Notes under the pieces: model-generated | What the model saw: only the letters and a program-made list of their open reading frames with translations | Database searches by the model: none | Told to the model about the DNA's origin: nothing | Position numbers and translations under genes: made by a program | Shown: in pieces, positions 1-64,000 of the stretch | How the letters are laid out: the number at the start of each line of letters is the position of its first letter | Numbering within the stretch: position 1 is the first letter of the stretch | Assembly (NCBI RefSeq): GCF_900230285.1 | Contig: NZ_OCNK01000001.1 | Span: 1,240,001 to 1,304,000, forward strand | Direction of reading: 5' to 3' | DNA: 64,000 nucleotides | Source of the DNA: Blastococcus haudaquaticus | GTDB taxonomy: Bacteria; Actinomycetota; Actinomycetes; Mycobacteriales; Geodermatophilaceae

Positions 1-831
1 GCAGACCACCGTGTTGCGCAGCGACTCCACCAGCGGCCGGGCGATGCCGGCCGGGACGGGCGTGATCAGGCCGACCCAGTGGCTGGAGAGGGACGGCGAG
101 AACAGCGGGACCGGCAGGATCCGCCGTCGGGGCAGGCCGGCGACGACGGCGTACCGCTGCATCATCTCGGCGTAGTTCATGACGTCGGGCCCGCCGATGT
201 CGAAGCCGCGGTGCACCGTGGCCGGCAGCTCCGCGCAGCCGACCAGGTAGCGCAGGACGTCGCGGATGGCGATCGGCTGGATGCGGCTGTGCACCCAGCG
301 CGGCGTCACCATCACCGGCAGCCGCTCGGTGAGGTACCGCAGCATCTCGAACGACGCCGAGCCGGAGCCGAGCACGACCGCGGCCCGGAGCACGGCGGTC
401 GGGACGCCGGAGGCGAGCAGGATCCCGGCGACCTCGATCCGTGACCGCAGGTGGGGTGAGAGCTCCTCCCCCTGCGGCTCCAGTGCCCCGAGGTAGACCA
501 GGCGCCCCACCCCGGCGGTGCGCGCGGCGCCGGCCATGACCCGGGCGGTCCGGCGGTCGGTCTCCTCGAACTCCGGCCCGGTGGCCAGGGCGTGGATCAG
601 GTAGTAGACGACGTCGACGCCCTCGCAGGCGGCCGCGACCTGCTCCGGGTCGGTGGCGTCGGCGCGCGCCACCTCCACCTCGCCCGACCACGGGTGGTCC
701 CGGATCCGCTCCGGGGAGCGGGTCATCACGCGCACCCGGTGCCCGGCCGCCAGCAGGTCGGGCACCAGCCGGCCGCCGATGTAGCCGGTGGCGCCGGTGA
801 CGAGGCAGAGCCGGGGCGCGTCGGAGGTCAT
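1..831 (-). CDS. NAD(P)-binding SDR-like oxidoreductase (YbjT/DUF2867 type), 3' end outside window
   Basis: The gene reads leftward from an ATG at 831 and is still open at base 1, so 277 codons are visible and the C-terminus is missing. Near the N-terminus is a Rossmann dinucleotide-binding loop (VTGATGYIGGRLV), followed by a stretch containing YYLIHAL and an IAIRDVLRYLVG motif, typical of atypical SDR proteins that carry a C-terminal DUF2867 domain. The last visible residues, PLVESLRNTVV, match where that second domain normally begins. Substrate is unknown. It is divergent from the amino-acid permease gene, with about 120 bp between the starts. Family assignment is good; function is not resolved. 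Confidence 0.8.
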   Translation of the reverse strand, partial: MTSDAPRLCLVTGATGYIGGRLVPDLLAAGHRVRVMTRSPERIRDHPWSGEVEVARADATDPEQVAAACEGVDVVYYLIHALATGPEFEETDRRTARVMAGAARTAGVGRLVYLGALEPQGEELSPHLRSRIEVAGILLASGVPTAVLRAAVVLGSGSASFEMLRYLTERLPVMVTPRWVHSRIQPIAIRDVLRYLVGCAELPATVHRGFDIGGPDVMNYAEMMQRYAVVAGLPRRRILPVPLFSPSLSSHWVGLITPVPAGIARPLVESLRNTVVC

Positions 832-954
832 GCGACCGAGTGTCGGCGCGATCGCGGTGTCGCGCCCGAATCGCGGGACGACGGCATGAGCAGCACGATC
901 ACCGCGTCGGCCGACGGCGGTCGTCCCCAGCACTCTGCACATGCAGGAGAGCCC

Positions 955-4691
<3,737 letters not shown>

Positions 4692-4714
4692 CGCCCCCTG
4701 CCCCGCACGACCCC

Positions 4715-4767
4715 GGCCCCGTCCCGGGTCCGCCCTGAGCTTGCGAAGGGTGGGGAGGACGGGGTCC
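4715..4767. repeat. intergenic palindromic repeat, copy 2
   Basis: The element begins GGCCCCGTCC and ends GGACGGGGTCC, so its ends are inverted copies of each other and can form a long hairpin. The core contains GAGCTTGCGAAG. It fills the gap between gyrB and gyrA, and the gyrA ribosome site lies just after it. Confidence 0.65.
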
Positions 4768-4787
4768 TTCGACTGGAGATCTGAACC

Positions 4788-7256
4788 GTGACCGAGACAC
4801 CTGCCCGCGACCGCGTCGAGCCGGTCGACCTCCAGCAGGAGATGCAGCGCAGCTACATCGACTACGCGATGTCGGTCATCGTCGGGCGGGCACTGCCCGA
4901 GGTCCGCGACGGCCTGAAGCCGGTGCACCGCCGCGTGCTCTACGCGATGTACGACCAGGGCTTCCGACCCGACCGCAGCTACGTCAAGTGCGCCCGCGTC
5001 GTCGGTGAGGTGATGGGTAACTACCACCCGCACGGCGACAGCTCGATCTACGACGCCCTGGTGCGTCTGGCCCAGCCGTGGTCGATGCGGTACCCGCTGG
5101 TCGACGGTCAGGGGAACTTCGGCTCTCCCGGCAACGACCCGGCCGCCGCCATGCGGTACACCGAGGCGCGGCTGACCCCGCTGGCCATGGAGATGCTGCG
5201 GGACATCGACGAGGAGACCGTCGACTTCCAGCCGAACTACGACGGCAAGAACCAGGAGCCGCTGGTCCTGCCGGGGCGCATCCCGAACCTGCTGATCAAC
5301 GGCTCGGCCGGCATCGCCGTCGGCATGGCGACCAACATGCCGCCGCACAACCTGCGCGAGGTCGCCGCCGCCGTCTTCTGGGTCCTCGAGCACCCCGACG
5401 CCGAGGCGGAAGAGGCCCTCAACGCGTGCATGGAGCGGATCAAGGGCCCGGACTTCCCCACGCACGGCCTGATCGTCGGCCGCGAGGGCATCGACTCCGC
5501 CTACCGGACCGGTCGCGGCTCGGTGCGCATGCGCGCCGTCGTCACCGTGGAGGAGGACTCCCGCGGGCGGGTGCAGCTGGTCTGCACGGAGCTGCCCTAC
5601 CAGGTCAACCCCGACAACCTGGCCGAGGCCATCGCCGAGGCGGTCAAGGACGGGCGCCTGCAGGGGATCAGCGAGATCGCCGACGAGTCCAGCGACCGCG
5701 TGGGCCGCCGGCTGGTCATCACCCTGCGCCGCGACGCCGTCGCCAAGGTCGTGCTGAACAACCTCTACAAGCACACCCAGCTGCAGACGACGTTCGGCTG
5801 CAACATGCTCTCCATCGTCGACGGCGTCCCGCGGACGCTGCGTCTGGACGAGCTGGTCAAGCTCTACGTCAACCACCAGATCGAGGTCATCCAGCGGCGG
5901 ACCCGCTACCGGCTGCGCAAGGCCGAGGAGCGCGCGCACATCCTGCGCGGCCTGGCCAAGGCGCTGGACCAGCTGGACGCGGTCATCACGCTCATCCGCA
6001 ACAGCGAGTCGGCCGACGCCGCCCGCGGCGGGCTGATGGAGCTGCTCGACATCGACGAGATCCAGGCCGTCGCGATCCTGGACATGCAGCTGCGCCGGCT
6101 GGCCGCCCTGGAGCGCCAGCGGATCCTCGACCAGCTGGCCGAGCTGGAGCGCGAGATCGCCGACCTCGAGGCGATCCTGGCCAGCCCCGAGCGGCAGCGC
6201 CAGATCATCCACGACGAGCTGGCCGAGATCGTCGAGAAGTACGGCGACGACCGCCGCACCCAGTTCGTCGCGAACGACGGCGACGTCTCGATGGAGGACC
6301 TCATCGCGGAGGAGGAGGTCGTCGTCACCATCACCCGCACCGGCTACGCGAAGCGGACGAAGAGCGACCTCTACCGCTCGCAGCGCCGCGGCGGGAAGGG
6401 CGTCATGGGGGCGGCGCTCAAGCAGGACGACATCGTCGACCACTTCTTCGTGGGCTCCACCCACGACTGGATCCTCTTCTTCACGAACAAGGGGCGGGTC
6501 TACCGCTCCAAGGCCTACGAGCTGCCCGAGGCCAACCGCACCGCGCGGGGCCAGCACGTGGCCAACATCCTGGCCTTCCAGCCGGACGAGAAGATCGCCC
6601 AGGTCATGCAGATCAAGGACTACGGCGTCGCGCCGTACCTGGTCCTGGCCACGGCCAAGGGGCAGGTGAAGAAGACCCGGCTGACCGACTTCGACTCCCC
6701 CCGGCAGGGCGGCGTCATCGCGATCAACCTGCGCGACGGCGACGAGCTGGTCGGCGCGGCGCTGATCGAGGACGGGTCCGACCTGCTGCTGGTCACCCGC
6801 AAGGCCATGTCGATCCGCTTCACGGCCGACGACACCGCGCTCCGGCCGATGGGCCGGGCCACGGAGGGCGTCCGCGGCATCTCGCTGACCGACGACGACC
6901 GGTTGCTGTCGCTGATGGTCGTGCAGGAGGGCGTCGACGTCCTCGTCGCCACCGAGCGCGGTTTCGCCAAGCGCACCGGCATCGAGAACTACCCGAACCA
7001 GGGCCGGGGCGGCAAGGGTGTGCTGACGGCCGACCCCAAGGCCCGGAAGGGCGCGCTCGTCGGCGCGCTCCCGGTGACCCTCGGGGACGAGTTGTACGCG
7101 ATCACCTCCGGCGGGGGCGTGATCCGGACGCCGGTCAACGGCGTGCGGCACAACAAGGACCGCGCCACGATGGGTGTCAAGCTCATGAACTTGCCGGAGG
7201 ACGTGTCGATCGTGGCGATCGCCCGTACGACGGACAATGACGAGCCCGACGCCTAA
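4788..7256 (+). CDS. gyrA: DNA gyrase subunit A
   Basis: Breakage-reunion subunit of DNA gyrase, 822 residues, full length. The catalytic tyrosine lies in [10 protein letters not shown] (Tyr124). The quinolone-determining stretch reads [14 protein letters not shown] with Ser85 and Asp89 at the positions equivalent to E. coli Ser83 and Asp87, so the intrinsic Ala found in mycobacteria is absent. The GyrA box, QRRGGKG, is near residue 531 and is followed by the beta-pinwheel DNA-wrapping domain. It starts at a GTG preceded by a GGAGA-like site. Confidence 0.98.
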
Positions 7257-7334
7257 TCTGAGCGCAGATGGCAGCGGGTCCGGTCCGGTCCCGCTGGGGA
7301 GCGGCGCGCGCCGCCCGGGGATGGGGAGACTGGC

Positions 7335-8012
7335 ATGAGCGACCGGACGCAGGGTTCGGTGCGCACGGAGTCCGCCGCGGTGACCGACGGTTCGACGGGC
7401 GCCGGCCCGTCGACGGGCTCGACCGCGGTCGGGGCTCCCCCGGTCACGGCGACGCAGACGATCCCCACGACGGGCAGCCAGAAGGCCCAGGTCCCGACCG
7501 CAGGCCCGGCCACGGGCAGCACGCCGGCCGTCGGTCAGCCGGTCGGCGCACCTCCGGTCGGCGCACCCTCGGTCGGCGCGCCGTCCGAGGACACCGCCGC
7601 CGCCGGCCGCGCCCCCAAGGGACGGGTCCCGGGGCGGGGCGGCCGCGGTCCGCGGCGGGCCCGTCTGCAGCTGCGCCACATCGACACCTGGTCGGCGCTG
7701 AAGATCTCCCTGGTGCTCTCCATCGCGATGTTCTTCATCTGGATGGTCGCGGTCGGGATCCTCTACGGGGTGCTCAACGCCCTGGGCGTGTTCGACACCC
7801 TCAACGACCTGTTCGGCCAGATCGGCTCGGCGTCCGGCGACGAGGCCACTGGTGACGCCGTCACCCCCGGTCTGGTCTTCGGCGGCGCCGCGATCATCGG
7901 CGCGATCAACATCGTGCTGATGACGGCGCTGTGCACTGTCGGGACGTTCATCTACAACCTCTGCTCCGACCTGGTCGGCGGCCTCGAGCTCACGCTCTCC
8001 GAGCGCGACTAG
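7335..8012 (+). CDS. DUF3566 transmembrane protein downstream of gyrA
   Basis: A 225-residue membrane protein belonging to the family found directly after gyrA in most actinobacteria (Rv0007 in M. tuberculosis). About 110 N-terminal residues are low-complexity, rich in Ala, Pro, Gly and Thr, with a repeated VGAP(P/S) unit. The conserved C-terminal part begins RARLQLRHIDTWSALKISL and has two membrane segments, SIAMFFIWMVAVGILYGVL and a second near IIGAINIVLMTALCTVG. The role is unproven; position suggests a link to cell envelope or division. GGGGAG precedes the ATG. Confidence 0.85.
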   Translation: MSDRTQGSVRTESAAVTDGSTGAGPSTGSTAVGAPPVTATQTIPTTGSQKAQVPTAGPATGSTPAVGQPVGAPPVGAPSVGAPSEDTAAAGRAPKGRVPGRGGRGPRRARLQLRHIDTWSALKISLVLSIAMFFIWMVAVGILYGVLNALGVFDTLNDLFGQIGSASGDEATGDAVTPGLVFGGAAIIGAINIVLMTALCTVGTFIYNLCSDLVGGLELTLSERD

Positions 8013-8017
8013 CAGAA

Positions 8018-8113
8018 GGACCCCGTCGCCCCCCACCACTCGCGGGCTCGTGGCGGGCCCCTGCGACGGTGCCACTCGCCTCGCGGGCTCGGGGCGAGCC
8101 TCTGGACGGGGCC
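8018..8113. repeat. intergenic palindromic repeat, copy 3 (long form)
   Basis: The element begins GGACCCCGTC immediately after the DUF3566 stop and ends GGACGGGGCC. Between the outer arms are two CTCGCGGGCTCG-like inner arms, so this copy is almost twice as long as those at 4715 and 15399. Confidence 0.55.
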
Positions 8114-8209
8114 GAGCGCCTGCGCGGGACCTTCCGGGCCCCACTCGGTGTGAGGCTCCCCCCTCCCGTCGGCGGCAGCAGGGGGGCAGGTAAGCTTTCC
8201 GAGGTTCAC

Positions 8210-8283
8210 GGGCCTGTAGCTCAGCTGGTTAGAGCGCATCCCTGATAAGGATGAGGCCGGAGGTTCAAGTCCTCCCAGGCCCA
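8210..8283 (+). tRNA. tRNA-Ile (GAU)
   Basis: A 74-nt cloverleaf with acceptor stem GGGCCTG/CAGGCCC, D-loop AGCTCAGCTGGTTAGAGC, anticodon loop CTGATAA (anticodon GAT) and T-arm GGAGGTTCAAGTCCTCC. The 3' CCA is not encoded. Located between gyrA and tRNA-Ala as in mycobacteria. Confidence 0.97.
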
Positions 8284-8348
8284 CCCGTGTCCTCGCCGGT
8301 CGCAACAGCCTCCGGCGCCGAGTCGTATCGGTCGAGGAGGTACCCCGC

Positions 8349-8492
8349 GTGCTGAAGAAGCTGGCACTCGCCGCCATCGCCGCCGGGGCCCTGGCCGCCG
8401 TGCGCAAGCGCTCGGGCGGCAAGGCCGAGGCGGACCTGTGGCACGAGGCCACCCAGGGTCCCGGCTCAGTGAGCACGCCCACCACCCGCTGA
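8349..8492 (+). CDS. DLW-39 family small protein
   Basis: A 47-residue peptide starting at GTG with a strong GAGGAGGT site 7 nt upstream. It begins LKKLALAAIAAGALAAVRKR, a short hydrophobic or amphipathic helix followed by a basic turn, and has the ADLWHEAT core that gives the DLW-39 family its name. Such peptides sit between tRNA-Ile and tRNA-Ala near gyrA in many actinobacteria. Function is unknown; a membrane-associated micropeptide is likely. Confidence 0.85.
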   Translation: MLKKLALAAIAAGALAAVRKRSGGKAEADLWHEATQGPGSVSTPTTR

Positions 8493-8522
8493 ACCACCCG
8501 TCCGCCCCGCACGGGACGGTCA

Positions 8523-8595
8523 GGGGACGTAGCTCAATTGGCAGAGCACCGCCTTTGCAAGGCGGGGGTTAGGGGTTCGATTCCCCTCGTCTCCA
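8523..8595 (+). tRNA. tRNA-Ala (UGC)
   Basis: A 73-nt cloverleaf with acceptor stem GGGGACG/CGTCTCC, D-arm GCTCAATTGGCAGAGC, anticodon loop TTTGCAA (anticodon TGC) and T-arm AGGGGTTCGATTCCCCT. The 3' CCA is not encoded. Confidence 0.97.
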
Positions 8596-8633
8596 CAGTC
8601 CTCAGCTCCGCCGTTCGCGCTGCGAGGGATGCC

Positions 8634-9245
8634 ATGGACCTCAGGCAGGCCGCCCCCTGGGCCCGCGCCGCTGGTGCGACGGGCATGGCCGCCAACGCAC
8701 TCCTGGTGGGCTTCTACGCCCTCGAGGCGGGCCGCCGGCCGCGGCGGATCTCCCTCGGCTCGGCCAACGACCTGGTCGGGTCCCTCGGCACGGCGCTCAT
8801 GCTCCCGGTCGCCGTGGCGGTCAGCCCGGACCGGTGGACCCGGCGCCTCGGCCTCATCTCCATGACGGTCCTCACCATCGCCGGACCGGCCCTGGTCGCC
8901 GGCTTCGTGACGTTCCGCAGGCAGCTGCCGGTCGCGCTCGCCGGGTTCGCGGGCCTGTCCGGGTGGGTCGTGCTCACCAGCCGGGCGCACCGGGGCGTCC
9001 TGCCCGGGCCGGTGACCCGGCTCGGCTTCCGGTCCGGGGGTGCGGTGCTGGCGGGCGGCTGCACCGCGGCGGCCGGGATGCTGTTCCCCGCCGGCTCCAC
9101 GGGGCGGCAGGTCGCCCTCGCGGCCGCGGGCGTATCGGGAAGCACCGGCATGCTCGCCCTGCCGCTCTGGTTCCTCCGCCTGGGGGCCGCGGCCGCCGAG
9201 GTCACCCCGGCGACGGAGCGGCAGCCGGAGACCGGCCGTAGGTGA
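8634..9245 (+). CDS. hypothetical polytopic membrane protein
   Basis: A 203-residue protein of small hydrophobic residues. Roughly five or six membrane spans can be drawn, for example LVGSLGTALMLPVAVAV, TVLTIAGPALVAGF and GAVLAGGCTAAAGMLF. No catalytic or transport motif is recognised. The ATG at 8634 starts just after tRNA-Ala without a strong ribosome site (a GAGGG lies close by). Its 3' end overlaps the convergent AhpD-like gene by 44 bp. I do not recognise a family; function is unknown. Confidence 0.65.
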   Translation: MDLRQAAPWARAAGATGMAANALLVGFYALEAGRRPRRISLGSANDLVGSLGTALMLPVAVAVSPDRWTRRLGLISMTVLTIAGPALVAGFVTFRRQLPVALAGFAGLSGWVVLTSRAHRGVLPGPVTRLGFRSGGAVLAGGCTAAAGMLFPAGSTGRQVALAAAGVSGSTGMLALPLWFLRLGAAAAEVTPATERQPETGRR

Positions 9246-9825
9246 CCGCCTGGCGCACCGACTCCGGGGCGTCCGTCACCAGTTGCACGTCCGGTCGCGC
9301 GCCCAGGGCGTCGTTCACCGTCGAGAAGGCGATCCGCAACGCCACGTACACGGTCATCGACAGGATCTGGGCGTCGTCCAGACCCGCAGCTCGCAGCGCG
9401 TCGACGTGGGCCTGCGTCGTGCCGCTCGGATCCCGGGCGAGCTGCCGGGCCCAGCGGGCCAGCGCCCGGTCCTCCGGCTCGAGGGCGCCGTCCTCGCCCC
9501 GCAGCACCGCCGCCGCGATCCCGTCGCCGGCCTCGTCGGCGAGGCGTCGCCCCCAGGCGAGGGAGCAGTGCGGGTCGCCGAGGGCCGACGCGGCAGCGGC
9601 CACGAGGATCCCCCGCTGCCGGTAGGACAGGCCCGCGTCCGCGGCGGCCTGCCGGAGCTGGTCCGTGAGCGCCGCCTGCGCGGCGGGGCGGTGCGCCCAG
9701 GCGTGCGAGAGATTCATGACGTAGCCGGACTCCGCGCGGTCGTCGGCGAACAGCTCCTCGACCGCCGGTCCGGGCGGCGCCGGCCGCAGGAACCCGGTGT
9801 CCGGCTGCGTCTCGTCGGTGGTCAT
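9202..9825 (-). CDS. carboxymuconolactone decarboxylase / AhpD-like family protein
   Basis: A 207-residue all-alpha protein of the AhpD/CMD fold. NLSHAWAHRPAAQAALTDQL and the later SYRQRGILVAAAASALGDPHCSLAWG place the AhpD signature, but the usual CxxC redox pair is replaced by a single Cys (PHCSLAWG). Peroxidase activity through a classical CxxC is therefore doubtful. The ATG at 9825 starts the conserved region; the longer upstream frame is the antisense of ppiA. The gene is convergent with the preceding membrane protein and divergent from ppiA. Confidence 0.78.
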   Translation of the reverse strand: MTTDETQPDTGFLRPAPPGPAVEELFADDRAESGYVMNLSHAWAHRPAAQAALTDQLRQAAADAGLSYRQRGILVAAAASALGDPHCSLAWGRRLADEAGDGIAAAVLRGEDGALEPEDRALARWARQLARDPSGTTQAHVDALRAAGLDDAQILSMTVYVALRIAFSTVNDALGARPDVQLVTDAPESVRQAVTYGRSPAAAPSPG

Positions 9826-9975
9826 GTGGAGCCTCTTCCGGCGCGGGTGACGTCGGCGGGAAACTAGCGCCGACGGCGCACGGAGAGCGAGTGCTCCGCC
9901 GCCGGCCGATGTTCCACGGGGAGCCGGAGGCCCACCGGTCGGTCGTGCCCCGCGGAACGGTGGCAGAGTGGAGCC

Positions 9976-10509
9976 GTGACTGAATCGACTCCCGCCCGCC
10001 GCGCGGTGCTGCACACCAACCACGGCGACATCACCGTCGACCTCTTCCCGGACCACGCTCCGAAGACGGTCGCCAACTTCGCCGACCTCGCCGAGGGCGC
10101 CCGCGAGTGGACGCACCCCGAGACCCGTCAGAAGACCACCGACAAGCTGTACGACGGCACGATCTTCCACCGGGTCATCTCCGGCTTCATGATCCAGGGC
10201 GGCGACCCGCTCGGTCAGGGCTTCGGTGGCCCCGGCTACCAGTTCGGCGACGAGTTCCACCCGGAGCTGTCCTTCGACCGCCCGTACCTGCTGGCCATGG
10301 CCAACGCCGGCCCGGGCACCAACGGCTCGCAGTTCTTCATCACCGTCGGCCCCACCCCGCACCTGAACCGCAAGCACACGATCTTCGGCGAGGTGGCCGA
10401 CCAGGCCGGCCGCGACGTCGTGGACAAGATCGCCGCCGTCCCCACGGCCCGTGGTGACAAGCCGGTCGAGGACGTGGTCATCGAGTCCGTCGAGGTGCAG
10501 CGCAGCTGA
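9976..10509 (+). CDS. ppiA: cyclophilin-type peptidyl-prolyl cis-trans isomerase
   Basis: A 177-residue cytoplasmic cyclophilin that catalyses proline isomerisation. Conserved cyclophilin blocks are visible: [55 protein letters not shown] (split here for reading). The active-site Arg lies in FHRVI and the Gln/Phe pair in SQFFI. No signal peptide is present. Start is GTG at 9976. It corresponds in position to Rv0009. The next gene, the rhomboid protease, starts within or right at its stop codon. Confidence 0.95.
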
Positions 10510-11378
10510 CCGAGCACCAGCCGGCGCCCCCCACCACCTGCTGCTACCGGCATCCGGACCGGCCCACCGGCATCTCCTGCGCGCGGTGCGGTCGGCCCAT
10601 CTGCCCGGAGTGCATGATCCCCGCCTCGGTGGGGTTCCAGTGCCCCGAGTGCGTCCGGGACGGGAACGCCTCGGTGCGCCCCGTCCGCCGGAGCAGCGGG
10701 CTGCAGGTGGCGGGGCGCCGCTGGGGTGTCATCACCCTGGGGCTGATCGCGGCCAACGTCGCGATGTTCCTGGTCACCGCGGTGTCCGCGGCGACCGTCG
10801 GCAACTCGCCGGCGGACAACGCGCGATCGCCGGTGTTCGAGGCCCTGTCCCAGTGGCCGTACGGGGTGAACCTGTTCGGCGAGTGGTGGCGGGTGTTCAC
10901 GGCCGCGTTCCTGCACATCGGCCCGATCCACCTCGCGATGAACATGCTCGCGCTGCTGATCTTCGGCTCGGAGCTCGAGCGGCAGCTGGGCCGCCGGCGC
11001 TACCTCGCGCTGTACCTGCTGTCGGCCCTCGGCGGAGCGGTCGCCATCCAGCTGCTGGGCGATCCGCGCGTGCCCGTGGCGGGTGCCTCGGCGGCGATCT
11101 ACGGCCTGCTGGGCGCCCTGGGCGTCGTCATGCTGGCCAACCGGCAGGACCTGCGCGGGTTGCTCACCCTGCTGGCGATCAACGTGTTCATCAGCTTCCT
11201 GCCCGGAATCTCCCTGCTGGGCCACCTCGGCGGGCTGGTCGTCGGTGCGCTGACCGCCGGGATCCTCGTGCTCACCCGGCGGAAGCCCCCGCTGCAGATC
11301 ACCGCGCTGGTGGTCCTGGCCGTCGTCCTGCTGGTCCTCGCCCTGACCGTCCCCACCCTCACGGTGGTCGATCTCTAG
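10506..11378 (+). CDS. rhomboid-family intramembrane serine protease with N-terminal zinc ribbon
   Basis: A membrane protease of about 290 residues. The first 40 residues contain [23 protein letters not shown] and CPECVRDG, a zinc-ribbon module common to actinobacterial rhomboids. Rhomboid motifs follow: [12 protein letters not shown], then the catalytic serine in [12 protein letters not shown], and the catalytic His in [10 protein letters not shown]. The first ATG (10614) would cut off the zinc ribbon, so I place the start at the CTG at 10506, which overlaps the ppiA stop. No ATG, GTG or TTG upstream in frame would do. The start codon is therefore uncertain. Its 3' end overlaps the convergent PH-domain gene by 4 bp. 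Confidence 0.85.
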
Positions 11379-11791
11379 AGCCGCCGCGTCGGGTCCAGCC
11401 CGCGCAGCCGGCGGGCGACCTCACCGGGATCGGCACCGAGGTCGCGCCGGCCGAGCACCACGAGCACGCCGTCGTCGTCGACGCCCGTGGCCGTGTCCAG
11501 CTCGAGCGTCCGCCCGCGCACCCCCAGCCGGCGGGACTCGCGGACGCTCACCCGCAGGGCTCCCCAGGGCAGGTGCACGACGCCCGTGAGCCTCCGGACG
11601 TCGACCCCGTCGGGCCCGGCGCTCAGCCGCGGCCGGATCAGCAGGTCCCGGACGACGAGGGCCAGCACGAGCAGCGCCCCCGCCCCCACCAGCACCCGGC
11701 CGAGCGGGTCCACGAGGACGACGCCCAGCGTCAGGCCCAGCCCCACGACGGCGAGCGCGGCGGTCTCGGCGGCTCGGGGGGACCATGTCAC
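11375..11791 (-). CDS. PH-domain (bacterial PH, PF10756-like) membrane protein
   Basis: A 138-residue protein with two N-terminal membrane segments (ETAALAVVGLGLTLGVVLV and VLVGAGALLVLALVV) and then a soluble region, IRPRLSAGPDGVDVRRLTG...LPWGALRVSVRESRRLG, which fits the small bacterial PH-like domain. It occupies the position of Rv0010c. The role is unknown. The start ATG at 11791 is the only sensible one. Convergent with the rhomboid gene. Confidence 0.75.
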   Translation of the reverse strand: MTWSPRAAETAALAVVGLGLTLGVVLVDPLGRVLVGAGALLVLALVVRDLLIRPRLSAGPDGVDVRRLTGVVHLPWGALRVSVRESRRLGVRGRTLELDTATGVDDDGVLVVLGRRDLGADPGEVARRLRGLDPTRRL

Positions 11792-11877
11792 CGTCCCAGC
11801 CTGCCAGTGCCGCTGTCGTCCTACGATCGGTCAGGGTTGACCGTTCGGGGCCCGGACCGTCGTGGAGGAGTTCGACC

Positions 11878-13038
11878 ATGCGTGATGCCGTCATCTGTGC
11901 CGCCGTCCGTACGCCCGTGGGGAAGCGCGGGGGAGGGCTGTCCGGCGTGCATGCCGTCGACCTCTCCGCGCACGTGCTCCAGGTGCTCGCGGAGCGGTCG
12001 GGCCTCGACCCCGCCGTCGTCGAGGACGTGTTCTGGGGCTGTGTGAGCCAGGTGGGCGAGCAGACGTTCAACATCGGCCGGAACGCGGCGCTCGCCGCCG
12101 GCTGGCCGGAGAGCGTCCCCGGGACGACGATCGACCGGCAGTGCGGCTCCTCGCAGCAGGCCGTCGCCTTCGCCGCGGCGACCGTGATCAGCGGCCAGGC
12201 CGACGTCGTCGTGGCCGGCGGCGTCGAGTCCATGAGCCGGGTCCCCATGGGGGCCGCCCGCGGGGACGGCTCGGCGGGCATGCCGCTCGGTCCGCGCTTC
12301 CTCGAGCGCTACGACGGGGTGTACCCCAACCAGGGCGTCGGCGCCGAGATGATCGCCGACCGCTGGGGCTTCTCCCGCACCCAGCTCGACGAGTTCTCCC
12401 TCGCCTCGCACGAGAAGGCCGCCAAGGCGCAGGCCGACGGCGCGTTCGAGGAGGAGATCGCGCCGGTGACGACGGCCGACGGCACGGTGGTCAGCGCCGA
12501 CGAGGGCATCCGCGCCGGCGGCACCCTGGAGAAGCTGGCCTCGCTGAAGACGCCCTTCAAGGAGGACGGCGTCATCAGCGCCGGCAACGCCAGCCAGATC
12601 TCCGACGGTGCCGCGGCGCTGCTGGTGACCACGAGCGAGAAGGCCCGCGACCTGGGCATGACCCCCCTGGTGCGGATCCACACGACCGTGATGGCCGGGG
12701 ACGACCCGATCATCATGCTCACCGCTCCGATCCCCGCGACGCAGAAGGTGCTCTCGCGCTCCGGGCTCTCCATCGACGACATCGGGATCTACGAGGTGAA
12801 CGAGGCGTTCGCGCCCGTGCCCATGGCCTGGCTGGCCGACATCGGTGGCGACCCGGCCCGGCTGAACCCCCGCGGCGGGGCCATCGCGCTGGGACACCCG
12901 CTGGGCGGGTCCGGCGCCCGGATCATGACGACGCTGATCCACCAGATGCAGGCCCAGGGGATCCGCTACGGCCTGCAGACCATGTGCGAGGGCGGCGGCA
13001 TGGCGAACGCCACGGTGCTGGAGCTGCTCGACGCCTGA
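11878..13038 (+). CDS. acetyl-CoA C-acyltransferase (thiolase)
   Basis: A 386-residue thiolase that condenses or cleaves acyl-CoA. The nucleophilic cysteine is in TIDRQCGSSQQAV. The catalytic histidine lies in NPRGGAIALGHPLGGSGAR and the second cysteine in TMCEGGGMANA. NEAFAPVP matches the conserved NEAFA motif. The DRQCGSSQQA signature is that of the actinobacterial FadA-like degradative group. The ATG at 11878 has GGAGGAG upstream. It interrupts the conserved neighbourhood between the PH-domain gene and crgA, so it is probably an insertion of independent function. A strong hairpin terminator follows. Confidence 0.93.
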   Translation: MRDAVICAAVRTPVGKRGGGLSGVHAVDLSAHVLQVLAERSGLDPAVVEDVFWGCVSQVGEQTFNIGRNAALAAGWPESVPGTTIDRQCGSSQQAVAFAAATVISGQADVVVAGGVESMSRVPMGAARGDGSAGMPLGPRFLERYDGVYPNQGVGAEMIADRWGFSRTQLDEFSLASHEKAAKAQADGAFEEEIAPVTTADGTVVSADEGIRAGGTLEKLASLKTPFKEDGVISAGNASQISDGAAALLVTTSEKARDLGMTPLVRIHTTVMAGDDPIIMLTAPIPATQKVLSRSGLSIDDIGIYEVNEAFAPVPMAWLADIGGDPARLNPRGGAIALGHPLGGSGARIMTTLIHQMQAQGIRYGLQTMCEGGGMANATVLELLDA

Positions 13039-13054
13039 GCACGGACCACCCGCA

Positions 13055-13083
13055 CGGCCCCCGACCACCGCGGTCGGGGGCCG
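13055..13083 (+). terminator. hairpin terminator after thiolase
   Basis: Perfect 12-bp stem, CGGCCCCCGACC and GGTCGGGGGCCG, with a 5-nt loop, 17 bp after the thiolase stop. The tract after the stem is TCGTCGTTC rather than a T-run, as is common in high-GC genomes. Confidence 0.75.
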
Positions 13084-13486
13084 TCGTCGTTCAGGCCGTC
13101 GTCGTCCCCGGGTCTGTGGACGTCGCTCGGGGCGCGGAGACGGAACGGTACCGGCCGTCGTGTCGCCACCCGGTTCCCGAGCGTCACCGGCGCGCACGTC
13201 GTCGCAGGTCAGGGCGGGTACTGCGGGGTCCGGGTCACCGTCCCGGGGGCGGCCCCTTGTCGACACGTCCACAGGCGAATGCACAGCTGGGGACAGACTC
13301 ACACAGGTGTAGTTACCCCCGTGGTGCTCTCGTCCCATCCGTCTCACCCGAGGCATCCGCGCAGGTCAGCGCGGTGCGGGCCCGTTCCGTCTCTCCACAC
13401 GCGGTGGACAACCCTGTTGGTGGAGCGCCATGTCGACCTGTGGACGGAGCGCGCGTCCGTACACAGCACCGGACGCGGGGACGACA
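13084..13486. other. long intergenic region with DnaA-box-like 9-mers
   Basis: About 400 bp with no credible gene on either strand. It holds CTGTGGACG at 13114-13122 and 13438-13446, its reverse complement at 13266-13274, and GGTGGACAAC at 13403-13412. A further CTGTGGACG lies at 13892-13900 beyond crgA. TGTGGAC is the core of the DnaA box (reverse of TTGTCCACA), so these may be DnaA-binding sites, but a role is unproven. Confidence 0.45.
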
Positions 13487-13519
13487 GAGGCCCCCGCCCC
13501 CGATGGGGGCGAGGGCCTC
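13487..13519 (-). terminator. hairpin terminator after crgA
   Basis: A 15-bp stem with one mismatch (GAGGCCCCCGCCCCC against GGGGGCGAGGGCCTC) and a GAT loop, 34 bp downstream of the crgA stop on the minus strand. Confidence 0.7.
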
Positions 13520-13553
13520 GTGTACCCGGCGCTCCTGGCGGAGCGGTCCTGGG

Positions 13554-13826
13554 TCAGCGCCAGCGCATCGACATGACCAGGCCGGCGACCATGGCGCCGA
13601 ACCCGATCGCGAAGTTCCACGCCGACAGCGACACCATGAACGGGATCCGGTCACCGGCGACGTAGTAGACGACGATCCACAGCAGGCCGATGAGCATGAG
13701 CGCCACCATCAGCGGGGCGTACCACCGGGGGCTGGGCTGGAGGGCCTTCGCCTGGGGTGAGCGCGACTGCAGCACGCTCTCCGGCGGTGTGTAGGCCGAC
13801 TTCTTGCGCACCTTGGACTTGGGCAA
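13554..13826 (-). CDS. crgA: cell division protein CrgA
   Basis: A 90-residue membrane protein that in mycobacteria and Streptomyces localises to the septum and contacts FtsZ and PBPs. It starts MPKSKVRKK, the basic N-terminus typical of CrgA, and has two membrane helices: WYAPLMVALMLIGLLWIVVYY and a second in NFAIGFGAMVAGLVMSM. It ends with the family's MRWR tail. Divergent from the DUF881 gene, with 128 bp between the starts that also contains one CTGTGGACG 9-mer. Confidence 0.95.
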   Translation of the reverse strand: MPKSKVRKKSAYTPPESVLQSRSPQAKALQPSPRWYAPLMVALMLIGLLWIVVYYVAGDRIPFMVSLSAWNFAIGFGAMVAGLVMSMRWR

Positions 13827-13954
13827 CCGACGAACTCCCTTCCGCGGGCCGGGCGGTCACCCCGGCCGGAACTGCCCCCAGCCTAAGCTGCCTGTGGACG
13901 GGGCGGCCGAGCGACGCTCTGTTGCCCGCCGTTCGTCACCCCGAGGAGGTGCCC

Positions 13955-14704
13955 GTGCGCCGCATCCTGCCGGCCGGCCGCCGGCTCTCCCCGTGGACGG
14001 CGCTGGTGCCCGTCGTGGCCCTCCTGGCGGGGCTGCTGTTCGCCACGTCCGGGCGGACCGCCCAGGGCACGGACCTGCGGGCCGGCGAGGTGACCGAGCT
14101 CTCCGGGCTGATCGACCAGCGCGACGAGCTCATCGCGGGCCAGGAGGACCAGCTGGGCGCCCTGCAGCGGCAGGTGGAACAGCTCACCGAGCAGGCTGCC
14201 TCCCGCGACGGTGACGTCGCGGCCGCCCGGAGCGCCGGCGAGGCCGGGGAGCTGTCGGCCGCGCTCGTGCCGCTCACCGGTCCGGGTGTGGTCATCACGC
14301 TGGACGACGCCCCCACCCGCCCGGACGGCAGCCTGCCCATGAACGCGCGCCCCGACGACCTGGTCATCCACCAGTCCGACGTGCAGGCCGTGGTGAACGC
14401 CGTGTGGGCCGCCGCGGCCGACGGGGTCGCCATCATGGACGAGCGGCTGATCGCCACCAGCGCCGTCCGATGCGTCGGCAACACGCTGCTCCTGCAGGGC
14501 CGCACCTACTCGCCGCCGTTCGTCGTCACGGCCATCGCGGACGCCTCGGCGGTGCGGGCGCAGCTGGCCGTCTCGCCGCAGGTGAAGGTCTTCCAGGAGG
14601 CGGTCGAGGCCTACGGGCTCACCTTCACCGTGCGCGAGCGGCCCACCGTCGAGCTGCCCGCCTACGATGGCCCTCTGGACCTGCAGTACGCCACCACCGG
14701 ATGA
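13955..14704 (+). CDS. DUF881 family membrane-anchored protein
   Basis: A 249-residue protein equivalent to Rv0012. One N-terminal membrane helix (WTALVPVVALLAGLLFATSG) anchors an extracytoplasmic domain. A coiled coil follows (LIDQRDELIAGQEDQLGALQ and on), then the DUF881 core with TGPGVVITLDDAP, LVIHQSDVQAVVNAVWAAAADGVAI (read in two parts) and an ICVGNTL-like block (VRCVGNTLLLQG). GAGGAGG at 13943-13949 points to the GTG at 13955 rather than that at 13949. Function is unknown. The gene overlaps the next ATG by 4 nt. Confidence 0.88.
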   Translation: MRRILPAGRRLSPWTALVPVVALLAGLLFATSGRTAQGTDLRAGEVTELSGLIDQRDELIAGQEDQLGALQRQVEQLTEQAASRDGDVAAARSAGEAGELSAALVPLTGPGVVITLDDAPTRPDGSLPMNARPDDLVIHQSDVQAVVNAVWAAAADGVAIMDERLIATSAVRCVGNTLLLQGRTYSPPFVVTAIADASAVRAQLAVSPQVKVFQEAVEAYGLTFTVRERPTVELPAYDGPLDLQYATTG

Positions 14705-15384
14705 GAGGACGGACCTCGAGCGTGACCAGCACCTCCGCCGGGCGTCCCGTGCTCGTCGTGGACAACTTCGACAGCTTCGTCTACAACCTGGTCCAGTACC
14801 TGGGCCAGCTCGGCGTGCGCTGCATCGTGCGGCGCAACGACGCCGTGGACGTCGACGAGCTCGCCGATCTCGACGTCGCCGGTGTCCTGCTCTCCCCGGG
14901 GCCCGGGACGCCGACCGGTGCCGGGGTCACCGTCCCCATGGTGCGGGCCGCGGCCGAGGCCGGCACGCCCGTGCTCGGCGTCTGCCTGGGGCACCAGGCC
15001 ATCGCCGAGGCGTTCGGCGGCGTGGTGGTCCGGGCGCCGGAGCTGCTGCACGGCAAGACCAGCCAGGTCGTGCACGAGGGCGAGGGTGTGCTGGCCGGTC
15101 TGCCCTCGCCGTTCACCGCGACGCGCTACCACTCGCTCGCCGTCGACCCGGCCACCGTGCCCGCGGAGCTGGAGGTCACCGGCACCACGCCGTCGGGGAT
15201 CGTCATGGCCCTGCGGCACCGGGAGCTGCCGGTCGAGGGCGTCCAGTTCCATCCGGAGTCCGTCCTCACGGAGGGCGGGCACCACCTGCTGGCGACCTGG
15301 CTGACCGCCTGCGGGCTCGCGCCCGACCCGGCGGTCGTGGCGGCCGCGTCCGCGACCGCTCAGCGGCTCGCCCAGCCCGCCTGA
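14701..15384 (+). CDS. trpG: glutamine amidotransferase of anthranilate/aminodeoxychorismate synthase (component II)
   Basis: Class I glutamine amidotransferase of about 227 residues that supplies ammonia to chorismate-using synthases. VVDNFDSFVYNLVQYLGQLG is the family N-terminus. The nucleophile is the Cys in GVCLGHQAIAEAFGG, and the His/Glu pair lies in GVQFHPESVLT. The ATG at 14701 overlaps the DUF881 stop as ATGA; a GTG at 14722 (7 codons later) is an alternative. No component I gene is adjacent, so trpG and pabA functions cannot be separated; a dual role is likely as in other actinobacteria. Confidence 0.92.
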   Translation: MRGRTSSVTSTSAGRPVLVVDNFDSFVYNLVQYLGQLGVRCIVRRNDAVDVDELADLDVAGVLLSPGPGTPTGAGVTVPMVRAAAEAGTPVLGVCLGHQAIAEAFGGVVVRAPELLHGKTSQVVHEGEGVLAGLPSPFTATRYHSLAVDPATVPAELEVTGTTPSGIVMALRHRELPVEGVQFHPESVLTEGGHHLLATWLTACGLAPDPAVVAAASATAQRLAQPA

Positions 15385-15398
15385 GGCCCCCGCCCCTC

Positions 15399-15453
15399 GG
15401 CCCCGTCCCGGGTCCCACCCCCGAGCGCGCGAGGAGTGGGGAGGACGGGGTCC
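15399..15453. repeat. intergenic palindromic repeat, copy 4
   Basis: Begins GGCCCCGTCCCGGGTCC and ends GTGGGGAGGACGGGGTCC. It is the nearest relative of the copy at 4715; the outer arms are identical. It separates convergent trpG and pknB and could act as a two-way terminator. Confidence 0.65.
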
Positions 15454-15457
15454 TTGC

Positions 15458-17377
15458 TCAGTCCTCTCCGCCTCCGGCGGCGGCCCGGGCGATGAACAGG
15501 GTGATCGCCTGGTCGGCGGGCGCCTCGGTACCGGTCGGGGGGTTGGACTCCACGACCGTGCCGGGGACGTCGTCCGGTTCGGCGTCGACCGGCGTGACGG
15601 TGACGGGACCGGTGAAGCCGGCGGACTGGAGCGCCTGCCGTGCCGCCTGCTCCGTGCGGCCGGTCAGGTCAGGCACCTGGAGAGCACCGGGCCCACCCGA
15701 CACCCGCAGGACGATGCGCGTCCCGGAGCCCGCCGGGCTGCCCGTGCCGGGGTCGGTGCCGACGACCGTCCCGGGCGCCTCGGCCGCGTCGACCTCCTCG
15801 GTGCTGATCTGGGCGTCGCTGAAGCCGGCCTGGGTCAGGACCGCCCGGGCGTCGGCCTCGGAGCGGCCGGTGACGTCCGGCAGGTCGATGGTGCCGGTCG
15901 ACAGGCCGAGGGTGATGGTCTGGCCGGGCGACGCCGACTCGCCGACGGCCGGCTCGACGGAGGCGACGCTGTCCTCGTCCTCCAGCGAGTCGACCTGGCG
16001 GGTGTTGATGCTGCCGGTGAAGCCGGCCTGCTCCAACGCCGCGCGGGCCTGGTCCTCGTCGAACCCGATGACGTCGGGGATGCGGATGGCGTCCGGCGCG
16101 ACGCCGACCACGAGGTCGACCTCGCTGCCCTTCTCGACCTGGGCGCCACCGGCCGGGCTGGACTCCAGCACCGTCCCGACCTGCGTCGGGTCGGTGGTGT
16201 CCCGCTCGGTCTCGGTCCCGACGACCAGGCCGGCGTCGGTGAGGTCCTGCCGCGCGTCGGCGACGGGCACGCCCAGCAGGGTGGGCACCTGAACCGTCTG
16301 CGCGGTCGGCTGCTCCTGCTCGCCGCCGCTCATGGCGATGGCGATGGCGATGGCGCCGCCGATCAGCAGCACGGCGACCACGGAGACGATGGCGATGAGG
16401 CGGCGCTTGCGCTTCTTGCGCTCGAGCTCGTCCTCGTCGTCCCAGCCGTCGTCCTCGCCGTAGGCGCCGCCGGGGCGGGTCGCCGCGAGGATGGTCGTCT
16501 TCTCGGCGTCCCCCATGACCGGGGTGGCCTCGACGCGCTGCCCGGCCAGGGCCCGCAGCAGGTCGTTGCGCATCTCGGCGGCCGACTGGTACCGGTTCGC
16601 CGGGTTCTTGCTCATGGACTTGAGCAGGATCGCGTCGAGCTCGGCCGGGATCATCGGGTTGATCGACGACGGCAGCTTCGGGTCCTCGCGCACGTGCTGG
16701 TAGGCCACCGCGACGGGGGAGTCGCCGGTGAACGGGGGAGCCCCGGTCACGAGCTCGTACAGCATGCAGCCGAGGGAGTAGACGTCGGAGCGGGCGTCGA
16801 CGCTCTCGCCCCGCGCCTGCTCGGGCGAGAGGTACTGGGCGGTGCCGATGACGGCGGCCGTGGAGGTGATCGTCGCCGCGGAGTCGGAGACCGCCCGCGC
16901 GATGCCGAAGTCCATCACCTTCACCGTGCCCTGGGGCGTGATCATCACGTTCCCGGGCTTCACGTCCCGGTGCACGATGCCGTTGCGGTGGCTGAAGTCC
17001 AGGGCGCCGCAGATGTCGGCCGAGAGGCTCATCGCGCGCTCGGGCGAGAGCCGGCCCTCGCGACGCAGCACGTCGCGCAAGGTCTCGCCCTCGACGTACT
17101 CCATGACGATGTAGGGCGTCGCCCCGGTGCTGGTGCGGTCCTCGCCGGTGTCGTAGACGGCGACGATCGCCGGGTGGTTCAGGGAGGCCGACGCCTGTGC
17201 CTCGCGCCGGAACCGCACCTGGAAGGACGGGTCCCGGGCCAGGTCGTGGCGGAGCACCTTGACGGCCACCTCGCGGCCGAGCCGCAGGTCACGCCCCCGG
17301 TGGACCTCGGCCATGCCGCCGCGGCCCAGCACGCCACCGATCTCGTAGCGCTCGCCGAGCACCTGCGGCGTGGTCAT
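15458..17377 (-). CDS. pknB: Ser/Thr protein kinase PknB with four PASTA repeats
   Basis: A 639-residue receptor kinase controlling cell-wall growth. Kinase domain at about 11-275: GRGGMAEV glycine loop, Lys40, HRDVKPGN (Asp138) and DFG at 156. The activation loop has TITST with Thr171 and Thr173, the same positions phosphorylated in M. tuberculosis PknB. A basic KKRKRR stretch precedes one membrane helix near 330-350. Four extracellular PASTA domains (about 362-635) would sense peptidoglycan fragments or lipid II. It is the last gene of the minus-strand operon, 154 bp after pknA, so it may have extra control. Confidence 0.97.
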   Translation of the reverse strand: MTTPQVLGERYEIGGVLGRGGMAEVHRGRDLRLGREVAVKVLRHDLARDPSFQVRFRREAQASASLNHPAIVAVYDTGEDRTSTGATPYIVMEYVEGETLRDVLRREGRLSPERAMSLSADICGALDFSHRNGIVHRDVKPGNVMITPQGTVKVMDFGIARAVSDSAATITSTAAVIGTAQYLSPEQARGESVDARSDVYSLGCMLYELVTGAPPFTGDSPVAVAYQHVREDPKLPSSINPMIPAELDAILLKSMSKNPANRYQSAAEMRNDLLRALAGQRVEATPVMGDAEKTTILAATRPGGAYGEDDGWDDEDELERKKRKRRLIAIVSVVAVLLIGGAIAIAIAMSGGEQEQPTAQTVQVPTLLGVPVADARQDLTDAGLVVGTETERDTTDPTQVGTVLESSPAGGAQVEKGSEVDLVVGVAPDAIRIPDVIGFDEDQARAALEQAGFTGSINTRQVDSLEDEDSVASVEPAVGESASPGQTITLGLSTGTIDLPDVTGRSEADARAVLTQAGFSDAQISTEEVDAAEAPGTVVGTDPGTGSPAGSGTRIVLRVSGGPGALQVPDLTGRTEQAARQALQSAGFTGPVTVTPVDAEPDDVPGTVVESNPPTGTEAPADQAITLFIARAAAGGGED

Positions 17378-17531
17378 CGGAGGTCCTCTCGGGCGGGGCG
17401 GTGCGTCGTCCGGGCGCGGGCCTCGGCGAGCGGGCGGGCACCCCGCGGTGCGGGGTCTCCGGCGGGCAGGGAGCCGTCCGGGAGCCTATCCGCTGAGCGG
17501 CCGGATCCCGGGGAGCCGGAGGGACGCGTGA

Positions 17532-19232
17532 TCACTCCGTCCCCACCGGGCCGGCGGCCCCGTTCTCCTCCGCCGGAGGCGGCTCCTCCTCCTCATCCGC
17601 CGGCGGAGGGTCCTCGTCCGGCGGAGGTTCCGGCTGGCCGGGCTGGGGGGCCACCGACACGGAGGACGACGAGGAGCTGCTGGAACTCGGGGGAGTGCTC
17701 GAGGTGGGCGCCGTCGTGCGGGGCGCGGTCGTGGGGGCGGCCGAGGTCTCGGGTTCGGGAGCCTCCTCCTCCGCCTCGTCGGCGTCGTCCTCGGGCGCGT
17801 ACGCCTCTTCCGCGACGTAGAGGGTCACCGCGGCGCCCGGCGGCACCGTGGTGCCCGAGGGGTCCAGGGCGGCGACGTCGCCGACGGCCAGGGCCTGGCC
17901 GGCGCCCACGAGCTGGTCCTCGTCCGCGGCGGTCTCGGTGACCACCAGCTGCGCCGCCTCGAGCTCGGCCCGCACCTCGTCCACCGGGCGCCCCACGAAC
18001 CCGGCCGGGTCGAGCAGGAGACCGGCGGCGGACGTGCTCGCGGACGACGAGCTGCTGCTGCTCCCCGCGGCCTCGCCGCGCCCGCGGTTGCCGTCGGTGA
18101 GCAGGAACCAGGTGCCGCCGCCGAGCAGGAGCACGAGGACCAGGGCCGCGGCGATCCAGGCCCACTTCCGGCGGCCGCCGCGCTCGTCGTCCGGCTCGTC
18201 GTCGGGGTACCACTGCTCGTCCTCGGGCTGGGCCTGCAGCGGCGGCATCGCCCTGCCCGGCCCGGTCCTCGGGCCGGCCCCGGCCACCGCGGTGGCGCCG
18301 GTGGCGGCGATGACCTGGGTGCGTGAGTCGGCCAGCTCGTCGGTGGCGACGATCTGCGTCGGCCGGGTGCCCGGGCCGACGACCGGCGCGAGCGTGCCAC
18401 CGGCAGCGACCCGGCGGATCGCCTCGGCGAACCCGCTGCCGTCGGGGAACCGGTCGGCGGGGTCCTTGGCCAGTGCGCGCTCGACCAGCAGGCGGACGGC
18501 CGGCGGGATGTGCGACGGCAGGGGCGGCGGAGGCCGGTTGATGTGCGCCAGGGCGATGGCGACCTGGGAGGCGCCGTCGAAGGGCCGGGCGCCGGTCAGG
18601 CACTCGTAGGCCACGACGCCGAGGGAGTAGACGTCGGAGGCGGCGGTGACCTCCATGCCCTGGGCCTGCTCGGGCGAGAGGTACTGCGCCGTCCCGACCA
18701 CCATGCCGGTGCGCGTCAGCGGGGTGGTGTCGCGTGCCTGGGCGATGCCGAAGTCGGTCAGCTTGACCACGCCGTCGGGGCGCACCATCAGGTTGCCGGG
18801 CTTGATGTCGCGGTGCACGACCCCGGCGCGGTGGGCGGCGGAGAGTCCCTCGGCGGACTGGCTCAGCACGTGCAGCGTCCAGTCGACGGGGAGGGCGCCC
18901 TCGTCGTGCAGGATCGTGACCAGCGGCTGGCCCTCGACGAACTCCATGACGAGGAAGGCCAGTTGCTGACCGTTCACGTCGTCGACGGTCTCTCCGTAGT
19001 CGAAGACGGAGGCGATGTTCGGGTGGGTCAGGGCCGCGGTGTGCCGGGCCTCGTTGCGGAAGCGGGCCAGGAAGCTCGGATCGCCGGTGAACTCGCTCTT
19101 CAGGACCTTCGCGGCGACGATGCGGTCGAGGACCTGGTCGCGCGCCTTCCACACCTCGCCCATGCCGCCCACGGCGATGGGCGCGGTGATCTCGTACCGG
19201 CCCGCCAGCAGGCTCCCCGTGGACAGCGCCAT
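17532..19232 (-). CDS. pknA: Ser/Thr protein kinase PknA-like with extracellular PASTA-like and low-complexity tail
   Basis: A 566-residue kinase in the pknA position. Lys42, HRDIKPGN (Asp142) and DFG at 160-162 are intact, and the activation loop has TPLTRTGMVVGT. A membrane helix near 360-380 (AALVLVLLLGGGTWFLL) is followed by one PASTA-like module (GFVGRPVDEVRAELEAA...GTTVPPGAAVTLYVAEE) and about 110 residues rich in Glu, Pro, Ser and Thr. Mycobacterial PknA has no PASTA domain, so this is an unusual extracellular half. The ATG at 19232 shares one base with the pbpA stop (TGATG), indicating coupling. Confidence 0.92.
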   Translation of the reverse strand: MALSTGSLLAGRYEITAPIAVGGMGEVWKARDQVLDRIVAAKVLKSEFTGDPSFLARFRNEARHTAALTHPNIASVFDYGETVDDVNGQQLAFLVMEFVEGQPLVTILHDEGALPVDWTLHVLSQSAEGLSAAHRAGVVHRDIKPGNLMVRPDGVVKLTDFGIAQARDTTPLTRTGMVVGTAQYLSPEQAQGMEVTAASDVYSLGVVAYECLTGARPFDGASQVAIALAHINRPPPPLPSHIPPAVRLLVERALAKDPADRFPDGSGFAEAIRRVAAGGTLAPVVGPGTRPTQIVATDELADSRTQVIAATGATAVAGAGPRTGPGRAMPPLQAQPEDEQWYPDDEPDDERGGRRKWAWIAAALVLVLLLGGGTWFLLTDGNRGRGEAAGSSSSSSSASTSAAGLLLDPAGFVGRPVDEVRAELEAAQLVVTETAADEDQLVGAGQALAVGDVAALDPSGTTVPPGAAVTLYVAEEAYAPEDDADEAEEEAPEPETSAAPTTAPRTTAPTSSTPPSSSSSSSSSVSVAPQPGQPEPPPDEDPPPADEEEEPPPAEENGAAGPVGTE

Positions 19233-20680
19233 CAGTCCCCCTGCGCGTCGAGATAGGCCTCGATCACCTGGCGGGCGATCGGGGCGGAGCGCTCGCCACC
19301 GGTCCCGCCACCGTTCGCCACGAACACGGCGACGGCGATCTGCGGGTCGTCGGCCGGCGCGAAGCCCATGAACCAGGTGTGGTCGGCGACGTCCTCGCTG
19401 ACCTGCGCGGTCCCCGTCTTGCCCGCGACCTCGACGCCGTCGATGCGGGCGGCGCGCCCCGATCCGCGGGCGACGACGCTGACCATCATCTCGGTCAGCT
19501 GGTTCGCGACGTCGGCGGAGATGGGCTCGCGCCACTCCTCCGGCTCGGTGGAGTCGATGACGGTGAGGTCGGGCGCCTGCAGCTCGTCCACCAGGTAGGG
19601 CTTCATCTGCACGCCGTCGTTGGCCACCGTGGCCGCGACGAGCGCGGCCTGCAGCGGCGTCATGCGGACGTCGCGCTGGCCGATGGAGGTCTGGGCCAGA
19701 GCGGCGTCGTCCTCGACGTCGCCGATGCTGCTGCCCTCGACGCGCAGCGGGATCTCGTAGCGCTCGCCGTCCAGCCCGAAGGCCTCGGACATCTCGCGGA
19801 TGCGGTCCTCGCCGAGGTCCATGCCCAGCTGGGCGAAGGCGGTGTTGCAGGAGATCGTGAGCGCGTCGATGAGCGGTTGCTGGCCGCTGGGGTCGCAGCT
19901 GGACCCGTTGAAGTTGGGGATCACCCGGGTGCTGTTGGGCAGGGGCAGCTCGGTCGGCGCGGGGACGACGGTGTCGGGGGTGTACTCGCCGTCGGCCAGT
20001 GCGGCGGCGGAGACGATGACCTTGAACAGCGAGCCGGGCGGGAAGTTGTCGCCGATGGCCCGGTTGAGGCGCGGGTCCCGCTCGGCGGCGTCGAGCTGGT
20101 CGGCGTACTCGCGGATGGCCGCCGGGTCGTGGCTGGACAGCCGGCCGGGGTCGTAGGTGGGCGTGCTGGCCATGCCGAGGATCGCGCCGGTGGAGGGGTC
20201 GAGGGCCACGACGGCACCGGTCACGCCCTCGAGGCCGGCCATCGCCGCCGCCTGGACGGCGGGGTCCAGCGTCAGGACCACGTCACCGCCGGCCGGGTCC
20301 CGCCCGGTGAACAGGTCGGCGAGCCGGCGCAGGGTCAGCCGGCCGTCGGAGCCGGAGAGCACGTCGTTCTCGGCCCGCTCGAGCTGCGAGTTGTTGTAGA
20401 TCAGCGAGTGGTACCCGGTGACCGCCGCGTACAACTCCCCCTGCGGGTACTGGCGCAGGTACTTCAGCCGGCCGTCGGTGGGCACCGACTCGGCGACGGC
20501 GGTGCCGGCGACGACGATGGCGCCGCGTTCCCGGTCGTACTCCGCGGCGAGGACCCGGGTGTTGCCGGAGTCCTTGCGCAGCTCGTCGGAGCGCACGACC
20601 TGGATGTAGTTGACGTTGACGATCAGCAGCGTGAAGAGCACCAGCACGCTGATGGCGACCTTGCGCAGCGGTGCGTTCAC
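19232..20680 (-). CDS. pbpA: penicillin-binding protein PbpA (class B transpeptidase)
   Basis: A 482-residue class B PBP for peptidoglycan cross-linking. After an N-terminal anchor (ISVLVLFTLLIVNVNYIQ) come the transpeptidase motifs: SxxK as SLFK (Ser217), SxN as SCN (277-279) and KTG at 421-423. The GTG start overlaps the rodA stop as GTGA, giving tight coupling with the SEDS polymerase. With RodA it forms a polymerase/transpeptidase pair, and the flanking kinases and PstP are its known regulators in mycobacteria. Confidence 0.96.
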   Translation of the reverse strand: MNAPLRKVAISVLVLFTLLIVNVNYIQVVRSDELRKDSGNTRVLAAEYDRERGAIVVAGTAVAESVPTDGRLKYLRQYPQGELYAAVTGYHSLIYNNSQLERAENDVLSGSDGRLTLRRLADLFTGRDPAGGDVVLTLDPAVQAAAMAGLEGVTGAVVALDPSTGAILGMASTPTYDPGRLSSHDPAAIREYADQLDAAERDPRLNRAIGDNFPPGSLFKVIVSAAALADGEYTPDTVVPAPTELPLPNSTRVIPNFNGSSCDPSGQQPLIDALTISCNTAFAQLGMDLGEDRIREMSEAFGLDGERYEIPLRVEGSSIGDVEDDAALAQTSIGQRDVRMTPLQAALVAATVANDGVQMKPYLVDELQAPDLTVIDSTEPEEWREPISADVANQLTEMMVSVVARGSGRAARIDGVEVAGKTGTAQVSEDVADHTWFMGFAPADDPQIAVAVFVANGGGTGGERSAPIARQVIEAYLDAQGD

Positions 20681-22092
20681 GGCGTCACCACCTCCGTGGG
20701 CGCGTCGCCGAGGCGCACGGGCGCGGCGGCGGGCGGGGTGGCCGGGCGGCGCGCGGCGTCGCTGATGCGCACCAGCAGTGCGACCAGCACGAAGTTGGCC
20801 ACCAGCGAGGAGCCGCCGTAGGCGAGGAACGGCGTCGTCAGCCCGGTGAGGGGCAGGAGGCCGGTGACGCCGCCGAGGACGACGAAGACCTGCCAGGCGA
20901 CGGCGAAGGCCAGCCCGGCGGCGAGGAGCTTGCCGAAGGGGTCGCGCACGACGAGGGAGGTGCGCAGGCCGCGCTCCACCAGGATCAGGTAGACGACGAT
21001 GACGGCGACCAGACCGAAGAGCCCGAGCTCCTCGCCGACTGCCGAGGCGATGAAGTCGCTCTTGGCCACCGGCACCTGGTCGGGGCGGCCGCCGCCGAGC
21101 CCGGCGCCGAACAGGCCGCCGGTGCCGAGCCCGAACAGCGACTGGACCAGCTGGTAGCCGGCGCCGTCGCGGTAGGCGAAGGGGTCCAGCCACGTGTCGA
21201 CGCGGGCCTGCACGTGGCCGAAGACGTTGTAGGCGAGGAAGGCCCCGGCGGCGAACAGGCCGACGCCGATCAGCAGCCAGCTGGAGCGCTCGGTGGCGAC
21301 GTAGAGCATCACCACGAAGATGCCGAACAGCAGCAGCGAGCTGCCCAGGTCGCGCTCGAAGACCAGCACCAGGATCGACAGGATCCAGGCCACGAGCACC
21401 GGCCCGAGGTCACGGCCGCGGGGCAGCTCGATGCCGGCGACGCGGCGGCTGGCCAGGGCGAGCACGTCGCGCTTGTCGACCAGGTAGGCGGCGAAGAAGA
21501 CGACGAGGCAGATCTTGGCGAACTCGCCGGGCTGGATGGAGAAGCCCGCCACCCGGATCCAGATCTTGGCGCCGTTGACCTCCGACATGGAGGCCGGCAG
21601 CAGAGCGGGGAGCGCGAGCAGCGCCAGGCCGGCGAGGGCCAGCGTGTAGGCGTAGCGGGAGAGCGTGCGGTGGTCCTTCACGAACACCAGGAAGGCGACG
21701 AACAGCGCGACGCCGAGGGTCGCCCACACCAGCTGGACCGGCGCGTCCTCACGGGTGATGGTGCTCTCGACCTGCTCGGCGGCGAGGTCGAGCCGGTGGA
21801 TGACGGTGAGCCCCAGGCCGACCAGCAGGGCGACGGCGGGGAGCAGCAGGGGGTCGGCGTAGGGCGCCCACTTGCGGATGACGAGGTGGGCCACCACCCA
21901 GAGCGCGGAGATCCAGGCGCTGAACCCGGCCATCTCCGGCCGCAGCGACCCAGTGATGGTGAGGTCGACGATGCACTGGGCGAGGACGGTGAGGAGCACC
22001 GCGAAGCCCAGCAGGACCGCCTCGGTGCCCCGGCGCGTCGGCGGGGCGGCACCGGGGGCGGCGGCGCGGGGGTCGGTCGCGGGGCCGGCCAT
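20677..22092 (-). CDS. rodA: SEDS peptidoglycan polymerase RodA/FtsW type
   Basis: A 471-residue polytopic SEDS glycosyltransferase that polymerises lipid II. About 12 membrane helices are visible. Conserved blocks include GAKIWIRVAGFSIQPGEFAKI, FERDLGSSLLLFGIF (with the Asp needed for catalysis in SEDS proteins), SDFIASAVGEELGLFG and the TPFLAYGGSSLVANF signature near the C-terminus. Its ATG shares one base with the pstP stop (TGATG) and its own stop overlaps pbpA, so translation of the set is linked. Confidence 0.96.
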   Translation of the reverse strand: MAGPATDPRAAAPGAAPPTRRGTEAVLLGFAVLLTVLAQCIVDLTITGSLRPEMAGFSAWISALWVVAHLVIRKWAPYADPLLLPAVALLVGLGLTVIHRLDLAAEQVESTITREDAPVQLVWATLGVALFVAFLVFVKDHRTLSRYAYTLALAGLALLALPALLPASMSEVNGAKIWIRVAGFSIQPGEFAKICLVVFFAAYLVDKRDVLALASRRVAGIELPRGRDLGPVLVAWILSILVLVFERDLGSSLLLFGIFVVMLYVATERSSWLLIGVGLFAAGAFLAYNVFGHVQARVDTWLDPFAYRDGAGYQLVQSLFGLGTGGLFGAGLGGGRPDQVPVAKSDFIASAVGEELGLFGLVAVIVVYLILVERGLRTSLVVRDPFGKLLAAGLAFAVAWQVFVVLGGVTGLLPLTGLTTPFLAYGGSSLVANFVLVALLVRISDAARRPATPPAAAPVRLGDAPTEVVTP

Positions 22093-23501
22093 CAGCCGGC
22101 CTCGCGGCAGGTCACCCCAGGCTCGGACGACGCCGTCGTCCGGGCCGGCGTGGTGGGGGACGCGCTGACCTCGCCGGGCACCGGCTCGGTGGGCACCGAG
22201 TCGGTGGGCACCGGCGCCGCCGTGGGGTCGGGGGTCGGCGTGGGGGTGGGCGCCTGGCTCGGCGAGGGCTGGGTCGACCCCGTGCTGGAGCACACCGGCA
22301 GCCGCTGGTCGCGCAGGGCGTCGAGGATGCGGTCGGCGTCGGCAGCGCCGTCGGCGGTGATGCCGCCGCGGACCCGGCTGCGGGCGGCCGGCGTGAGATC
22401 CGTCAGCGCCATCCCGCTGTCCCGGTCGAGCTCGAAGAAGTCGAAGCCCGCGATCGAGACGTCGAGCCCCCGGAACACGGCGACCTGGTCCTCGTCGCCG
22501 CCGGCGTCCACACCGACGAACCAGTGCCCGAGGGCCCACACGTACGTACCCACAGCTCCCGCCACGAGCACGACGAGGACTGCCACCGCCACGAGGAGGA
22601 GTCGGAGCGGGCGGCGGCGGGCGGAGGAGCCGCCGCCCGGCGGCGGTGTCGGTGGGGGCGGTGACTGGGGCTGCGGATCGGCCAGGGCAGCGCGTCCGGC
22701 GGCCGAGCGGGCGTCGACCTGGCGCTGGCCGATGTTGTCGCCGGCGGCGCCGTCGATCACGGGGTCCAGCCGGCCGCGGCCGCCGGTGTCCTCGACGACG
22801 TCGGCCACGATCACCGTGATGTTGTCCGGCCCACCGCTGCGCAGTGCGAGCTCGATCAGCCGGTCGGCCGTGGACTGCGGGTCGGGGTCCTGGAGCGCCT
22901 CGGCGATGGTCTCCTCGCTCACGACACCGGAGAGTCCGTCGGAGCAGAGCAGATAGCGGTCGCCGTCGCGGACCTCCCGCATCGAGAGGTCCGGCTCGAC
23001 CTCCTGGCCGTTGAGGGCCCGCAGGAGCAGCGAGCGCTGCGGGTGGCTGTTGGCCTCCTCGGCGGTGATCCGGCCGTCGTCGATCAGCGTCTGCACGAAC
23101 GTGTCGTCGTGGGTGATCTGGGAGAGCTGGCCGTCGCGCACCAGGTAGGCGCGCGAGTCGCCCACGTGGCAGAGGGCGAGCCGGCCGCCGGCGAACAGGA
23201 TCGCGGTGAGCGTCGTCCCCATGCCCTCGAGCTGGGGGGACTCGCGGATGACCTCGCGCAGGTGCTCGCTGCCCTCGAAGACGGCCTCGCGCATGGACTG
23301 GAGCATGTCGCCGGACGGCGTGTCGTCGTCCAGGTGCTCCAGGGCGGCGATGACGACCTTGCTGGCGACGTCGCCCGCGGCGTGCCCGCCCATGCCGTCG
23401 GCCACGGCGAGCAGCCGTGGGCCGGCGTAGACGGAGTCCTGGTTGTTGCCGCGGATCAGGCCGCGGTCCGAGCGCGCCGCATACCTCAGGACGAGGCTCA
23501 T
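22092..23501 (-). CDS. pstP: membrane PP2C Ser/Thr phosphatase PstP
   Basis: A 469-residue phosphatase that reverses PknA/PknB phosphorylation. The PP2C domain fills the first 240 residues, with metal ligands in NNQDSV (Asp22) and ADGMGGHAAG (Asp35), HVGDSRAYL and CSDGLSG, ending with GGPDNITVIV. A membrane helix (LRLLLVAVAVLVVLVAGAVG) follows, then an extracellular region and a Pro/Thr tail. Start ATG at 23501. It heads the tightly overlapped pstP-rodA-pbpA-pknA set. Confidence 0.96.
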   Translation of the reverse strand: MSLVLRYAARSDRGLIRGNNQDSVYAGPRLLAVADGMGGHAAGDVASKVVIAALEHLDDDTPSGDMLQSMREAVFEGSEHLREVIRESPQLEGMGTTLTAILFAGGRLALCHVGDSRAYLVRDGQLSQITHDDTFVQTLIDDGRITAEEANSHPQRSLLLRALNGQEVEPDLSMREVRDGDRYLLCSDGLSGVVSEETIAEALQDPDPQSTADRLIELALRSGGPDNITVIVADVVEDTGGRGRLDPVIDGAAGDNIGQRQVDARSAAGRAALADPQPQSPPPPTPPPGGGSSARRRPLRLLLVAVAVLVVLVAGAVGTYVWALGHWFVGVDAGGDEDQVAVFRGLDVSIAGFDFFELDRDSGMALTDLTPAARSRVRGGITADGAADADRILDALRDQRLPVCSSTGSTQPSPSQAPTPTPTPDPTAAPVPTDSVPTEPVPGEVSASPTTPARTTASSEPGVTCREAG

Positions 23502-23525
23502 GCATCCACCTCGCTGGCGCTCGGG

Positions 23526-23539
23526 GGGCGCATGCGCCC
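23526..23539. promoter_or_regulatory. 14-bp palindrome between fhaB and pstP
   Basis: GGGCGCATGCGCCC is a perfect dyad in the 73-bp gap upstream of pstP. It could be a regulator site; nothing else supports this. Confidence 0.3.
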
Positions 23540-23574
23540 GGTTGCTGTCCTCATGTCGGAGTCGGCACGTCGTC

Positions 23575-24039
23575 TCACGTGCGCAGCTCCAGGGCAGTCT
23601 GCCCGATGCGGATCGGCTGACCGGGACCGACCAGGAGAGGGCCCTGGACGCGCTGCTGGTCCAGGTAGGTCCCGTTGGTGGATCCGAGGTCCTCCACGTA
23701 CCACTGACCTCCCCGGTTGGTCAGCCGCGCGTGGCGGGAGCTGGCGAAGTCGTCGGTGAGGACGAGGGTCGAGTCGTCGGCCCGGCCGATGAGGATCGGC
23801 TGGTCGCCCAGCGTGATCTTCGTGCCGGTCAGCGGGCCGGCGGTGACGACCAGGGTCTTGGGTCCGCGCTGGCCGCGCTTGCGGCCGACCGCCGCGGCGG
23901 CCCGCGGGGGGACCGACGCGACCCGCCCGGTCCGGCCGCCGAAGAGGTCGGCCCGGACCACGCGGAAGGCCGCGAAGATGAAGAGCCACAGGAGCAGCAG
24001 GAATCCGAAGCGGAAGACCTGCAGGACGATCTCGCTCAC
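23575..24039 (-). CDS. fhaB: FHA-domain membrane protein FhaB (FipA)
   Basis: A 154-residue protein with one N-terminal membrane helix (VFRFGFLLLLWLFIFAAFRVV) and a C-terminal FHA domain that binds phosphothreonine. FHA signature residues are visible: LIGRADDSTLVL, the SSRHARL block and GSTNGTYLDQQRV. It is a known partner of PknA/PknB in mycobacteria, linking the kinases to the elongation or division machinery. It lies 16 bp downstream of fhaA. Confidence 0.95.
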   Translation of the reverse strand: MSEIVLQVFRFGFLLLLWLFIFAAFRVVRADLFGGRTGRVASVPPRAAAAVGRKRGQRGPKTLVVTAGPLTGTKITLGDQPILIGRADDSTLVLTDDFASSRHARLTNRGGQWYVEDLGSTNGTYLDQQRVQGPLLVGPGQPIRIGQTALELRT

Positions 24040-24055
24040 CGAGCGGCCAGTCTGC

Positions 24056-24892
24056 TCACTGGCCCTCCTGGCGGTACACCAGCACCGAGTGGCCGATCCG
24101 GATGACGTCTCCGTCGGAGAGGGCGTGCCGGTTGACGCGGCGGCCGTTGACCAGCGTGCCGTTGGTCGAGCCCAGGTCCTCGACGGTCGCGGTGCCGCCG
24201 TCCAGGACCACGTCGACGTGCTTGCGGCTGACGCCGGTGTCCGGGAGGCGGATGTCGGCCTCGGTGCCGCGGCCGATCACGTTCCGGCCGGTGGACAGCT
24301 CGTGCCGGGTGCCGGGGCCGTCGACGACGAGGACGTGGGTGTAGCCGGGGCGGCTGCCCGCGCGGCCGGTGAACGACGGGCCCTGCTTGCCGGTGTCGGT
24401 GGCGTTCGCGCGTCCGCGCAACGGCGGGAGCGGGGGGAGCGGCGGCAGGGGCGGGTGCGCGCCGGTCGCGGGACGCGGAGGAGCGGCGACGGCGAGGTCG
24501 TCGCGCGCCGGCGGGCGGGCCGGGTCGGCGACGTGCGAGCTGACCTCGAAGACGCCGGTCGGCAGGTCGGTGTCCTGCTCCAGCCGGACGGTGACCTTGT
24601 CGAAGACCTGGTAGCCCTCGTCGTCGATGTGCTCGGCCACCATGTCGGCGAGCTCGGCGGCGAGCTGGTCCGACCACTGGCCGAGGTGCTCGAAGTCGGT
24701 GGCGCCCAGGGTCACCACGTAGACGTTGGGGGCGAGGACGCGGCCCTCACCCATGACCGAGCGCTGCTCGTCGGCCTCGCGCTGGAGCGCCGTGGCGATC
24801 TCGGCCGGGTGGACCTTCCCCTTGAAGATGCGGGCGAACGCGAGCCCGACCATGCCCTCGAGGCGTCGCTCGAAGCGCTGCAGCACACCCAC
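24056..24892 (-). CDS. fhaA: FhaA: DUF3662 plus FHA domain protein
   Basis: A 278-residue cytoplasmic protein. The N-terminal DUF3662 domain (about 1-125) begins MGVLQRFERRLEGMVGLAFA. A Pro-rich linker with PPLPPL repeats follows, then a C-terminal FHA domain with NVIGRGTEADIRLP, VSRKHVDV and GSTNGTLVNGRRV. In mycobacteria FhaA binds phosphorylated MviN and kinase targets. It is shorter than mycobacterial FhaA because of a shorter linker. AAAGGAG lies upstream of the ATG. It is the first gene of the operon running to pknB. Confidence 0.95.
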   Translation of the reverse strand: MGVLQRFERRLEGMVGLAFARIFKGKVHPAEIATALQREADEQRSVMGEGRVLAPNVYVVTLGATDFEHLGQWSDQLAAELADMVAEHIDDEGYQVFDKVTVRLEQDTDLPTGVFEVSSHVADPARPPARDDLAVAAPPRPATGAHPPLPPLPPLPPLRGRANATDTGKQGPSFTGRAGSRPGYTHVLVVDGPGTRHELSTGRNVIGRGTEADIRLPDTGVSRKHVDVVLDGGTATVEDLGSTNGTLVNGRRVNRHALSDGDVIRIGHSVLVYRQEGQ

Positions 24893-25064
24893 AGTCGCTC
24901 CTTTGCGTCCGGCCGGTCGTCCACATGTGCCACCAGTGATCGTAGCCGGGACGTGGCTTCCCGACCGGCCGGTAACCCCGCGACTCCCCGGGCGTCACTT
25001 TCGGCACGGCCGCCGTCGACGGGGGAACGACCCACCCCCCGGCCGGGTCACGGCCCCTGGCTGC

Positions 25065-25070
25065 TAATCT
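25065..25070 (+). promoter_or_regulatory. possible -10 element for tRNA-Leu
   Basis: TAATCT lies 13 bp before the mature tRNA-Leu start, a fitting place for a -10 box. The -35 region is not clear. Confidence 0.4.
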
Positions 25071-25082
25071 CGTCGGGCGCCA

Positions 25083-25165
25083 GGGCAAGTGGCGGAATGG
25101 CAGACGCGCACGGTTCAGGTCCGTGTGTCCGAAAGGACGTGGGGGTTCAACTCCCCCCTTGCCCA
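25083..25165 (+). tRNA. tRNA-Leu (CAG)
   Basis: An 83-nt class II tRNA with acceptor stem GGGCAAG/CTTGCCC, anticodon loop TTCAGGT (anticodon CAG), a variable arm GTGTCCGAAAGGACGT and T-arm GGGGGTTCAACTCCCCC. The 3' CCA is not encoded. Same position as leuT after fhaA in mycobacteria. Confidence 0.96.
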
Positions 25166-25180
25166 CCCAGAACGACCAGC

Positions 25181-25213
25181 ACCCCGTCCACCGGTTCGCC
25201 CGGAGGGCGGGGT
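25181..25213 (+). terminator. hairpin terminator after tRNA-Leu
   Basis: Stem ACCCCGTCCACCGG against CCGGAGGGCGGGGT (two mismatches) around a TTCGC-type loop, 16 bp after the tRNA. Confidence 0.65.
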
Positions 25214-25226
25214 CTCCTGTTCTCCC

Positions 25227-25270
25227 GGGGCGGTCTGCTTCCTGGGGCGATCTGCTTGCCGGGGCGATCA
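25227..25270 (+). repeat. 17-bp tandem repeat, about 2.5 copies
   Basis: GGGGCGGTCTGCTTCCT is followed by GGGGCGATCTGCTTGCC and then GGGGCGATCA. The last partial unit includes the stop codon of the DUF1707 gene on the minus strand. Confidence 0.6.
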
Positions 25271-25723
25271 GCGCAGCGCGGGAGGGCCGTCCGGCTCGTC
25301 GTCGCGCCGGGTAAGGGTCTGAGCCAGCAGCACCGCACCCCAGGGGCCGATGACCCAGACCGGCCAGAAGTAGAGGAACTGCCAGCTGGCCAGCGAGGTC
25401 GCGGCCCAGATGACCAGCACGATCAGCGACGTCGTGACCCAGGACCGCCACGAGTGCGGATCGGCGTCCCAGCCCCCGTGGGACCCGACGTGCGCGGGCG
25501 CCGGAGCAGGGACCGGCGCCGCGGCCGGACGCGCTGCGAGGCCGGTCGGGGGCAGGTCGGCGGTGATCTCCTCGAGCTCGCCGTAGGTCTTCGCCCCGTA
25601 GACCCGCGACAGCCGGTCGTCGTACTCGTCGACGGTCAGCCGGCCGGCGGACATGTGCTGGCCGAGGACGGTCGCGACGGCGGCGCGGTCGGCGTCGGCG
25701 GCGCGGAGGTGGGGCTCGGGCAT
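25268..25723 (-). CDS. DUF1707 domain protein with two membrane helices
   Basis: A 151-residue protein. The first 60 residues form the DUF1707 (SHOCT-like) domain: LRAADADRAAVATVLGQHMSAGRLTVDEYDDRL and YGELEEITADLP (read in parts). An Ala/Pro linker leads to two membrane segments, TTSLIVLVIWAATSLASWQF and FWPVWVIGPWGAVLLAQ. Such proteins are abundant in actinobacteria and their role is unknown. The ATG at 25723 is chosen because the domain starts right there; a longer frame from 25783 adds unrelated residues. Confidence 0.85.
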   Translation of the reverse strand: MPEPHLRAADADRAAVATVLGQHMSAGRLTVDEYDDRLSRVYGAKTYGELEEITADLPPTGLAARPAAAPVPAPAPAHVGSHGGWDADPHSWRSWVTTSLIVLVIWAATSLASWQFLYFWPVWVIGPWGAVLLAQTLTRRDDEPDGPPALR

Positions 25724-25814
25724 CGGGGTTCTCCTGGGGCGGGGGTGTCCCCAGTCTCGTCCGCACGACCCGTCCGGGTCCACTGACGGACGTCACGGCT
25801 TCCCCGTGCGTTCG

Positions 25815-26294
25815 TCAGGTGCGAGCGGTCCGCGTCAGCCCGGTCTCCGGCCGCCACGACGTGACCACCAGGGCGGTCCTCGCCTCGTCCAGTGCCACGA
25901 GCACCACCTGGTCGAGCTCCACCCGGAACAGCTCGAACCCCATGTGCCCGGCCGCCACCCCCGCCGCGCGCGCGAAGTCGGCGCGCTCGCCCGGGTCGGT
26001 GACCGGGACCGCGCGACCGCCGAGCTTCGCGTCGGACTCGAACGCGTCGGGTTCCGGGCTGCCGCTGTGCAGCATGAAGCGCGGGTCGCGGCGCAGGTCG
26101 GTGAACTTCACGGAACCGGGCATGCCGGCCAGCCACGGCTCGCCCTCGACGAAGTCCATCTCGATGCCGCTGATCCGCGGTGAGCCGTCGCGGCGGAGGG
26201 TGGCGAGGTACTTGTGCCGGCGCGCGTCGAAGGCGGCGCGCACCCGGGCGGCGAACTCCGGTTCCTGGCTCTGGACGTCGGCGAACGTGGCCAT
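25815..26294 (-). CDS. pyridoxamine 5'-phosphate oxidase family (PPOX) flavin/F420-binding protein
   Basis: A 159-residue split-barrel protein. KYLATLRRDGSPRISGIEMDF is the flavin or F420-binding entry of the PPOX superfamily, followed by WLAGMPGSVKFTDLRRDPRF. Substrate and cofactor are not determined by the sequence. The ATG at 26294 (MATFADV) is taken over one 5 codons upstream since the family normally starts there. It lies 36 bp downstream of the acyl-CoA dehydrogenase stop and may be co-transcribed with it. Confidence 0.82.
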   Translation of the reverse strand: MATFADVQSQEPEFAARVRAAFDARRHKYLATLRRDGSPRISGIEMDFVEGEPWLAGMPGSVKFTDLRRDPRFMLHSGSPEPDAFESDAKLGGRAVPVTDPGERADFARAAGVAAGHMGFELFRVELDQVVLVALDEARTALVVTSWRPETGLTRTART

Positions 26295-26330
26295 GGGGGC
26301 ACTGTGCACCGCGCCACCGGCACGTGGGGG

Positions 26331-27494
26331 TCAGCCGGTCGCGGGAGCCGCCTCCCGGGCCAGCGCCTTGCCGATGACCATCCGCTGGATCTGGTTCGTG
26401 CCCTCGAAGATCTGCATGACCTTCGCCTCGCGCATGTACCGCTCGGCCGGGAAGTCGCGGGTGTACCCGGCACCGCCCAGCACCTGGACGGCGTCCGTGG
26501 TCACCTTCATGGCCGCGTCGGTGGCCACGAGCTTGGCGATGCTCGCCTGCCGCCCGTACTCCTTGCCGGCGTCCCTGCGGCGAGCCGCGACCAGGTACAT
26601 GGCGCGGGCGGACTCCACCGCGGCGGCCATGTCGGCCAGCAGGAAGGCGACGCCCTGGTGGTCGACGATCGCGCGGCCGAACGCCTGCCGCTCCCGCGCG
26701 TAGGACACCGCCAGGTCGAGCGCGGACTGGGCGAGCCCGACGGCGACGGCGCTGACGCCGAGCCGCCCCGAGTCGAGTGCGGCCAGGGCGATCGACAGGC
26801 CGCGGCCGCGCTCGCCGACGAGCCGGTCAGCGGGCACCGGGACGTCGTCCAGCCGGACGGCGGCGGTGGTCGAGCCGGTGAGCCCCATCTTCTCCTCCGG
26901 CTGCGCGGCCGAGAAGCCGGCGAGGTCGGGGGTCAGGTGGAAGCAGGAAATCGCCCGCTCGCCGTCGTCCGGTGTGCGCAGGAAGGTCGAGTAGAAGTCG
27001 GCGTGTCCGCCATGGGTGACCCAGGCCTTCTCGCCGGAGGCCAGCCAGCCGTCGTCGGCCACCTTCGCGCTCGCGCGCATGGCGGCGGGGTCGGAGCCCG
27101 CGTGGGCCTCCGACAGGCAATAGGCGCCGAGCGTCTGCCCGCCGACCAGGTCCGGCAGCAGATCGCGGCGCTGGGCCTCGGTACCGAAGCGGTCGATCGG
27201 GAAGCAGGCGAGCGTGTGGACGCTGACGCCGAGCGCGACGCTCGCCCAGCGGGCCGCGAGTTCCTCGACCACCTGCAGGTAGACCTCGTAGGGCTGGCCA
27301 CCGCCGCCCACGTCCTCGCCGAAGGGGAGGCCCAGCAGGCCGGCGTCGCCGAGGGTGCGGAACACCTCCCGGGGGAAGCGCTCCTCGCGCTCGTACTGCG
27401 CGGCCCTGGGTGCGAGCTCGGCGTCGGCCAGCTCGCGGGTCAGCGCGAGCAGGTCGTGGGCCTCGGAGGTGGGCAGTTCGCGGTCGACCGGCAC
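26331..27494 (-). CDS. acyl-CoA dehydrogenase
   Basis: A 387-residue FAD-dependent acyl-CoA dehydrogenase. Signatures: YCLSEAHAGSD (signature 1), KAWVTHGGHAD, GLTGSTTAAVRLDDVPVP, and the C-terminal signature VQVLGGAGYTRDFPAERYMRE followed by the catalytic Glu in QIFEGTNQIQR. Length is normal for short/medium-chain members. The start is the GTG at 27494 just before PVDRELP; longer frames are antisense of the neighbouring genes. Divergent from the GNAT gene with only 60 bp between. No ETF or CoA ligase is nearby, so the substrate is unknown. Confidence 0.93.
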   Translation of the reverse strand: MPVDRELPTSEAHDLLALTRELADAELAPRAAQYEREERFPREVFRTLGDAGLLGLPFGEDVGGGGQPYEVYLQVVEELAARWASVALGVSVHTLACFPIDRFGTEAQRRDLLPDLVGGQTLGAYCLSEAHAGSDPAAMRASAKVADDGWLASGEKAWVTHGGHADFYSTFLRTPDDGERAISCFHLTPDLAGFSAAQPEEKMGLTGSTTAAVRLDDVPVPADRLVGERGRGLSIALAALDSGRLGVSAVAVGLAQSALDLAVSYARERQAFGRAIVDHQGVAFLLADMAAAVESARAMYLVAARRRDAGKEYGRQASIAKLVATDAAMKVTTDAVQVLGGAGYTRDFPAERYMREAKVMQIFEGTNQIQRMVIGKALAREAAPATG

Positions 27495-27554
27495 GGTGCT
27501 CCCTCGGGTCAGGCGGTACCGAGGAGGGTACGACGCGGTTGGCAGGATCCTCGC

Positions 27555-28088
27555 GTGCAGATCCACCAGGCGGAGTGGGACGACGACGACGTCCAGCGGC
27601 TGACGACCGAGCAGCAGGACGAGGTCCGGGCGCGGTACGGCGGCAGGGACGAGCCCGGCGCTCACCCCACGGCGGCCGACGTCGGCGTCGTCCTGGTGGC
27701 CCGGGACGACGACGGCACACCGCTCGGCTGCGGCGCTCTGCGCGACCTCGGCGGCGGGGTCGCCGAGGTGAAGCGGATGTACGTGGTGCCGGCCGCCCGG
27801 GGGCGCGGGGTGTCGAAGGCGGTGCTCGCCGGGTTGGAGGACGCCGCCCGCGAGCAGGGCTGGACGACGCTGCGCCTGGAGACCGGGCCGCTGCAGCCGG
27901 AGGCGATCGGTCTCTACGAGGGCGCCGGGTACCGGCCGATCGCGGCCTTCGGTGCCTACGTCGGCGATCCCGACGCCGAGGAGTCGCTCTTCCTGGAGCG
28001 CGTGCTGGAGGGCGGGACGCCTGCACCGGCGTCCCCGGCGCCCGCGGGTCACGCGCCCCGCGACTCCGCGACCCGCCTCATCCAGTAG
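27555..28088 (+). CDS. GNAT family N-acetyltransferase
   Basis: A 177-residue acetyltransferase. The CoA-binding motif A reads VKRMYVVPAARGRGVSKAVLAGLE, with the RGRGV loop, and the later ALGLYE-type motif appears as AIGLYEGAGYRPI. Start is GTG at 27555. The substrate is unknown. The C-terminal Ala/Pro tail overlaps the convergent proline dehydrogenase gene by 40 bp, so the last 13 residues may be dispensable. Confidence 0.88.
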   Translation: MQIHQAEWDDDDVQRLTTEQQDEVRARYGGRDEPGAHPTAADVGVVLVARDDDGTPLGCGALRDLGGGVAEVKRMYVVPAARGRGVSKAVLAGLEDAAREQGWTTLRLETGPLQPEAIGLYEGAGYRPIAAFGAYVGDPDAEESLFLERVLEGGTPAPASPAPAGHAPRDSATRLIQ

Positions 28089-28921
28089 CGGAACCAGTTC
28101 GCGCCGTACGGCACGTACACCCTCGTGGGGACGCCCCGCCGCGCCAGCCCGTCCAGGACGTCCGACCGGACGCCGAGCAACTGCTCGACGGTCACGGGAC
28201 CGTTCTGGAGCACAGCCTCCTGGAGCCGTCGGTCGTGGGTCGCCGCCGACCACGTCGCACCGGCACGGGACAGCCTCCGGGCGAGCTCCAGGTAGGCCAC
28301 GTCGGTGGGCTCGCCGTGCGGCCGCGCACCGGTTCCCTCCAGGTAGGCGCCCTTCACCAGACGGACGTGCACCCCGGCAGCGGCGAGCCGGTCGGCGTCC
28401 GCAGGGGAGCGGAGGAGGTTCGCCTGCACGGTCGCGCCCAGCCGGTCGGCGAGGCCGCGGGAGGCCACGCCGAGGACGCAGTCGAGGATCGCGTCGGTCC
28501 GGCCGGCATCCTCCGCGCCGACCTGGACCCGCCGGCCGCCCGGCAGCGCGTCGGCGATCGCCGCGAGGCGGTCCTCGGCGCCGGCGGGATCGACGTCGAC
28601 GGCCAGGTGGCTGAGGTCCACCGCGAGCCACACGTCGGCCGGCGCGGGCGGGAGCTCGGCGAGGAGGGCGTGGTACTCCCCGGCCACCCGGTCGGCCTCC
28701 GCCGGATCGTCCACCAGCTCGCCGAAGGCGTCGACGCTGACGCCGTGCCCGTGCGCGAGGAGCGCGGCGGCCACCGTTCGTGCCTCGCGGCTCGTGCGCC
28801 CCGCCACGTAGCGGGAGGCCGACAGCCACGCCCACCGTTCGCCGCCCGGTACCGAGCGCACCGCCCGCTCGAACGGGGCGCTGGTCGCAAGGCGGAACAA
28901 CACGGCACGGTCCAGGCGCAC
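28049..28921 (-). CDS. proline dehydrogenase (PutB type)
   Basis: Monofunctional FAD-dependent proline dehydrogenase of about 290 residues, oxidising proline to pyrroline-5-carboxylate. HVRLVKGAYLEG and VPYGANWFRYWMRRVAESRG are the characteristic PRODH motifs near the substrate and FAD. I use the GTG at 28921 (VRLDRAVLFRL), which matches where the family begins. A GTG at 28984 with GGAG upstream would add 21 residues and is possible. No P5C dehydrogenase gene is adjacent. The region upstream has an inverted repeat, GGTTG-N7-CAACC, near 28945-28961. Confidence 0.88.
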   Translation of the reverse strand: MRLDRAVLFRLATSAPFERAVRSVPGGERWAWLSASRYVAGRTSREARTVAAALLAHGHGVSVDAFGELVDDPAEADRVAGEYHALLAELPPAPADVWLAVDLSHLAVDVDPAGAEDRLAAIADALPGGRRVQVGAEDAGRTDAILDCVLGVASRGLADRLGATVQANLLRSPADADRLAAAGVHVRLVKGAYLEGTGARPHGEPTDVAYLELARRLSRAGATWSAATHDRRLQEAVLQNGPVTVEQLLGVRSDVLDGLARRGVPTRVYVPYGANWFRYWMRRVAESRGA

Positions 28922-29057
28922 GGCCGGATCATGCCAGGAGGAGATGTGGTTGTAGTCACCAACCAACGGGTGAATTCGCGCCACCGAGCTCCGAGGCCGA
29001 GCCGGACGTGTCGATGGGTCACGGACAACCTAATTGGCTCCGTCCTGTGAGGCTCCC

Positions 29058-30653
29058 ATGCAGCACCCCCCGCGTCCCACGACCCGCCTCGCCGATCTCC
29101 CCGTGGCCTGGAAGATCACGCTCACCGCCCTGTGCGGGCTCCTCGTCGCCGCCGTCGTCGGCACCCTCGGGCTGATCCGGATGAGCGCGCTGGACGACGC
29201 CACCGTGCACCAGAACCAGACGGCGCTGGCGCTGGAGGACCTCGAGACCGCCCGGTCGGCCTTCCTGACGGTGCGCCTGGACGCCTACGGCATCCTCTTC
29301 GCCGCCGATGACGCGCGTCCGGCCGCCGAGCAGAAGCTCGCCACCGACGACGCCGCCCTGGACACCGCCCTCGCCGGGTACCTCGGCAGCCCGCTGGCGA
29401 CGGACGGCGCGGCGGACCTGTCCGCGCTCGTCGGCGAGTACCGCGAACTGCGGGCCGGAGGGCTGCTCGCCGCGGCCCGGGCCGGCGACGTGCCCGCCTT
29501 CGAGGCCGCTCTGCCCGGCGTCCGCGACATCGGCGTCCAGACCCTGGATGCCCTCGCCGCCGCCTCGGGTGCCCAGCAGGACCAGGCGGCCGACGCCCTC
29601 GGTACGGCGCACCAGGAGTACGAGGACTCGCGCACGCTGCTCCTCGTCGTCCTCGGCGCCGGGCTGCTCGCGGCCCTGGTGGCCGCCTCCGCCGTCAGTC
29701 GCGCGATCACCCGCCCGCTCGCCCGGGTGCGGGACAGCCTGCGGGCCCTCGCGGCCGGCGACCTGACCCACGACCCGGCGGTGCACAGCGCCGACGAGCC
29801 GGGACAGATGGCCGCCGCCCTGAGGGAGGCGCAGGAGAGCCTGAGCGCCACGCTCAGCACGGTGACGGCCTCCGCCGCGTCGCTCACCGGCTCCGCCGCG
29901 GCACTGACGGCCGGTGGCACCCGGCTGGACGAGTCGGCGCACGCCATCGCCACCCAGGCCACGGCGAGCGCATCCCGCGCCGGGACGGTCAGCGAGAGCG
30001 TCCAGACCGCTGCCGACGGCGTGGAGGAGATGCGCGCCGCCATCGGCGAGATCGCGGTGAGCGCCAGCGCGGCCGCCTCGGTCACCGGCCGGGCGGTCCA
30101 GCAGGCGGTGGACGCGGCCGGACAGCTCGAGCGGCTGGGCGAGTCGACCGCGGGCATCAGCTCGAGCGTGCGGACCATCGCGTCCGTGGCCGGTCAGACC
30201 CACCTGCTCGCGCTCAACGCGACCATCGAGGCGGCGCGCGCCGGCGAGGCCGGCGCCGGCTTCGCCGTCGTGGCCGGCGAGGTCAAGGATCTCGCCCAGG
30301 AGACCGCGCAGGCCAGCCGGGAGATCGCCGAGCGGGTGCTGCACATCCAGACCGAGTCCGAGGCCACGGCCGGCGTCCTGGCCGAGATCATCGCCGTCAT
30401 CCGGCAGGTCGACGCGCTGCAGACCACCATCGCCGCGGCCGTCGAGGAGCAGACCGCGACGACGTTCACGATGGCGCAGAGCATCACGCAGGCAGCCGAC
30501 AGCACGACCGAGATCGCCGGCACGGCCGCCGCGGCCGCGGACACCGCCGCCAGCGTCACCGTCGACGCCGGTGGGGTGGCCGACGCCAGCCGGGCCCTCC
30601 AGGGCCTCGCCGAGCAACTCCGCACGCAGGTGGAGGCGTTCCGCACCCGGTGA
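29058..30653 (+). CDS. methyl-accepting chemotaxis protein
   Basis: A 531-residue transmembrane chemoreceptor. Helix 1 ([21 protein letters not shown]) and helix 2 ([20 protein letters not shown]) enclose a roughly 150-residue four-helix-type sensor. A HAMP domain follows ([23 protein letters not shown]). The signalling tip is conserved: [20 protein letters not shown] and [18 protein letters not shown]. No CheB/CheR pentapeptide is seen at the C-terminus. The ATG at 29058 starts 7 codons from the first helix region. No che genes are in the window, so the receptor must work with a system elsewhere. Confidence 0.95.
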
Positions 30654-31321
30654 CGGGTAGCGGGCACGGCATGGGGGACGAGCGCCTGACGGACGACGCC
30701 GTCGCCCGTGCCGTGCTCGCGCGGTACGGCACGACGTACGCCGAGGAGGCGGGCATCCGGCTCGCCGACGAACCGGCGCCGCTGTTCCAGCTCCTGGTGC
30801 TGGCCCAGCTCCTGTCCGCGCGGATCGGGGCCGGCGTGGCGGTCGCCACGGCGGCAGAGCTGTTCGCCGCGGGCTGGACCACGCCGGCGCGGCTGCGCGA
30901 CGCCGGCCGGGGCCGCGTCGTCGCGGCCCTGGGGCGGGGCGGCTACCGCCGCTACGACGAGCGGACCGCCACCCAGCTGCGGGAGATGACAGAGCTCGTG
31001 CTCGCCCGGTACGACGGCGACCTGCGCGGGCTGGCGGCGGCGTCGGGGCAGGACCCGGGCCGCGCCTCGGTGCTCGTGCAGGAGGTCAAGGGCATCGGGC
31101 CGACCGGTGCGGCGGTCCTCCTCCGCGAGGTCCAGGCCGTGTGGCCCTGGGTGCGGCCCTGCATCGACGGGCGGGCCCGAGCGGGCGCCCGTCGGGTGGG
31201 GCTCCCGGACACCGCTGCAGTGCTGGCCGCACTGGTGGCGGGCGACGACCTCGCGCGGTTCGCCGCAGCCCTGGTGCGCGTCTCCCTGCTGCCGGCGAGC
31301 CAGGACGCGCTGAGCGGCTGA
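30650..31321 (+). CDS. HhH-GPD / endonuclease III-like protein lacking key catalytic residues
   Basis: A 223-residue protein of the HhH-GPD DNA glycosylase fold. [16 protein letters not shown] matches the endonuclease III N-terminal helices and [28 protein letters not shown] the helix-hairpin-helix/GPD region. The catalytic Lys of endonuclease III (GxGRKTA) is Thr here (GIGPTGA), and no C-terminal four-cysteine FeS cluster exists. The GTG at 30650 overlaps the chemoreceptor stop (GTGA); an ATG at 30671 is an alternative. It may be a non-catalytic DNA-binding member. Confidence 0.8.
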
Positions 31322-31344
31322 CCGCCCTGTGGTGAGCTGACCGC

Positions 31345-31437
31345 ATGCACCAGCCCTCCTGGCCGTCGTCCGAGCCCGGCGAGGTCCGGCTGATCGCCGG
31401 CGCCGCCGACCCGGCGCGCAGCTGGACGGTGGCCTGA
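31345..31437 (+). CDS. possible 30-residue peptide upstream of MOSC gene
   Basis: An ATG frame of 30 codons starting MHQPSWPSSEPGEVRLIAGA and ending 14 bp before the MOSC start. It has no strong ribosome site and no recognised homology. It may be a remnant of a larger gene or a non-coding leader. Low confidence. Confidence 0.2.
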   Translation: MHQPSWPSSEPGEVRLIAGAADPARSWTVA

Positions 31438-31450
31438 GGTGGCCGGTCCG

Positions 31451-32182
31451 ATGCGCGTCGCGGAGCTGTGGCGCTACCCGGTCAAGTCGTTGCAGGGCGA
31501 ACGCCTGGCGGCGGCGGAGATCGACGCCCTCGGGATCGCCGGTGACCGTCGCTGGGCGCTGTTCGACCGCACTTCCGGCCTGGGGCTCACCGCGCGGCGG
31601 GTGCCGGAGCTGCTGTTCGGGTCGGCCCGGCTCACCAGTGACGGCGGCGTGGAAGTGGTGCTCCCCGACGGCACGGTGACCACGGACGAGCAGGTCCTCT
31701 CCGACTGGTTGGGCCGGGACGTGGAGCTGCGCGCCGCGTCCGAGCGGGACGACCAGATCCCGACGTACGAGGCCCCGGCGGACGAGGACGTGCCCGACCC
31801 CACCGAGTGGCTGCAGTGGGAGGGCGCCCCCGGGCCGTTCCACGACAGCCCCCGCATCCGGTTGTCGCTGGTCTCCACCGGGACCCTCGGCACCTGGGAC
31901 CGGCGCCGGTTCCGCGCCAACGTCGTCCTGGACGGCGAGGGGGAGGACGAGCTGCGCGGGCGGGAGGCGGACCTCGGCACCGTGCGGCTGCGGGTGGGCA
32001 TCCCCATCGCCCGGTGCGTGATGACCACCCGCCCGCAGCCGGGAGGCATCGGCCGCGACACCTCGGTGCTCAAGACCATCCATCGCGAGCGGGACGGCCA
32101 CCTCGCGGTGCGCGCCGCCGTCCTCGCGGCCGGGACCGTGCGCACCGGCGACGCGCTGGTGGTCGCGGAGTCGGCAGACTGA
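31451..32182 (+). CDS. MOSC domain protein (molybdenum cofactor sulfurase C-terminal type)
   Basis: A 243-residue protein with the N-terminal MOSC beta-barrel (VAELWRYPVKSLQGERL, GIAGDRRWALFD) and the MOSC core ending in IPIARCVMTTRPQ, where the conserved Cys would carry the persulfide or contact molybdenum cofactor. YcbX-like reductive functions are known for relatives. I chose ATG 31451 since GAGGTGG lies 8 nt upstream; a GTG at 31439 is possible. Neighbouring S4 and RNB genes suggest no shared pathway. Confidence 0.9.
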   Translation: MRVAELWRYPVKSLQGERLAAAEIDALGIAGDRRWALFDRTSGLGLTARRVPELLFGSARLTSDGGVEVVLPDGTVTTDEQVLSDWLGRDVELRAASERDDQIPTYEAPADEDVPDPTEWLQWEGAPGPFHDSPRIRLSLVSTGTLGTWDRRRFRANVVLDGEGEDELRGREADLGTVRLRVGIPIARCVMTTRPQPGGIGRDTSVLKTIHRERDGHLAVRAAVLAAGTVRTGDALVVAESAD

Positions 32183-32187
32183 CCGCC

Positions 32188-32403
32188 ATGCGCACCGTCG
32201 ACCTCCGCTCCGGCGAGGACACCATCCGCCTGGGTCAGCTGCTCAAGCTCGTCGACGCCGTCCCGACCGGAGCCCAGGTGAAGGACGTGCTGTTCGCCGG
32301 GACCGTCCGGGTCAACGGCGAGCCGGAGGAGCGCCGAGGGCGCCAGCTGCACCGCGGCGACGTCGTCCAGATCCAGGGCATGGAGGACGTCCGCATCGCG
32401 TGA
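32188..32403 (+). CDS. S4-like RNA-binding protein (YbcJ type)
   Basis: A 71-residue protein of the small S4-domain type. IRLGQLLKLVDAVPTGAQVKD and VRVNGEPEERRGRQLHRGDVV are the alpha-L RNA-binding motif. It consists of nothing but the S4 fold, as in E. coli YbcJ, and probably binds structured RNA. It begins 5 bp after the MOSC stop, suggesting co-transcription. An RNB-family exoribonuclease follows after 70 bp, so the two may act on related RNAs, though that is inference. Confidence 0.88.
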   Translation: MRTVDLRSGEDTIRLGQLLKLVDAVPTGAQVKDVLFAGTVRVNGEPEERRGRQLHRGDVVQIQGMEDVRIA

Positions 32404-32435
32404 CCGAGGGGCGTGCGACCAGCCACTTGGTCCTC

Positions 32436-32449
32436 GTTCCACGTGGAAC
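32436..32449. promoter_or_regulatory. parS-like centromere site
   Basis: GTTCCACGTGGAAC is a perfect 14-bp palindrome and fits the chromosomal parS consensus (TGTTYCACGTGRAACA) at all core positions. It lies in the 70-bp gap between the S4 and RNB genes. parS sites cluster near the origin, and gyrB/gyrA lies 30 kb away. ParB binding is inferred from the motif. Confidence 0.75.
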
Positions 32450-32473
32450 CTCCGGTTCTGCCAGGCTGGCGGC

Positions 32474-33907
32474 ATGGTCCGTGCCCCGATCCGCGTGCCC
32501 CGGTGGCCCGAGGCCGCGACGGAGGGTCCGGACTTCGCGGCGATCCGCGCGGAGTTCGACGTCCCCGAGGAGTTCTCGGCCGACGTCCTGGCCGAGGCCG
32601 AGGACCGGGCCGCGCAGGCGCGTCTTCCCGAGCTGGACGCCACCGACGTCCCGTTCGTCACGCTCGACCCGGTCGGCAGCCGCGACCTGGACCAGGCGGT
32701 GCACCTCGCCGCCCGGGGCGACGGCTACCGGGTGAGCTACGCGATCGCCGACGTCGGGGCGGTCGTCGACCTCAAGGGTCCGCTGGACGGCGAGGCCCGC
32801 CGCCGGGGCCAGACGTTGTACAGCCCCGACCGCCGCACCCCGCTGCACCCGCCGGTGCTGAGCGAGGGCGCGGCCAGCCTCCTCGCCGACCAGCTCCGCG
32901 CGGCGGCCCTCTGGACGATCGACCTGGACGCCGACGGCGAGCCGGTCCGGGTCGAGCTGCGCCGCGCGCGGGTGCGCAGTCGCGCCCAGCTCGACTACCC
33001 CTCCGTGCAGGCGCAGGCCGACGCCGGGACGCTGCCCGAGCCGCTCGCGCTGCTGCCCGAGGTGGGCGCGCTCCTGCAGCGACGGGCCACCGACCGGGGT
33101 GCCATCGAGCTCGGCACGCCGGACCAGGAGGTGGTCGCGACGCCGGACGGCTGGACGCTGGCGTTCCGCGGCGACCTCCCCGTCGAGGGATGGAACGCCG
33201 AGATCTCGCTGCTCACCGGCCGGTGCGCCGCCGGCCTGATGCTCGACGGCGGCGTGGGGCTGCTCCGCACGCTGCCGCCCGCCCCGCCGCAGGACGTCGC
33301 CCGGCTGCGGCAGCTCGCGCCCGCGCTCGGTGTGGACTGGCACGAGGGCCGGGCCCCGGGCGAGGTGATCGCGGGCCTCGACCCCACTCGTCCCGGCCAT
33401 GCCGCCTTCCTGGAGGAGGCCGTGAGCCTGCTGCGCGGAGCCGCGTACACGGCGTTCGACGGCGCACCGCCCGAGCAGCCCGGCCACGGCGGGGTGGGGG
33501 CGCCCTACGCGCACGTCACGGCGCCGCTGCGGCGGCTGGTCGACCGCTTCGGCACCGAGGTCTGCCTCGCGCTGGCGGCGGGCCGGGAGCCGTCGGCGGA
33601 TCTCCGCGCCGCGCTGCCCGGGCTCCCGGCGCTCATGGCGGCGTCGGACCGGCGCACCCGCGAGGTCGAGCGCGCGGTGGTCGACGCCACCGAGGCCTGG
33701 CTGCTGCGCGGCCGGGTGGGGGAGACCTTCTCCGCGGTGGTGGTCGAGGCCGACGACGGACGCGGCACGGTGGTGCTCGACGACCTGGCGATCCGCGGCC
33801 GGTGCACCGGCGCGGGACTGCGCCCGGGCACCCGGGTGCGGGTCCGCCTGGAGGTGGCCGACGTCGTGGGCCGCGTCGTCCGTTTCACGCTGGAGGAGTC
33901 CGCATGA
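32474..33907 (+). CDS. RNB-domain exoribonuclease (RNase II/R family)
   Basis: A 477-residue 3'-5' exoribonuclease-like protein. The RNB active site is intact: TLDPVGSRDLDQAVHL, with the Asp residues that bind Mg, and YAIADVGAVV. The HVTAPLRRLVDRF motif matches the conserved HxTSPLRR block. It lacks N-terminal cold-shock domains, so it is shorter than RNase II/R and belongs to the compact actinobacterial group; a short S1-like barrel ends the protein. ATG at 32474. Its stop overlaps the next ATG (ATGA), implying coupling with the aminotransferase gene. Confidence 0.92.
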   Translation: MVRAPIRVPRWPEAATEGPDFAAIRAEFDVPEEFSADVLAEAEDRAAQARLPELDATDVPFVTLDPVGSRDLDQAVHLAARGDGYRVSYAIADVGAVVDLKGPLDGEARRRGQTLYSPDRRTPLHPPVLSEGAASLLADQLRAAALWTIDLDADGEPVRVELRRARVRSRAQLDYPSVQAQADAGTLPEPLALLPEVGALLQRRATDRGAIELGTPDQEVVATPDGWTLAFRGDLPVEGWNAEISLLTGRCAAGLMLDGGVGLLRTLPPAPPQDVARLRQLAPALGVDWHEGRAPGEVIAGLDPTRPGHAAFLEEAVSLLRGAAYTAFDGAPPEQPGHGGVGAPYAHVTAPLRRLVDRFGTEVCLALAAGREPSADLRAALPGLPALMAASDRRTREVERAVVDATEAWLLRGRVGETFSAVVVEADDGRGTVVLDDLAIRGRCTGAGLRPGTRVRVRLEVADVVGRVVRFTLEESA

Positions 33908-35088
33908 CGCGGGTTCCCTACCTGTCCGCCCGCCTGCAGGGCTTCGGGACGACGGTCTTCGCCGAGATGAGCGCGCTGGCGGTGGCCACCGGCTCGGTGA
34001 ACCTCGGCCAGGGGTTCCCCGACTACCCCGGCCCGCCCGAGGTCCTCGACGTGGCCCGCGCCGCCATCGGCACCGCCGCCGACCAGTACCCGCCCGGTCC
34101 CGGCACCCCGGAGCTGCGGACGGCGGTGGCCGCCCACGTGCAGCGTTTCCGGGGGAGGGCCTACGACGCCGACACGGAGGTCCTGGTCACCGCCGGGGCG
34201 ACCGAGGCCTTGTCGGCGGCGCTGCTCGCCCTGCTGGAGACCGGCGACGAGGTCGTCCTCTTCGAGCCGATGTACGACTGCTACGCGGCGGGCATCGCGA
34301 TGGCCGGCGGCGTGGCCCGGCCGGTGCCGTTGCACCCGCCGGCCGGCGGCGTCGGGACCTGGACCTTCGACCCGGAGGCGCTGCGCGCGGCGATCACCCC
34401 GCGCACCCGCATGCTCCTGCTGAACACCCCGCACAACCCCACCGGGAAGGTGTTCACGGAGGAGGAGCTGGAGCTCCTGGCCGGGCACGTCCTCGAGCAC
34501 GACCTCCTGGTCCTCACCGACGAGGTGTACGAGCACCTGGTCTTCGACGGCACCCGGCACCGGTCGATCGCCGACGTCCCCGGCCTGCGGGACCGGACGC
34601 TGGTCGTCGGGAGCGCCGGCAAGACCTTCAACGTCACCGGCTGGAAGATCGGCTGGATCTGCGGCCCTGCCCCGCTCGTCTCCGCCGTCCGCACGGCCAA
34701 GCAGTTCCTCACCTTCGTCAACGGTGGCCCGTTCCAGCCGGCCGTCGCCGCCGGGCTGGCGCTGCCGGACGCCTATTTCACCGGGCTGGCACAGGACCTG
34801 CAGTACCGCCGGGACGTGCTCGTGCAGGGGCTGGCCGAGGCGGGGCTGCCGGTGATCAGCCCGGAGGCGACCTACTTCGCGACCGTGGACGTCCGCCCGG
34901 TGCAGCCCGACGGCGACGGGCTGGCGTTCTGCCGTGCCCTGCCCGAGCGGGCCGGGGTGGTGGGGGTGCCGACCGGGGTGTTCTACGACCCGGAGCACGC
35001 GCACCTGGGCCGCCACCTGGTGCGGTTCGCCTTCTGCAAGAGCGACGCGGTCCTGGGCGATGCGGTGGAACGGCTGAGGAGGCTCTGA
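33904..35088 (+). CDS. class I/II PLP aminotransferase (DapC / glutamine-transaminase-like)
   Basis: A 394-residue fold-type I aminotransferase. NLGQGFPDYPGPPEV is the substrate-pocket motif of the kynurenine/methionine (YbdL) group; NTPHNPTGKVF, LTDEVYEHLVFD and the PLP lysine in SAGKTFNVTGWKIGW are all present. Annotation as N-succinyldiaminopimelate aminotransferase is common for such proteins. The next gene is an omega-amidase-like hydrolase, a pairing that points to glutamine-dependent transamination of keto acids such as the methionine keto acid. It starts at ATG overlapping the RNB stop. Confidence 0.92.
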   Translation: MTRVPYLSARLQGFGTTVFAEMSALAVATGSVNLGQGFPDYPGPPEVLDVARAAIGTAADQYPPGPGTPELRTAVAAHVQRFRGRAYDADTEVLVTAGATEALSAALLALLETGDEVVLFEPMYDCYAAGIAMAGGVARPVPLHPPAGGVGTWTFDPEALRAAITPRTRMLLLNTPHNPTGKVFTEEELELLAGHVLEHDLLVLTDEVYEHLVFDGTRHRSIADVPGLRDRTLVVGSAGKTFNVTGWKIGWICGPAPLVSAVRTAKQFLTFVNGGPFQPAVAAGLALPDAYFTGLAQDLQYRRDVLVQGLAEAGLPVISPEATYFATVDVRPVQPDGDGLAFCRALPERAGVVGVPTGVFYDPEHAHLGRHLVRFAFCKSDAVLGDAVERLRRL

Positions 35089-35101
35089 TGAGGTGGGTGC
35101 A

Positions 35102-35866
35102 GTGAGGATCGCCGCGGTGCAGCACGACATCGTCTGGGAGGACCGGGACGCCAATTTCGCCCGGCTGGCCCCCCAGGTGGCCCGGGCGGTCGGGGCGGGT
35201 GCGGAGCTGGTGCTGCTCACCGAGACCTTCAGCACCGGGTTCTCGATGACGCCAGGCATCGGCGAGCCGGAGGGCGGCCCGTCGGCGCAGTTCCTCGCGG
35301 GCCAAGCGGCCGAGCACGGCGTGTGGGTGGGCGGCACGTGCCCGGAGATCGCCGACGGGCAGCAGCTGCCCTACAACTCGTTCGTCCTCGCCGGGCCCGA
35401 CGGCACCGTCCACCGCTACCGCAAGCTGCACCCGTTCACCCACGCCGGCGAGCACGAGCGGTTCCGGGCCGGGGAGGGGCCGGTGACCCTGGACGTCGGC
35501 GGGCTCCGCATCACCCCGTTCGTCTGCTACGACCTGCGCTTCGCCGACGTGTTCTGGACGGCGGCGCCGGCCACCGACGTCTACCTGGTCCCCGCCAACT
35601 GGCCCAGCCCCCGGCGACTGCACTGGCAGACGCTGCTGCAGGCGCGGGCCATCGAGAACCAGGCCTACGTCGTGGGGTGCAACCGGGTGGGGACGGCCGG
35701 CGACGGCACCGAGCACGCCGGGGACAGCCGGATCGTGAGCCCCATGGGGGAGCTGCTGGCGACGGCGGCGGGCGTCGAGACGATCGTGCTGGCCGACGTC
35801 GACGCCGCCGAGGTGACGGCGACCCGCGACCGGCTGCGCTTCATCCCCGACCGCCGGGGGAGCTGA
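35102..35866 (+). CDS. carbon-nitrogen hydrolase (nitrilase superfamily, omega-amidase-like)
   Basis: A 254-residue amidase. The nitrilase triad is visible: Glu in LTETFSTGF, Lys in YRKLHPF, Cys in FVCYDLRFADVFW. The last block matches YafV/Nit2 omega-amidases, which hydrolyse alpha-ketoglutaramate. GTG 35102 is preceded by AGGTGG; a GTG at 35093 would add three residues. It is directly downstream of a glutamine-transaminase-like gene, so it likely removes the product of that reaction. Confidence 0.9.
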   Translation: MRIAAVQHDIVWEDRDANFARLAPQVARAVGAGAELVLLTETFSTGFSMTPGIGEPEGGPSAQFLAGQAAEHGVWVGGTCPEIADGQQLPYNSFVLAGPDGTVHRYRKLHPFTHAGEHERFRAGEGPVTLDVGGLRITPFVCYDLRFADVFWTAAPATDVYLVPANWPSPRRLHWQTLLQARAIENQAYVVGCNRVGTAGDGTEHAGDSRIVSPMGELLATAAGVETIVLADVDAAEVTATRDRLRFIPDRRGS

Positions 35867-36004
35867 CCCCGCCGCCGACCTCACCTCGCGACCGCCGTCC
35901 CCGTGCTCCGGCGCGAGGACGGCGACCTCGCGGTCGGGACGGCGAGCGTGGGGGGCACGGACGGGGACTCCCGCCGGAAACGTCCGGGCCCTAGCGTTCC
36001 CCCG

Positions 36005-38626
36005 GTGACCACCCTGACCGGTGCGAGCCGCACCGGATCCGCGCACCTCGCCGCCCAGCTCTCCGCCCCCGCCCGCCGGCTGATGCGCTCCGGCGTCGCC
36101 GGCGCCGGCCTGATGGTGCTCGCCACCCTCGTGGCGCTGGTGTGGGCGAACTCGCCCTGGGCCGACTCCTACGACGAGCTCTGGCACACCGAGCTGGCCC
36201 TCAGCTTCGGCGACTCCGCGATCGCCATGGACCTGCAGCACTGGGTCAACGACGGGCTGATGGTGTTCTTCTTCTTCCTCATCGGCATGGAGGTGCGCCG
36301 CGAGCTGTCGATGGGCGAGCTGGTGCAGCGCAGCCGGCTCACCATCCCGACGCTCGCGGCGGTCGCCGGCCTGGTGATCCCGTCGCTGCTCTACCTGGCC
36401 ATCAACGCCGGCGGCGACGGCGCGGTGGGCTGGGGCATCCCGATGGCCACCGACACCGCCTTCGTGCTCGGCGCGCTGGCGATCTTCGGCCGCCACACGC
36501 CCATACAGCTGCGGGTCTTCCTGCTGTCGCTGTCGGTGGTCGACGACATCGGCGCGCTGAGCGCGATCGCGATCTTCTACTCCGACGAGATCGATCTCCT
36601 CGCCCTGGCGATCGCCGGCCTCTGCGTCCTGGCCTTCATCGGGCTGTCCCGGATGCAGGTCTGGCGGGGGCCGGCCTACTTCGCCGTCGGCGCGGTGATG
36701 TGGGTGGCGATGTACGAGTCGGGCGTGCACGCCACCATCGGCGGCGTCGTCCTGGGGCTGCTGGTCAGCGCCTACCCCCCGCGCCGGGCCGAGGTCGAGC
36801 GGGCCGGGTCGCTGGCCCGGGCGTTCCGCCAGTCACCGGAGCCCTCCCTGGCCCGCGAGGCCAAGCTGTCGGTGGAGCGCGCGATCTCGCCCAACGAGCG
36901 CATCGGCGCGGTCCTCGTGCCGTGGAGCAGTTACGTCGTCGTGCCGGTGTTCGCCCTCGCCAACGCCGGGGTGCGCATCGACGGCACGCTGCTGGAGCGC
37001 GCGCTCACCTCGCCGGTGACCATCGGCGTCTTCGTCGGGCTCGCGGTGGGCAAGCTGCTCGGCGTCGGGCTGGCCGCGGCGCTCGCCGTCCGGCTGCGGC
37101 TCGGCGTCCTCCCGCCCGGGGTCGGCCTCGGCCACGTGTGGAGCGGCGCGGCCCTGACCGGCCTGGGCTTCACCGTCTCGCTGTTCGTCACCGACCTCGC
37201 CTTCGACGACGAGCGGCTCCGCGAGGAGGCGACCATCGGCATCCTCGCCGCCGCCGTGGTCTCCACCGCCCTGGGCGCGCTGTTCTTCCGCGTGCTGGGC
37301 CGGCGCAGCAGCGCCCCCGAGCGGCCGGTCGAGCTCGACCCGCCCGTGGACCCCGCCGTCGACCACGTCCGCGGCCCGGTCGACGCCCCGCTCACCCTCG
37401 TCGAGTACGGCGACATGGAGTGCCCCTTCTGCGGGCGGGCGACCGGCGTGGTGAGCGAGCTGCGCGGGCGCTTCGGCGACGACCTGCGCTACGTCTTCCG
37501 GCACCTGCCGCTGGTGGAGCTGCACCCGCACGCCCAGCTCGCCGCCGAGGCGACCGAGGCGGCCGGCGCCCAGGGCAGGTTCTGGGAGATGCACGACAAG
37601 CTGTTCGCCCACCAGGAGGAGCTGGAGGCGACCGACCTCCTCGACCACGCCTCGGCCCTCGGGCTCGACCTCGAGCGGTTCGCCCGCGAGCTGGGCGACG
37701 GCACCCACGCGCCGCGCATCCGGGACGACGTGGCCGGGGCGGAGGCGAGCGGGGTGGAGGGCACACCGACGTTCTTCGTCAACGGCGTCCGGCACAGTGG
37801 CCGCGCCGGCACCGACGAACTGGCGGCGGCCCTGCTGCGCACGGATCCGCGCGGCACTCCGGTGGAGCGCTCGGTGGCCGGGCCCACGCCAGCCCCGGGA
37901 CCGCGCCCGCCGACCCCGCTCTCCCCACCGGCGAGGCTGCCCGCGGTCGAGGGGCTGGCGGAGACCGAGGACCCGAGCGGCGCCTCACCGCGGCTGGACG
38001 ACCGCCAGCTCGCCGTCCTCCGCCGGGCGGGCCGCCGGCGCACGACGACGGGGGGCGAGGTCCTGGTCCAGGGCGGGGCCAGCGAGTGGGACTTCGTCGT
38101 GGTCCTCGACGGCACCGTCGCGGTCCTCGAGGACCCCGGTCCCGGCGACGGCGACCGGCCGCGCGTGGTCATGGTCGTCGGGCCCGGGCGGTTCCTGGGT
38201 GGGCTCAACATGCTGGCCGGCCAGCGCGCCGTGCGGACGGTGGTCGCCGCGGCTCCCGGGACGGTGGTCACGCTGAGCGTGCAGCGCCTGCGTCAGGTGA
38301 TGAGCGAGGACCGGGAGCTGGCCGACCTCATCATGCGGTCGTTCCTGCTGCGCCGGGCGATGCTGATCGGCAAGGCGACCGGGATCCGCGTCGTCGGGGA
38401 CCGTTCGTGGCCCGCCAGCGTCCAGCTGCAGGCCGTCCTGGACGAGCACGGCATCGCCCACCAGTGGCTGGACCCGGCCGAGCACGAGGCCGCCCGGGCG
38501 GTGCTCGCCGAGAACGCCACCCTGGACGAGGAGCGGCCGGTCGTCGTCGCCTCGGACGGGCGGGTCCTGGTCGACCCCGCGCCCGACGAGGTGCTTCGGG
38601 CGGCAGGGGTGGATCGGGTCGGCTGA
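36005..38626 (+). CDS. nhaA: NhaA antiporter fused to DsbA-like, cNMP-binding and glutaredoxin-like domains
   Basis: An 873-residue fusion. Residues 1 to about 440 form a NhaA Na+/H+ antiporter: FFLIGMEVRRELSMGEL, MATDTAFVLGALAIFG and SVVDDIGALSAIAIF with the paired Asp of the ion site. A DsbA-type thioredoxin domain follows (about 455-625) with CPFC at 473-476 and the cis-Pro loop EGTPTFFVNG. A Pro-rich linker leads to a cyclic-nucleotide-binding-like domain (about 665-790; ...GRFLGGLNMLAGQRAVRT...), then a C-terminal module resembling the glutaredoxin-like domain in cNMP-linked thioredoxin reductases (GIRVVGDRSWPAS...). NhaA-DsbA fusions are known; the last two domains are unusual. Start is GTG. 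Confidence 0.9.
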   Translation: MTTLTGASRTGSAHLAAQLSAPARRLMRSGVAGAGLMVLATLVALVWANSPWADSYDELWHTELALSFGDSAIAMDLQHWVNDGLMVFFFFLIGMEVRRELSMGELVQRSRLTIPTLAAVAGLVIPSLLYLAINAGGDGAVGWGIPMATDTAFVLGALAIFGRHTPIQLRVFLLSLSVVDDIGALSAIAIFYSDEIDLLALAIAGLCVLAFIGLSRMQVWRGPAYFAVGAVMWVAMYESGVHATIGGVVLGLLVSAYPPRRAEVERAGSLARAFRQSPEPSLAREAKLSVERAISPNERIGAVLVPWSSYVVVPVFALANAGVRIDGTLLERALTSPVTIGVFVGLAVGKLLGVGLAAALAVRLRLGVLPPGVGLGHVWSGAALTGLGFTVSLFVTDLAFDDERLREEATIGILAAAVVSTALGALFFRVLGRRSSAPERPVELDPPVDPAVDHVRGPVDAPLTLVEYGDMECPFCGRATGVVSELRGRFGDDLRYVFRHLPLVELHPHAQLAAEATEAAGAQGRFWEMHDKLFAHQEELEATDLLDHASALGLDLERFARELGDGTHAPRIRDDVAGAEASGVEGTPTFFVNGVRHSGRAGTDELAAALLRTDPRGTPVERSVAGPTPAPGPRPPTPLSPPARLPAVEGLAETEDPSGASPRLDDRQLAVLRRAGRRRTTTGGEVLVQGGASEWDFVVVLDGTVAVLEDPGPGDGDRPRVVMVVGPGRFLGGLNMLAGQRAVRTVVAAAPGTVVTLSVQRLRQVMSEDRELADLIMRSFLLRRAMLIGKATGIRVVGDRSWPASVQLQAVLDEHGIAHQWLDPAEHEAARAVLAENATLDEERPVVVASDGRVLVDPAPDEVLRAAGVDRVG

Positions 38627-38630
38627 CCCC

Positions 38631-39566
38631 TCAGAGGCGGTTCGGGGCGCTGTCCTGGGCGAGGGCGGCGTGCCGGCCGGTGTCCTGGTCGACCGCGCCC
38701 CGCGGCGCTCCGGCCTGCGGAGTGCTGTCGTGGTCGACGACGATCTGCTCCCGCTGCACCTGCTCGGTGACCGTCTCCTGCCCCTGCACCACCTGGGTGC
38801 GCAGCCGCACCCGCTCCACCGGCACCACCTCGACGGTGACCACGGGGCGCTCCGTGTGCAGGACGATCTCGCTCGGCAGACCGGTCGTCGTCCCGAGCCG
38901 GTCGCCGGTCCCGAGCTCGTCGTGGGCCCCGGGGCGGTCGTCGGTCAGCAGGGACTCGCCCGGGCCGTCGTCGACGGCGTCGATGGGGACCTGCTCGAGC
39001 CGGATCTCCTCGCGCCGGATCGGCACGGTGATCTGGACCTCCTCGGTGACCACGTACTTGACCAGCCGGGCGCGCGTGGTGGCCACCCGCTCGGTGCCGA
39101 CGACGAGCTGCTCCTCGCTCCGGGTCATCGAGCCGTCGCCGGTGGCGGCCGGGGGCCGCGGCGCCTCGGCGGGCAGCTCCACGGTCGGGGCCGCGGCCGC
39201 GCTCGCGTCGACAGGTGCGGTGTCGCCGCGGTCGGTGGCGGTGCCCCCGACAGCGCCCCCGACGGCGCCGTAGTGCCGGCGCAGCTCGGACTCGTCGTCG
39301 GGCGTGAGGTGCGCCCCCGCCAGCGACGGCGCGTTCTTCACGGCGTCGGCGTCGACGGGCAGGCGCAGCGTGCCGTCCTGGAAGCTCGCGTCGATCGCCG
39401 GAGCCACCGAGTGCCGCGTGCCGAACAGGCCCGTCATGACCGCCACCCACGACGGCGCTCCCGTGCGGTCGTCCAGGTAGAAGTGCTCGACCGTGCCGAT
39501 CTTCTGACCGCTCGCGTCGTAGGCGGTGCTCCCGATCGCTGCGGAGATCTCTCGCTCGTCCAACAT
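38631..39566 (-). CDS. PRC-barrel and DUF2382 (YsnF/AvaK) stress protein
   Basis: A 311-residue protein. The N-terminal PRC-barrel (about 5-75: IGSTAYDASGQKIGTVEHFY) is followed by an acidic/Ala linker and a C-terminal DUF2382 domain with charged beta-repeats: SEEQLVVGTERVATTRARL, VPIRREEIRLEQVPI, VVTVEVVPVERVRLR and VTEQVQREQIVVDHD. Such proteins respond to general or oxidative stress in actinobacteria; molecular activity is unknown. Convergent with the NhaA fusion with 4 bp between the stops. Confidence 0.92.
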   Translation of the reverse strand: MLDEREISAAIGSTAYDASGQKIGTVEHFYLDDRTGAPSWVAVMTGLFGTRHSVAPAIDASFQDGTLRLPVDADAVKNAPSLAGAHLTPDDESELRRHYGAVGGAVGGTATDRGDTAPVDASAAAAPTVELPAEAPRPPAATGDGSMTRSEEQLVVGTERVATTRARLVKYVVTEEVQITVPIRREEIRLEQVPIDAVDDGPGESLLTDDRPGAHDELGTGDRLGTTTGLPSEIVLHTERPVVTVEVVPVERVRLRTQVVQGQETVTEQVQREQIVVDHDSTPQAGAPRGAVDQDTGRHAALAQDSAPNRL

Positions 39567-39706
39567 GGGCTGGGCTCCCTCCGCGCGGCGCTCCCCGACC
39601 GGGCGCCGTCGGGTCGTGACGTGCCCAGCAGCGGTAGCCCACGAACATGCCCGCGCTAGGTTCGAGGCCAGGGCCGCGCCCCGCGGCAGGAGAGGAGCGC
39701 GCCGGC

Positions 39707-41245
39707 ATGACCAGTGGGCACCTGGAGATCGAGACCAAGTACGACGTCGCAGAGGGCTTCACGCTCCCCTCCCTCGACGGACTGGACGGGGTGGGACAGG
39801 TGAGCGGGCCCGTCGAGCACGGGCTCGAGGCGGTCTACCACGACACCGCAGACCTGCGGCTGCTGCGCGCCCGGGTGACGCTGCGCCGCCGCACGGGTGG
39901 ACCGGACGCGGGCTGGCACCTCAAGCTGCCCGCCGGTACCGCCCGGCGCGAGCTGCACGCACCGCTGGGCCGCGCGGTCAAGAAGCCGCCGCAGACCCTG
40001 GCCGCGCCGGTGGCGGGTCTGCTCCGCGGGGCGCGCACCGCCCCGGTGGCCACGCTGCGGACCCGTCGGCAGGTCACGGCCCTGCGCGACGACGCCGGCC
40101 GCCTGCTGGCCGAGGTCGCCGACGACATGGTCACCGCCACGGTGCCCGCCGTGGCGCCCGGCGAGCCCGCCGAGCTGCACACCTGGCGCGAGATCGAGGT
40201 CGAGCTGGGGGACGGCGACCCGGACGCCGCCGCTGCGGTCGCCGCGGCGGTGGGGGAGCGGCTCGCCGCCGCCGGCGCCCACCCGTCGGCGTCGGCGTCG
40301 AAGGTGGGACGGGTGCTGGCGTCCCGGCTGGCCGCCGTGGTCCCGCCCCCGGCGAAGCGACGCAAGAAGGGCCCCCGCGCGGGCGAGTTCGTCACGGTGG
40401 CCCTCGCCGAGCAGGTGGCGCTGCTGCAGGCCGCGGACGTCGCGCTGCGCACCGACCAGCCCGATGCCGTCCACCAGCTGCGGGTGGGCTCCCGCCGCCT
40501 GCGCAGCTCCCTGGCCGCCCTCCGCATCGTCCTCGACCGGCAGGCGACCGACCCGCTCCGCGAGGAGCTCGCCTGGCTGGGCGGGCAGCTCGCCCAGGCC
40601 CGGGACGACGAGGTGGCCCTGGCCCACCTGAGGGAGCTGGTGGCCGAGCAGCCCGCCGAGCTGGTGCTCGGGCCGGTCGCGGCGCGTCTGCAGCAGCTCC
40701 AGGTCAAGGACGAGCAGGCCGGTCTGGACCGGGCCCGGGACACCCTCTCCGACCAGCGCTACCTGCGGCTGCTGGACGCCCTGCACGCGCTGGTCTCCGA
40801 TCCTCCCCTCCTGGAGCGGGCCGACGAGCGGATCGAGGCGGTGCTCCGCGACGCCGTCGGCCACTCCGTGCGCCGGCTGCGTCGCCGCATGAAGGTCGCC
40901 GAGGACGCTCGAGGGGCCGGGAACGACGAGCCCCTGCACGACGTGCGCAAGGCAGCCAAGGGCGTCCGCTACGTGACGGAGATCGCCCGCGCCGAGGTGG
41001 GTGGGCTCAAGGACGTCGTGCGCGCGGCGAAGCGGGTCCAGGAGGTGCTGGGGGTCCTGCAGGACACCACCGTCACCCGTGAGCTGTGCCGTCGCCTCGC
41101 CGTCGTCGCCTTCGCGGCCGGGGAGAACGGGTTCACCTTCGGCCGGCTGCACGCGCTCGAGCAGGCCCGGGCGGAGCGGGCCGAGCAGGAGTTCTGGAAG
41201 ATCGAGCCGGAGCTCCGCCGGGTGCTGAAGGACGCGGCGAGCTAG
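39707..41245 (+). CDS. CYTH and CHAD domain protein
   Basis: A 512-residue two-domain protein. The N-terminal CYTH tunnel (about 1-210) starts with the metal/phosphate motif LEIETKYDV (ExExK) typical of inorganic triphosphatases. The C-terminal CHAD helical bundle (about 225-510) has repeated basic helices, such as VHQLRVGSRRLRSSLAALR and LHDVRKAAKGVRYVTEI, which bind polyphosphate. A role in polyphosphate metabolism or granules is likely. The ATG at 39707 follows GGAGAGGAG. Divergent from the PRC-barrel gene with 140 bp between. Confidence 0.93.
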   Translation: MTSGHLEIETKYDVAEGFTLPSLDGLDGVGQVSGPVEHGLEAVYHDTADLRLLRARVTLRRRTGGPDAGWHLKLPAGTARRELHAPLGRAVKKPPQTLAAPVAGLLRGARTAPVATLRTRRQVTALRDDAGRLLAEVADDMVTATVPAVAPGEPAELHTWREIEVELGDGDPDAAAAVAAAVGERLAAAGAHPSASASKVGRVLASRLAAVVPPPAKRRKKGPRAGEFVTVALAEQVALLQAADVALRTDQPDAVHQLRVGSRRLRSSLAALRIVLDRQATDPLREELAWLGGQLAQARDDEVALAHLRELVAEQPAELVLGPVAARLQQLQVKDEQAGLDRARDTLSDQRYLRLLDALHALVSDPPLLERADERIEAVLRDAVGHSVRRLRRRMKVAEDARGAGNDEPLHDVRKAAKGVRYVTEIARAEVGGLKDVVRAAKRVQEVLGVLQDTTVTRELCRRLAVVAFAAGENGFTFGRLHALEQARAERAEQEFWKIEPELRRVLKDAAS

Positions 41246-41318
41246 CGGGCCGCCGCCGCCCCGGCGTCGTTCCCTGGGAGACTCCTCGCGTGACGGACAC
41301 CGGGCGACGGGTGCGCCC

Positions 41319-42569
41319 GTGTCGCTGATCGCCCTGCTCGGCTTCGGCACCGTGGTGCTGCTGGCCATGCTGCTGCTGCACGGCTACCTCTGGTTCCGCC
41401 TGGTACGCGGCACCACCGTCCCCGGCCGGCTGCGCCGGCGGCTGACGCGGCTCACCCTGGTGCTGGCGCTGCTGCCCGCGCTGGCCATCAGCCTGCGCCG
41501 CACCCTCCCGCTGGACGCGGCCGCCCCGCTCGACTGGATCGCCTACAGCTGGCTGGGCGTCGCCTTCTACGCCTTCCTCGCCCTGCTGGTCCTGGAACCG
41601 GTGCGGCTGATCGGCAACCTCGTCCTCCGGAGAAGGGCACGCAGGCCCGAACCGGTCGCGGCCGCGCTCGTACCCGCGGGTGCCATCCGGGAGGACGCCG
41701 AGGTCATCGCGTCACCGGATCCGCTGCCCCGGCGGCTGTTTCTCGCCCGGAGCCTCGCGGTCACCGCCGGCGCCGTCGCGCTGGGCACCGCCGGTACCGG
41801 TGCCTGGTTCGCCAACTCGCCGCCCGTCGTCCGCCGCGTGCCGGTGACGCTGGCCGGGCTGGACTCGGCACTCGACGGGCTCCGGATCGTCACCTTCTCC
41901 GACGGGCATCTCTCGGCGACCTACGGCGGTCGGCGGTTCGAGCGGCTGGTCGAGCTGGTCAACGAGCAGCGCCCCGACGTGGTGGCGATCGTCGGCGACC
42001 TGGTGGACGGCGACGTCGCCGAGCTGCGCGAGGAGGCGGCGCCACTGGCGGACCTGGTCAGCGACCAGGGCGTCTTCTTCGTGACCGGCAACCACGAGTA
42101 CTTCGTCGACACGAACGCCTGGCTGCGGCACCTGCCCTCCCTCGGCGTGGACGTGCTCCGCAACGAGCGGGTCGCCATCCGCCGAGGCGGGGCGTCCTTC
42201 GACCTGGCCGGCATCGACGACCGGACGGCGGCGTCGTCGGGGCTCGCCGGGCACGGCGCGGACCTCGACGCGGCGCTCGACGGGCGCGACGACGGCGTCC
42301 CGGTGGTCCTGATGGCCCACCAGCCGGTGCAGGTGGAGCAGGCGGCGGCGGCCGGGGTGGATCTGCAGCTGTCCGGCCACACCCATGGCGGGCAGCTGTG
42401 GCCGTTCGACTACGCCATCCGGCTGGACCAGCCCGCGGTCGAGGGCCTGTCCCGGCACGGTGACACGCAGCTGTACGTCACCTCCGGGGCGGGGTACTGG
42501 GGACCGCCGATGCGGATCGGCGCCCGGCCCGAGGTCACCGTGGTGGAGCTGCGCAGCCCCCGGGGCTGA
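41319..42569 (+). CDS. membrane-anchored metallophosphoesterase
   Basis: A 416-residue calcineurin-like phosphoesterase. Four hydrophobic segments occupy the first 170 residues, with a twin-arginine-like PRRLFLARS before the last one. The catalytic domain follows: SDGHLS, GDLVDG, TGNHEYF, MAHQP and SGHTHGGQLWPF give all metal ligands. Relatives (YkuE-like) act outside the membrane on lipids or nucleotides, but the substrate is not known. It starts with GTG, 73 bp after the CYTH-CHAD gene. Confidence 0.92.
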   Translation: MSLIALLGFGTVVLLAMLLLHGYLWFRLVRGTTVPGRLRRRLTRLTLVLALLPALAISLRRTLPLDAAAPLDWIAYSWLGVAFYAFLALLVLEPVRLIGNLVLRRRARRPEPVAAALVPAGAIREDAEVIASPDPLPRRLFLARSLAVTAGAVALGTAGTGAWFANSPPVVRRVPVTLAGLDSALDGLRIVTFSDGHLSATYGGRRFERLVELVNEQRPDVVAIVGDLVDGDVAELREEAAPLADLVSDQGVFFVTGNHEYFVDTNAWLRHLPSLGVDVLRNERVAIRRGGASFDLAGIDDRTAASSGLAGHGADLDAALDGRDDGVPVVLMAHQPVQVEQAAAAGVDLQLSGHTHGGQLWPFDYAIRLDQPAVEGLSRHGDTQLYVTSGAGYWGPPMRIGARPEVTVVELRSPRG

Positions 42570-42572
42570 GCG

Positions 42573-43148
42573 TCAGAACCCCTGGAGGGCGTCGAACGCC
42601 TCCTCGATGAGCTCTTCGGGCTTCCGCTCCCCGTTGCCGTCGGCCCACGCCAGGAGCCCGGCCGTGTAGGCGGACAGGTAGGCGTTGACGACCACGGCGT
42701 CCCGCGCGGTGAGCGCCGTGCCGGACAGCTCGGGGAGTGCCGCGGTGATCATCTCGGCCGTGATGCGTTCGAAGGTGGCCGCGCCCGTGCGCAGGCTCGG
42801 CGTGGCGGCGATGATCCGCCAGCGGACCAGCTGGGCCTCCCGGAACTCCGGGGTCCAGGACGCGAGCCACATCGGCATCGACCGGCGGACGCGTTCAGCG
42901 ACCGGCCCCGTCGGGTGGAAGGCGAACAGCGCGGCGATGTCGTCCGCCGTCGGCAGCTGCATGATCAGGTGTTCCTTGGACGCGTAGTGCGCGTAGAAGG
43001 TGGGGACGGAGACACCTGCCGCCCGCGCGATCTGACCCACGCTGACGGCGTCGAACCCGTGCTCGGCGAAGAGGTCCAGGGCGCCGTCGTAGATCCGCTG
43101 ATGGGTCGCCGCCCACCGCCGGGCACGCCAATCGGGCGTCTCGGTCAC
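42573..43148 (-). CDS. TetR/AcrR family transcriptional regulator
   Basis: A 191-residue repressor-type regulator. The N-terminal helix-turn-helix reads IYDGALDLFAEHGFDAVSVG followed by IARAAGVSVPTFYAHYASKEHL. The ligand domain is unclassified. GTG 43148 is preferred because GGAGG lies 7 nt upstream and a longer frame adds a non-conserved extension. It is convergent with the metallophosphoesterase (3 bp between stops); no obvious divergent target gene is present. Confidence 0.9.
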   Translation of the reverse strand: MTETPDWRARRWAATHQRIYDGALDLFAEHGFDAVSVGQIARAAGVSVPTFYAHYASKEHLIMQLPTADDIAALFAFHPTGPVAERVRRSMPMWLASWTPEFREAQLVRWRIIAATPSLRTGAATFERITAEMITAALPELSGTALTARDAVVVNAYLSAYTAGLLAWADGNGERKPEELIEEAFDALQGF

Positions 43149-43277
43149 GATGGTCCTCCGATGCCCCCGTCGGCTCACCGTCACCGCACCGGTGGTTTCG
43201 AGGCGATGGCTGGGGGCCATTGTGCGCCCCGTACCCGGGGACGAGGAATGCACTCGTGGCCAAGGACCCCCGGCTCA

Positions 43278-43298
43278 CCTGGGCAGTTGTTGCCCGGG
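43278..43298 (-). terminator. hairpin after pfkA
   Basis: CCTGGGCA and TGCCCGGG form an 8-bp stem (one G-T pair) around GTTGT, 8 bp beyond the pfkA stop on the minus strand. Confidence 0.45.
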
Positions 43299-43306
43299 CG
43301 GTGGGA

Positions 43307-44338
43307 TCAGCCGGTGAAGGCGGCGGTCTCCGCCAGCCGGGAGGGGGTCACGGTCTTCAGGCGGGCGACCGCCTTCTCCAGCGGCACGAGCTCGATCTCG
43401 GTGCCGCGCAGGGCCACCATCTGGCCGTGGTCGCCCTTGTGGGCGGCGATCGTCGCGTGCAGGCCGAACCGGGTGGCCAGGACGCGGTCGAAGGACGTCG
43501 GGGTGCCGCCGCGCTGGACGTGGCCCAGCACGGTCGTGCGAACCTCCTTGCCGGTGCGCCGCTCCAGCTCGGCGCCGAGCTGCTGGGCGACCCCGGTGAA
43601 GCGGCGGTGGCCGTACTCGTCCACGCCGCCGTCCCGCAGGTCCATGGTCCCGGGGCGGGGCGTCGCGCCCTCGGCCACGACGCCGATCACGTGGGAGTCG
43701 CCGCGCGCGAACCGCTCGCTGACCAGCCGGCAGACGTCCTCGATGTCGAACGGCTCCTCGGGCACCAGCGTGAGGTGCGCGCCCGAGGCGAGGCCGGCGT
43801 GCAGCGCGATCCAGCCGGCGTGCCGGCCCATGACCTCGACGAGCAGGACCCGCTGGTGGGACTCGGCTGTGGTGTGCAGCCGGTCGATCATCTCGGTGGC
43901 GATGCTGACCGCGGTGTCGAAGCCGAAGGTCAGGTCGGTCTCGTCGATGTCGTTGTCGATGGTCTTGGGGATGCCGACGACGGGGACGCCGGCCTGCGAG
44001 AGCAGATGGGCGGCGGTGAGCGTGCCCTCCCCGCCGATCGGGATGAGGACGTCGATGCCGTGCGTGGCCAGCACGTCCTTCATCTGGGGCAGCTCGTTGC
44101 TGATCCGCTCCGGGGCGACCCGGGCCGAGCCGAGCGTGGTCCCGCCGCGGGTCAGCAGCCCGTCGACGGCCGCGATGTCCAGCGGTGTCGTCCGGTCCTC
44201 GAGCAGGCCGCGCCAGCCGTCGCGGAAGCCGACGACCTCGCTGCCGTAGTGGGCCGAGGCCGTGCGGACGACGGAGCGGATGACGGCGTTGAGGCCGGGG
44301 CAGTCGCCCCCGCCGGTGAGGACACCGATGCGCAACAC
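43307..44338 (-). CDS. pfkA: 6-phosphofructokinase
   Basis: A 343-residue glycolytic phosphofructokinase. LRIGVLTGGGDCPGLNAVIR opens the protein. The nucleotide site reads IGGEGTLTA with Gly at the position that favours ATP (E. coli Gly104), while PKTIDNDI has Lys where classical ATP enzymes have Gly. This Gly/Lys mixture is the actinobacterial group III type, usually ATP-using. The catalytic Asp is in IDNDIDETD. GTG 44338 follows GGGAGAA; an ATG at 44368 is an alternative that adds 10 residues. It is divergent from a GntR regulator that may control it. Confidence 0.93.
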   Translation of the reverse strand: MLRIGVLTGGGDCPGLNAVIRSVVRTASAHYGSEVVGFRDGWRGLLEDRTTPLDIAAVDGLLTRGGTTLGSARVAPERISNELPQMKDVLATHGIDVLIPIGGEGTLTAAHLLSQAGVPVVGIPKTIDNDIDETDLTFGFDTAVSIATEMIDRLHTTAESHQRVLLVEVMGRHAGWIALHAGLASGAHLTLVPEEPFDIEDVCRLVSERFARGDSHVIGVVAEGATPRPGTMDLRDGGVDEYGHRRFTGVAQQLGAELERRTGKEVRTTVLGHVQRGGTPTSFDRVLATRFGLHATIAAHKGDHGQMVALRGTEIELVPLEKAVARLKTVTPSRLAETAAFTG

Positions 44339-44368
44339 GTTCTCCCTCGAGAGGCGAGATGCGACCAT

Positions 44369-44380
44369 ACGTCATGACGT
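44369..44380. promoter_or_regulatory. 12-bp palindrome upstream of pfkA
   Basis: ACGTCATGACGT is a perfect dyad 31 bp upstream of the pfkA start, in the pfkA-gntR promoter region. It shares the ATGACG and GACGTC words with the inverted repeat at 44433-44463, so both may be sites for the same regulator. Confidence 0.45.
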
Positions 44381-44432
44381 CCTGATGTTTCGCCTCCCGC
44401 GCCGGAGCGTCCCGCTGCATGGGAATCGATGT

Positions 44433-44463
44433 GACGTCTGATACGACATGACGACCAGACGTC
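44433..44463. promoter_or_regulatory. inverted repeat operator candidate upstream of gntR
   Basis: GACGTCTG at 44433-44440 and CAGACGTC at 44456-44463 are perfect 8-bp arms around ACGACATGACG-like sequence. It ends 24 bp before the GntR start, a typical autoregulatory position. Confidence 0.5.
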
Positions 44464-44487
44464 TTGAGATCCCGTACCTTTGCACGC

Positions 44488-45228
44488 GTGGTGAGCCCCG
44501 TGACCGGACCCAAGTACCTGGCGGTCCGGGAGCACCTCCGCCGCCGGGTCGCCTCCCTGCCCGAGCTGACCCTCCTCCCGCCGGAGCCGGTGCTGTGCGC
44601 CGAGTACGGCGTCAGCCGGATCACCCTGCGCCGTGCGGTCGACGGCCTGGTCGCCGACGGGCACCTGGTGCGGGAGCAGGGTCGGGGCACCTACGTCACC
44701 CGCCCGGCCATCCGGCACGAGTACCGCGAGAGCTTCGTGCACCGGATCGCCGGCTTCAGCTCGGTGATGAGCGAGCAGGGCGCACAGGTGGGCACGAAGG
44801 TGCTCACCCAGCGGGTCGTGCCCGTCCCCGCCTCCGTGGCGGTGGAGCTCGCGCTCGACGGGACGACCGACGTCGTGGAGCTCGAGCGGCTGCGCAGCGT
44901 CGACGGGGAGCCCAACCACGTCGCGCACAGCTTTCTCCCCGCCGAGCTCTACCCCGGCGCCGTCGATGCCGACTTCAGCGAGGGCTCGCTGTACGACTAC
45001 CTGCGGCGCGAGTACCAGGCGGACCTGGCCACCGCCCGGATCGTGGTCGACGTCGGCACGGCGGCCCCGGACGAGGCGGACCTGCTGCGGGTCGTCGCCG
45101 GCTCACCGCTGCTCGTCGTCCGGACGACGGTGCGCGACAGCGCCGGCCGCCCCCTCGTGCACAGCTACTCCCGGCTGCGGCCGGACGTGAGCCAGGTCGA
45201 GTTCGAGGTCTCGGTGGGCGGCCGCTGA
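44488..45228 (+). CDS. GntR/HutC family transcriptional regulator
   Basis: A regulator of about 246 residues with a GntR winged helix (KYLAVREHLRRRV, SRITLRRAVDGLVADGHLV, GRGTYV) and a C-terminal UTRA effector domain (about 85-240), as in HutC-type sugar or amino-sugar sensors. Start is taken at GTG 44488; GTGs at 44491 and 44500 are also possible and no ribosome site decides, so a leaderless mRNA is possible. Divergent from pfkA with palindromic sites between. It overlaps the SRPBCC gene by one base (TGATG). Confidence 0.9.
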   Translation: MVSPVTGPKYLAVREHLRRRVASLPELTLLPPEPVLCAEYGVSRITLRRAVDGLVADGHLVREQGRGTYVTRPAIRHEYRESFVHRIAGFSSVMSEQGAQVGTKVLTQRVVPVPASVAVELALDGTTDVVELERLRSVDGEPNHVAHSFLPAELYPGAVDADFSEGSLYDYLRREYQADLATARIVVDVGTAAPDEADLLRVVAGSPLLVVRTTVRDSAGRPLVHSYSRLRPDVSQVEFEVSVGGR

Positions 45229-45698
45229 TGAGCACCACGGCCGCCGGCGTCCGTCTCGTCCCGCAGGCGCCGGCCGAGGTCTGGCGGGCGCTCGCCGTCC
45301 TGGAGCCCTACTGCTCGGTGTGCGACGTCTCCTACGTCCTGGGCGAGCCGACCGGCGCACCCGGCGTCGGGACGACGTTCGTCTGCGCTCCCGGACGGCT
45401 CGACGGCGCGCCCACCGCAGGCGCGCCGCAGGGCGAGATCGTGGAATGGGACGCGCCCCGGGTGGTGGCCACCCGGCTGCGACTCACCCCGGAGACCTGG
45501 ACCACCCGGATCGAGCTGACCGGGACCGACGGCGGCGGTACGCGGGTGGCCATGACCATCACCCACGAGCCGACCGGCGGGGGCCGGGTGGTGCGCCGCC
45601 TGCAGCGCGGAGCCCTGCGGCGGCTGGTCCAGCGGACCGTGGACGCCGAGCTGGCCAAGGTGCCGGCCCACGTGGAGCGCGTCGCCGGTCCCGCGTGA
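45228..45698 (+). CDS. SRPBCC family protein
   Basis: A 156-residue START-like protein. VRLVPQAPAEVWRALAVLEPYCSV marks the first strand and helix, GEIVEWDAPRVVATRL the central sheet, and a long basic C-terminal helix ends the fold (RRLQRGALRRLVQRTVDAEL). Such folds bind hydrophobic ligands or act as polyketide-cyclase-like enzymes; the ligand is unknown. Its ATG shares a base with the gntR stop, so the two are co-translated and the protein may be linked to the same regulon. Confidence 0.8.
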   Translation: MSTTAAGVRLVPQAPAEVWRALAVLEPYCSVCDVSYVLGEPTGAPGVGTTFVCAPGRLDGAPTAGAPQGEIVEWDAPRVVATRLRLTPETWTTRIELTGTDGGGTRVAMTITHEPTGGGRVVRRLQRGALRRLVQRTVDAELAKVPAHVERVAGPA

Positions 45699-45863
45699 CC
45701 GACCCCGCCGGAGAAACCGCGGCCGGGAGACCTGCGCCTCACCCCGATGGGGGATTCCGCGCATCGATGATCGCTCCGGGGGTAGAGCCTCCTGTCGTGC
45801 ACCGACGTGCGCAACCGGCACATGCCGGATGGGGGCCACGTCGGACGAACGAAGGAGAACGCT

Positions 45864-46136
45864 GTGCAGATCCTCGGCCTCATCGTGGTCGGCCTCATCA
45901 TCGGCGCCCTCGCCCGGCTCATCAAGCCCGGCAAGCAGCGCCTGAGCATCCTCATGACGCTCGTGCTGGGTGTCGTCGGCGCCATCATCGGCGGCCTCAT
46001 CGGTCACCTGTTCAACCGCGACACCAGCATCTGGGAGCTCAACATCGTCGGCTTCATCATCGCCGTCGTGGCTGCTGTCCTCCTGATCGGTGTCGCCGAG
46101 AGCGTCTCCGGTCGCTCGCGCGGCGCCGTCCGCTGA
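45864..46136 (+). CDS. GlsB/YeaQ/YmgE family stress-response membrane protein
   Basis: A 90-residue membrane protein. ILGLIVVGLIIGALARLIKPG is the family N-terminus, followed by VLGVVGAIIGGLIGHLF and a third helix (IVGFIIAVVAAVLLIGV). The family (transglycosylase-associated) is induced by envelope or general stress. Start GTG 45864 has GAAGGAGA upstream. The preceding region contains GGGGGTAGAG, which weakly resembles an alternative-sigma -10 element, but no -35 partner is clear. Confidence 0.92.
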   Translation: MQILGLIVVGLIIGALARLIKPGKQRLSILMTLVLGVVGAIIGGLIGHLFNRDTSIWELNIVGFIIAVVAAVLLIGVAESVSGRSRGAVR

Positions 46137-46142
46137 CCTGTT

Positions 46143-46200
46143 CCCGGGGGACGCGGCCGGGCACGAGGCACTGCCTCAGAGCTCGGTCGTGTCCCCCGGG
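46143..46200. terminator. bidirectional terminator / cruciform between convergent genes
   Basis: CCCGGGGGAC at 46143-46152 and GTCCCCCGGG at 46191-46200 are perfect 10-bp arms. Inside is a second short hairpin, GAGGCACTGCCTC. The right arm is within the end of the MBL-fold gene. Confidence 0.5.
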
Positions 46201-46814
46201 GCCAGCCGGCTGAACGGCGTGGGGGTCCCCGGACCCCGCTCGCCCAGCAGCCCGGTCACCACTCCCAGTCCTGCCTCGTTGAGCAGGCCGTCGTGGACGG
46301 CGAACGCCTGGTCGGCGTGCACCGCCCGCACGTAGTCAATGAGATCGGCCGTGCGCGACCACGGCGCGTGCATCGGGACGAGCAACGTCGGCACCGGCTC
46401 GTCGGGCACGGTCAGCGCATCCCCGGGGTGGAAGACCTCACCGCCGACGAAGAACCCGATGTTGGCGATCCGCGGGATGTCCGGGTGCACCTCCGCGTGC
46501 AGCTCGCCGTGGACCTGCACGTCGAAACCGGCCACCGTGACCGCGTCGCCGTGGCCCACCACGTGCAGCCGGCCGCCCAGGCCCTCGAGCCGGGCCGCCA
46601 CCGACGTGTTCGTCCAGACCTCCAGCCGGGGATCGGCGTCCAGCGCCGCGCGCAGCCGCTCCGGCTCGAAGTGGTCGGCGTGCTCGTGGGTGATCAGCAC
46701 CGCGTCGGCACCCTCGAACGCCGTCGGCTCGGTGAACGCGCCCGGGTCGATCACGAGGCTGCGGTCGCCGTCGGCCAGGACGACGCACGCGTGGCCGTGC
46801 TTGGTCAGCTCCAT
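46176..46814 (-). CDS. MBL-fold metal-dependent hydrolase (UPF0173-like)
   Basis: A 212-residue beta-lactamase-fold protein. The metal-binding motif reads ITHEHADHFEPERL, with further ligands in LHAEVH and HPGDAL; MHAPW and AVHDGLLNE are features of the UlaG/UPF0173-like group. No substrate can be given. The ATG at 46814 begins at MELTKHGHACV, the usual start of the family; the longer frame upstream is antisense sequence. Confidence 0.9.
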   Translation of the reverse strand: MELTKHGHACVVLADGDRSLVIDPGAFTEPTAFEGADAVLITHEHADHFEPERLRAALDADPRLEVWTNTSVAARLEGLGGRLHVVGHGDAVTVAGFDVQVHGELHAEVHPDIPRIANIGFFVGGEVFHPGDALTVPDEPVPTLLVPMHAPWSRTADLIDYVRAVHADQAFAVHDGLLNEAGLGVVTGLLGERGPGTPTPFSRLAPGDTTEL

Positions 46815-46929
46815 GCCCGCATCCTGCCCCGGCCGCCCGGGCTGCGCAGACCGCTCCCCCTCCCTCGTCGGGGGGAGAGGCGGGCCCGTACGCGTAACCC
46901 TCGGGCGGACGTCTGCCGACGTTCCTCGC

Positions 46930-47151
46930 ATGATGCTGCAGACGACCGTGTTCGCCGCCGCACGCAGTCGCGCGCACGGACCCACCGTGGCGCTGTGGCA
47001 CGCCGTCGAGCTCCACCGCCCGCCGGCCGAGGTGGACGGTGCCTGCGAGCTCACCCTCTGCGGCTCGCTGGCGCGGGTGTCGACCGACGAGTCGTGGCCC
47101 GTGGCCGCGACCGACGTCTGCCCGGCGTGCGCCCTGCTCTCCACCTGCTGA
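46930..47151 (+). CDS. 73-residue hypothetical protein with cysteine pairs
   Basis: A short frame starting with two consecutive ATG codons. The C-terminal half contains CELTLCG and CPACALLSTC, so five cysteines in about 35 residues could hold zinc, although the spacing is not a standard finger. Codon position bias matches the genome's real genes (GC-rich third positions). No ribosome site is strong and no family is recognised. It is divergent from the MBL-fold gene. Confidence 0.6.
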   Translation: MMLQTTVFAAARSRAHGPTVALWHAVELHRPPAEVDGACELTLCGSLARVSTDESWPVAATDVCPACALLSTC

Positions 47152-47217
47152 GAGCCCACTGACGCCCTGTCGCCGGGTGGGGGAGCTCGCCCCGACGGCA
47201 GGTGCACACGTCGCGGG

Positions 47218-47775
47218 TCAGCCCGCGTGCACGTCCCGCTGGTCGAGCTGGGCCGCCAGGTCGTCCAGGACCGCGCGGCGCCGCTCCGCGAAGAAGCGGC
47301 ACGCGGCCGCGCCGGCCGTCAGCCCGAAGCCGAGGCCCAGGGCGGCGGCCAGCCCGCCCCCGGTCACGAAGAACGCCGCTCCGGCGCAGACGAGCGCGCC
47401 GCTCCCCAGGATCACCGGGAAGAGCCACCGCCAGACCCACAGCGCGGAACGGTGGTGGTCGAGAGCGTCGCGCCAGACGTCCGGCCCGACCAGGTGCCGT
47501 GGGAGCGTGCCGCGGTGGATCGCACCCGCGAGCGGGCGCTGGACCGCCCGTAGCCGCCTCGGGGGGATCACAGCGGCGATCGCCAGGGCCGTGAGCCCTC
47601 CGGTCGCGGAGCGAGCAGCGGTCTCGGCCCAGCTCCAGTCGTCGTCCCCGAGCAGCGCGTGCGCGACCCAGCCGACCAGCCACACCCAGGCGGCGCCGAT
47701 CGCGAAGACCACCGCCAGGCGGCGGCGCTCCGGCAGGCGGGACGGCCTCGTCACGCCGAGGATCCTGGCCTCCAC
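47218..47775 (-). CDS. hypothetical membrane protein
   Basis: A 185-residue protein with about four membrane segments: LAVVFAIGAAWVWLVGWVA, GLTALAIAAVIPP, WRWLFPVILGSGALVCAGAA and GLAAALGLGFGLTAGAAA. A central charged loop includes HRGTLPRHLVGPDVWRDALD. The C-terminal RRRAVLDDLAAQLDQRDV is likely a cytoplasmic amphipathic helix. No family is recognised. It is 42 bp downstream of the enoyl-CoA hydratase gene on the same strand. Confidence 0.65.
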   Translation of the reverse strand: MEARILGVTRPSRLPERRRLAVVFAIGAAWVWLVGWVAHALLGDDDWSWAETAARSATGGLTALAIAAVIPPRRLRAVQRPLAGAIHRGTLPRHLVGPDVWRDALDHHRSALWVWRWLFPVILGSGALVCAGAAFFVTGGGLAAALGLGFGLTAGAAACRFFAERRRAVLDDLAAQLDQRDVHAG

Positions 47776-47817
47776 CCGCGACCGGCCGCCAGGGCCGTCC
47801 CCTGACGGGTGACTCCC

Positions 47818-48594
47818 TCAGCGGCCGGTGAACCTCGGCGCGCGCTTCTCCAGGAAGGCCTCGACGGCCTCGAGGTGGTCGGCGGTCCGGCCGAGCTCGT
47901 TCTGCAGCCGCGCCTCCGACGCCAGCGTGGCCTCCAGCGAGTCGGTGGCCGCCGTGGCCAGCACCGTCTTCACCGCCCGGTAGGCCGCCGTCGGACCGTT
48001 CGCCAGCCGGGCGGCGAGCGCCTGTGCCTCCGGCAGCACCTGCTCCGCCGGCACGACCCGGTGCACCAGGCCCCACTGCTCGGCGGTCTCCGCGGAGAAG
48101 GGGTCCGGCAGCAGCAGCAGCTGGGCCGCCCGGGAGCCGCCGACGCAGTGCACGAGGCGCGACGCGAGCGCCGAGTCGCTCGACAGCCCCACGCCGGTGA
48201 ACGCCGTCGTGAACTTCGACCCGGCCGCGGCCACCCGCAGGTCGCCGGACAGCGCGATGCCGAGCCCGGCCCCGGCGCACGCGCCGTTGATCCCGACGAC
48301 GACCGGGACGCGCATTGCCGAGAGGGCCAGGATCAGCGGGTTGTACTCCTCCTCCACGACCGAGAGGGAGGTCGCGGCGTTCCCGCGAAGCGACTCGACG
48401 TGCTCGGCGAGGTCCTGCCCCACGCAGAAGGCGCGACCGGAGCCGGTCAGCAGCAGCGCGCGCACCGACTCGTCCGCAGCCACCTCCCGCACCGCGGCCA
48501 GCAGCTCCCGGCGCAGCGCGTGGTCCAGTCCCGGACGCAGCAACGTCAGCGTGGCCACGCCGCCGTCGTCGGCCCTGCTCACCGTGTCGGACAT
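47818..48594 (-). CDS. enoyl-CoA hydratase/isomerase family protein
   Basis: A 258-residue crotonase-fold protein. The oxyanion hole is formed by GSGRAFCVGQDL and GINGACAGAGLGIALSGDLR. In the second active-site region GLSSDSALASRLVHCVGG has Asp in the PaaG-like position and lacks the classic hydratase Glu, so it is closer to PaaG-type isomerases. The C-terminal trimerisation region ends FLEKRAPRFTG, typical of the family. No beta-oxidation partners are adjacent. Confidence 0.88.
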   Translation of the reverse strand: MSDTVSRADDGGVATLTLLRPGLDHALRRELLAAVREVAADESVRALLLTGSGRAFCVGQDLAEHVESLRGNAATSLSVVEEEYNPLILALSAMRVPVVVGINGACAGAGLGIALSGDLRVAAAGSKFTTAFTGVGLSSDSALASRLVHCVGGSRAAQLLLLPDPFSAETAEQWGLVHRVVPAEQVLPEAQALAARLANGPTAAYRAVKTVLATAATDSLEATLASEARLQNELGRTADHLEAVEAFLEKRAPRFTGR

Positions 48595-48704
48595 CGACAG
48601 CCTCTCCTCCGCTCGGTCGTCCGGGCGCCGTCACCCTGCCACGACCCCGTCGCGGTCGGCAGGTGTGGTGTGGGCCACCTGCTGGTGCACCGCCGGATCG
48701 CGAC

Positions 48705-48723
48705 TATGGTGAGGCTTGCCTAC
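48705..48723. promoter_or_regulatory. IdeR/DtxR-like iron box upstream of efeU
   Basis: TATGGTGAGGCTTGCCTAC matches the IdeR consensus TTAGGTTAGGCTAACCTAA at 13 of 19 positions, including the central AGGCT and the CCTA arm. It lies 43 bp before the efeU start and overlaps a TATGGT -10-like hexamer, which is the expected place for iron-dependent repression. Confidence 0.65.
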
Positions 48724-48766
48724 GTCGTCCGGCGGGGGTCCACCGTCGTCGCGATCGGTTCCAGCC

Positions 48767-49657
48767 ATGGGTCAGGCCTTCCTCGCCAGCTACCTGATCG
48801 GCCTCCGCGAGGGTCTCGAGGCGACGCTCGTCGTCAGCATCCTGGTGGCCTACCTGGTGAAGTCCGGTCGCCGTCGTCAGCTCCTGCCGCTGTGGGGCGG
48901 TGTGGCCGCCGCCGTCGGCCTCTCCGTGCTGTTCGGGGCACTGCTGACCTACACCGAGACCTCGCTGCTGGCCGACTACCGCTCGCGCGAGCTCTTCGAG
49001 GCGATCGCCTCGGTCCTCGCCGTCGTCCTCGTGACCTGGATGATCTTCTGGATGCGCCGCACGGCCCGCCGGCTCAAGGGGGATCTGACCGGGAAGCTCG
49101 AGGCCGCGATCGGGGTCGGGGTGCTGGCCGTGGCGGGCATCGCCTTCGTGTCGGTGATCCGCGAGGGGCTGGAGACCGCGCTCCTCTTCTACGCCGCCGC
49201 ACAGGGCGCCACCTCGACGTCCACCCCGCTGGTCGCGATCTCCCTCGGCATCCTGACGTCGATCCTCATCGGCTTCGGGCTCTACGCCGGGGCCATCCGC
49301 GTGAACCTGCAGAAGTTCTTCACGGTCAGCGGCGTGCTGCTGGTCTTCGTCGCCGCCGGGATCCTGAAGTACGGCGTGCACGACTTCCAGGAGGCCGGGG
49401 TCCTGCCCGGCCTGGACGTGATCGCCTTCGACATCTCCGGCGTCCTCGACCCCAACAGCTGGTACGGCGCGGCCATCGCCGGGATGTTCAACATCACCGC
49501 GGCCCCCACCGTGCTCGAGATGGTCGCGTACTTCGCCTACCTCGTCCCGGTGCTCTGCGCCTTCCTCTGGCCGTCCCGGCCAGCCCCTGCTTCCCGGACC
49601 GGTGCGGCTCCGGGTTCCTCCACGACGTCGGAGAACTCTCAGCATGTTCCTGCGTGA
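48767..49657 (+). CDS. efeU: iron uptake permease EfeU (FTR1 family)
   Basis: A 296-residue seven-helix permease of the OFeT/FTR1 family. Both REGLE iron-transport motifs are present, LREGLEATLV (Arg14-Glu18) and IREGLETALLFY. The ATG at 48767 begins the first conserved helix (MGQAFLASYLIGLREG). Its 3' end overlaps efeO by 14 bp. In EfeUOB systems ferrous iron is oxidised outside and passed to the permease. The IdeR-like box upstream implies expression under iron limitation. Confidence 0.95.
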   Translation: MGQAFLASYLIGLREGLEATLVVSILVAYLVKSGRRRQLLPLWGGVAAAVGLSVLFGALLTYTETSLLADYRSRELFEAIASVLAVVLVTWMIFWMRRTARRLKGDLTGKLEAAIGVGVLAVAGIAFVSVIREGLETALLFYAAAQGATSTSTPLVAISLGILTSILIGFGLYAGAIRVNLQKFFTVSGVLLVFVAAGILKYGVHDFQEAGVLPGLDVIAFDISGVLDPNSWYGAAIAGMFNITAAPTVLEMVAYFAYLVPVLCAFLWPSRPAPASRTGAAPGSSTTSENSQHVPA

Positions 49658-50789
49658 CCGCCGGCTCGCCCTCCTCCCCGCCCTCGCGCTCGCCGTCCTG
49701 ACGGCCGCCTGCGGCGGATCCGACGACGGCGGGAACGGCGGCAGCACCGCCGCCGCCGACACCATCCCCGTCGCCGCGACCGACGACTTCTGCGAGGTGG
49801 AGGCCTCCGAGCTCGAGGCCGGCACGCACGAGTTCGAGGTGACCAACGGCGGCAGCAAGATCACCGAGTTCTACGTCTACGCCGAGGGCGACCGCGTCAT
49901 GGCCGAGGTCGAGAACATCGCCCCGGGCCTGAGCCGTCCCCTGCTCGTCGAGCTGCCGGCCGGCGAGTACGAGACCGCCTGCAAGCCCGGGATGATCGGC
50001 GACGGCATCCGCAACCCGCTGACCGTCACCGGCGAGTCCGCCCAGCTGTCGGAGGACGAGTCGCTCGCCCAGGCCGCCGAGGACTACCAGCGGTACGTGC
50101 AGAGCCAGACCGCGGCGCTCACCGAGCAGACGACGGCCTTCGTCGAGGCCGTCAAGGCCGGCGACATCGAGGGCGCGAAGGCGCTGTTCCCGGTGGCCCG
50201 CACCTACTGGGAGCGGATCGAGCCGGTGGCCGAGATCTTCGGTGACCTCGACCCGCGGATCGACGGCCGCGAGGGCGACCAGGCCGAGGGCGAGGACTTC
50301 ACCGGCTACCACCGCATCGAGAAGGCGCTGTGGGAGACCGGCGACGTCTCCGACATGGGTCCCTACGCCGACCAGCTGCAGGCCGACGTCGCGGAGATCG
50401 TGGCCCTCGCGAACGAGACGACGCTCGACCCGCTCCAGCTGGCCAACGGCGCGAAGGCCCTCCTCGACGAGGTGGCCACCGGGAAGATCACCGGCGAGGA
50501 GGACCGCTACTCCCACACCGACCTCTGGGACTTCGCGGCCAACCTCGAGGGCTCGCAGGCCGCCGTCCAGGCGCTGCGGCCCTACCTCGAGGAGGCCGAC
50601 CCCGAGCTGGTGACGGAGATCGACGAGCGGTTCGCCGAGACCGAGGCCGAGCTGGGGCAGTACCGCGCCGGCGACGGCTGGATGCTGCACGACCAGCTCT
50701 CCGAGGAGCAGCTCAAGGGCCTCAGCGACAGCATCACGGCGCTGACCGAGTCGGTCAGCCAGGTCGCGGCGGTCGTCGCAGACCGATGA
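49644..50789 (+). CDS. efeO: iron uptake lipoprotein EfeO
   Basis: A 381-residue extracytoplasmic lipoprotein. The lipobox is LTAAC with Cys23. Residues about 40-130 form a cupredoxin-like domain (FEVTNGGSKITEFYVY and ETACKPGM with the Cys ligand). The C-terminal M75-peptidase-like helical domain carries the HxxE metal motif in GYHRIEKALW. It would bind and pass iron to EfeU. Start ATG is inside the end of efeU, showing coupled translation. Confidence 0.95.
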   Translation: MFLRDRRLALLPALALAVLTAACGGSDDGGNGGSTAAADTIPVAATDDFCEVEASELEAGTHEFEVTNGGSKITEFYVYAEGDRVMAEVENIAPGLSRPLLVELPAGEYETACKPGMIGDGIRNPLTVTGESAQLSEDESLAQAAEDYQRYVQSQTAALTEQTTAFVEAVKAGDIEGAKALFPVARTYWERIEPVAEIFGDLDPRIDGREGDQAEGEDFTGYHRIEKALWETGDVSDMGPYADQLQADVAEIVALANETTLDPLQLANGAKALLDEVATGKITGEEDRYSHTDLWDFAANLEGSQAAVQALRPYLEEADPELVTEIDERFAETEAELGQYRAGDGWMLHDQLSEEQLKGLSDSITALTESVSQVAAVVADR

Positions 50790-50793
50790 CGTC

Positions 50794-52098
50794 ATGACCG
50801 AGCAGCAGGGTCCGGAGCCGCAGCCGGCGGGGGTCTCCCGTCGGCGGCTCTTCGGCTGGGTCGGCGCCGGCACCGCCGGCGTCCTGGCCGCCGGCGCGAC
50901 CGGCGGCATGATCGGTCGGACGACGGCGGTGGAGACCGCGTCCTCGTCCGGACCGGGGCCCGATGACGCCGTCGAGTTCACCGGTGCGCACCAGGCCGGG
51001 ATCGTCACCCCGGCCCAGGACCGGCTGCACTTCGTCGCCTTCGACGTCACCACCGACGACCGTGACGAGCTCGTGGAGGTGCTGAAGAACTGGACCGCCG
51101 CGGCGCGCCGCATGACGGCGGGCAGGGACGCCGGCCCAGTGGGAGCCGTGGAGGGCGAGCGGTTCGCCCCGCCGGACGACACCGGCGAGGCGATCGGCCT
51201 GCCGCCCTCGGGCCTCACCCTGACCATCGGGTTCGGCCCGACCCTGTTCCGGACGGCCGAGGGGGTCGACCGGTTCGGTCTCGATGCTCGGCGTCCCGCC
51301 CCGCTCACCGATCTCCCCGCCTTCGCGGGCGACCAGCTGGACCCGGCCATCAGCGGCGGCGACATCTGCATCCAGGCCTGTGCGAACGACCCGCAGGTCG
51401 CGGTGCACGCAGTCCGGAACCTGGTGCGGCTCGGTGCCGGCGTGGTGAGCGTGCGCTGGTCGCAGCTCGGCTTCGGCCGGACCTCCTCCACCAGCACGGG
51501 GCAGGACACCCCGCGGAACCTCTTCGGCTTCAAGGACGGCACGAACAACCTCAAGGCCGAGAACGAGACGGCCCTGGACCGCTTCGTGTGGGTGACCGAC
51601 GACGACAGCGGCGCCGACTGGCTCTCGGGGGGCTCGTACCTGGTCACCCGGCGGATCCGCATGCTCATCGAGCCGTGGGACACCTCGACCCTCGACGAGC
51701 AGCACCGCACCATCGGCCGGACCAAGGGCACCGGTGCACCGCTGGGTCAGCGGGAGGAGTTCGACCCGGTCGACTTCCGGAAGCAGGTCGACGGGGAGTT
51801 CGCGATCCCCGAGACGTCGCACGTCTTCCTCGCCAACCCCACCAACTCGGGCACCGCGATCCTGCGCCGCGGCTACAGCTTCGTGGACGGCTCCGACGGC
51901 CTCGGCCGGTTGGACGCCGGGCTCTTCTTCATCGCCTACCAGCGGGACCCGGAGACCGGCTTCGTCCAGGTCCAGCGGAACCTGCGGCTGGACGCGATGA
52001 ACGAGTACATCCGGCACACGTCGTCGGCGGTCTTCGCCTGCCCCCCGGGGATCCGGGACGACGCCGACTGGTGGGGCCGGGCACTGTTCGACGGCTGA
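50794..52098 (+). CDS. efeB: deferrochelatase/peroxidase EfeB (DyP-type)
   Basis: A 434-residue haem peroxidase. A Tat signal peptide opens it: SRRRLFGWVGAGTAGVLAAG. The DyP motif GFKDG is at 245-249 with the catalytic Asp248, and the proximal haem His is His343 in ETSHVFLAN. EfeB can oxidise ferrous iron and may release iron from haem. It begins 4 bp after efeO and completes the efeUOB operon. Confidence 0.96.
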   Translation: MTEQQGPEPQPAGVSRRRLFGWVGAGTAGVLAAGATGGMIGRTTAVETASSSGPGPDDAVEFTGAHQAGIVTPAQDRLHFVAFDVTTDDRDELVEVLKNWTAAARRMTAGRDAGPVGAVEGERFAPPDDTGEAIGLPPSGLTLTIGFGPTLFRTAEGVDRFGLDARRPAPLTDLPAFAGDQLDPAISGGDICIQACANDPQVAVHAVRNLVRLGAGVVSVRWSQLGFGRTSSTSTGQDTPRNLFGFKDGTNNLKAENETALDRFVWVTDDDSGADWLSGGSYLVTRRIRMLIEPWDTSTLDEQHRTIGRTKGTGAPLGQREEFDPVDFRKQVDGEFAIPETSHVFLANPTNSGTAILRRGYSFVDGSDGLGRLDAGLFFIAYQRDPETGFVQVQRNLRLDAMNEYIRHTSSAVFACPPGIRDDADWWGRALFDG

Positions 52099-52321
52099 GC
52101 CCGTCCTGAGCCGCGCGCAGCCGTCGCCGGACCGGTACGCACCGGAGTCGGCGCGCCGGGGCGCTCGCAAAGTCCCAGGTCGCGGCGTCACCCCGGTCGC
52201 GCATGTGACCGATCATGTGTAGCCCCGCCCCCGACTGGACAGAGGGGAACGGGGAGAATCACTCCCGGCGGCGACGTGGCGGCCTTCAGCAGCAGGGCCG
52301 GACAGGCAAGGGAGCACTACC

Positions 52322-53902
52322 GTGGTCGAACCGGGACGACGGTGCCTGGGCGACCGCTACGAACTGGACCGGCTGATCGCCGCCGGCGGCATGGGACAGG
52401 TCTGGCGGGCCCAGGATCTCGCCCTGCAGCGTCCGGTCGCGGTCAAGGTCCTCCGCAGTGAGTACACGGGCGACCCCACCTTCGTCGCCCGCTTCCGCGC
52501 CGAGGCCCAGCACGCGGCGTCGCTGAGCCACCCCAACATCGCCGCGGTCTTCGACTACGGCGAGGAGACCGCCCAGGACGGCACGGGGGAGACCCTCGCC
52601 TACCTGGTGATGGAGCTCGTCGAGGGCGAGCCCCTCTCCGCGCTCGTCGCCCGCGAGGGAGCCCTCGGCACGGAGACGACGCTCGGACTGCTCCGCCAGA
52701 CCGCGTTCGGCCTCGGCGAGGCACACCGCGCGGGGATGGTCCACCGCGACGTCAAGCCGGGCAACATCCTGGTCCGCCCCGACGGCAGCGTGAAGATCAC
52801 CGACTTCGGCATCGCCTGGTCGGCGCGCAGCGTCGCACTGACCCGCACCGGGCAGGTCATCGGCACCCCGCAGTACCTCTCCCCCGAGCAGGCCGAGGGT
52901 CGCCCCGCCACGCCCGCCAGCGACGTCTACGCCCTCGGCCTCATCGGCTACGAGTGCCTGACCGGCTCCCCCGCGTTCGAGGGCGACAACCCCGTCACCA
53001 TCGCGCTCAAGCAGGTCCGCCAGGATCCCGAGCCGCTGCCCGCGGATCTGCCCGCCGAGGTCCGCGCGCTGATCGGACGGGCGCTCGGCAAGGACGCGGG
53101 CACCCGCTTCCCCGACGGCGCCGCGTTCGTCGCCGCCATCGACGACGTGCAGGCCGGTCGTCCCCTGCCCGCGGCACCGCCCACCGCGTCGGTCGCGTCC
53201 GCGGCGGTCGTCCCGCCGTCCCGGACGCCGGGCCCGGAGACCCAGCTCAGCGGCTCGGTGACCCGCCCACCGGCGGCCCGGCAACGCAGCCGCGTCGCCA
53301 TGGTCCTGCTGCCGCTGCTCGCGCTGCTGGCCGGCGCGGGCATCGCGGTCGCCCTGTTGCAGGCACTGTCCGACGGGTCCTCCGGCTCGCCCGCGGAGGC
53401 GGCCGAGCAGCGCGACAGCGGGAGCGTCGTCCTGGACGCCGACGAGTACATCGGCCGGCCCCTCGAGGAGGTCGTCCGGCGCCTCACCCGGCTCGGCCTC
53501 GACGTGCAGCCCCGGGGCGAGGCCCGGGACGACGTGGTCCCCGACCAGGTGACCGGGGTCGCGCCGGACGGCGAGCCGCTGTCGCCCGGCGACACCGTCG
53601 TCGTCACGTACGCCACGGGCACGGAGTCGGGGAGCGGACCGGCCGAGCAACCCGCGGTGACCGGTTCTTCGGGCGGCGGCGGGAGCACGGCCGAGCCGAC
53701 GGAGCAGGCGGTCCCGGTCGCCGGGACGACGGCGCCGTCCACCCGCTCGACGGCCCCGGTTCCCACGTTGGCCGGCACCCCCACGTCGGAGCAGCCCTCG
53801 GAGTCCCCGACGACGTCCTCCCCGACCGGCAGCGGGACGACGTCCGCACCGGAGACCACCGCACCCACCACCACCGCGACGTCGACCTCCCCGGCCGGGT
53901 GA
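52322..53902 (+). CDS. Ser/Thr protein kinase, first of a tandem pair, with one PASTA-like domain
   Basis: A 526-residue membrane kinase. Lys42, HRDVKPGN (Asp143) and DFG at 161-163 are intact; the activation segment has VALTRTGQVIGTPQYLSPEQ. One membrane helix near 325-347 (LLPLLALLAGAGIAVALLQAL) precedes a PASTA-like unit (YIGRPLEEVVRRLTRLGLDV...) and a Ser/Thr/Pro-rich tail. It is a paralogue of the next gene and more distantly of pknA. Start GTG with an upstream AAGGGAG. The signal it senses is unknown. Confidence 0.93.
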   Translation: MVEPGRRCLGDRYELDRLIAAGGMGQVWRAQDLALQRPVAVKVLRSEYTGDPTFVARFRAEAQHAASLSHPNIAAVFDYGEETAQDGTGETLAYLVMELVEGEPLSALVAREGALGTETTLGLLRQTAFGLGEAHRAGMVHRDVKPGNILVRPDGSVKITDFGIAWSARSVALTRTGQVIGTPQYLSPEQAEGRPATPASDVYALGLIGYECLTGSPAFEGDNPVTIALKQVRQDPEPLPADLPAEVRALIGRALGKDAGTRFPDGAAFVAAIDDVQAGRPLPAAPPTASVASAAVVPPSRTPGPETQLSGSVTRPPAARQRSRVAMVLLPLLALLAGAGIAVALLQALSDGSSGSPAEAAEQRDSGSVVLDADEYIGRPLEEVVRRLTRLGLDVQPRGEARDDVVPDQVTGVAPDGEPLSPGDTVVVTYATGTESGSGPAEQPAVTGSSGGGGSTAEPTEQAVPVAGTTAPSTRSTAPVPTLAGTPTSEQPSESPTTSSPTGSGTTSAPETTAPTTTATSTSPAG

Positions 53903-53980
53903 CGTCGCCGCCTCTGACGTGTGGTCCGCCCGACCGGGTGCCAGGCTGGTCGGGGGACCGATGGCGACAGGAGTGACGGG

Positions 53981-55465
53981 ATGGTGGAACCGGGGCGTCG
54001 CACCCTCGGCGACCGCTACGAGCTCGGCTCCCTGCTGGCCACCGGCGGCATGGGCCAGGTGTGGCGGGGCCGGGACACCCTGCTCGACCGCCCCGTCGCG
54101 GTGAAGGTCCTCCGCAACGAGTTCACCGGGGATCCGACCTTCCTCGCCCGCTTCCGCGCCGAGGCCCGGCACACGGCGGTCCTGGCGCACCGCAACATCG
54201 CCGCCCTCTACGACTACGGCGAGGAGACGGCGCAGGACGGCACGGGGGAGACCCTCGCCTACCTGGTGATGGAGCTGGTCGACGGCGAATCGCTGTCGGA
54301 CCTGCTGGCGCGCGAACGGCGGCTGCCGGTCGGGCCGACCCTCGACCTGCTGGAGCAGACCGCCGCCGGACTCGCGGCGGCGCACGCGGCGGGTGTGGTG
54401 CACCGGGACGTCAAGCCGGGCAACGTGCTGGTCGGCGCGGACGGCACGATCAAGATCACCGACTTCGGCATCGCCTGGTCGGCCTCCAGCGTCCCGCTCA
54501 CGCAGACCGGCCAGGTCGTCGGCACGGCGCACTACCTGTCGCCCGAGCAGGCGGCCGGCACCAAGGCCGGCCCGGCCAGCGACGTCTACAGCCTCGGCAT
54601 GATCGGCTACGAGTGCCTGGCCGGACGCCGGGCGTTCGACGGCGACAACTCCGTGCAGATCGCGCTCCGCCAGCTCCGGGACACCCCCGACCCGTTGCCG
54701 GACGACGTCCCCGAGAACGTCCGCCGGCTGATCGGCCGCGCGTTGCTCAAGGACCCGGCCCAGCGGTTCCCCGACGGCGCAGCCTTCCGCGACGCCGTCG
54801 CCGACGTGCTGGTCGGCCGCATGCTCACCCCACCCCCGGTGGACACCGGCACCCGCCGGTTCGCGGCCGTGGCGGGCCCGCCGCCGCGCCGCCGGTGGCT
54901 GCGGGTGCTGGCGCCGGTCGCCGCTCTCCTGGCCGGCGCCGGGATCGCGGTCGCCGGGGTCCAGCTCGTCGGCAGCGATCCGCCGCCGGCCACCGCCGCG
55001 GGGCCGACGACGGTCGTCCTCGTCGCCGACGACTACCTGGGCCGGCCGGTCGGCGAGGTGGAGGCGGAGCTCGGGGCCTCCGGCTTCGCCGTCGAGCGCC
55101 GGGCGGAGGAGACGGCGGCCCGACCCGCCGGGACGGTCACCGCGATCTCCCCGGCCGGCGCAGTCCGCGTCGGCTCGACCATCGTCGTCCGCTACGCGGT
55201 GGCCCCCGCCGTCGCCCCGGTGAGCGAGACCCCCGCCCCCCGGCCGGCGGAGGTTCCGCAGTCCGGCGGCGGGCCCGGGACGGCGGTCTCCCCGCCAGTG
55301 GCCGGGAACGCGGGCGAGGCGGCTGACGATGGGGCCGACGAGGGGGCCGACGAGGGCGGGGCCGACGACGCCGACGACGCGGCGCCCGGGAACGGGAACG
55401 GGAAGGGGAACGGCAACGGGAACGGCGGCGGTAAGGGCAACGGGCGGGGCCGCGGCGACGGCTGA
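53981..55465 (+). CDS. Ser/Thr protein kinase, second of a tandem pair
   Basis: A 494-residue kinase laid out like its neighbour: Lys42, HRDVKPGN, DFG, one membrane helix, one PASTA-like module (YLGRPVGEVEAELGASGFAV) and an extracellular tail. The tail differs: acidic (ADDGADEGADEGG) and then a Gly/Asn/Lys run (PGNGNGKGNGNGNGGG). The two genes share 68 of 71 bases at 52552-52622 and 54211-54281, far above their average similarity, indicating recent duplication or gene conversion. ATG at 53981 with CAGGAG upstream. Confidence 0.93.
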   Translation: MVEPGRRTLGDRYELGSLLATGGMGQVWRGRDTLLDRPVAVKVLRNEFTGDPTFLARFRAEARHTAVLAHRNIAALYDYGEETAQDGTGETLAYLVMELVDGESLSDLLARERRLPVGPTLDLLEQTAAGLAAAHAAGVVHRDVKPGNVLVGADGTIKITDFGIAWSASSVPLTQTGQVVGTAHYLSPEQAAGTKAGPASDVYSLGMIGYECLAGRRAFDGDNSVQIALRQLRDTPDPLPDDVPENVRRLIGRALLKDPAQRFPDGAAFRDAVADVLVGRMLTPPPVDTGTRRFAAVAGPPPRRRWLRVLAPVAALLAGAGIAVAGVQLVGSDPPPATAAGPTTVVLVADDYLGRPVGEVEAELGASGFAVERRAEETAARPAGTVTAISPAGAVRVGSTIVVRYAVAPAVAPVSETPAPRPAEVPQSGGGPGTAVSPPVAGNAGEAADDGADEGADEGGADDADDAAPGNGNGKGNGNGNGGGKGNGRGRGDG

Positions 55466-55574
55466 GCCGGCTCCGCGCGCGGTCGGGCCGGCATGACAGG
55501 ATCGCCGGCGAGCCCCGGCGGACCGGCCGGGACACGGGACGGGCGTCGCGACCGAGCGAGCCGGGCAGGGTGGG

Positions 55575-57389
55575 GTGACGAGCGGCGTGGGGGAGCGGTC
55601 CGGCGAGCCGCCGCAGACCGACTACGCGGCCGTCTTCCGGGCGATGCCCACCCCGTACCTGGTCATGACGCCGGACCTGGTCATCGCCGACGCGAACCCG
55701 GCCTACCTGGCGAGGACGGGCCGCCGCCTCGACGAGCTCGTGGGCCGGCCGGTGTTCGACGCGTTCCCGGGCAACCCGAACGAGACCGACCCGGACGGCG
55801 GCGCCACGCGGATCCGCGCCTCGTTCGAACGGGCCCGGGACACCGGCCTGATCGACACGATGGAGCTGCAGGAGTACGACATCCCCGACGGCCGGGGCGG
55901 CTTCTCCCAGCGGTTCTGGAGCCTGATCAGCATCCCGGTGGTCGACGGGAGCGGCGCGTGCCGGTACGTCATCCAGCGCGCCGAGGACATCACCGACTAC
56001 GTCCTCGACCAGCGGGGCGCGGGCGATCGCGGGGAACCGAGCCACGGCATGGAGTGGCGCCGCCGCGTGCTCGACGTCGAGTCCGACCTCTTCGCCCGGG
56101 GGCTGGAGCTGGCGGCGTCCCGGGAGGCGGAGCTGGCCACGGCACGCCGCCTCGCCGCGCTGGCGGGGGTGGCCCTGGATCTCGCAGCGGCGGACAGCGT
56201 CGAGGAGCTGGTCCAGATCGTGTCGGTGAGCGGCCTGGAGGCGCTCGGCGCCCACGGTGCGGCCGTCGCCGTCCGCGACGGTGAGCTGCTGCGGCTGGAG
56301 CTCACCGAGGACCTCGGCCCCGTCGCTCGTGAGCGGTACGCCGTGCTGCCCCTGGACGCCCCCCTGCCCGGAGCCGTCGCCGCGCGGACCGGACGCACCC
56401 TCGTGCTCCCCGATCGCGCCGCCACGGTGGCCTTCGCCGCCGAGATGGCCGAGGCCGTCCAGTCCACGGGGAACGAGGCATGGGTCGCCCTGCCGCTGCA
56501 GGCGGGCTCGCGCAACCTCGGCTCCCTGATGGTCGGCTGGACGCGGGCGCAGGCCTTCACGGCCGAGGACATCGACCTGCTGGAGGCGTTCGCCGCCCAG
56601 TGCGCGCAGGTCCTCGACCGCATCCAGACCCGGCAGGCGGAGCGGGCGGCGCACGCGGCGGTCCGCGGGATGGCGGAGGCCCTCCAGCGCAGCCTGCTGA
56701 CCGAGCCCCCGCAGCCGGCGGACCTGGAGATCGCCGTCCGGTACCTGCCGGCGGCGGAGCAGGCCCAGGTCGGCGGCGACTGGTACGACGCCTTCATGGT
56801 GGGCGACGGCAGCACCATGCTGGTCATCGGCGACGTCACTGGGCACGACCGGCACGCCGCCGCGGCCATGGCCCAGGTCCGCAACGTGCTGCGCGGCGTG
56901 GCGCACAGCCAGCCCGAGTCACCCGCCCGGGTCCTCGCCGCGCTCGACCGGGCCATGGGCGATCTCGCCGTCGGCACCCTGGCCACCGCCGTCCTGGCGC
57001 GGGTGGAGAACGGCCCCGACGGCGCCGGGTGCCAGCGGTTGCTGCGCTGGTCGAACGCCGGGCACCCGCCCCCCGTCCTGGTCGAGGCCGACGGCACGGT
57101 CACCCTCCTGGAGAGGACGCCCAACCGGCTGCTCGGCGTGGAGGCGGGCTCCCTGCGGGTGGAGCACGTCTGGCTGCTGCCGCCGGGCGCGACGCTGCTG
57201 CTCTACACCGACGGCCTCGTGGAACGCCGGGGCGCCACCCTCGACGACGGGATGGCCTGGCTGTGCGAGGAGGTGTCCCGGCTGCACGCCCTGCCGCTCG
57301 ACGAGTTGTGCGACCGCCTGCTGGAGGTCCTGCCGGCGGAGCTGGACGACGACGTCGCGATCCTCGCGCTGCGGGCACGGCACACCTGA
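55575..57389 (+). CDS. PAS-GAF-SpoIIE family PP2C phosphatase
   Basis: A 604-residue soluble phosphatase. A PAS domain (about 15-130, MPTPYLVMTPDLVIADANPA) is followed by a coiled linker and a GAF domain (about 200-350), then the SpoIIE/RsbU catalytic domain with VGGDWYDAF, LVIGDVTGHDRHAAAAMAQV, LRWSNAGHPPPVLV and LLYTDGLVERR. Such proteins usually dephosphorylate anti-anti-sigma factors. No anti-sigma gene is nearby, while two kinases lie just upstream. Start GTG 55575 has no strong ribosome site; GTG 55587 is possible. Confidence 0.92.
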   Translation: MTSGVGERSGEPPQTDYAAVFRAMPTPYLVMTPDLVIADANPAYLARTGRRLDELVGRPVFDAFPGNPNETDPDGGATRIRASFERARDTGLIDTMELQEYDIPDGRGGFSQRFWSLISIPVVDGSGACRYVIQRAEDITDYVLDQRGAGDRGEPSHGMEWRRRVLDVESDLFARGLELAASREAELATARRLAALAGVALDLAAADSVEELVQIVSVSGLEALGAHGAAVAVRDGELLRLELTEDLGPVARERYAVLPLDAPLPGAVAARTGRTLVLPDRAATVAFAAEMAEAVQSTGNEAWVALPLQAGSRNLGSLMVGWTRAQAFTAEDIDLLEAFAAQCAQVLDRIQTRQAERAAHAAVRGMAEALQRSLLTEPPQPADLEIAVRYLPAAEQAQVGGDWYDAFMVGDGSTMLVIGDVTGHDRHAAAAMAQVRNVLRGVAHSQPESPARVLAALDRAMGDLAVGTLATAVLARVENGPDGAGCQRLLRWSNAGHPPPVLVEADGTVTLLERTPNRLLGVEAGSLRVEHVWLLPPGATLLLYTDGLVERRGATLDDGMAWLCEEVSRLHALPLDELCDRLLEVLPAELDDDVAILALRARHT

Positions 57390-57399
57390 GCCGGCGGGG

Positions 57400-58197
57400 T
57401 CAGTCCTTCCGGCTGCGCGGGCCGATCCAGAGCGCGCCACCCAGCGCGGCCAGGGCGGCGGTGAGGACGAAGCCGCGGTCGCTGTCGACGACCGGGAGGA
57501 CGACGAGCAGCCAGAAGACGGCCAGGCCGACCAGTCCGGCGGCGGCCACCCGCCATGCCGGGCCGGAACGCAGCCGGTTGCCGGCCGGGAAGAAGGCGGC
57601 GAACGCCACGAGGCCGAGCAGGACGCAGGCCGTGGCGAAGGCCGACCAGAGGGGGATGCGCTGCCAGTAGGACTCGACCTCCTCGCCCCGCATCGTCAGC
57701 CCGATCTCGAGCAGCGCCAGCGAGACGACGGTCAGGCCGAGGCCGAGTAGGGCGGGCCGGTCCCAGGTGGCCCGGCGCTTCGCCGGTCGGTCGGCCACGG
57801 CCGGCGACTCGAGCGTCTCGGGCCACACCGGACCGGCAGGGTTCTCGGGCGCCGGCGCGGCTGCCCCGTGCGGGGCGGCCTGCGCAGTCGAGCCCGCGTC
57901 GGCGGGCGGCCCGGCCTCGTCGTGCGGGACAGGAGTCGGCCGGACCGGGGGCGGCGGCGGGGGCGTGCCGATGCCCGGCAGGCCGGGTACGAAGTCGACC
58001 GGCCCGGTCGGGGCGAGCGTCTCGACCGGCTCCACCGGTGCCGGCGTGGTGGCACCCGGGTGCGGCGGGAGCTGCTGCGTGGCGGTCGCGCCGGCGGGCG
58101 GCTGCACGACGGGGATCTCCTGGGTGCTCGGCGGCCGGGTGCTCGGTGGCTGGGCGCTGCCGGGCGCCGCGGGCGACTGGGGGTCGGACGAACTCAC
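57400..58197 (-). CDS. Pro-rich membrane protein, function unknown
   Basis: A 265-residue protein. The first 145 residues are disordered and rich in Pro, Ala and Thr, with PPST repeats. Four membrane segments follow, for example ALLGLGLTVVSLALLEIGLTM, WSAFATACVLLGLVAFAAFF and WRVAAAGLVGLAVFWLLVVL. It ends with a basic GPRSRKD. The GTG at 58197 begins the low-complexity region. No family is recognised. It converges on the SpoIIE phosphatase gene and diverges from cinA. Confidence 0.7.
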   Translation of the reverse strand: MSSSDPQSPAAPGSAQPPSTRPPSTQEIPVVQPPAGATATQQLPPHPGATTPAPVEPVETLAPTGPVDFVPGLPGIGTPPPPPPVRPTPVPHDEAGPPADAGSTAQAAPHGAAAPAPENPAGPVWPETLESPAVADRPAKRRATWDRPALLGLGLTVVSLALLEIGLTMRGEEVESYWQRIPLWSAFATACVLLGLVAFAAFFPAGNRLRSGPAWRVAAAGLVGLAVFWLLVVLPVVDSDRGFVLTAALAALGGALWIGPRSRKD

Positions 58198-58350
58198 GGC
58201 TCCTCCTCTGCTCCGGGGTGGGGTGGTCGGCGTGCGCCGGTAGGTCCGCGGATCGGGCCCGCGGATCGGACCCGGCGCTCCGCACGGTATCCGCGCGCGG
58301 TCGCCCGGCCTGCGAGGCGCCCCGGGGTGCACCGCGCCTAGGGTCGGTGC

Positions 58351-59634
58351 GTGGGTACGCGCGCAGGCATCGTCGTCACCGGGACCGAGGTGCTCACCGG
58401 TCGGGTGCCCGACCGCAACGGGCCCTGGCTCGCCGAGCAGCTCCGCCTCCTCGGCGTCGACGTGGGCCACGTGGTCGTCGTGGGCGACCGCCCCGAGGAC
58501 CTGCGGGCGGCCCTCTCCTTCCTCACCAGCACCGGCGCCTCCCTCGTCATCACCTCCGGCGGGCTGGGGCCGACGGCCGACGACCTGACCGCGGAGGTCG
58601 TGGGCGCGTACCAGGGACGGCCGTCCGCGGTGGACGCCGAGCTGGAGCAGCGGATCGCGGCGGTGGTCGAACGGCTGATGGCCCGCCGCGGCTGGCGGAC
58701 CGACCCGTCCGCGACGGCGGCCGGCGTCCGCAAGCAGGCCCGGGTGCCCGACGGCGCGACCGTGCTCGGACCGGTCGGCACCGCACCGGGTCTCGTGGTG
58801 CCGCCGGCGGACGGGCGGGACGGACCGACGGTCCTGGTGCTCCCCGGTCCGCCGTCGGAGCTGCAGGGCATGTGGCCCGACGCGGTGGCGGCGGCGCCGG
58901 TCCGCGCGGCACTGACGGGTGCGACCGAGCTGCGCCAGGAGACGGTGCGGCTGTGGGGAACGCTGGAGGCGCAGCTCGCCGTCACCCTCCGGGAACTCGA
59001 CGCGGAGCTCTCCGGGCTGGAGATCACGACGTGCCTGCGGGAGGGCGAGCTGGAGATCGTCACCCGCTTCGCGCCCGCGGCGCAGGGGGCCTACGACCGG
59101 CTCGCCGCGGCGCTGGCCGCCGAGTACGCCGGCACGATCTTCTCCACCGGCCCGACCCTCGACGAGCTGGTGGGCCGGGCGTTCGCCGATCAGGGCCGGA
59201 CGGTGGCCACGGCGGAGTCGTGCACCGGCGGGCTGCTGGCCGCGCGGCTGACCGAGCGGCCGGGATCGTCGGCCTGGGTCCGTGGCGGCGTCGTCGCCTA
59301 CGCCAACACGGCGAAGGAGCAGCTGCTCGACGTCCCAGCAGCGCTGCTGGCCGAGCACGGGGCGGTGAGCGCCGAGGTCGCGGTCGCGCTCGCCGAGGGC
59401 GCCCGGGCACGGTTCGGGACGGACGTCGGCGTCGGCATCACCGGGATCGCCGGGCCGGGCGGCGGGTCTCCGGAGAAGCCGGTCGGGACGGTGCACCTGT
59501 GCGTCGCGACCGCGGACGGCCGGGAGGCGCGCGCCCTGCGGCTGCCCGGTGCACGGTCCGCCGTCCGGGAGCGGTCGGTCACGATGGCGATGCACCTGCT
59601 GCGCCGGGCGTTGCTCGGGGGACCGCCCGCCTGA
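58351..59634 (+). CDS. cinA: CinA: competence/damage-inducible protein, nicotinamide-nucleotide amidase family
   Basis: A 427-residue protein. The N-terminal MoaB/MogA-like domain (about 1-170: [35 protein letters not shown], in parts) has ADP-ribose pyrophosphatase activity in some relatives. The C-terminal PncC amidase domain carries [21 protein letters not shown], with the catalytic Ser, and [20 protein letters not shown] (read in parts). It probably recycles NMN. Start GTG 58351. Confidence 0.94.
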
Positions 59635-59636
59635 GG

Positions 59637-59795
59637 TCAGGGCGTGACGGTCACCTCGGTGAAGGGCAGGAGCGGCTCGACCTCGGGGAAGACCACGAAG
59701 AGGAGCAGGGCCGCCACGGCCAGGACCAGGACCAGCGCCTCGAGCGCCTTCACTGCCGTGCTGCCCGGCAGGCGCCGCCAGATCCAGGTGTACAT
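59637..59795 (-). CDS. small membrane protein linked to class E sortase
   Basis: A 52-residue protein: MYTWIWRRLPGSTAVKALEA at the N-terminus, one membrane helix (LVLVLAVAALLLFVVFPEV) and a short tail ending LPFTEVTVTP. Similar small proteins with a WR(L/I)LPG...VKA start are common in actinobacteria next to class E sortase or trpG. The function is unknown. It follows the sortase gene by 32 bp on the same strand and is likely co-transcribed with it. Confidence 0.8.
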   Translation of the reverse strand: MYTWIWRRLPGSTAVKALEALVLVLAVAALLLFVVFPEVEPLLPFTEVTVTP

Positions 59796-59827
59796 GCGGA
59801 TGGCCTCCGGAGTCGTCGCGGGCAGCG

Positions 59828-60676
59828 TCAGCTGCCGAGCGCGGGGGGCCCGTCGGGAGCGGACGCCTTGCTCACCGGGGCGCCGTCCAGCCGGGCGTGG
59901 ACGATGAGCCGCTGCGCGGCCGAGTACTTCGGGTGGCACGTGGTGAGCGTCAGGTAGGCGCCCGAGGTCGCGGCGTCCACGGACGCGCCGGGAGTCGGCG
60001 AGATGACCGCGGTGTCTGTCGGCCGGACGATCTCGCGGCCCGGGATGCCACTGGGGTCCGCGCGGAAGTCGCCCGTGGCCGGGTCCCCGAGGACCCGGTA
60101 GGTGTACCAGTTGCCCTCGGTCTCGACCACGATGGCGTCCCCCGGCCGCATGCGGTCCAGGTCGAGGAAGGGTGACCCGCGACCGACGCGGTGGCCGGCC
60201 ACTGCGAAGTTCCCCTCCTGGCCGGGCATCGCGGTGTCGAGGTAGTGGCCCGGCCCCTGCTCGAGCTGCACCTGGGCGGTGCCCTCGACGATCACGCGGG
60301 AGTAGTCCTCGCCCAGGCGCGGGATGTGCAGCACGGCGAGCGGCTGACCCAGCTCTGCCTGGAAGGACTCCGGGGCGGGGGCGGGGGCGGGGGCAGGCGC
60401 GCCCGCCGGAGGGGTCACCGTGGGGGCGTCGGCCGGGGGGGACTCCGCCCACTGCTCCTGGATCTGCTGGCTGAGCTGGTCCTGTTCCCGCGCGGCGATG
60501 AGGTCGGTGACGTAGAGCTCGTAGACGACGAACAGCAGGGCGACGAGTCCGAAGGTGATCAGCGTCTGGCCGATGCCGCGGGACAGCGTCCGCAGCCAGT
60601 CGCCCCGCGAGCGCGGCGCGGCCGCGGTGGGCCGGGTGTCGCTCGGGGGGCTGTCCACGTCGACTGCGCTGCTCAC
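59828..60676 (-). CDS. class E sortase
   Basis: A 282-residue cysteine transpeptidase that would attach LAxTG proteins to the cell wall. One N-terminal membrane helix (LITFGLVALLFVVYELYV) and a Pro/Ala linker precede the sortase barrel. The catalytic residues are His162 in VAGHRVG, Cys247 in TLTTCHPKYS and Arg256 in AAQRLIVH. TLTTCHP is diagnostic of class E. In Streptomyces the class E sortases lie near trpG; here the gene is about 45 kb away, 177 bp downstream of a gene for a protein with an LAYTG signal, its probable substrate. Confidence 0.95.
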   Translation of the reverse strand: MSSAVDVDSPPSDTRPTAAAPRSRGDWLRTLSRGIGQTLITFGLVALLFVVYELYVTDLIAAREQDQLSQQIQEQWAESPPADAPTVTPPAGAPAPAPAPAPESFQAELGQPLAVLHIPRLGEDYSRVIVEGTAQVQLEQGPGHYLDTAMPGQEGNFAVAGHRVGRGSPFLDLDRMRPGDAIVVETEGNWYTYRVLGDPATGDFRADPSGIPGREIVRPTDTAVISPTPGASVDAATSGAYLTLTTCHPKYSAAQRLIVHARLDGAPVSKASAPDGPPALGS

Positions 60677-60702
60677 CGCGGATCCTGTCTGCCGGGAGGG
60701 GT

Positions 60703-60743
60703 GGGCACCTCCTGCCGGACGTCGATCCCGGCAGGAGGTGCCC
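60703..60743. terminator. strong hairpin between LAYTG protein gene and sortase
   Basis: A perfect 16-bp stem, GGGCACCTCCTGCCGG with CCGGCAGGAGGTGCCC, and a 9-nt loop. It lies 110 bp after the surface protein stop and 27 bp before the sortase start on the minus strand, so it may end or attenuate transcription into the sortase gene. Confidence 0.75.
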
Positions 60744-60853
60744 TGGTCATGCCCTACGGGTGGTGGGTGGTGCCGTACTGGTGTTGCCCTGCTGGTGGTG
60801 CTGAGTGGTGCCCGGCCCGCCGCCCTGGATGGGTCGGGCGGCGGGCCGGTGGA

Positions 60854-62284
60854 TCAGACCGCCGCGGTGGCGGTGCGGCGACGGCCGGCCAGCGTGAGAG
60901 CGCCACCCGCACCCAGGGCCAGGAGGCCCAGGGTCAGCGGAGCGGTGGTCTCGGCGCCGGTGTAGGCCAGCTGGCCCTTCGGCTGTGCGTGGGTGTTCAT
61001 CGGAGCGGCGGCCCGGTGGTGGACCGGAGCCGCGGCCTTGTGGTGCTGCTGGACCGGAGCGGCCTCGTGCTTGGCCGGAGCCGGCTGCGCCGGGGCGTGG
61101 TGCACCGGCTTCTCGTTCGGCTTGCAGACCCAGGCGCTGCCGCCACCGGCGGTGGCGTTGTTGGAGCAGGTCACGTCAGCGTCGCCGCCGATCGAGATGA
61201 TGTTGATGATGTTGGTGATGTGCTGCGAGCAGTCGACGTCGCCCTCTTCGCTGTAGCAGGTGAGGGTGTTGTCGTTGCCGACGATGACCTTGATGATCGA
61301 GTCGCCGCCGTTGGCGTTGACGGTGCCGGTCTCGGCGTTGTTGTCGACGTTGTTGCGGGCGTCACTGTCCTGGTCGAGGTAGGTGTCGCCGTAACCGCCG
61401 TCGCCGTGCTTGCCACCGTCTCCGCCACTGGTCACGGAGTCGTTGTCGTTGCGGGCGTTGGCGTTGTAGCGGGCAGCGTTGCCGGCCGCGGCGTTGTTGC
61501 TGCCGTGGACCCCGGCGTCGCCGCCGCGGGAGGCGACGTCGACCTCGTTGTGGATGACCTGCGAGCCCTCGGCGTCGCCCTTGTCGTCGCTGCCGGCGTC
61601 GACGGAGTTGCCGTTGCCGGCGATGACGCCGACGACGGAGTCGCCGCCGTTGGCGTTGACGGTGCCGGACTCGGCGTTGTTGTCGACGTTGTTGCGGGCG
61701 TCGGCGTCCTGGACGACGTCGGTGTAGGCGTCGCCGCCGTCGCCGTGCTTGCCGGCGTCCCCGCCCGTGGTGACGGAGTCGTTGTGGTTGGAGGCGTCGG
61801 CGTTGTACGACGCACCGTTGCCGGCGGCCGCGTTGTTGCTGTTGCTGACGCTGGCGTTGCCGCCCTGCGACGCGACGTCGACCTCGTTGTGGACGGTCTG
61901 CGACGCGTTCACGTCACCCTTGTCGCCGCTCCCGGCGTCGACCGAGTTGCCGTTGCCGGCGAACACGATGACGTAGGAGTCGCCGCCGTTGGCGTTGACG
62001 GTGCCGGACTCGGCGTTGTTGCTGACGTTGTTGCGGGCGTCGGCATCCTGGTCGACGACCGTCTCGGCGCCGCCGCCGGAGCCGCCGGAGCCGCCCTCGC
62101 CGCCGGTGGTGACCGACTCGTTGCTGTTGGCGGCCTCGGCGTCGTAGGAAGCGGTGTTGCCCGCTGCTGCGTTGTTGCTGCCGCTGACGTCTGCGTCAGA
62201 GGCGCTCGCCGCCGCCTGGCCGAGGATGAGGAATCCTCCGGCCATGCCTGCGATGGCGAGTCCGTTTCTCACGGATCGATTCAC
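60854..62284 (-). CDS. Asn/Gly-rich repeat surface protein with LAYTG sorting signal
   Basis: A 476-residue secreted protein. A signal peptide (GLAIAGMAGGFLILGQAAASA) is followed by three imperfect repeats of about 100 residues. Each runs SNNAAAGN-x-A-x-Y, a SVTTGG block, DQDADARNNV-x-NNAE-(S/T)-GTVNANGGDS and GNGNSVDAG. The regular spacing of Asn, Gly and Asp suggests a beta-solenoid. A His/Ala/Pro-rich stalk (with HHAPAQPAPAKH) leads to LAYTG at 439-443, a hydrophobic helix and an RRR tail: a complete class E sortase signal. The GTG start has AAAGGAC upstream. Adhesion or biofilm is plausible but unproven. Confidence 0.9.
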   Translation of the reverse strand: MNRSVRNGLAIAGMAGGFLILGQAAASASDADVSGSNNAAAGNTASYDAEAANSNESVTTGGEGGSGGSGGGAETVVDQDADARNNVSNNAESGTVNANGGDSYVIVFAGNGNSVDAGSGDKGDVNASQTVHNEVDVASQGGNASVSNSNNAAAGNGASYNADASNHNDSVTTGGDAGKHGDGGDAYTDVVQDADARNNVDNNAESGTVNANGGDSVVGVIAGNGNSVDAGSDDKGDAEGSQVIHNEVDVASRGGDAGVHGSNNAAAGNAARYNANARNDNDSVTSGGDGGKHGDGGYGDTYLDQDSDARNNVDNNAETGTVNANGGDSIIKVIVGNDNTLTCYSEEGDVDCSQHITNIINIISIGGDADVTCSNNATAGGGSAWVCKPNEKPVHHAPAQPAPAKHEAAPVQQHHKAAAPVHHRAAAPMNTHAQPKGQLAYTGAETTAPLTLGLLALGAGGALTLAGRRRTATAAV

Positions 62285-62432
62285 GTGCGTGTCCTTTGTG
62301 AATGTGCGCGTCACATGCGGGTATGAAGTGACGCGCTGGTGAATGGGTGACGAGCGGGGCGGCTGCACTTGGTCGGTGATGTGCCCCCCGTGGCACACCT
62401 GAGGACGGACGCAGGCCGCAGTAGCGGCGGCG

Positions 62433-63533
62433 TCAGTCCGGCCGTGTAGCGGGGTCGGTCGCCGTGAGGGTGGGCGACCCCGCTGCCGGCGCCGCGACGC
62501 CGGGCTCGTTCACCGCGAGGAAGATGTCGGCAGGCGTGCCGAGGACCGCGGCAACGACGGAACCCACGGTCTTGGACGTGCTCTGGCCGGCGCTCTGGCT
62601 GCCGCAACCGGCGCCGGCGACCGTGGGAGCCGGCGCGCTGGAGGACAGCGGCGCCTCAGGGGCGGACGGCTGCGGCGCGGGCTCCGGCGTGACCTGGCCG
62701 ATGAACTGCTGGGCGAGCAGGTCCGACGTCTCCGGGGAAGCCGCGCTCGGCGCCACCGCGGGTGCGGTCCGCTCGGCGGCACCGGCGCCCGTCGACCGGG
62801 CGGTCCCGGCGGTGCCGGCGTCCGCGGCCGATCCGGGCACGGCGCAGAGCACGGCGAGGTCGCCGGCGGGCTGGGTGGCCGGCGCCGCGGCCTGAGCCGT
62901 CGCCGGAGTCGTTCCCGAGCAGGCCGGGGCGTCCGTGGTGGCAGCCGTGGCGGTCGCGGACGCGCCTCGCGACTCGTCGCATGCCGACTGTGCCGTGCCG
63001 GGCGTCCCGCCCACCTCGGTGGTCGTGACGGTGGTGGTGCCGTCCCGGTTCGTCGTCGTCGTGGTCGTCGTGTCGGTGGTGGTGGTGGTCGTCGTGGTCA
63101 CGCTGCTGCTCGTGGCCGACGCGAGGACGGTGACGTTCCCGGCTGACGCGGAGACATCGTCCGCCGCGGCGCCGCCCGGCGCTGCCGACGCACCCTGCGG
63201 TGCCGGCACGGGCTCGGGAACGCTGCCCGCGGTGGTGGCCACCGACGTGACCGAGGCGCCGATCGCGCTGGTGGAAGCCTCCACGACCGAGGTCACCGTC
63301 GACGTGACCACGCTGGTGATCGAACGCGGGCTCGGCTGCGCCTCTGTCGGTGCCTGATCGGCCTCCGCGGCGACGGGAGCCGGCTCGTCGGCGTGGGCCG
63401 CCGCGGCGGTCCCGACCGCGATGCAGGCGTAGGCCCCGGCCCCCAGGACGCACGCCTGCAGGCTGCGACGGAGCAGCGACCTGCGGACAGGGAACGGCTC
63501 CAGGCCGTTCCTGCTCGCGGTGGTCCCCGTCAT
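62433..63533 (-). CDS. secreted Thr/Ala-rich low-complexity protein
   Basis: A 366-residue protein with a basic N-terminus and a signal-like hydrophobic segment (ACVLGAGAYACIAVGTAAAAHA). The body is low complexity: Ala/Pro/Ser rich with runs of Thr (TTTTTTTDTTTTTTTN, encoded at about 63053-63115 by repeated GTG/GTC triplets on the plus strand) and NRDGTTTVTTTEVGG. No LPxTG or LAxTG signal is present at the end. No family is recognised. It is 148 bp upstream of the LAYTG gene on the same strand. Confidence 0.7.
   Translation of the reverse strand: MTGTTASRNGLEPFPVRRSLLRRSLQACVLGAGAYACIAVGTAAAAHADEPAPVAAEADQAPTEAQPSPRSITSVVTSTVTSVVEASTSAIGASVTSVATTAGSVPEPVPAPQGASAAPGGAAADDVSASAGNVTVLASATSSSVTTTTTTTTDTTTTTTTNRDGTTTVTTTEVGGTPGTAQSACDESRGASATATAATTDAPACSGTTPATAQAAAPATQPAGDLAVLCAVPGSAADAGTAGTARSTGAGAAERTAPAVAPSAASPETSDLLAQQFIGQVTPEPAPQPSAPEAPLSSSAPAPTVAGAGCGSQSAGQSTSKTVGSVVAAVLGTPADIFLAVNEPGVAAPAAGSPTLTATDPATRPD
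63053..63115. repeat. simple triplet repeat coding poly-Thr
   Basis: A run of GTC/GTG triplets on the plus strand, read as ACC/ACG Thr codons on the minus strand, inside the Thr-rich secreted protein gene. Confidence 0.6.
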
Positions 63534-63667
63534 GGGGCGGACGTTATGAACGAGTTCGTCTCGTGACTACCGGGTCGTGCACCACCGTGAAGTGTGCGGC
63601 GTGTCACCTGCCCTCACCCGACCGGGGGATTGCGGAGAGTAACCGAAACCGGGTTGTTACCGAGTCT

Positions 63668-63684
63668 GGTATCAACCTGATACC
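63668..63684. promoter_or_regulatory. operator candidate of the toxin-antitoxin operon
   Basis: GGTATCA-ACC-TGATACC is a perfect dyad, 43 bp before the antitoxin start. It overlaps a candidate promoter, TTGTTA (63654-63659) and TGATAC (63678-63683) with an 18-bp spacer. Binding by the ribbon-helix-helix antitoxin would give autoregulation. Confidence 0.55.
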
Positions 63685-63726
63685 TGGCTGAGACCACAGC
63701 GGGGCGACACCCAGGGGGTGTGGAGC

Positions 63727-63939
63727 ATGGCCATGACGCTCAGGCTGAGCCCGGCGCAGTCCGAGGCACTGCGCCGTCGCGCCGTGGCCGAGGGCGCCTC
63801 GATGCAGGACGTCGCCCGGCGGGCGGTGGAGGCCTACATCCGGGCCCACGAGCCCGAGGTGCCGATCGCGACCGTGATCGACACCGAGCTGCACCGGTTC
63901 GCCGGGGCCGTCGAGTGGTTGAGCCGATGGCGGGACTGA
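63727..63939 (+). CDS. ribbon-helix-helix antitoxin-like protein
   Basis: A 70-residue protein beginning MAMTLRLSPAQSEALRRRAV, an Arc/CopG-type ribbon-helix-helix DNA-binding domain, with GASMQDVARRAVEAYIR forming the helices. The C-terminal HRFAGAVEWLSRW would bind the toxin. ATG 63727 or 63733 may be used. The stop overlaps the next gene by 13 nt. Pairing with a Doc-like gene defines a type II toxin-antitoxin operon of Phd/Doc-like architecture. Confidence 0.8.
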   Translation: MAMTLRLSPAQSEALRRRAVAEGASMQDVARRAVEAYIRAHEPEVPIATVIDTELHRFAGAVEWLSRWRD

Positions 63940-64000
63940 CCCTCGAGGACCTGCTCGAGGTCGCCCGGCGCACGCTCGGGTCGGACATGCGGGTCCGCGA
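63927..64000 (+). CDS. Fic/Doc-family toxin, N-terminus only (cut by window end)
   Basis: Only 24 codons are visible: an ATG followed by AGLTLEDLLEVARRTLG and SDMRVR. LTxEDLLEIA...G...VRD is the usual opening of actinobacterial Doc toxins that modify EF-Tu or other targets. The Fic motif would be beyond the window, so this is supported by the N-terminus and by the antitoxin overlap only. Confidence 0.6.
   Translation, partial: MAGLTLEDLLEVARRTLGSDMRVR

Follow-up and report, generated by a model that had tools for sequence, protein, structure and literature searches.

The Kef systems shield Gram-negative bacteria from electrophiles through glutathione-gated H+ influx. Another architecture, the fusion of an NhaA antiporter with a DsbA-like domain, is also already known. 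In the passages cited here (PMC10224563, PMC11150392), Kef antiporters are described as thiol-gated, with a flavoprotein gene in the same operon that overlaps by a few bases, and acidification is described as protective. A passage of one of these papers, a review, states that most Gram-positive bacteria produce no glutathione and that other thiols might perhaps substitute for it (PMC10224563). The sperm Na+/H+ exchanger SLC9C1, as presented in the cited part of its paper (PMC6052114), is a eukaryotic SLC9 protein with a voltage sensor and a cyclic-nucleotide-binding (cNMP) domain whose pocket responds to cAMP, and that part mentions no thiol domain.

In the window analysed here (64,000 nucleotides of contig NZ_OCNK01000001.1, from the 4.5 Mb genome of the soil actinobacterium Blastococcus haudaquaticus), one gene on the + strand (36005 to 38626; GTG start, 873 codons) joins an NhaA antiporter domain, a DsbA-like thioredoxin domain, a cNMP-fold domain and a mycoredoxin/glutaredoxin (Grx)-like domain. 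It translates into 873 residues with a single stop, at the end, which bears out the single continuous frame described in the initial annotation. Pfam scored Na_H_antiport_1 (438 bits), Thioredoxin_4 (69), DSBA (56) and cNMP_binding (31.5, cut-off 27.5) above cut-off, and Pfam, a family profile compared with mycoredoxin-1 (PDB 2lqo) and a fold model agree on the four modules that had been proposed. This joining of NhaA to a thiol-active domain and a flavoenzyme front end is real and conserved. As in KefC-KefF and KefB-KefG, according to passages of PMC10224563 and PMC11150392, an antiporter would be combined with a C-terminal cytosolic sensing domain and a soluble flavoprotein partner, while overlapping genes are found here in some relatives only. 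Unlike Kef, the antiporter is an NhaA rather than a CPA2 protein, there is no KefF, glutathione is not the expected thiol and the gating is putative. The Pfam scan of the window protein gave no match to an RCK/KTN domain, which places it outside the Kef family and makes the comparison one of working principle. With SLC9C1, in the part of that paper cited (PMC6052114), it shares a Na+/H+ exchanger and a cNMP-fold domain.

An upstream GTG at 35903 lies 34 codons before 36005, and the window frame stays open up to there. The start at 36005 is the likelier one, because the frame of one ortholog (L034) closes 16 codons upstream and a TAnnnT box precedes the GTG; this box stands exactly 7 nt 5' of the GTG in 5/15 Blastococcus/Modestobacter loci including the window, and is absent in the other 10. 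In the window it reads TAGCGT (35992 to 35997, +), a candidate -10 box at what we take to be leaderless-type spacing. The full-length model of the fusion protein reached a pLDDT of only 46.8, so no domain contacts are predicted from it.

The NhaA domain (residues 21-430; 36065 to 37294, +) passed both family thresholds, with 329.3 against 254 bits for TIGR00773 (NCBIfam) and 438.4 against 23.5 for PF06965 (Pfam). In the alignment to E. coli NhaA (1zcd), D65, E78, R81, E82, D133, D163, D164, H225 and K300 are conserved, and E252, H253 and H256 are replaced by G, A and V in the window protein. With the roles that we presume for these residues, the antiport residues are intact and the protein is predicted to be a working NhaA antiporter. 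The twelve-helix NhaA terminates in the cytosol, and past residue 433 the hydropathy profile contains no membrane segment except a marginal stretch at 721-739 (1.32 against a threshold of 1.3), which lies inside the cNMP fold; the tail should therefore be cytosolic.

The DsbA-like domain (residues 449-612; 37349 to 37840, +) was assigned by Pfam match. Both cysteines of its CPFC active site (C473/C476; 37421 to 37432, +) are present in 35/35 aligned fusions, and P588, presumably the cis-proline, is likewise invariant, which gives the domain the CxxC and cis-Pro loop of DsbA-like oxidoreductases. It has the highest share of invariant columns (37%), compared with 33, 13 and 6% for the remaining three domains. 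Downstream of it, one cysteine each was found in 4/35 rows, with none in the Grx part. Judged from the alignment, the DsbA dithiol is the sole conserved candidate site of thiol chemistry in the fusion protein, and the coupling of transport to thiol state suggested by the initial annotation is plausible.

The tail opens with a leader motif, AETEDPSGASPRL (37958 to 37996, +), a variant of the ETPDxxGA[FY]PRL motif that opens related cNMP-Grx flavoproteins, and continues with the cNMP-fold domain (residues 664-791; 37994 to 38377, +), which is supported by Pfam, the fold model and profiles. An AlphaFold2 model of residues 665-873 (pLDDT 77.6, pTM 0.55) is beta-rich in its first part, and the 50 Foldseek matches listed of 1460 are all of CRP/cNMP type. 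A tail profile of 18 sequences matches the cNMP domains of protein kinase A, and its end matches 2lqo (E 7e-4). The equivalent of the phosphate-binding cassette, RFLGGLNMLAGQRAVRTVVA (38189 to 38248, +), carries G733 in place of Glu and A742 in place of Arg. The window's lineage has A or P at the Arg position in 18/18 proteins, and the other lineage has V in 17/17; the Glu position is G in the former 18/18 and E in the latter 17/17. The Glu/Arg cassette of a cyclic-nucleotide-binding domain is thus incomplete in 35/35 fusions. Among 32 related flavoproteins, Glu is retained in 27 and Arg in one, and the partner kinase described below lacks both in its own cNMP part (8/8).

These residues bear on the possibility of a cyclic-nucleotide-gated antiporter like SLC9C1, in which cAMP or cGMP binding to the cNMP domain would gate exchange. 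The CRP-like fold, the Pfam cNMP_binding match over cut-off and the domain of SLC9C1 itself (PMC6052114, in the part cited) speak for it, but the phosphate-binding Arg is lost throughout the fusions and the Glu throughout the window's lineage, and the same part of that paper reports that R1053Q in the cNMP domain of SLC9C1 abolishes the cAMP shift (PMC6052114). Since the pocket is without its phosphate-binding Arg, cAMP coupling of the antiporter is unlikely and the earlier proposal of a nucleotide ligand is doubtful; we demoted cyclic-nucleotide gating and consider it a very improbable account of the protein.

The C-terminal domain (residues 792-873; 38378 to 38623, +) is a mycoredoxin/glutaredoxin-like domain without cysteine. 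For the window protein alone, Pfam Glutaredoxin (13.2 against a cut-off of 22.9) and NCBIfam mycoredoxin (E 0.011 at the C-terminal end) stayed under threshold. A profile built from 27 Grx-like modules of both fusions and flavoproteins matched mycobacterial mycoredoxin-1 (PDB 2lqo) with an E value of 1.6e-6. The second part of the 665-873 model runs strand-helix-strand-helix-strand-strand-helix, an order that we take to be the glutaredoxin fold. Profile searches and structure prediction thus support both modules placed in the tail by the initial annotation. The protein shares fold and sequence profile with mycoredoxin-1 and differs from it at the active site, where CGYC is replaced by WPAS in the window (38408 to 38419, +; alignments to 2lqo) and by S-P-[DE]-[ST] in 13/17 g5-type rows; no Cys occurs in the domain in 35/35 fusions. 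The former description of three redox/regulatory modules therefore holds for the DsbA domain with its CPFC, and fails for the Grx part, which is Cys-less, and for the cNMP part, which has lost its Arg. That fusion and flavoprotein both carry a Grx-like module without Cys suggests docking.

In searches that score few candidates per genome and may therefore miss single cases, the DsbA-cNMP-Grx model was matched end to end without a stop at 56 loci in 55/112 genomes of the family; 57/112 are without an unbroken fusion, and in G010 the three domains are present but in two frames. In the same kind of search, 298 genomes of the order yielded end-to-end matches at 27 loci in 26 genomes, every one from Geodermatophilaceae (the widest other match reaching both parts, in G658, covers model positions 110-421), and 396 genomes of the phylum yielded, besides the window's own, no spanning match in the 395 others among the matches listed. 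Of the named relatives found, Blastococcus litoris is the closest, at 86% in the tail. Searches of viral contigs found no relatives. Plasmids gave 24 matching records, each below 60% identity; among the 15 matches listed, 13 are annotated flavoproteins and two are featureless. A Blastococcus-type fusion 86% identical to that of the window was also found under the label 'Bacillus sp. AZ43' (UNVERIFIED_ORG; L035, SPQJ01000028.1), and this label looks wrong. Fusions of both lineages described below occur in one genome, G044 (contigs C40 and C44; L065, L022).

Of the 38 loci read over the whole gene (the window, L034-L067 and L158-L160), 36 carry all four domains in one unbroken frame, and the two exceptions, L037 and L050, have their NhaA part divided between frames. 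A further copy (L146) occupies three frames. Because orthologs retain the unbroken frame, a stop, frameshift or sequencing artefact between the domains, raised earlier as a possible objection, was rejected. In four comparisons among Blastococcus-type orthologs, dN/dS was 0.07-0.15 for DsbA, 0.12-0.15 for NhaA, 0.16-0.34 for cNMP and 0.22-0.41 for Grx, and purifying selection acts on all four domains. These values weigh against the idea that the genes fused by accident and that the C-terminal modules, now without a role, are a decaying passenger. Although the tail diverges fastest and its canonical Cys and Arg are gone, its dN/dS of 0.16-0.41, the retention of the DsbA-to-Grx frame across about half of the family and the age of the losses, which are older than the fusion, make a mere passenger highly unlikely. 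Arg is missing in 31/32 related flavoproteins and most of their Grx parts are without Cys, and therefore the losses predate the fusion.

From the phylum match list, 40 loci were picked, 20 of DsbA type and 20 of cNMP-Grx type. All 20 DsbA-type picks encode two-domain NhaA-DsbA proteins in a single frame, so that the fusions known from actinobacteria are common here as well, and an FAD domain follows in 20/20 cNMP-Grx picks (in L111 in another frame). At one locus (L119) the two kinds lie within 3 kb on opposite strands. Like the two-domain proteins of Actinomycetota, the window protein has NhaA and then, in the same frame, a DsbA-like domain with CxxC, and it adds the leader motif, cNMP and Grx-like modules; no such tail was found in the two-domain proteins. 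With the cNMP-Grx-FAD flavoproteins it shares a cNMP fold followed by a Grx-like module, whereas it has no FAD domain and carries NhaA-DsbA ahead. Fused tails open with ETPDxxGA[FY]PRL or a variant, and 14/32 distinct flavoproteins have this motif ahead of their cNMP module; it lies at residue ~25 of the L153 flavoprotein, near the likely N-terminus of that protein. Because the motif precedes the cNMP module in both kinds of protein and lies near the flavoprotein N-terminus, the tail was most probably acquired in one piece, from there up to the edge of the FAD domain.

The related flavoproteins are annotated as 'FAD-dependent oxidoreductase' or 'cyclic nucleotide-binding domain-containing thioredoxin-disulfide reductase', and the view that the last two modules are the front of FAD enzymes annotated as thioredoxin reductases is borne out by their shared modules, leader motif and following FAD domain. 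A CxxC in the pyridine-nucleotide domain, as expected of a thioredoxin reductase, was found in 0/37 matched FAD regions (35 distinct loci). Within the family, cNMP-Grx-FAD genes occur in 1/55 fusion genomes (G542) and in 8/57 others (Fisher p 0.03; partial weaker matches in G085 and G546, both fusion genomes, were left out of the count).

The fusions form two lineages, that of Blastococcus/Modestobacter, which includes the window, and a second found mainly in genus g5; mean identity between them is 72.9% for DsbA domains and 55.5% for NhaA domains. In the NhaA tree, seven unfused NhaA-DsbA proteins stand beside the g5 lineage, and one fusion clade was rejected (AU p 0.017), as it was in the NhaA+DsbA tree (p 0.0027); the tree of DsbA alone did not reject a single clade (p 0.168), the tested clade having been chosen after the tree was seen. 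The cNMP-Grx part formed one clade in the best tree with support of 39/0 and required two changes in an earlier tree. The first three trees omit L037, L046-L048, L050, L053, L058 and L061 (broken or near-copies), repeated or unused L001-L003, L005-L033 and L071-L100, and loci without both domains in frame; the cNMP-Grx trees omit L046-L048, L058, L061 and duplicate L101, and the best tree also the long-branch flavoproteins L112, L113, L115, L116, L118 and L119. A single origin of the whole four-domain protein is thus opposed by the NhaA tree and not by DsbA alone. Either two independent assemblies took place, or one soluble cassette switched its NhaA. In three g5 genomes (G048, G070, G543), NhaA is joined to a clearly different, distant DsbA-like domain (L149, L150, L151), and at L147 and L148 a separate DsbA-like gene is convergent with NhaA.

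The usual Blastococcus neighbours in the window's lineage are genes for an aminotransferase, a carbon-nitrogen hydrolase and a convergent PRC-DUF2382 protein. The first two (omega-amidase-like hydrolase; 32413 to 35866) lie 5' of the fusion in the window and in most Blastococcus loci analysed, and we know of no functional link between them and the fusion. The third is the next gene downstream, and the idea that a split-off FAD domain is encoded there was rejected.

In 8/20 g5-type loci (L051, L056-L059, L063, L066, L159), genes for a receiver-Grx-FAD flavoprotein and a cNMP-HisKA-HATPase kinase come, in this order, after the fusion gene on its strand; the kinase domains were identified by Pfam in L056 and by clustering in the others. 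Both junctions overlap by 4 bases (-4 nt), the first read directly in L056 and L063 and the other gene borders being approximate, from our own gene caller; in these two loci AGGAGG stands right before the overlapping flavoprotein start. An MFS gene (Pfam in L056) overlaps the fusion start at 15 of the 18 g5-type loci that were analysed; the overlap is 4 bases long at 14 of them and 13 at one, and 7/15 of these belong to the eight operon loci. In g5 fusion genomes G544 and G546-G548, the best receiver-Grx-FAD matches sit on other contigs. The operon is absent in the window and in the 11 window-lineage loci analysed, and the window's genome encodes flavoprotein and kinase as a pair at a separate locus on contig C5 (74% and 72% identical). 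There (G000:C5:462225-465316; L161 6229-9308), the flavoprotein gene, at C5:463658-465316, adjoins the kinase gene, with a zf-UBP match nearby on the other strand; the pair is an unusual two-component system in that a flavoenzyme would be its output. The same genome scores over cut-off for MshC (648.9 against 485.1 bits) and mycoredoxin (90.8 against 89.5), and its sole other mycoredoxin match is the Grx-like module of the flavoprotein (21.9 bits).

A different neighbourhood surrounds the stand-alone cNMP-Grx-FAD gene of L153 (1954-9496), where genes for GrpE, a DnaJ-like protein (by eye), ClpB, zinc-ribbon thioredoxin 2 and zf-UBP precede it and a DUF1931 gene follows; by clustering, a similar order occurs in L068, L152 and L155-L157. 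The gene for the CxxC-less 'thioredoxin reductase' of L153 thus lies among chaperone genes, close to that of a genuine thioredoxin. Such clusters, with the gene two genes past that of thioredoxin 2, mean that an FAD-Grx module close to a dithiol protein recurs, and they fit the proposal that NhaA is chiefly an anchor or neighbour, that DsbA, the most conserved domain with its CPFC intact, is a membrane-tethered thiol-disulfide oxidoreductase, and that the tail docks a flavoprotein electron donor while transport is not regulated by the tail. NhaA is more than a bare anchor, however, because its catalytic residues are kept and it is under purifying selection (dN/dS 0.12-0.15), and we regard this proposal as unlikely while still giving it real weight.

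Our tentative reading, to which we give a little less than an even chance, is that the protein exchanges Na+ for H+ as an NhaA antiporter and that its cytosolic C-terminal tail, with a flavoprotein as likely partner, controls or adjusts this transport under thiol or redox stress. It starts from the observed architecture, conservation, tail origin, operon in relatives and loss of the canonical Cys and Arg. By analogy, it would be a redox-regulated antiporter of KefC-KefF logic built from unrelated parts, in a bacterium that carries mycothiol genes. The DsbA domain would act as the single redox-active sensor or relay, and the degenerate cNMP and Cys-less mycoredoxin-like domains as a docking or allosteric module lifted whole from a flavoprotein. 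The likely partner would be the receiver-Grx-FAD flavoprotein, which has a related Cys-less Grx-like module, is paired with the cNMP-histidine kinase and is co-operonic in one lineage. Docking of this flavoprotein, or oxidation of the DsbA dithiol, may gate Na+ efflux and H+ influx and so shift cytosolic pH; the partnership, the gating and its direction are what we infer from these data. Two-domain NhaA-DsbA proteins without the tail exist, and therefore the tail is dispensable for basic function. Counting against a regulated antiporter, the tail is fast-evolving (invariant columns 13% and 6%), the operon occurs in a minority of loci and DsbA could perhaps be a plain enzyme. A more specific version, which we hold to be improbable, is a Kef-like thiol-gated Na+/H+ antiporter of mycothiol users, in which the Cys-less domain would sense mycothiol or an adduct, CPFC would relay the signal and the two-component-controlled, CxxC-less flavoprotein would gate transport, the whole having been assembled twice or the cassette moved.

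The NhaA-DsbA core is already known, and what goes beyond it is an NhaA carrying a cNMP-Grx tail, together with the overlapping flavoprotein/kinase operon in relatives. Among the matches listed from the open-licence literature, no description was found of NhaA with cNMP/Grx domains, or of a role for CxxC-less thioredoxin-reductase-like proteins, on which the fusion gives a handle. The family shows that a transporter can receive the transplanted sensor front of a flavoenzyme. Through this fusion protein, Na+ or pH in the cell may be tuned by thiol chemistry. For bacteria that use mycothiol, the fusion family is a concrete candidate for a Kef-like system, and it comes with a defined partner operon and few testable residues.
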